Source of the DNA: a virus
Strand: one strand, 5' to 3'
DNA: 21,186 nucleotides
IMG/VR virus record: IMGVR_UViG_3300017713_000112
Coordinates: 1-21,186 of that record
Of this stretch, positions 1 through 21,186 are shown piece by piece. The notes beneath the pieces were generated by a model that was given only the letters and a program-made list of their open reading frames with translations, made no database searches and was not told the DNA's origin. The translations under genes and the position numbers were made by a program. Every line of letters begins with the position of its first letter. Positions within the stretch are counted from its first letter, which is position 1.

Positions 1-663
1 ATTAACGACACTTCAGCAAACCATCAATATGTAGTTGCAGTAAGTGAACTTGCGGCAGATAGAACTGTCACATTACCGTTATTGGGTGGCGCAGACGAAT
101 TTGTCTTTAAAGATCATACAGTAACTATGACCAACAAGACGTTGACAAGTCCTGTTCTTACAACACCAAAAGTATTACAGTTTACAGATACTAGCGGTAA
201 CGAGACAATCAAAACGCCTGCGACTGGTAGTGCGGTAAACTTCTTAGTGATAACTAACTCCGCATCATCAAATCCAATTATAATTGAACCAGATGGTGCA
301 ACTAACTTAGGATTGACTCTAAAAGCAAAAGGCACAGGTTCAATCGATCTTGCAACTAAAGTATCAATGACCTTAGAAACTTTAACTGGTACTGGTGCAG
401 CGTCAGCATTGGTTCCACTTACACTTTTAAATAACGGTGGTGCAATCGCAATATCACTCATCAACGGTGATAAGAATGGTCAAATGAAAAAATTTATTAA
501 CATAGGTGCTGGTGTTGCAACAATTACTCCAGCAACATTTGCAAACGGAACTACTGTGGCACTTGCACAATACGCAGTGGCGGAACTCATATGGACTGGT
601 GCGACTTGGGTACTTTGCAATCAGGCAACATCTGGTACAGTTCCAGCACTTACTGTAGCATAA
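1..663 (+). CDS. Tail-fibre-like structural protein, 3' part (partial)
   Basis: The reading frame is open from base 1, so this is the C-terminal 220 residues of a longer gene whose start lies upstream. An internal TTG at 82 is not a credible start because the frame and the protein similarity continue before it. The visible part begins with the fibre module TVTLP...D.FVFKDHT...TNKTLTSPVL, typical of modular fibre and structural proteins of T4-like marine phages. The same module recurs in the gene that runs off the other end of the window. The C-terminal about 100 residues (GQMKKFINIG...ATITP...AELIWTG..W) look like a compact beta-rich tip domain. It is followed after 14 bases by gp8, which fits a virion role. 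The exact fibre or baseplate position is unknown. Confidence 0.75.
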   Translation: MNDTSANHQYVVAVSELAADRTVTLPLLGGADEFVFKDHTVTMTNKTLTSPVLTTPKVLQFTDTSGNETIKTPATGSAVNFLVITNSASSNPIIIEPDGATNLGLTLKAKGTGSIDLATKVSMTLETLTGTGAASALVPLTLLNNGGAIAISLINGDKNGQMKKFINIGAGVATITPATFANGTTVALAQYAVAELIWTGATWVLCNQATSGTVPALTVA

Positions 664-677
664 ACGAGAGATAAAAC

Positions 678-2057
678 ATGGCAGCTATAATTACACAAAA
701 CACAAAGAAACTCTTCATGTCACAGTTGCAGGCCGACGCAGACTCCGCCGCAACCAAGTACTATATCGGTATCGGTAAAAGTGAAGATTGGAATGACTCT
801 GATACTGCGACAACTCCTCAGATAACTGAGAGAGAAGAGAGAGATTTCAGACTTAGTATGCAGAGTGCAAAACTGGCCGCAGATTATTCCTTTGTTATTC
901 CTCGCGTCAACTGGTCATCAGGAACAGTTTATGGTGAATATGATGACTCGATTGTATCTCACCCAGCCACACCATACTATGCCATGATCGACAATAACCA
1001 AGTTTACGTTTGTCTTCGTCAGTCAAGAGGCGCAGGCGGTGTTGCCAACGCATCAACTGTTGCACCATCAGGTACATCTCAAATTCCTTTTACAACAAGT
1101 GATGGATATGCATGGAAATTCTTATACACAGTTGGTGTTATTGATAACACTAACTTTACAAGTGCAAACTTTATACCAGTAAAGAAAGTTCGTATTTTAG
1201 ATTCAGATGGATCTGGAAATATCACATCTACATCTACAGACGTACAACAAAAGACTGTACAGGATAGTGCGGTTGCAAGTCCTATTTGTGGTATCGATCT
1301 AACAAATGGTGGGGCAGGATATTCTTCTGCACCGTCTGTAACAATTGTTGGTAACGGTTCTGGTGCGACTGCATCTGCTACAGTATCAGGTGGTGCGGTT
1401 ACAAAAGTTGTAATCGACGATAGTGCGTCTACTCTGAAAATGGGTACAGGATATGATTACGCACACATTGCATTCTCAGGTGGAGGTTCACCAACAACAA
1501 GTGCTGCCGCAAGAGTTCGAATAGGGCCAAAGGCAGGATTTGGTGCAGACGCAAGAGATGATTTACGTGCAAAGTCGATGATGTTTAACATTCAACCTGC
1601 TGGTACTGAAGATGGAGAATTCCATGTTGGAACTTCATTCAGACAAATCGGTCTTCTTAAAAATCCAACAGATAGTGCTGGTACTGCATATTCTTCGACA
1701 AGTGGTAACGCATTACGCAGACTTAAACTCCATCAGAAAACTTCAAACTTTACACAAGGTTCTTTGTTGACTGGGGGTACATCAGGTGCAAAGGCATATG
1801 TGGGTGACACAGACTCAGATGAGATCTGGTATCACCAAAACGAAGATACATTGTTTACACCATTCCAAGCCGCAGAGGCAGTGACAGACGCTGCTGGTGG
1901 TATCGGTATCACAGACTCCGCAACAGGAGTAGGTGGATTTAATAATGGTGGTGCGATAGATCCATTCAGTGGAGACTTACTATATATTGAGAACAGAGCA
2001 AAAGTTATTCGTTCGACAGATCAAACAGAAGATATTAAAGTTATTATAGAAGTATAG
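678..2057 (+). CDS. 8: Baseplate wedge protein gp8 (T4-like)
   Basis: This is the baseplate wedge subunit that, with gp6, gp7, gp10, gp53 and gp25, forms the wedges of a T4-type contractile-tail baseplate. Recognition rests on three stretches matching T4 gp8 as I remember it: an N-terminal YYIGIGKSEDW (T4 has a similar FGRSEPW), a central SDGYAWKFLY (T4 GDGYVWEYLF), and the C-terminal LLYIENRAKVIRSTDQTEDI (T4 MIYMENRPPIIMAMDQTEEI). At 459 residues it is longer than T4 gp8 (334). The extra length is a glycine-rich beta insertion at about residues 200-290 containing LTNGGAGYSSAPSVTIVG and a second small module around 355-385. GAGAG before the ATG serves as ribosome site. The next gene starts 8 bases after the stop, consistent with one late operon. 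Confidence 0.9.
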   Translation: MAAIITQNTKKLFMSQLQADADSAATKYYIGIGKSEDWNDSDTATTPQITEREERDFRLSMQSAKLAADYSFVIPRVNWSSGTVYGEYDDSIVSHPATPYYAMIDNNQVYVCLRQSRGAGGVANASTVAPSGTSQIPFTTSDGYAWKFLYTVGVIDNTNFTSANFIPVKKVRILDSDGSGNITSTSTDVQQKTVQDSAVASPICGIDLTNGGAGYSSAPSVTIVGNGSGATASATVSGGAVTKVVIDDSASTLKMGTGYDYAHIAFSGGGSPTTSAAARVRIGPKAGFGADARDDLRAKSMMFNIQPAGTEDGEFHVGTSFRQIGLLKNPTDSAGTAYSSTSGNALRRLKLHQKTSNFTQGSLLTGGTSGAKAYVGDTDSDEIWYHQNEDTLFTPFQAAEAVTDAAGGIGITDSATGVGGFNNGGAIDPFSGDLLYIENRAKVIRSTDQTEDIKVIIEV

Positions 2058-2065
2058 GGAATAAA

Positions 2066-5000
2066 ATGACCACACAAATAATAAAAGACACGTTTCTTAA
2101 TACCTATAAAGACGATTATAAAGATAGTGACAACTATTACAAAATCCTCTTCAATAATGCTCGGTCTTTGCAACAACGTGAACTTAACCAGATGCAGTCA
2201 ATTCTTACAAATGACATTGCACAGAATTCACAGTTTATTTTTTCTCAGGGTCAGGCATCTCAGGGTGGTGTATTAACAGTACTCAATAAAGTTAATTTTA
2301 TTAAATTAGACGCTACATCAGGAACAACAATTGATTCTCTTACAAACCCAACTACAGATCTAGTTGGAATAGTATTTACTGAATCTGACACAGGTGTAAA
2401 GTTTAGAGTTGGTAAAGTAGACGTTGCGACAGGTTCTACCAAGGCGACTTTGTATGGTGCGTATGTAGATGCCAACAATGCGACTGGTGAGGCAGATGAC
2501 GGTATTAAAATTACAGACGGTAAAACTCTTACTGGTACAGATGGCACTACACTGACAAGTTTTTCTGGTGGTGGTACGGCAGATCCGACAAAAGGGTTTG
2601 GTACTATTGCAACAATTAACTCTGGTAAATTTTATCTTGATGGTCACTTTGTTTTTGCTCCAGAGCAATCACTAACACTATCTCAATATACAAGTACCTA
2701 TACAGGAACAGTTGGATTTAGGGTTACTGAAGAAATTGTAACTTCAGCAGACGATAACGAATTATTTGATAACAGTGGTGCAACACTAAACACTGCATCA
2801 CCTGGCGCAGACAGACACAAAATTACTCTTACGTTTATTGACGAAGCAGACATTAGTGCCGGTGATTACTTTATCAAACAGGGTTCAATTGAGAATGGTA
2901 AAATTGCCTTCGCGGGGGCTGGGGGTGGTGGTCAAAGGGTCGCCGACCTGAATGGCCTTCTCGCTACATACCGTAGAGAAGAATCTGGTGACTATGTGGT
3001 CAGAAGATCATTTATAGACTTTGAAACAAATGCAGACAGCGATCAAAAATTTGACTTGACAATTGGTGATGGTAAGGCGTATATTAATGGTCACCGTTAT
3101 CACCAAAGAGCGCCTGTAACAGTAACAGAACTTAAACCTAGAACAACTGCAACTATCAATAACGGAGTAGCAATACCAGCCTTTGGTAACTATGTGGTTG
3201 CAACAAACTTTAATAGTAAAACGATCACAGATAAGATCTCTACTTTTGCCACGATTACATTAAAAAATGCGGTTACATGGGGTAGCACTTCAATTGGTAC
3301 TGCAAGAATTAAAGCAATCGAACCATTCGGTGCAAAATGGAAAGTATATCTTATGGATGTACAAATGGTTGTTGGATATAACTTTGGTGCGACTAAATCA
3401 ATGGGTGTTTCTGCGACTGATTACTTTAACGTAGAACAGACCAATGGCGTCGCTGAAATGAAAGATGTTAGAAATAACAATCTCTTCTTTGATCTTCCAA
3501 AAGAACGTCCTGCCTCATTGACAGACATTACATTGACCACACAGAGAATTGTGGCTGGTACTACAGACGCATCTGGTAACGTAACACTTGCACAATCTTT
3601 GATTGGTGGTTCTGGTAACACATATACTGATACAAGTAACTGGGTTTGTAACATCGATAGTGATGGTACAAGTAGGGCGCCTACGTATACACTTAACAGT
3701 GGTGGTGCAACTACTACAGTTGCATTGGGATCAGATGGTGGTAGTACTGCAATTGCCGTTGCGGTATTTGCACAGAAAACTGCAACTCCTGCCTCCAAAA
3801 CACTTACTAGTACTACAGCCACAATTGCACCAGCAACAGTAGATGGTGTAGCAAACTCCGTTCCTCTCGGACACGCGGATGTTTACGAAGTCACAGTTAT
3901 TAAAGATGCCACGGCTGCTGGTAATGATATTTCAGATAGATACGATCTGGATAATGGTCAGAGAGATAACTTCTATGATGCTGGTAAACTGATATTAAAA
4001 GGTGGTAAAACTGCGCCATCAGGAAACGTTTATGTTGAATTCAAATATTTTGCACATGGTACTGGAGACTTCTTCTCAGTAGACTCTTATACTGGTCAGA
4101 TTGCATATCACCTAATTCCAACTCACAGACAAGCGAATGGGGATATCATTCAACTTAGAGATGTGTTGGATTTCAGATCCAGAATGGATAATACTGGTAA
4201 CAACTTTACTGGAACTGGAAAAAAAGTTATTCCACTTCCAAGAAACAACGATAGTATTACTCTAGATGAGACTTACTATCAAGGACAGGCTGGTACAATA
4301 TTTCTCAATCAAAGTGGATTTTGTGGTATATATCTCGGAGATCCATCGGATAATCCTAGATTTTCAACAAAGGCAGATACGCCAGGATATATGAAAATTG
4401 CAACGGTCAACATCAATCCTTATATGTTAGATGATGAAGACTTGTCAATTGATTACGTCGATCATCCTAGATTTACAATGAAAGACATTGGGGATATCGA
4501 ACACAGACTTGACGAACTTGAAGAAGTGGTTGCAATGAACCAACTAGAACTTGCAACATCAACACTTGATGTTCTGGATAGTTCTGGTGCAAATAGATTG
4601 AAGTCGGGAATTACTGCCGATGACTTTAAAAACCACGCATTCTCAGATACTACCTTACCTGATTATCGGGCTGCAATTGATCCTGCCAGAAACGAATTAA
4701 GACCAGAGTTTGAGGCAAAACCAATTGAACTGTTATATTCTGCGGATAGTTCGACTAACACAGTTCTTGTTGGTGATAAAGTTATGTTAACTTACGGTCA
4801 TGCAGTTTGGAAGAATCAGTCAACTGCATCTCGGGCGGTTCCACTCAATCCTTTTGATATACAAATAATCACAGGTGATATTGAAATGTCACCAACATCA
4901 GATGCTTGGTATGATGATGTAACACTACCAGATAAAATTGTCAAGGGTGATACTCTTTTAGACAAATCTCAAACCAAACAGTTTAACAGTTGGGATTTTA

Positions 5001-7432
5001 ACTGGTCAGGTGTAAAGGCCGAAGATGTTAAAGACTACAAAGAAGGTCACGTATTTGCTTCCAAAACAAAACTAGGTGGAACATATAGTTCTGGTGGTAG
5101 TACAACTGCGGCTGGTCAACAGACGACTAATACGTATCAGAAATCTAGTACACAGTCACACTATATCAGTAAGATTTCAAGTGTACAAGAAAAAATTGGT
5201 GATACAAAAGTAAACCTTGTTTCTAAACCTTATATGAGATCCAGATTTGTTTCATTCCGCGCCACAGGACTAAGACCAAACACAGAATACTTTGCGTTCT
5301 TTGATGGTAAGAATGTTGACGATTGGGTAAACACTGAAACAGGTGTAGGCGGATTTGTTAGATTTTCATCTCTGGAGAGAGGAAACCCTTACTTAGATGT
5401 TGGTACAAAGTTTAGAACTGCAACACAATATCCATCAGCATTAGGTGGCCCAACTACAAACAAACGAACAGATGCGAATGGTGCAATCTCAGGATATTTC
5501 TTGATACCGCACACTTCTAGTATTAAATTTAAATCAGGTAAAAAAGTGTTTCAGTTGCAAGACACTAGTAAGTTCTCAAAACAGGGTGAGGACACAACAT
5601 TTACATCTTTTGCTAAGTTCTTTTTCTTGTCAGAAGGTACTATAAGAGAATCACAAAGTGAATATCTAGAGACACGTACATATCAACTTGCAAGTGGTAC
5701 AGTAGATGACTCGTCATTGATCTCGACTAAAGTGACTGAATTTGAACCAAGTTGTTTCATGCCTCACGCACTAGTAACGATGGCAGATGGTACAGAAAAA
5801 CCAATCTCTGAAATTGTTGTCGGTGATCAAGTAAAATCACCTACTAGAGAAGGTAAATTCAACACTGTCATGGAAATAGAAACACCTCAACTTGGCGATA
5901 GATTAGTATACGGTTGGAATGGTAAAGAACCATTTGTGTCAGAAGAACATCCACTCTGGATGGGGCCAGATGTCGGATGGGGTGCATTTAATCCTACAAC
6001 ATTATTTGAAAGAGAGTTTACAACTTTTGCTCAAGTAGTAAGAGAAGAACTAAAAGATGTTAGTGAACTTCGAAGTGGATCTGAACTAATTACATTGAAT
6101 GGAACAGAAACAATATCTGATCTTGTACCAGTAGAGTTACATCCACACACAACTTTGTATAACTTACTGTTAGACGGAGATAATACATATTTTTGTGAAG
6201 GGTATGTAGCACACAATAAATGTGGTGTACAAGTTGATGGAACCAAGTGTCCAGACGCGCCAGGTGGTGAGTGTTTCATTCCAGAAGCTCTAGTTCTTAT
6301 GTCAGATGGTTCTAGAAAAGAAATTCAACATGTGGAAATTGGTGACAAACTTATGGGTTGGAAAGGTGATGTGAATACTGTAGTAGACACACCGACATTT
6401 ACCCTTGGCACAAATAAAATACACGGTTTCAATGGTAAAGATCCATTCGTTACTTCAATGCATCCTATTATGACTAATAAAGGTTGGGCAAGTTTTGATC
6501 CAGAGGCCTATAGAAAAGATTGGTCAGAAGATTATGATCTAGTTGCATCTGAAAACGAAGATGGAATTATACATGAACTAAAAGAAGGTGATTCTGTTGC
6601 ATGGAAGATCGGAACTGATGACGTAGTTTATCAGTCAATGGATAATCTAACAACTAGGTCAGAAAATCCAGACTTTAAAGTATACAACTTAACTTTGGAC
6701 GGTGATCACACATTTGTAGTTGAAGATATCGTTGTTCACAATAAAGAAGGGTGCTTTATAGGAACCACTCAAATCGAAATGGCCGATTACTCAATGAAGA
6801 ATATTATTGATGTAAAAATCGGTGATAGAGTGTTCAACTGGGATCGTTCACAGATTAACACTGTTATGTGGGTCGAAAGAGTTCCAAACAATCCTTGGAA
6901 AGAATTGTATTCTCCTTCTGCTGATCACGAACCATTTGCGACAACAAACCATCCAATGTATATGGGTAATACTCTTGCGGTTGTAGATAGTGAAGAAGTT
7001 GAAAACAAATATCCATGGCTCGGTAAAATGAAAAAATGGGTTCAACCAAATGTGATAAAATCAGATGTTAATGTATATAACTTATGGGTTGACGGAGATG
7101 GTACGTTTACAGTTAACGGATTTGGTACTACATCAATTATCGGTGACGGTGGTTTTGTAAGATCTGCCGCTGTAAATGGACTACTAGAAGAAAAACACGT
7201 GCAAAACGCTCTAATGTATTTCCAAGGTACAAAACGTAGATCATATGGTGCATACATAATCAATAAGGCAATGACTGATGTTAATTCACGATTGTTGGCC
7301 AATATGATCAAATCTAAAACTGGTTTAAAGGTACTGGGTATTGGAGCAAGTATGTTAGGCAGTGTACTATGTCTTAAAAAACCTAAAATTAAATTAGGAA
7401 AAACACTAAGAACAAAAGTTGAGGAAGTATAA
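2066..7432 (+). CDS. DUF4815-type baseplate/fibre protein with three tandem Hint domains
   Basis: This 1788-residue structural protein has an N-terminal part resembling the DUF4815 family of large T4-like marine phages: DTFLNTYKDDY..., REL.QMQSIL near the start, LRDVLDFRSR near 700, PRFTMKDIGDIEHRLDELEE near 800, and RSRFVSFRATGLRPNTEYFAFFDG near 1055-1080. The exact virion position is not known to me, but it lies beside gp8, so baseplate-proximal fibre or wedge periphery is likely. From residue 1230 three Hint domains follow (annotated separately), then a 104-residue tail with a hydrophobic stretch (1756-1770) and a very basic end. AGGGA five bases before the ATG is the ribosome site. The stop overlaps the next start (TAATG). 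Related proteins usually continue into a PLAQTF... module, which here is the next gene. Confidence 0.8.
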   Translation: MTTQIIKDTFLNTYKDDYKDSDNYYKILFNNARSLQQRELNQMQSILTNDIAQNSQFIFSQGQASQGGVLTVLNKVNFIKLDATSGTTIDSLTNPTTDLVGIVFTESDTGVKFRVGKVDVATGSTKATLYGAYVDANNATGEADDGIKITDGKTLTGTDGTTLTSFSGGGTADPTKGFGTIATINSGKFYLDGHFVFAPEQSLTLSQYTSTYTGTVGFRVTEEIVTSADDNELFDNSGATLNTASPGADRHKITLTFIDEADISAGDYFIKQGSIENGKIAFAGAGGGGQRVADLNGLLATYRREESGDYVVRRSFIDFETNADSDQKFDLTIGDGKAYINGHRYHQRAPVTVTELKPRTTATINNGVAIPAFGNYVVATNFNSKTITDKISTFATITLKNAVTWGSTSIGTARIKAIEPFGAKWKVYLMDVQMVVGYNFGATKSMGVSATDYFNVEQTNGVAEMKDVRNNNLFFDLPKERPASLTDITLTTQRIVAGTTDASGNVTLAQSLIGGSGNTYTDTSNWVCNIDSDGTSRAPTYTLNSGGATTTVALGSDGGSTAIAVAVFAQKTATPASKTLTSTTATIAPATVDGVANSVPLGHADVYEVTVIKDATAAGNDISDRYDLDNGQRDNFYDAGKLILKGGKTAPSGNVYVEFKYFAHGTGDFFSVDSYTGQIAYHLIPTHRQANGDIIQLRDVLDFRSRMDNTGNNFTGTGKKVIPLPRNNDSITLDETYYQGQAGTIFLNQSGFCGIYLGDPSDNPRFSTKADTPGYMKIATVNINPYMLDDEDLSIDYVDHPRFTMKDIGDIEHRLDELEEVVAMNQLELATSTLDVLDSSGANRLKSGITADDFKNHAFSDTTLPDYRAAIDPARNELRPEFEAKPIELLYSADSSTNTVLVGDKVMLTYGHAVWKNQSTASRAVPLNPFDIQIITGDIEMSPTSDAWYDDVTLPDKIVKGDTLLDKSQTKQFNSWDFNWSGVKAEDVKDYKEGHVFASKTKLGGTYSSGGSTTAAGQQTTNTYQKSSTQSHYISKISSVQEKIGDTKVNLVSKPYMRSRFVSFRATGLRPNTEYFAFFDGKNVDDWVNTETGVGGFVRFSSLERGNPYLDVGTKFRTATQYPSALGGPTTNKRTDANGAISGYFLIPHTSSIKFKSGKKVFQLQDTSKFSKQGEDTTFTSFAKFFFLSEGTIRESQSEYLETRTYQLASGTVDDSSLISTKVTEFEPSCFMPHALVTMADGTEKPISEIVVGDQVKSPTREGKFNTVMEIETPQLGDRLVYGWNGKEPFVSEEHPLWMGPDVGWGAFNPTTLFEREFTTFAQVVREELKDVSELRSGSELITLNGTETISDLVPVELHPHTTLYNLLLDGDNTYFCEGYVAHNKCGVQVDGTKCPDAPGGECFIPEALVLMSDGSRKEIQHVEIGDKLMGWKGDVNTVVDTPTFTLGTNKIHGFNGKDPFVTSMHPIMTNKGWASFDPEAYRKDWSEDYDLVASENEDGIIHELKEGDSVAWKIGTDDVVYQSMDNLTTRSENPDFKVYNLTLDGDHTFVVEDIVVHNKEGCFIGTTQIEMADYSMKNIIDVKIGDRVFNWDRSQINTVMWVERVPNNPWKELYSPSADHEPFATTNHPMYMGNTLAVVDSEEVENKYPWLGKMKKWVQPNVIKSDVNVYNLWVDGDGTFTVNGFGTTSIIGDGGFVRSAAVNGLLEEKHVQNALMYFQGTKRRSYGAYIINKAMTDVNSRLLANMIKSKTGLKVLGIGASMLGSVLCLKKPKIKLGKTLRTKVEEV
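5753..6217 (+). other. Hint domain 1 (intein/Hedgehog-like), residues 1230-1384
   Basis: The domain starts at Cys1230 with CFMPHALVTMADGT and then ISEIVVGDQV, the N-terminal block of Hint domains. The block-B histidine is in FVSEEHPLW (usual T-x-x-H, here S-E-E-H). The C-terminal block is LYNLLLDGDNTYFCEGYVAH and ends in His1383-Asn1384. The next residue is Lys, not Cys/Ser/Thr, so classical protein splicing is not expected. N-terminal thioester formation and Asn cyclisation with cleavage remain possible, as in bacterial intein-like domains. No homing endonuclease domain is present. Confidence 0.87.
6272..6742 (+). other. Hint domain 2, residues 1403-1559
   Basis: Begins at Cys1403 (CFIPEALVLMSDGS...IGDKL), has the canonical T-x-x-H motif in FVTSMHPIM, and ends VYNLTLDGDHTFVVEDIVVH-Asn1559, followed by Lys1560. 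Catalytic Cys, block-B His, penultimate His and terminal Asn are all visible, but a +1 nucleophile is missing. An 18-residue linker (1385-1402) carrying two cysteines separates it from domain 1. Confidence 0.87.
6752..7117 (+). other. Hint domain 3, shorter, residues 1563-1684
   Basis: Begins at Cys1563 (CFIGTTQIEMADYS...IGDRVFNW), only three residues after domain 2 ends. The T-x-x-H motif is intact in FATTNHPMYM. The C-terminal block VYNLWVDGDGTFTVNG is recognisable but lacks the terminal His-Asn; the sequence reads on as VNGFGTTSIIGDGG. It could therefore activate its N-terminal Cys bond but not cleave at its own C-terminus by Asn cyclisation. About 35 residues shorter than domains 1 and 2. 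The boundary at 1684 is approximate. Confidence 0.75.
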
Positions 7433-9024
7433 TGGCAAAAGAAGTCAATCACGAGTTTAACAAAAAAATACATCCATTAGCACAGACATTCTTTGTTTCG
7501 GAACCAGATGGTGTTTTTATAACAAAAATTGGATTGTTTTTCTCTGAAGTTTCGAGTACCTTGCCCGTAACGCTTGATGTTCGAACAGCAGAAAAAGGAA
7601 ATCCAAGTACTTTAGAATATCTGCCTGGATCGGTAGTCACCAAGACTGCCGCTCAAATGAGTTCGGCCGCATCAGCGGCGGGCACAACTGAGACAGAGTT
7701 TGTATTTGATGAACCAATGTTTCTTAATGGGGGTCAACAATATGCGTTTTGTCTGAGAACTGCTGCTAAAAATAAATACAAAGTTTGGACATCACTTGTA
7801 GGTGACTACAAACTTGGTACTACTCAGGAAAGAGTTACACGTCAAATTGAACCAGGCGCTATGTTTAAATCACAGGCTGGACTAAGTTACCATGCAGAGG
7901 TAAATGCGGATATTAAATTTAAAATATATCGTGCAAGTTTCACTGCGTCAAGTGGTACTGCAATTTTCAAAGATGATGTTCCACCAGTTCAAACACTAGG
8001 AACCAATCCATTTGCTGGTGCGGCAGGCGATGCAACAATCACAATGTCTATGAACAATCATGGGTTTGTAGTCAACGAAAAAGTAAATATCCAAGGATTG
8101 ACGGCAGGATCTTCATATAATGGTATTCTCGGAAGTAGTATCATGGGTCAAAGAACTGTGACAGGGGTAGACGGAAACGCCCTAACCTTTGAGGCAGACT
8201 CCAATTGTGACAGTGCGATTTCATTTGGTGGAACAGGTGCGACATCTACGAGACAGTATAAAATGGATCTCGTACAATTACAGGCCGCAGAATTTGTTCC
8301 AACACCATGCGAGACAAAATACAGTGGAGTGTTTACAACTACCACATCTCTTGCTGGTACAGAGTCGCCTGGCGCTCAACCAGCCGCAATTGAACTAGAC
8401 AACTATAGAGATACATTGTTTGATTTTCCACGTGTGATCTTGTCAGACTCTAATGAGGCAAACTACGCTGGTATAACTGAGTCTACAAAAATTACTGCAA
8501 CAATGTCTGGACTGGCTGGTAACAATGCGTTATCTCCAGTCATCGATATGCAAAGAGCGCAGTTGATCGCAATTACTAATGTTGTTGATCGTCAGGCGTC
8601 TGGTGCGACTACTGGATACAACGTACCATTGAATTATGTTGCGGAGACAGATCCTAAGAATGGATCGTCTTTGGCCAAACATATTACCAAACCTGTAAAA
8701 CTGGAAAACGGTGCAACAGGTCTGAAGATCTTATTTGGTGGACATAGAATGGAAGGTTCACACATTGATGTTTACTTCAGATCCACACTAACAGGTACGG
8801 ACTCTGATATTCAACAGAAATCATTCACAGCAGTTCCTGCTGATAACGATGTACCTAATGATGTGAACAGAAGTACATTCCACGATTACAGATATACAGT
8901 GGGTGGAACGTTTGCAAAGGATCAAAGAGAGTTCGATCAATATCAGATAAAATTAGTATTCGGTGCTCAGAATTCTTCTAACGTACCACGTATCAAAGAT
9001 TTGAGGACTATTGCGGTAGCATAA
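7432..9024 (+). CDS. Virion structural protein, PLAQTF-type baseplate/fibre component
   Basis: The 530-residue product begins with IHPLAQTFFV...DGVFITKIGLFF....PVTLDVRT...GNPS, a module I recognise in large T4-like marine phage structural proteins, often fused downstream of the DUF4815 part. Residues about 185-275 form a small inserted beta domain (DATITMSMNNHGFVVNEKVN...VTGVDGNALTFEA). The C-terminus again matches the family: AKHITKPVKLENGATGLKI, IDVYFRS, FDQYQIKLVFG and NVPRIKDLRTIAVA. The start ATG overlaps the upstream stop (TAATG) with GAGGAAG as ribosome site, so translation is probably coupled to the Hint-bearing gene. Likely a partner of that protein in the baseplate or fibre. Its precise position is not known. 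Confidence 0.75.
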   Translation: MAKEVNHEFNKKIHPLAQTFFVSEPDGVFITKIGLFFSEVSSTLPVTLDVRTAEKGNPSTLEYLPGSVVTKTAAQMSSAASAAGTTETEFVFDEPMFLNGGQQYAFCLRTAAKNKYKVWTSLVGDYKLGTTQERVTRQIEPGAMFKSQAGLSYHAEVNADIKFKIYRASFTASSGTAIFKDDVPPVQTLGTNPFAGAAGDATITMSMNNHGFVVNEKVNIQGLTAGSSYNGILGSSIMGQRTVTGVDGNALTFEADSNCDSAISFGGTGATSTRQYKMDLVQLQAAEFVPTPCETKYSGVFTTTTSLAGTESPGAQPAAIELDNYRDTLFDFPRVILSDSNEANYAGITESTKITATMSGLAGNNALSPVIDMQRAQLIAITNVVDRQASGATTGYNVPLNYVAETDPKNGSSLAKHITKPVKLENGATGLKILFGGHRMEGSHIDVYFRSTLTGTDSDIQQKSFTAVPADNDVPNDVNRSTFHDYRYTVGGTFAKDQREFDQYQIKLVFGAQNSSNVPRIKDLRTIAVA

Positions 9025-9233
9025 TGACAAAAACATATTTGAAAATTGAAGGCAGTGACAGTTTTGTGAGAGACACCGAAAGTGGTGCAATAATTAATAT
9101 AAATACTTCTGAATTTGATAAATTAAAAAAGATCCGAGAATATAAAAAGAATAAAGAGAATGAAATTAGTGAGTTGCAAAATGAAGTAAGTGAGATTAAA
9201 TCGTTACTGAAACAATTACTAGAGAAGAGTTAA
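9024..9233 (+). CDS. Small coiled-coil protein, hypothetical
   Basis: A 69-residue protein. Residues 1-30 (TYLKIEGSDSFVRDTESGAI) look like a short conserved head seen in small proteins of T4-like marine phages. Residues 32-67 are rich in Lys, Glu and Leu with heptad-like spacing (ELQNEVSEIKSLLKQLLEK), which suggests a coiled coil. It overlaps the preceding stop by one base (TAATG) and ends one base before the next gene, so it belongs to the structural operon. It may be a fibre-assembly or trimerisation helper, but nothing in the sequence proves that. Confidence 0.7.
   Translation: MTKTYLKIEGSDSFVRDTESGAIININTSEFDKLKKIREYKKNKENEISELQNEVSEIKSLLKQLLEKS
9098..9105 (+). promoter_or_regulatory. 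Possible internal late promoter TATAAATA
   Basis: Exact late consensus inside the small coiled-coil gene, 130 bases before the fibre-like gene at 9235. In an A/T-rich stretch an eight-base match can occur by chance, so this is tentative. Confidence 0.35.
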
Positions 9234-9234
9234 C

Positions 9235-10398
9235 ATGGCAAGAGAGTTTATAACACTAGACACTAGAGTCGATGCGTTCAAAGACACATTCAATAGTCTT
9301 ACCGACAAGGTTGGCGATCTTGCTCTCCTTACTACTACAGGTGACTCCGATTTAGTTCAGGCAATCAACGAACTTGATAGTGATGTTGGGGCTCCTGCCA
9401 GTCTTACAACTACTACTAAACAAAATATTGTTGCATCAATCAATGAACACGACGCGGAACTAGGTACTATTACATCTGGTGCAATGGGAACCACTGCATC
9501 CACAGTATCTACTGCAATAAAAGAATTAGACAGTGACCGAGACAGACTTGTAACATATACAGGTATGCCTACTGCAATTACTGGAATGGACAACAGTACA
9601 GGTAACGTCTTATCGACTGCCGTACTAAATCTAGACAGTGCATTGGGTAACAGATCCGCACTGACAACAACCGCCGATCAAGATGTCGTAGTTGCGATTA
9701 ACGAATTGGACGCAGAACTTGGAACAATATCCGCTGGTGCGATGGGAACTACCGCATCCACCGTATCCACTGCGATAAAAGAGTTAGATTCTGATAGAGA
9801 TAGACTTGTAACATATACTGGTTTGCCTGCGGCTATCACAGGAATGAGTAACGCGACTGGTAACGTTATATCTACATCTTTACTTTCACTTGATAGTGCG
9901 GTGGGTCTTAGAACAAATCTTACTACGACTGCAAAACCAACTCTGGTTGCGGCGATTAACGAACTACATGCAGAGATGGGTAACGTTACTGCTGGTGCGA
10001 TGGGAACATCTGCATCGACAATTGTAACTGCGATTGCCGAACATGAGACACAAATTAACGCAAACAAAACAGCAGTAGACAGTGACCTCGGTACAGTCAA
10101 CGCATCGAATATGGGAACAGTCGCACACACAGTTGTGGCAGCGATTAACGAACTCCACACACAACTGGATACGTTAGATAGTGATGCGGCTGCCAACCCA
10201 GTTGGTGCAATTACCTCATTGACTACTACAGTTAAATCTTCAATTGTTAATGCGATAAACTCCCTAGATAGTGATGTAGGTACAAGAACAAGTTTAAATA
10301 CTACGGCAGATCAAAACCTAGTAGTTGCAATCAACGAAGTTTCTAATCGTGCAATTAATGTTAAAGATAGTGACGGTACACTACTGAACACAGCTTAA
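9235..10398 (+). CDS. Repetitive tail-fibre-like protein with LTTT...AINEL repeats
   Basis: A 387-residue protein made almost entirely of repeats. The unit LTTT-x5-V-x-AINEL-x4-G appears six times, and a longer 86-residue unit is repeated at exact spacing. Such short alternating Thr-rich and helical AINEL units are typical of the shafts of trimeric phage fibres, and the protein lies among fibre genes, so a fibre or whisker role is inferred. There is no signal peptide, no membrane segment and no enzymatic motif. The ATG follows the upstream stop by one base, with AGAAGAG as ribosome site. DSD occurs at many unit borders. Attachment point on the virion is unknown. Confidence 0.7.
   Translation: MAREFITLDTRVDAFKDTFNSLTDKVGDLALLTTTGDSDLVQAINELDSDVGAPASLTTTTKQNIVASINEHDAELGTITSGAMGTTASTVSTAIKELDSDRDRLVTYTGMPTAITGMDNSTGNVLSTAVLNLDSALGNRSALTTTADQDVVVAINELDAELGTISAGAMGTTASTVSTAIKELDSDRDRLVTYTGLPAAITGMSNATGNVISTSLLSLDSAVGLRTNLTTTAKPTLVAAINELHAEMGNVTAGAMGTSASTIVTAIAEHETQINANKTAVDSDLGTVNASNMGTVAHTVVAAINELHTQLDTLDSDAAANPVGAITSLTTTVKSSIVNAINSLDSDVGTRTSLNTTADQNLVVAINEVSNRAINVKDSDGTLLNTA
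9451..10047 (+). repeat. 258-bp (86-residue) in-frame tandem repeat, 2.3 copies
   Basis: Copies begin at 9451, 9709 and 9967 (HDAELG, LDAELG and LHAEMG contexts), each exactly 258 bases apart. Each contains GAMGT-A-ST, TAIKELDSDRDRLVTYTG, ITGM, TGNV and LTTT-AINEL. The third copy stops resembling the others after about 27 residues. Codons differ between copies, so the duplication is not very recent. Confidence 0.85.
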
Positions 10399-10407
10399 GG
10401 GTTTAAT

Positions 10408-12012
10408 ATGTCAATAATAGACGGACTACTCAAACTAGACGGATCAGATGGTAGTCTGAAGAAGATGACTGCCGCGGAAGAGAACTATCTCGCACACCAA
10501 GCAGGATTGCAACTCGCTGATGCGGGCCCAGCACAAATTGCGTCTATTACATCCTCATCTTCTGGTAATGCCACAGTCGGTACATATACGAACACGACTA
10601 TGGATGGTAACGTTGGCGATCACGATGCATCCGCAAGAAATGTCACCACAACAAATACAACCTTATATCAGAAAGAAGGAACTGCCGCAACTAGTGGCGT
10701 TAATTATTTTCAACCAGTTATATTTGATAAGTCAGATACTAAAACAATTAAGGTTGTAAACGATGCGGAGATGGCCGTTGTTGTTGATCGATTATTGTTG
10801 ACTATCTTTGCAAATGATTATGCTGGTACATACAAAATAGGATCATCTGCACCAAGTAGTGATTACTCTGTACATATTTCAAATGTTTTCTCTGACACAC
10901 GTGCAGACGGTACTACAGTAAACTATAGTATATACAAAAGAGATACCTTTACGGAACCCACTAAAATTAGTCCTATGCGACTATTGAACAGTAGTGGTGA
11001 CCTACAGGCAATGACGCCTGCACAGATTAAATATACATTTGGAAATGTCGCAAAAACTAGAATTATGAATGGCTCCGCTGGTGTAGGAACTTATCAACTT
11101 AGATCATCCGCACAGGGTGTTCCAACTGATTCTGGTACATGGGTTGCGAAAGGTACTGCAACCGATATAAGAAATACACTTTCAGATGAAAACTATACAC
11201 GAGACAGTACCGACAGTTTTGCGGGAAATTATTCGGGCGCTGCATATCAAACCTTTTATCAAACATCATATCAAGGTGAGTATGACGGCAACTATACTGG
11301 TCAGTATGTTGGTAACTACGCTGGTAACTACGATGGATCTGGAGATTTTACACGCAACGCACTAGAAAATTATGCGGTGGACTACGAAGGAAACTTTGAT
11401 GGTGCCTCGCCTGGAGATGCAGGCGGTGGCTTTGAAGCAATATACGTTGGTAACTATGAATCCGATTACACTGGTAACTTCATTGGTAACTACGATGGTG
11501 TTTATTCAAGAACTAGCACAAGATCCGAAGAAGAAACCTTTACACGTGTCACCGTTATAAACTATTCTGGAGTCATAGGTGATGGGTCTACTGTTTATTC
11601 GCAAGTATCATATACAGGTGATTATACTGGTACGTATACTGGTAACTATGTGGGTGAATATGAAGGTCAATTCACACGAGACCTTACTTCTAATTTTATT
11701 GGTAACTTTGAAAGAAACTATACTGCAAATTATGTTCCTACATATGTTGGTACTTACGAAGAACACTATGTAGGCGACTATACTGGTAACTATGAGGGTG
11801 GTGCAGATTATATAGGGGGTTATAGTGGTAACTACGATGGCGAGTATATTGGTGATTTTGAAGGTGATTTTACATCAAACTATGTCAGTAACTATACGGC
11901 AAATTATATAGGGGATTATACAGGGAACTTCGTCGGGAACTACGCAGGCTCAACAATTCAATCAGGAGTTCAAACGATAGAGACATATACACTTTACGTC
12001 AGAACTGCATAA
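10408..12012 (+). CDS. Tyr-tetrad repeat protein A, short paralogue
   Basis: A 534-residue protein with three parts. Residues 1-263 form a globular-looking domain shared with the next gene (EENYLAHQAGLQLA, TYTNT, SSAPSSDYSV, DTRADGT, GTWVAKG). Residues 264-512 form a degenerate array of four-residue units of the x-G-N/D-Y type, with several irregular insertions (for example DGSGDF and SGVIGDGSTVY). A 22-residue cap follows (IQSGVQTIETYTLYVRTA). No secretion signal, catalytic motif or membrane segment is seen. AAGGG six bases before the ATG is the ribosome site. Position among fibre genes suggests a virion fibre or adhesin. Similar repeats occur, as far as I recall, in uncharacterised proteins of marine T4-like phages; no function is assigned here. 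Confidence 0.72.
   Translation: MSIIDGLLKLDGSDGSLKKMTAAEENYLAHQAGLQLADAGPAQIASITSSSSGNATVGTYTNTTMDGNVGDHDASARNVTTTNTTLYQKEGTAATSGVNYFQPVIFDKSDTKTIKVVNDAEMAVVVDRLLLTIFANDYAGTYKIGSSAPSSDYSVHISNVFSDTRADGTTVNYSIYKRDTFTEPTKISPMRLLNSSGDLQAMTPAQIKYTFGNVAKTRIMNGSAGVGTYQLRSSAQGVPTDSGTWVAKGTATDIRNTLSDENYTRDSTDSFAGNYSGAAYQTFYQTSYQGEYDGNYTGQYVGNYAGNYDGSGDFTRNALENYAVDYEGNFDGASPGDAGGGFEAIYVGNYESDYTGNFIGNYDGVYSRTSTRSEEETFTRVTVINYSGVIGDGSTVYSQVSYTGDYTGTYTGNYVGEYEGQFTRDLTSNFIGNFERNYTANYVPTYVGTYEEHYVGDYTGNYEGGADYIGGYSGNYDGEYIGDFEGDFTSNYVSNYTANYIGDYTGNFVGNYAGSTIQSGVQTIETYTLYVRTA
11197..11943 (+). repeat. Degenerate Tyr-tetrapeptide array in protein A
   Basis: Residues 264-512. Runs such as DGNY TGQY VGNY AGNY keep strict four-residue spacing. 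They are interrupted by six- to eleven-residue units (DGSGDF, PGDAGGGF, SGVIGDGSTVY, EGGADY) and by one TRDS unit at the start. It is much shorter and more eroded than the array of the next gene. Confidence 0.9.
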
Positions 12013-12021
12013 TTTTTAGGT

Positions 12022-12029
12022 TATAAATA
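12022..12029 (+). promoter_or_regulatory. T4-type late promoter TATAAATA before the giant repeat gene
   Basis: Exact match to the T4 late promoter consensus recognised by the phage gp55 sigma factor. The box lies six bases before the ATG at 12035, so transcription would be expected to begin at or within a few bases of the start codon. The only Shine-Dalgarno-like bases (AGG, 12018-12020) lie inside or upstream of the promoter. Confidence 0.75.
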
Positions 12030-12034
12030 GTCGT

Positions 12035-15000
12035 ATGTCTACAGCACACATACCCCTTCTCTCACAAGGCACAAACGGTGACCTTATACAGTTCTCGGAT
12101 AGTGCCGAGAATTATCTTGCGTATCGTATGGGATTGCATCTCGCTTCCATGTCGCACGATTCAGATGCATCCAGATTAAATATAACTGCTGGCGATTCTG
12201 CAAGTCATCCTCTTGCAATCGGTACATACACAAATACAAAATTTAATGAAGCAGTAGGATCACACGCTGGTTTTACGACGGCAACTAATACTGTTACAAT
12301 GTATCAGGTAGATGGAACAGTTGCACAAACAGGTGGTGATTATTTCAGACCCATCGGATTTGCAGACGGACACGCAGATCATAGAATAGAAGAAATGAAA
12401 GACAGTGATCTGACTGTATTGACAGACAGATTGTTGACTAAGGCGTTTACTGGAGATTATCCAGGCACATATAAAATTGCATCATCGGCACCTTCTGCAC
12501 AGTATAGTGTTGCAGACTCAGATATATTTACAGATACAAGAGCAGACGGAACAAGTGTAGGATATGACTTGTATGTCAGAACTGCAATGTCTGCACCCAC
12601 TACCAAAAAACCATTTAGAATTGTTAGAGATCCAGATTCAGACGGGCCATCGTTAAATATTGGTACAAACTTTACTGGTCTTAAAGAAATGTCTGATGCA
12701 CAAACGCAATACACACTAGGTACTCAGGGTGCAAACAGGATTATCGCTGGTGGTATTGGAACATATCAGTTCAGAACTGCAACGCAAGGTGTTCCCAGTG
12801 CAACAGGTACATGGGTTGCAAAGGGTGTTGCATTAGATACAAAACAAGAGACTGCTGATCAGAACTATACGCGAGATAGTACTAGAGACAGTACTAGAGA
12901 TAGTACTCAGGACTTTACACACGCATATGTGGGTGATTATGCGATTAACTTTGAAGGTAATTATGTAGGTGAATATACTGGTACATCTACAAGAACATCA
13001 ACTGTTGCATACGAAGCAGACTACGTTGGGGATTATGTCGGTATATTCCAACGAAACTACACACGAGATAGTACACAAAACTTTGTAGGAAACTATGAAG
13101 CAGATGGCTATGCTGGTGATTATGTTGGTCAATATACTTCTGACTATGTTGGTGAGTATCTTGGTAATTATGATGCAACTTATGAAACTGCATATGAAGG
13201 GCCTGATTATGCTGGTAATTATGAATCCGATTATGTCGGTGATTATGGTGGTGACTATCAGGGTGATTATGTTGGCGGTAACTTTGAAGGTAATTACACT
13301 GGAAACTTTGAAGGTAATTATGAAAGTTTTTACGAAACTAATTATACTAGCAATTATGGAACTACTTATGATGGTGATTATGTTCAACAGTTTGTTGGCG
13401 ATTACGCTGGTAACTATGAACCAAATTATGCAGGCGAGTACGTTCCAAATTATATTAGTAATTATGTTAGTAACTACGAAGGCAATTACGTTGGTGAGTA
13501 CGCTGGTGAATATGTTGGTAACTATGAACCAAACTATGTCGGAAACTATGAACCCAATTACGTAGGAAACTATGAGGTAGATTTTGCTGGAGATTATATT
13601 GGTCAATATACTAGTAACTATGTAAGTAATTACGAAGGTGATTATGTTCAACAGTTCGTAGGAAACTATGAAGGTAATTTTATTGCGAACTATGGGGCTG
13701 GATACGAGGCAGTCTACGATGGTAATTATGTTGGAGAATACGCTGGGGATTACGTAGGCGAGTATGTTGGAGAATATACAGGTGCCACATTCGATGGTGA
13801 CTATGCTGGTAACTATGTCGGTAATTATATCGGAGAATATGCGGGCGATTATGTTCCAGACTACGTTGGTGACTATACAGGCGACTATGGTGGTAATTAC
13901 GCTGGTAACTATATCGGAGAATATGCGGGCAATTATGTTCCAAACTATACAGGCAACTACACTGGTAATTACGAAGGAACTTACAACCGAGATAGTACTA
14001 CTGCCTTTGCTGGTAACTATACACCAAACTATACAGGCAACTACGCTGGTCAGTACACAAGAGATAGTACACGAAACTCTCAACGGACTTCGACACGAAA
14101 CTCTCAACGGACTTCGACACGCGACTCAACCAATAACTTTACAGGCAACTTTGCTGGTAACTTTGCTGGTAACTTCTTAGGTGACTATACTGGTAACTTT
14201 GCTGGTAACTTCGTAGGTGACTTTGTTGGTAACTTCACTGCATTTTTTAGTGGGTACGGTGGATCAAACAGGGCAACAAACTATACGAGAACATCTACTC
14301 GAACTTCAACTAGAAACTCACAAAGAACATCTACACGTACATCCACACGTGATTCGACAACAGTGTTCACAGGTAACTTTGCTGGTAACTTCGTAGGTGA
14401 CTACACTGGTAACTTCTTAGGTGACTATACAGGTAACTTTGTTGGTAACTATGATGCAGTGTACACTCGTGCAAGTGTTGGTGCTGTCTTTACTGGTGAC
14501 TATACAGGTAACTTTGTTGGTAATTATTCGGGTAATTATACTAGAGATAGTACTCGTGCAAGTGCTGGTGCAGCCTTTGTCGGTGATTATGCTGGTAATT
14601 ATGCTGGTAACTATATTGGAGAATATGCGGGCGGCTATGCTGGTAACTATGACGCTGCTGCGTTTGTAGGAGACTACGGTGGTAACTATGCAGGCAACTA
14701 TATTGGAGAATACGTAGGAAACTACGAACCAAATTATGCAGGCAACTATGGTGGTAATTACGCTGGTAATTATGCAGGCGATTACATCGGTCAGTACACT
14801 GCAAATTATGTGTCTGAATATGAAGCCGCATATGCAACAGATTTCGCTGGTAACTACGACGGTAACTATGTTGGTGCATATGATGCAGCATATCAAACAA
14901 CCTATGATGGTAACTATGTGGGTGAATATACTACAGCCTACGATGGTGACTATACAGGTGCAGTGTTTGCTGGTGACTATACAGGTGATCCGTATGCTGG

Positions 15001-15718
15001 TGATTACTCAGGTAACTATGCTGGTGATTACATTGGCAATTACGATGCAGCATATCAGACTAATTATGAAGCAGCGGCATACGTCGGTGATTATACAGGG
15101 GCAGTATTTGTCGGAGATTATGCTGGTAATTATGACGGCAACTATACTGGTCAATATGATGCCGCCTATGAATCAGACTACGTGTCAAATTATGTTTCTA
15201 ACTTTACAAGAGATAGTACGGATGATTTTACAAGAATATCAACTGTAAATTATCAGGGCGAGTATATTGGAGAATATGGTGGTAACTATACTTCAAACTA
15301 TATTGGAAACTATATCTCGAACTACATCAGTAATTATCAATCTGATTATGTTGGTGATTATGCTGGTAATTATCAAACTGTTTATGATGGCAATTATCTT
15401 GGAAACTATATTCCAACCTATGATGGAGATTATACAGGTAATTTTGAAGGTAATTACACAGCCGATTATGAGGGTGAATATGATGGTAACTACACTGCAA
15501 ATTATAGTACGGATTACGTAGGAGACTATGAAGGCACCTTTGCAGGCGATTACATAGGAGATTATGGTGACAATTATGAAGGTAACTACACAGGAAACTA
15601 TGTGGGGAACTTTATTGGTAATTATGTTGGTAATTATGTTGGTAACTATTCTGGAATTACCATGCAATCATCCAGCGCAACGATAGAAACGTATACACTC
15701 TACGTAAGAGTTTCTTGA
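12035..15718 (+). CDS. Giant Tyr-tetrad repeat protein B
   Basis: A 1227-residue paralogue of the preceding protein. Residues 1-278 are the shared N-terminal domain (AENYLAYRMGLHLA, TYTNT, SSAPSAQYSV, DTRADGT, GTWVAKG). Residues 279-1205 are a continuous array of 218 four-residue and 11 five-residue units. Residues 1206-1227 are the shared cap ending TIETYTLYVRVS. The array is rich in Gly, Tyr, Asn and Asp, locally Arg/Ser/Thr, with only two widely separated lapses. There is no signal peptide, cysteine pattern or enzyme motif. The start aligns with that of the paralogue although there is no good ribosome site; an exact late promoter lies just upstream. A long virion fibre or adhesive filament is the most likely role, inferred from position and composition. 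Confidence 0.75.
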   Translation: MSTAHIPLLSQGTNGDLIQFSDSAENYLAYRMGLHLASMSHDSDASRLNITAGDSASHPLAIGTYTNTKFNEAVGSHAGFTTATNTVTMYQVDGTVAQTGGDYFRPIGFADGHADHRIEEMKDSDLTVLTDRLLTKAFTGDYPGTYKIASSAPSAQYSVADSDIFTDTRADGTSVGYDLYVRTAMSAPTTKKPFRIVRDPDSDGPSLNIGTNFTGLKEMSDAQTQYTLGTQGANRIIAGGIGTYQFRTATQGVPSATGTWVAKGVALDTKQETADQNYTRDSTRDSTRDSTQDFTHAYVGDYAINFEGNYVGEYTGTSTRTSTVAYEADYVGDYVGIFQRNYTRDSTQNFVGNYEADGYAGDYVGQYTSDYVGEYLGNYDATYETAYEGPDYAGNYESDYVGDYGGDYQGDYVGGNFEGNYTGNFEGNYESFYETNYTSNYGTTYDGDYVQQFVGDYAGNYEPNYAGEYVPNYISNYVSNYEGNYVGEYAGEYVGNYEPNYVGNYEPNYVGNYEVDFAGDYIGQYTSNYVSNYEGDYVQQFVGNYEGNFIANYGAGYEAVYDGNYVGEYAGDYVGEYVGEYTGATFDGDYAGNYVGNYIGEYAGDYVPDYVGDYTGDYGGNYAGNYIGEYAGNYVPNYTGNYTGNYEGTYNRDSTTAFAGNYTPNYTGNYAGQYTRDSTRNSQRTSTRNSQRTSTRDSTNNFTGNFAGNFAGNFLGDYTGNFAGNFVGDFVGNFTAFFSGYGGSNRATNYTRTSTRTSTRNSQRTSTRTSTRDSTTVFTGNFAGNFVGDYTGNFLGDYTGNFVGNYDAVYTRASVGAVFTGDYTGNFVGNYSGNYTRDSTRASAGAAFVGDYAGNYAGNYIGEYAGGYAGNYDAAAFVGDYGGNYAGNYIGEYVGNYEPNYAGNYGGNYAGNYAGDYIGQYTANYVSEYEAAYATDFAGNYDGNYVGAYDAAYQTTYDGNYVGEYTTAYDGDYTGAVFAGDYTGDPYAGDYSGNYAGDYIGNYDAAYQTNYEAAAYVGDYTGAVFVGDYAGNYDGNYTGQYDAAYESDYVSNYVSNFTRDSTDDFTRISTVNYQGEYIGEYGGNYTSNYIGNYISNYISNYQSDYVGDYAGNYQTVYDGNYLGNYIPTYDGDYTGNFEGNYTADYEGEYDGNYTANYSTDYVGDYEGTFAGDYIGDYGDNYEGNYTGNYVGNFIGNYVGNYVGNYSGITMQSSSATIETYTLYVRVS
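12869..15649 (+). repeat. 927-residue Tyr-tetrapeptide array (229 units)
   Basis: Reading from TRDS at residue 279 to VGNY ending at residue 1205, every residue falls into a unit of four (218 units) or five (11 units: EADGY, EGPDY, VGGNF, TGATF, VGAVF, AGAAF, DAAAF, TGAVF twice, TGDPY, EAAAY). 203 units end in Tyr or Phe and 24 in Ser; only SGYG and GSNR break the rule. The usual unit is x-G-N/D-Y. Ser-ending units are mostly T-R-D/N/T-S. At DNA level this is a 12-base period with synonymous variation. Confidence 0.95.
14069..14116 (+). repeat. Exact 24-bp tandem duplication inside the array
   Basis: Two adjacent identical 24-base copies (14069-14092 and 14093-14116), each beginning acacgaaactctcaacgg and encoding R-N-S-Q-R-T-S-T. 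Exact identity, unlike the synonymous variation elsewhere in the array, points to a recent slippage or recombination event. Confidence 0.9.
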
Positions 15719-15752
15719 CAAAATTGACATTATATGATACACTATATACAGT
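15715..15752 (+). promoter_or_regulatory. Sigma70-type promoter(s) before the enzyme unit
   Basis: Two perfect -35 hexamers TTGACA (15715-15720 and 15724-15729) are each followed 17 bases later by a -10-like hexamer (TACACT at 15738-15743, TACAGT at 15747-15752, each 4 of 6 matches). The first -35 overlaps the TGA stop of the repeat gene. This type, unlike TATAAATA, would be read by host RNA polymerase, suggesting early or constitutive expression of the genes downstream. The -10 elements are imperfect, so confidence is moderate. Confidence 0.55.
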
Positions 15753-15755
15753 GTA
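15738..15755 (+). promoter_or_regulatory. Near-perfect 18-bp palindrome, possible operator
   Basis: TACACTATATACAGTGTA reads the same on the other strand except for one mismatched pair (A at 15744 against C at 15749). It covers both candidate -10 hexamers, the position expected of a repressor operator. There is no T-run after it, so it does not look like an intrinsic terminator of the repeat gene. Confidence 0.5.
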
Positions 15756-15780
15756 ATTGCAAATACAATAGGTGAAAATA

Positions 15781-16230
15781 ATGAAAAAAGAATGGCGACA
15801 TCCTTTCTGGGAAAACTACCAAAAAGATAGGATTACATGCAAACTGGTCATTACACACGAAAATGGTGAGGTAACTAGTTCTACTTCTACCGTAAGTAAA
15901 TATGATAAAAACGGTGAGATCACAAAAGATTACAATGATGTTATCGCAGCGACTCCAGTCGAAAAAATTAATAAGAACACGGAAGAACGCGAACAACGTC
16001 ATAAAGACAATAGACTTAATGACAAACGCAAACAAGCAGAACGAGAAGCGGCTAGAAAACTAGAACAACTGTTTAACGCAAAACTTGAAGTGTTTGAGAT
16101 AGAATCTATAAAGAGTTCTACAAACAGAAAAGCAAAATCAAAAATTCGTAGATCTAAAAATCAGTATGAAATGATGGCATATGCTATTATGTTGATCCAA
16201 GAAGAAGATGCAAAGAATGAGTCCAAGTAA
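15781..16230 (+). CDS. Hypothetical basic protein with long helix
   Basis: A 149-residue protein that I do not recognise functionally. Residues 4-55 (EWRHPFWENYQKDRITCKLV and on) may be a small beta domain. Residues 61-110 are strongly charged (EEREQRHKDNRLNDKRKQAE) and likely one long helix or coiled coil. The end SKIRRSKNQYEMMAYAIMLI is basic then hydrophobic. ATG at 15781 is preferred over GTG at 15772 because AGGTG lies six bases upstream of the ATG. It is the first gene after the sigma70-type promoter and overlaps the start of the next gene, so it is probably co-expressed with the enzymes that follow. Confidence 0.7.
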   Translation: MKKEWRHPFWENYQKDRITCKLVITHENGEVTSSTSTVSKYDKNGEITKDYNDVIAATPVEKINKNTEEREQRHKDNRLNDKRKQAEREAARKLEQLFNAKLEVFEIESIKSSTNRKAKSKIRRSKNQYEMMAYAIMLIQEEDAKNESK

Positions 16231-17005
16231 AGGTTTTGTACTAGTCGCATCAAAAAAGATCGCGTTCTACTACTCCGCATGTAACTTGATGGAATGCATC
16301 AAAGATTATATGCCAGATGCAAATGTTACACTCTTCTGTTCACCAGAATTCAAAGACCACAGATGTGCAGACTTTGATCAGGTGTTTGATGTAGAAAATC
16401 CAGACTTCCTTCGAGAAAAATTATATGGTATGGCAAATTCACCATATGACATTACCATGTATATGGACGCAGATGGAGAAGTTGTACACGAAGATATCGC
16501 AACAGTATTTGACCAGTTGGAAGACTGTGATATGAAGTTTGTGGTATTGAAAGACGATCCTATATCACTCAAGTCATTTGTTGAAAAAGACTTTCAGTGT
16601 AATGGCGTCAAAGAAACAATGACATTGTGCGGTGGGGTTTGTTTGTACGATATGAGAAACCCTCTTGTTCGAGACTTTATGCAAGACTGGTACAAGATGT
16701 TTTGGATACAAGAACATAGACATACTGTTCCAGTAAACATGCATTGGTGGAAAGATCATGGAATAAAATCCTCTATGTTGAGATGGGATCAGTTTACACT
16801 GTGGTGGTTGACAAATAAAATACCTAAATATAAAGACCTAAAGATTGGAGAGTTCGACGATAACTATAGGTGGAATTGGTTTACTAGTTTTAAAAGAACG
16901 CCTGATGGTAAATTTAATTTGGTAAAAAAAGATCCAGTGTTTATTCATCATTCGTCAACTATGAATAAGACAGTAGACCAGTTTAAAAACGAGGTTAAAT
17001 TATGA
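16217..17005 (+). CDS. Glycosyltransferase-like protein (GT-A fold candidate)
   Basis: A 262-residue protein probably transferring a sugar from a nucleotide-sugar donor, judged by its pattern rather than by close family recognition. It opens with a beta strand GFVLVASKKIAFYYSA. It carries YMDADGEVV (Asp84-x-Asp86, the metal-binding DxD motif) after a hydrophobic strand, has a mid-protein GGVCLYDM strand, and ends with PVFIHHSS, a late histidine position seen in GT8-like enzymes. ATG 16217 is chosen because AAGAAGA lies about ten bases upstream; ATG 16208 is an alternative adding three residues. It overlaps the previous gene, and its stop overlaps the next start (ATGA). Acceptor is unknown: a virion protein or a host glycan are both possible. 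Confidence 0.6.
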   Translation: MSPSKGFVLVASKKIAFYYSACNLMECIKDYMPDANVTLFCSPEFKDHRCADFDQVFDVENPDFLREKLYGMANSPYDITMYMDADGEVVHEDIATVFDQLEDCDMKFVVLKDDPISLKSFVEKDFQCNGVKETMTLCGGVCLYDMRNPLVRDFMQDWYKMFWIQEHRHTVPVNMHWWKDHGIKSSMLRWDQFTLWWLTNKIPKYKDLKIGEFDDNYRWNWFTSFKRTPDGKFNLVKKDPVFIHHSSTMNKTVDQFKNEVKL

Positions 17006-17661
17006 AAGATGTTAAAATAAACAATCAAAGTGTTTTAGATGCTTTAAACGAATACAAGGATTGGTTGGTTCCAAAATTTCACAACGGTGAGATGGCCAAA
17101 GATCTAGTTCTCCACTGCAAGGATCAAGAAAGAGATCGATGGTTGGACGACGGATATCTAGAAAGACAGATGGCAAAAGGTAGAGGTCACGAAGGGTTTC
17201 CAGAATCTATGCAAGTCTTTCATGGTACGATGCCAGATGGTGCTGGTGCGATGGATCAAATAATGGTTCCATACAGAGATAAAGGCGAAGAATTAAATAA
17301 AAAATTGATGACAGAGTTATCTGCAAGAAAAAATACATTGGTAACATGTTATCCCCCTGGCGGATGGATCTCTTGGCATAACAACGCAAATGCGTCTGGA
17401 TATAATGTTCTATTTACATGGTCTGAAACTGGTGACGGTTGGTTTGATTATTGGGATATGGAAAAGAAAGAACGTGTTCGTGTTCCAGACGTAAAAGGTT
17501 GGCAATGCAAGATGGGTTACTTTGGTTCTTATGATCAACCAGAAAGAGTCTGTTGGCACGCTGCATCTACTGACTGTTTGAGAATAACTTGTGCATACGT
17601 ATTTGCAGAAGCAGAAACAATCTGGCAGGACGTGGTTGACGACATAGAAGAGAACTGGTAA
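17002..17661 (+). CDS. 2OG-Fe(II) oxygenase-like protein with H-x-N motif
   Basis: A 219-residue protein with the layout of a double-stranded beta-helix 2-oxoglutarate/Fe(II) dioxygenase. TCYPPGGWISWHNNANASGY holds His126-x-Asn128 where H-x-D is usual, WHAASTDCLRITCAYVF supplies a distal His186 and Arg194 (candidate 2-oxoglutarate ligand), and GWFDYWD forms the strand between. Similar proteins with YPPGG-WHNNANA are familiar to me from T4-like cyanophages. The likely reaction is hydroxylation of a protein or small molecule; the substrate is unknown. Starts within the upstream stop codon (ATGA) and ends in TAATG with the next gene, so the three enzymes are tightly coupled. Asn for Asp may alter or weaken iron binding. 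Confidence 0.6.
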   Translation: MKDVKINNQSVLDALNEYKDWLVPKFHNGEMAKDLVLHCKDQERDRWLDDGYLERQMAKGRGHEGFPESMQVFHGTMPDGAGAMDQIMVPYRDKGEELNKKLMTELSARKNTLVTCYPPGGWISWHNNANASGYNVLFTWSETGDGWFDYWDMEKKERVRVPDVKGWQCKMGYFGSYDQPERVCWHAASTDCLRITCAYVFAEAETIWQDVVDDIEENW

Positions 17662-18413
17662 TGTTCAATATAGTTTGTGTTAAGGTTGGCACAAAGTATA
17701 AATCAAACGATGTAAATAGACTATATAGAATGGTTGATCTGAATATGGAACTGCCATTCAACTTCTATTGTTTTACAGACGACGAGGAAGGGTTACTCTT
17801 ACCCATAAAGAAAAAGAGAGTATATGATTTGTCTCTTGACTCTTACTGGTGGAAGATGACAATATTTGACAAGACTATGTGGGATAACAACGAACCAACG
17901 TTGTATCTTGACCTTGATGTTATCATACAGAATGATATAACACAGTTATTTGGACTTGTCAACAGTGAACTATTGAGAATAGGTTATATCGGAACAGACG
18001 ATCTCATTACTAAACATGAGAATGAACTTGGACTGAAATATATGGCCGAAGTTAATTCCTCTGTTATGTTATTTCATCCACAAGACATGCACTTTATATA
18101 CAAGAAGTTTATCAAAGATGCAACCTATAATATGGAAGAATATTTTGGAATGGACAGATATCTAACTGCCGTTCATCCATATGATATGACACATTTTAAA
18201 TACTGGCAAGACTGGTATTCCGCATGGAAAGCATATCCAGCCTCACATAAGGAGAAAAAATCTCCTTGGCAAACAATGCAAACAAGTGATGGTGAAGTTT
18301 TGATAATGATGATCCCAGACGCATCTATTTGTATTATGAACGCTCCAACAACTGTCTCATCAAAACAAGAATGGGAAGTCTTTGATCAGGTATTTTCTTT
18401 TTATTATAAATAG
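17661..18413 (+). CDS. Glycosyltransferase, GT8-like
   Basis: A 250-residue protein with clear GT-A features. N-terminal strand FNIVCVKVGTKY, then FNFYCFTDD near residue 34. YWWKMTIFD at 62-70 resembles the lysine region before the DxD of related enzymes. LYLDLDVIIQNDI carries the metal-binding Asp84-x-Asp86 followed by the typical N-D-I. VNSSVMLFHP at 131-140 matches the acceptor-side N-S-S/G-V motif. It should transfer a sugar from a nucleotide donor with Mn2+ or Mg2+, in the cytoplasm. The ATG overlaps the previous stop by one base (TAATG). Its last codons overlap a late promoter serving the next gene. The acceptor is not visible from sequence; the adjacent Tyr/Ser/Thr-rich repeat proteins are candidates by position only. 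Confidence 0.72.
   Translation: MFNIVCVKVGTKYKSNDVNRLYRMVDLNMELPFNFYCFTDDEEGLLLPIKKKRVYDLSLDSYWWKMTIFDKTMWDNNEPTLYLDLDVIIQNDITQLFGLVNSELLRIGYIGTDDLITKHENELGLKYMAEVNSSVMLFHPQDMHFIYKKFIKDATYNMEEYFGMDRYLTAVHPYDMTHFKYWQDWYSAWKAYPASHKEKKSPWQTMQTSDGEVLIMMIPDASICIMNAPTTVSSKQEWEVFDQVFSFYYK
18405..18412 (+). promoter_or_regulatory. T4-type late promoter TATAAATA (distal)
   Basis: Exact late consensus overlapping the stop codon of the GT8-like gene. Predicted transcription start near 18418, giving a leader of about 54 bases to the ATG at 18472. Confidence 0.7.
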
Positions 18414-18432
18414 TAGTCGAGATTATTTTTGT

Positions 18433-18440
18433 TATAAATA
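18433..18440 (+). promoter_or_regulatory. T4-type late promoter TATAAATA (proximal)
   Basis: Second exact late consensus, 28 bases after the first. Predicted start near 18446, leaving a leader of about 26 bases with AGAG as ribosome site before ATG 18472. A third, one-mismatch box (TATAAAGA, 18455-18462) follows. Confidence 0.75.
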
Positions 18441-18471
18441 AAGACAACTAGTTTTATAAAGAGATGGATAT

Positions 18472-18825
18472 ATGGCACAGTATGAAGACTTAGAAATCGA
18501 TCAGGGTACAGATATTGCAATCCAGATCGAATTGGACACCTACGAAGGTACAAACAAAGATCTAACAAATCACTCAGTAGCCGCAAAAATGAAACGCGGA
18601 TTTAATAGTGATTCTGATAATACCCAAGCATTCAACGCGATTATTAACAATCCATCTACTGGTGGATCTATAACTCTTTCTCTAACAAACTCACAGACCG
18701 AAGCCTTACAAGTCGGAAGGTATCTTTATGATGTTGAAATTAGTTTCAACGATAGTGACGGTAACACAATCATAGAGAGGGTTCTTGAAGGTGCAATTCG
18801 AGTTAAACCTTCTGTAACCAGATAA
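18472..18825 (+). CDS. Small virion protein, Ig-like/BppU-like beta domain
   Basis: A 117-residue all-beta protein: EDLEIDQGTDIAIQIELDT at the start, DLTNHSVAAKMKRGF in the middle, GSITLSLTNSQTEAL, then GRYLYDVEISFNDSDGNT and a closing VLEGAIRVKPSVTR. This layout (strands, then T-x-x-L-x-x-G-x-Y-x-Y-D-V, ending in an E-G-x-I-x-V strand) is that of small beta-sandwich proteins widespread in phage tails and baseplates, including T4-like marine phages. It is the first gene behind the tandem late promoters and is followed nine bases later by another small virion-type gene and then by a fibre gene. A baseplate-to-fibre adaptor role is plausible but inferred. Confidence 0.65.
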   Translation: MAQYEDLEIDQGTDIAIQIELDTYEGTNKDLTNHSVAAKMKRGFNSDSDNTQAFNAIINNPSTGGSITLSLTNSQTEALQVGRYLYDVEISFNDSDGNTIIERVLEGAIRVKPSVTR

Positions 18826-18834
18826 GAGGTAATC

Positions 18835-19053
18835 ATGGCAGGACAAACCGTCACAATTGTTAAAAGGGTTACAGTTGGTGTTCCAATTAGAACCGTGACT
18901 TCTGGTGCATTCTCAGTCACTAACTTGGCAGGGATTAATGTAGCAGGAGTTAAAGAAGGTTCTATGTTGGTATACGACGCGGCTGCCTCTGAATTTCGTG
19001 CAGACAGTGACATGTCAAGTGTCTATACGGAAATAAACGGAGGAACTTTCTAA
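18835..19053 (+). CDS. Small virion-type protein, hypothetical
   Basis: A 72-residue protein. The middle GINVAGVKEGSMLVYDAAAS and the end YTEINGGTF resemble short proteins found beside fibre genes in T4-like marine phages, where an equivalent 'EGSxLVYD' strand is common in fibre modules. AGAGG lies upstream of the ATG at a good distance. Its stop TAA is immediately followed by the ATG of the fibre gene (TAAATG), so expression is coupled. Function is not known. Confidence 0.65.
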   Translation: MAGQTVTIVKRVTVGVPIRTVTSGAFSVTNLAGINVAGVKEGSMLVYDAAASEFRADSDMSSVYTEINGGTF

Positions 19054-21186
19054 ATGGCGATTATTCGTACAAAAAGAAGTACAGGCACTACCGCGCCGGG
19101 CGCTAATATCCTCAAAAATGGTGAACTCGCATATACAATGGGTACTGGTACTCAGGGTAATGGTGGCGAAAGACTATTCATTGGTAAAGATTCAAATGGA
19201 TCTGGATACGCTGCCTCTGCATCAGTAGTCGGTGGTAAATACTTTACAGATATGTTAGATCATGTCGCTGGTGTTAACACTGCATCAAGTGCGTTGATTG
19301 TTGACGCAAATAAAAAACTAGACGAATTAAATGTTGACTTTGTATCGATCAATGCAAGTACTGTTGCATCAACTGGTACTAACGACATTAACATCACACC
19401 AGCCGCTGGATATTCAGTAACTTTAGACAACCAAGTCAAAGTAGACTCTGACGCGATTACAGGTGTTGGTTCTATTGCGGTTGGTCAGATTACTGGACTT
19501 ACATCTGATCTAATACCGGCCGCAGACAGTGCGATCAATCTTGGTTCACCTACAAAGAAATGGAAAGAATTATACCTGTCATCAGGAAGTCTTCACATCG
19601 GTGAACTTGTTTTCCGTGACCATGATGGACATATATCTGTACAAGATAGTGACGGCGTTGAAGTATTAAATTCAAATGCGATTGCTGGTGGTACTGCCGC
19701 AACCTCTACAACTATCGTAGACGGTGACAGATTTGTGATGAACGACAGTGGAACCATGAAACAGGTTACTGTTGAAAACATGGCGGCATACTTTGATGAT
19801 GAAATCACTGCAATGCCAAATCTTATTACGACTGCGGCAACAACTGTTGGTGCATTAAATTCTGGTTCTATTACATCAGGATTTGGATCTATCAATGTTG
19901 GTGCTGATTCGGTCACAACAACTGGTACGATGACTGCTGGTAAAGCGGTAATCGATAATATAACAGTCGATGCAAACACGATAAGTTCTACCAACACAAA
20001 TGGTAACATTGTTATATCACCAAATGGATCTGGATCAGTCGATGTTGCGACAAGCAAGATTATAGGTGTAGTCGATCCTACAGATTCCGCTGGAGCCGCA
20101 TCTAAAAATTATGTTGATACAGTTCTTGATCTACAGGACTTAGACATTGTAACAGACAGTGGTACAATTGACGTAGACCTAGATGACGAATCACTTACAA
20201 TCGCTGGTGGCACTGGTATTGGATCTGTTGGATCTGGTACTACAGTAACACTGAACATAGATGCAACGGTTGCAACTCTTACAGGTAGTCAGACACTTAC
20301 CAACAAAACTATAACAACACCAACTATATCTGCACCAGTAATTTCCGCTACTGACGCCACGAATGGTGGTACAATCGCATTTAAAGAAGGTACAGATAAC
20401 GGTACGAATAGAGTTCTTTTACAGGGCCCTGCTTCAACTGCAAACGTGACTGTCACACTTCCTGCCGCAACTGATACATTAGTCGGTAAGGCAACAACAG
20501 ATACATTTACAAACAAAACATTTGATGCAGACGGAACAGGTAACTCACTTACAAACGTAGAAGTTGCAAACCTTAAATCTGGTGTTCTAGACGCAGACAT
20601 AACTGCGGTATCCTCAAACGATGATACTTTACCATCTGCAAAAGCAGTTAAAACATATGTCGATGCAAAAACAATAAACGTTGTTGTTGGTGCAGATAGT
20701 GACACATTTAATCTACTAGACTCTGATCTGATCTTTGCCGCTGGTGAAGGTCTAGACATTGCACTATCGGGTAATACAGTTACGGTCTCTGGTGAAGATG
20801 CAACAGTATCAAACAAAGGTGTTGCATCATTTGCGACTGCAAACTTCACTGTAAGTTCTGGTGCAGTTTCAACTAAAGACATTACGCTCGGTACTACTGC
20901 ACTTACCGCTGGTGAATCGACTACTGTACTGGCAGGCCTGACACAGATTGATGTAGACAATATAAGAATACTTAACAATACAGTCGGTTCAACAAGTGGT
21001 ACACTATTCATTGATCCAAACCCGATTGACTCGGATGCTGGTGAAGTGGTTATCCGTGGTAACCTTACAATCCAAGGTACACAAACTGAAATTAGATCTA
21101 CATCATTAAATGTTAGTGATCTAAACATTGTTCTTGCGGATAGTGCAGGCAATGCTGCGGCCGCAGACGGAGCAGGATTTACAGTC
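19054..21186 (+). CDS. Modular tail-fibre protein, 5' part (partial)
   Basis: The frame is open from ATG 19054 to the last base: 711 residues visible, end beyond the window. The N-terminal module IIRTKRSTGTTAPGANI with KNGELAY and RLFIGKD is the common head of phage fibre proteins of the Mtd-like or 'tail repeat' type. Further modules are NLGSPTKKWKELYLSSGSLH (about residues 160-190), repeated TLTNKTITTPTISAP and TDTFTNKTFDADG, TVTLPAATDTLVGK, KNYVD/KTYVDAK repeats, and RGNLTIQGTQTEIRSTSLNV near the visible end. Shaft of a long trimeric fibre is inferred. It follows the small upstream gene with no gap. The 5'-partial gene at the start of the window shares the TVTLP...TNKT module, so both belong to one structural family. 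Confidence 0.8.
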   Translation, partial: MAIIRTKRSTGTTAPGANILKNGELAYTMGTGTQGNGGERLFIGKDSNGSGYAASASVVGGKYFTDMLDHVAGVNTASSALIVDANKKLDELNVDFVSINASTVASTGTNDINITPAAGYSVTLDNQVKVDSDAITGVGSIAVGQITGLTSDLIPAADSAINLGSPTKKWKELYLSSGSLHIGELVFRDHDGHISVQDSDGVEVLNSNAIAGGTAATSTTIVDGDRFVMNDSGTMKQVTVENMAAYFDDEITAMPNLITTAATTVGALNSGSITSGFGSINVGADSVTTTGTMTAGKAVIDNITVDANTISSTNTNGNIVISPNGSGSVDVATSKIIGVVDPTDSAGAASKNYVDTVLDLQDLDIVTDSGTIDVDLDDESLTIAGGTGIGSVGSGTTVTLNIDATVATLTGSQTLTNKTITTPTISAPVISATDATNGGTIAFKEGTDNGTNRVLLQGPASTANVTVTLPAATDTLVGKATTDTFTNKTFDADGTGNSLTNVEVANLKSGVLDADITAVSSNDDTLPSAKAVKTYVDAKTINVVVGADSDTFNLLDSDLIFAAGEGLDIALSGNTVTVSGEDATVSNKGVASFATANFTVSSGAVSTKDITLGTTALTAGESTTVLAGLTQIDVDNIRILNNTVGSTSGTLFIDPNPIDSDAGEVVIRGNLTIQGTQTEIRSTSLNVSDLNIVLADSAGNAAAADGAGFTV

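Follow-up and report, generated by a model that had tools for sequence, protein, structure and literature searches.

The window, that is, the whole stretch of viral DNA that we analysed, comprises 21,186 bases and covers positions 1 to 21,186 of IMG/VR record IMGVR_UViG_3300017713_000112. All features given below with coordinates of the window lie on the plus strand. A gene at 678..2057 encodes a T4-like gp8 baseplate wedge protein (phrog_438, 1.3e-75), whose best relatives come from phage C48C1, pelagiphages and cyanophages. The window also encodes a tail fibre protein (9235..10398; phrog_25848, 5.6e-23) and L-shaped tail fibre assembly proteins (phrog_3304). Among these baseplate and tail-fibre genes of a T4-like virus lies gene A (12035..15718). 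Its open frame, the parse of its repeats and its homologues define a protein of 1227 residues that consists of a three-module N-terminal domain, an array of tetrapeptides and a C-terminal strand. Given this gene context, gene A likely has a role in the phage tail fibre. The first-pass annotation had listed a solenoid, a sheet fibre and a phase-separating or adhesive filament as options for the array; given the T4-like neighbours, a phage fibre is the likely setting.

Directly upstream of gene A lies the gene for a paralogue, B (10408..12012; 534 residues, 46% identity). Paralogue B has the same base domain and a short array with a GDGS turn (residues 387-395) at its midpoint, and its C-terminal strand reads ETYTLYVRTA. 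Downstream of gene A lie genes for a 152-residue protein, a first GT-like protein, an oxygenase-like protein and a second GT-like protein (15772..18413). As neighbours of array genes these four occur in 70, 65, 58 and 16 loci, respectively. The cassette of 152-residue, GT-like and oxygenase-like proteins usually lies 3' of the array gene and recurs in most loci.

The array occupies residues 279-1205 of the open reading frame (12869-15649). Recomputing these 927 residues reproduced the original parse exactly: 229 units, made up of 218 tetrads and 11 pentads, with Tyr or Phe at the end of 203. The units end in Tyr 165 times, in Phe 38 times, in Ser 24 times and once each in Gly and Arg. Position 2 is Gly in 130 of the 218 tetrads, and position 3 is Asn, Asp or Glu in 174. 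For 89% of the aromatic residues another aromatic residue follows exactly four residues later; for spacings of 1, 2, 3 or 5 the share is no higher than 5%. Identical units are spelled differently in the DNA: 12 VGDY units use 10 sequences, nine TRDS units use seven, and seven VGEY units use seven. This codon variation points to selection at the protein level, and the claim that a protein pattern is being kept, not DNA slippage alone, stands. The array had also been described as uninterrupted. The parse is indeed continuous, but the word hides an apex: SGYG and GSNR (residues 739-746) are the only units that end in neither Tyr or Phe nor Ser, and they lie at the midpoint of the array (residue 742).

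AlphaFold2 (AF2) modelled the N-terminal domain with confidence up to about residue 270 (overall pLDDT 81, most residues above 90). Together with profile comparisons, the model divides the domain into three tandem modules. Module 1 (residues 4-95; 12044..12319) is similar in profile to module 2 (hhalign E 5e-6). Module 2 (residues 100-186; 12332..12592) ends with a complete hairpin, modelled as strands 157-168 and 174-182, of which DLYVRTA is the second strand. Module 3 (residues 194-278; 12614..12868) matches module 2 (hhalign E 5.5e-12) and ends ahead of that strand. When TIETYTLYVR, the strand at the protein's C-terminus (residues 1216-1225; 15680..15709), is added to module 3, the hhalign score against module 2 rises from 57.0 to 68.5, while 20 column-shuffled C-termini gave a mean of 55.7 and a maximum of 62.4. 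By this profile comparison the C-terminal strand is homologous to the last strand of module 2, and we propose that the C-terminus of the protein is the last strand that module 3 lacks. If the C-terminal strand completes module 3, then the array is inserted in the loop of a hairpin, and the chain has to leave the domain and return to it. A fold search with the confident model returned no match at E below 0.2 in PDB or BFVD; in PDB the best E values were 0.18 (profile) and 0.58 (Foldseek).

Counted in units, the array of gene A closes as an antiparallel hairpin with 0 gaps. The outgoing arm (residues 279-738; 12869..14248) and the returning arm (residues 743-1205; 14261..15649) contain 114 units each, including four and seven pentads, respectively. 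One apex unit, SGYG (residues 739-742; 14249..14260), is left unpaired by the fold and forms part of a turn that reads approximately SGYGGSNR (14249-14272). Besides closure, the placement of the returning arm rests on Pro:pentad pairing and on coupling. All nine Pro tetrads lie opposite pentads, compared with a random mean of 0.43 (maximum 4 in 20,000) and a maximum of 3 at other centres. Pro would be expected opposite a one-residue bulge, since its backbone has no hydrogen bond to donate. Each of the 26 Arg/Ser-type tetrads lies opposite an aromatic tetrad; none face each other and there are 0 Arg-Arg rungs. In most rungs, xGEY units lie opposite units with Ala, Gly or Ser at position 1, and VQQF always lies opposite DGNY. 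Mutual information, taken over the four direct-pair classes, reaches 1.12 at the mirror centre and averages 0.04 elsewhere (sd 0.13, maximum 0.44). In the window alone, coupling at the mirror centre ranks first of 161 (z 8.3).

Mirror tests in residue space give a weak signal for the window because of the pentads, a problem that counting in units fixed. A class code learned from other proteins ranks the window's centre only 13th of 183; the class code is uninformative here because most rungs are xGNY:xGNY. There are no inverted repeats in the DNA examined, hence the mirror resides in the protein.

A sister protein (L003) is encoded on contig IMGVR_UViG_3300027801_000313. Its N-terminal domain is 83% identical and its array of 1048 residues closes without gaps as 129+129 units, with the coupling at the centre ranking first of 182. 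The arms of the two proteins differ by 16 units each, and both arms carry a matching 9-unit indel at a distance of about 30 units from the base.

To find further family members we searched for DNA that could encode four xG(N/D)(Y/F) units in a row. In viral contigs this degenerate pattern matches at least 120 stretches, which represent at least about 110 distinct array ORFs from loci of uncultured viruses. These ORFs follow one plan: an N-terminal domain of about 260 residues comes first, the array follows, and the C-terminus resembles IETYTLYVRTA. WJE88074.1 of phage C48C1 (29% identity, 96% query coverage) is the only clear relative in 50,697 deposited phage records. In environmental viral contigs the family is common; in deposited phages it is nearly absent. 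A match in phage Riverwalk was set aside (26% identity, no annotated gene under the match). In 84,980 bacterial and archaeal genomes the pattern matches 106 times, never together with the base domain or the C-terminal strand; these matches are unrelated short repeats. Neither the array protein nor any of 55 homologous N-terminal regions has a match in Pfam or PHROG, and phmmer finds no sequence relative of the array protein in PDB. On tetrapeptide-repeat fibres, antiparallel fibre repeats and C48C1, our literature searches turned up no relevant work. The initial impression that the array belongs to no characterised family thus agrees with the Pfam, PHROG and PDB sequence searches.

The mirror extends across the family. 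In 28 complete relatives, comparing Arg-type with aromatic tetrads at equal distance from both ends gives a sharp correlation minimum at offset 0. The mean correlation at offset 0 is -0.29 versus -0.05 with arms of other proteins, and nine proteins have no lower value at any other centre. Up to 60 residues from the base, these 28 relatives contain 3 Arg:Arg rungs when 47 are expected. Across 991 rungs, GY:RR occurs 409 times (171 expected), RF:SY 172 times (27 expected) and RR:RR four times (42 expected), where sequences within a subfamily are kin, so that rungs do not count as independent events. When the code is learned solely from the other subfamilies, the true centre comes out on top for 21 of 31 proteins, which fall into 7 of 13 subfamilies. 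In the proteins and subfamilies whose true centre ranks first, parallel pairing scores are negative or near zero. Many members close without gaps over the whole array, for example 110+110 units in L117 and 71+71 units in L016. Neither code nor register is seen in the YTGFYTG-type subfamily (L019, L026, L072 and L074) or in the C48C1 array with its many inserts, though both share the plan. The same plan is found in paralogue B, for whose short, irregular array the arm-register test gave no established register.

The geometry of the pairing is visible at the level of single residues. In 16 registered proteins, the excess coupling is 0.22, 0.34 and 0.24 for residue sums 2, 4 and 6, and 0.14-0.16 for the odd sums 3, 5 and 7. 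Such even-sum peaks are the signature of an antiparallel beta ladder, in which direct partners and same-face diagonal neighbours couple and the opposite face does so more weakly. Direct pairs at position 4 are enriched for Tyr:Tyr (440 vs 307 expected), Arg:Phe (120 vs 35), Phe:Arg (94 vs 28), Phe:Ser (84 vs 35) and Ser:Phe (60 vs 29), and include 0 Arg:Arg, 0 Arg:Ser and 0 Ser:Ser pairs. At position 2 the enriched pairs are Arg:Gly (240 vs 153), Arg:Ser (61 vs 24) and Gly:Thr (44 vs 29). Between positions 3 and 1, Gln:Asp occurs 11 times with less than one expected. In short, the direct-pair code reads Tyr:Tyr, Phe:Arg, Phe:Ser, Arg:Gly and Arg:Ser.

The midpoint of the array is special in relatives, too. 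The largest inserted domain spans it in 15 of 22 proteins, compared with 5.9 expected; these relatives are not independent of one another. Midpoints free of inserts are turn-like (AGGGKSGD, AGGGKGGD, LGFRGGRS, IGASGNYN), as is SGYGGSNR in the window. Pfam recognises a single inserted domain, a Laminin_G_3 domain (a lectin-like family) in L121, a partial sequence with several inserts, so that this domain may lie away from the tip. Together with the gene context, the inserts suggest that tip-borne domains of the relatives bind the host receptor.

Judged by the statistics of the sequences, the antiparallel register, the pairing code, the position of the apex and the homology of the C-terminal strand can be regarded as demonstrated. 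Beta conformation, three-dimensional fold, oligomeric state and function in fibre and receptor binding we infer. Taken together, we consider it highly probable that the protein is a fibre component whose shaft is a giant self-complementary beta-hairpin, with a tip in mid-sequence and both ends in the base domain. The base domain would consist of three tandem modules, the hairpin of module 3 being opened. The outgoing arm would exit through this opened loop and turn at the glycine-rich tip. The second arm would return in exact antiparallel unit register with the first, and the C-terminal strand would then close module 3. Across the ladder the residue code would hold the two arms together: Tyr pairs with Tyr, Phe with Arg or Ser, Arg with Gly or Ser, Gly with Thr or Ala, and the one-residue bulge of a pentad with Pro. 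The tip would be the distal end and the base domain the anchored end. If straight, a shaft of 114 rungs would measure about 150 nm (four residues per rung, 3.3 Å per residue), which is of the order of the T4 long fibre; it would be shorter if coiled. Since a lone two-stranded ribbon would be weak, several hairpins presumably bundle, perhaps as a trimer. AlphaFold2 gave a pLDDT of 43 and no strands for a C-terminal piece of 220 residues with 44 homologues. This counts against the hairpin, although the piece lacks the opposite arm and the confidence is perhaps low because only one arm was present.

The partner of an arm could also belong to another chain. In a homotrimeric fibre of intertwined hairpins, the outgoing arm of one chain would pair with the arm that returns in the next chain. 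Most known phage fibres are trimeric, it would be unusual for a two-stranded ribbon of about 460 residues to stand alone, and AF2 failed on the array as a monomer, so that we regard this arrangement as a serious, if tentative, possibility. Sequence statistics do not separate intrachain from interchain partners, and intertwined hairpins would leave the same traces as pairing within the chain. The intertwined trimer is a variant of the antiparallel code, not an alternative to it.

Alternatively, two straight chains could run head to tail as a full-length antiparallel homodimer, each arm pairing with the opposite half of the other chain and base domains sitting at both ends. The homodimer yields the same coupling at constant i+j as the hairpin. 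However, it leaves unexplained why a glycine-rich turn or an inserted domain lies at the exact midpoint, and in the AF2 model modules 1 and 2 of the base domain form ordinary hairpins within one chain. Hence we think a homodimer improbable.

More doubtful still is a beta-solenoid or sheet fibre that runs one way with a four-residue period and without pairing between arms. The strict period fits, as do supercycles of 8 or 12 residues in some relatives. But such a fibre predicts no mirror coupling, no Pro:pentad pairing, no absence of Arg:Arg rungs, no equal growth of the arms and no turns in mid-sequence. With two antiparallel arms in exact unit register, a turn in mid-sequence and both ends in one N-terminal domain, the one-way solenoid among the original options loses its appeal. 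A solenoid turn of 12 residues (three tetrads), which the C48C1 pattern suggested, was rejected: class spacing is 2, 3 or 4 units in relatives, so there is no fixed solenoid turn.

Low AF2 confidence and a composition rich in Tyr, Gly and Asn could also indicate a disordered, phase-separating or amyloid-like low-complexity repeat. Yet the register is exact, and over more than 100 rungs the partner decides whether a position holds Tyr or Phe, or Gly or Arg, which requires a defined structure. The phase-separating option is therefore disfavoured, and we give this reading hardly any credence. Finally, short direct DNA repeats inside the array might hint at DNA slippage or an assembly artefact, but synonymous variation between identical units, the intact frame, a mirror code at the protein level without inverted DNA repeats, a sister protein on a separate contig and at least about 110 ORFs of the same plan on other contigs refute this explanation.

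How does the self-complementary hairpin compare with known systems? The closest deposited relative, WJE88074.1 of C48C1 (Kyanoviridae, annotated as hypothetical protein), shares base domain, tetrad array and C-terminal strand, but has 3347 residues and several inserted domains along the array. With pentapeptide-repeat proteins and other beta-solenoids the array shares a strict, short repeat in which aromatic or hydrophobic residues recur at regular intervals. Beta-solenoids run one way and without mirror complementarity, whereas the array protein shows mirror coupling and matches neither a Pfam repeat family nor a solved fold. Among the libraries and papers searched, the proposed architecture has no described precedent.

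We think it probable that the array proteins form a new class of protein fibre, in which a single chain zips onto itself over hundreds of residues, with the receptor-binding tip in mid-sequence, in a large group of uncultured T4-like viruses. The code would be nearly digital: three complementary types of tetrad pairs plus the bulge opposite Pro. Under such a code the two arms must evolve together, insertions included, which raises the testable evolutionary question of how units come to be added or lost at mirrored places in the two arms. If true, more than 100 rungs of the shaft follow a readable code in which each choice depends on the partner, much in the spirit of base pairing, and the shaft could serve protein design as a programmable scaffold of exact register.

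The T4 fibre proteins gp34, gp37 and gp12 resemble the array protein in that a gene for a long repeat shaft adjoins baseplate genes and inserted or terminal domains likely bind receptors; sequence and profile searches detect no match to fibre families. Known T4-type fibres run one way, with the N-terminus proximal and the C-terminal tip distal. In contrast, the array protein would carry its tip in mid-sequence and its C-terminus at the base, so that receptor binding in these viruses would be expected in mid-sequence and no longer at the C-terminus.

The topology itself is familiar from SMC, Rad50 and similar antiparallel coiled-coil hairpin proteins, in which both chain ends lie in one base domain and long arms run antiparallel and in register to a hinge or tip domain in mid-sequence. 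The array protein has this topology of in-register arms, common base and mid-sequence hinge, and the likeness is one of topology only: Pfam and profile searches detect no homology to SMC or Rad50, and a four-residue period without any Pfam match takes the place of coiled-coil heptads and an ABC ATPase head. The arms of SMC and Rad50 are alpha-helical heptad coiled coils, whereas those of the array protein are built from Gly/Asn/Tyr tetrads with a ladder-type code.

Most loci among the matches listed carry, 3' of the array gene, a gene for a 152-aa protein (70 loci), for a glycosyltransferase-like protein (65 loci) and for a protein with an HNNAN...H...R pattern (58 loci), which is similar to that of 2-oxoglutarate oxygenases. 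In the window, the 152-aa protein, glycosyltransferase-like, oxygenase-like and second glycosyltransferase-like genes occupy 15772-18413. Of these four, only the last has a family match (phrog_1962). The fibre may be a substrate for modification by the products of the downstream genes.

Upstream, a tail fibre protein (9235-10398) is built from repeats centred on ELDSDxG...LTTTxKxxLVxAINEL. The C-terminal half of a DUF4815-type baseplate protein (2066-7432; phrog_358) contains three Hint/intein-like domains, which start with CFMPHALV, CFIPEALV and CFIGTTQI and end with VAHNK or VVHNK. Three such domains in a single baseplate protein are unusual.

Four related loci (L019, L026, L072 and L074) form one subfamily with arrays of the YTGFYTG/YSGSRNYSGNY type. 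Their C-terminus is STVKLWIRTA and the module-2 strand carries the matching change, LWQKTA. Hence, Tyr has changed to Trp in both homologous strands. The Arg code, the residue pairing proposed between antiparallel arms, was not detected in this subfamily.

Other relatives carry inserted domains. The 3347-aa protein of phage C48C1 (L001:14001-24044), annotated only as hypothetical, has several inserted domains along its array, and a stretch of about 90 residues occurs there as a direct repeat. In L121 the array protein is partial (its ORF is open at both ends) and holds an insert that matches Laminin_G_3 (concanavalin-like; E 2.5e-9), the sole inserted domain with a known family.
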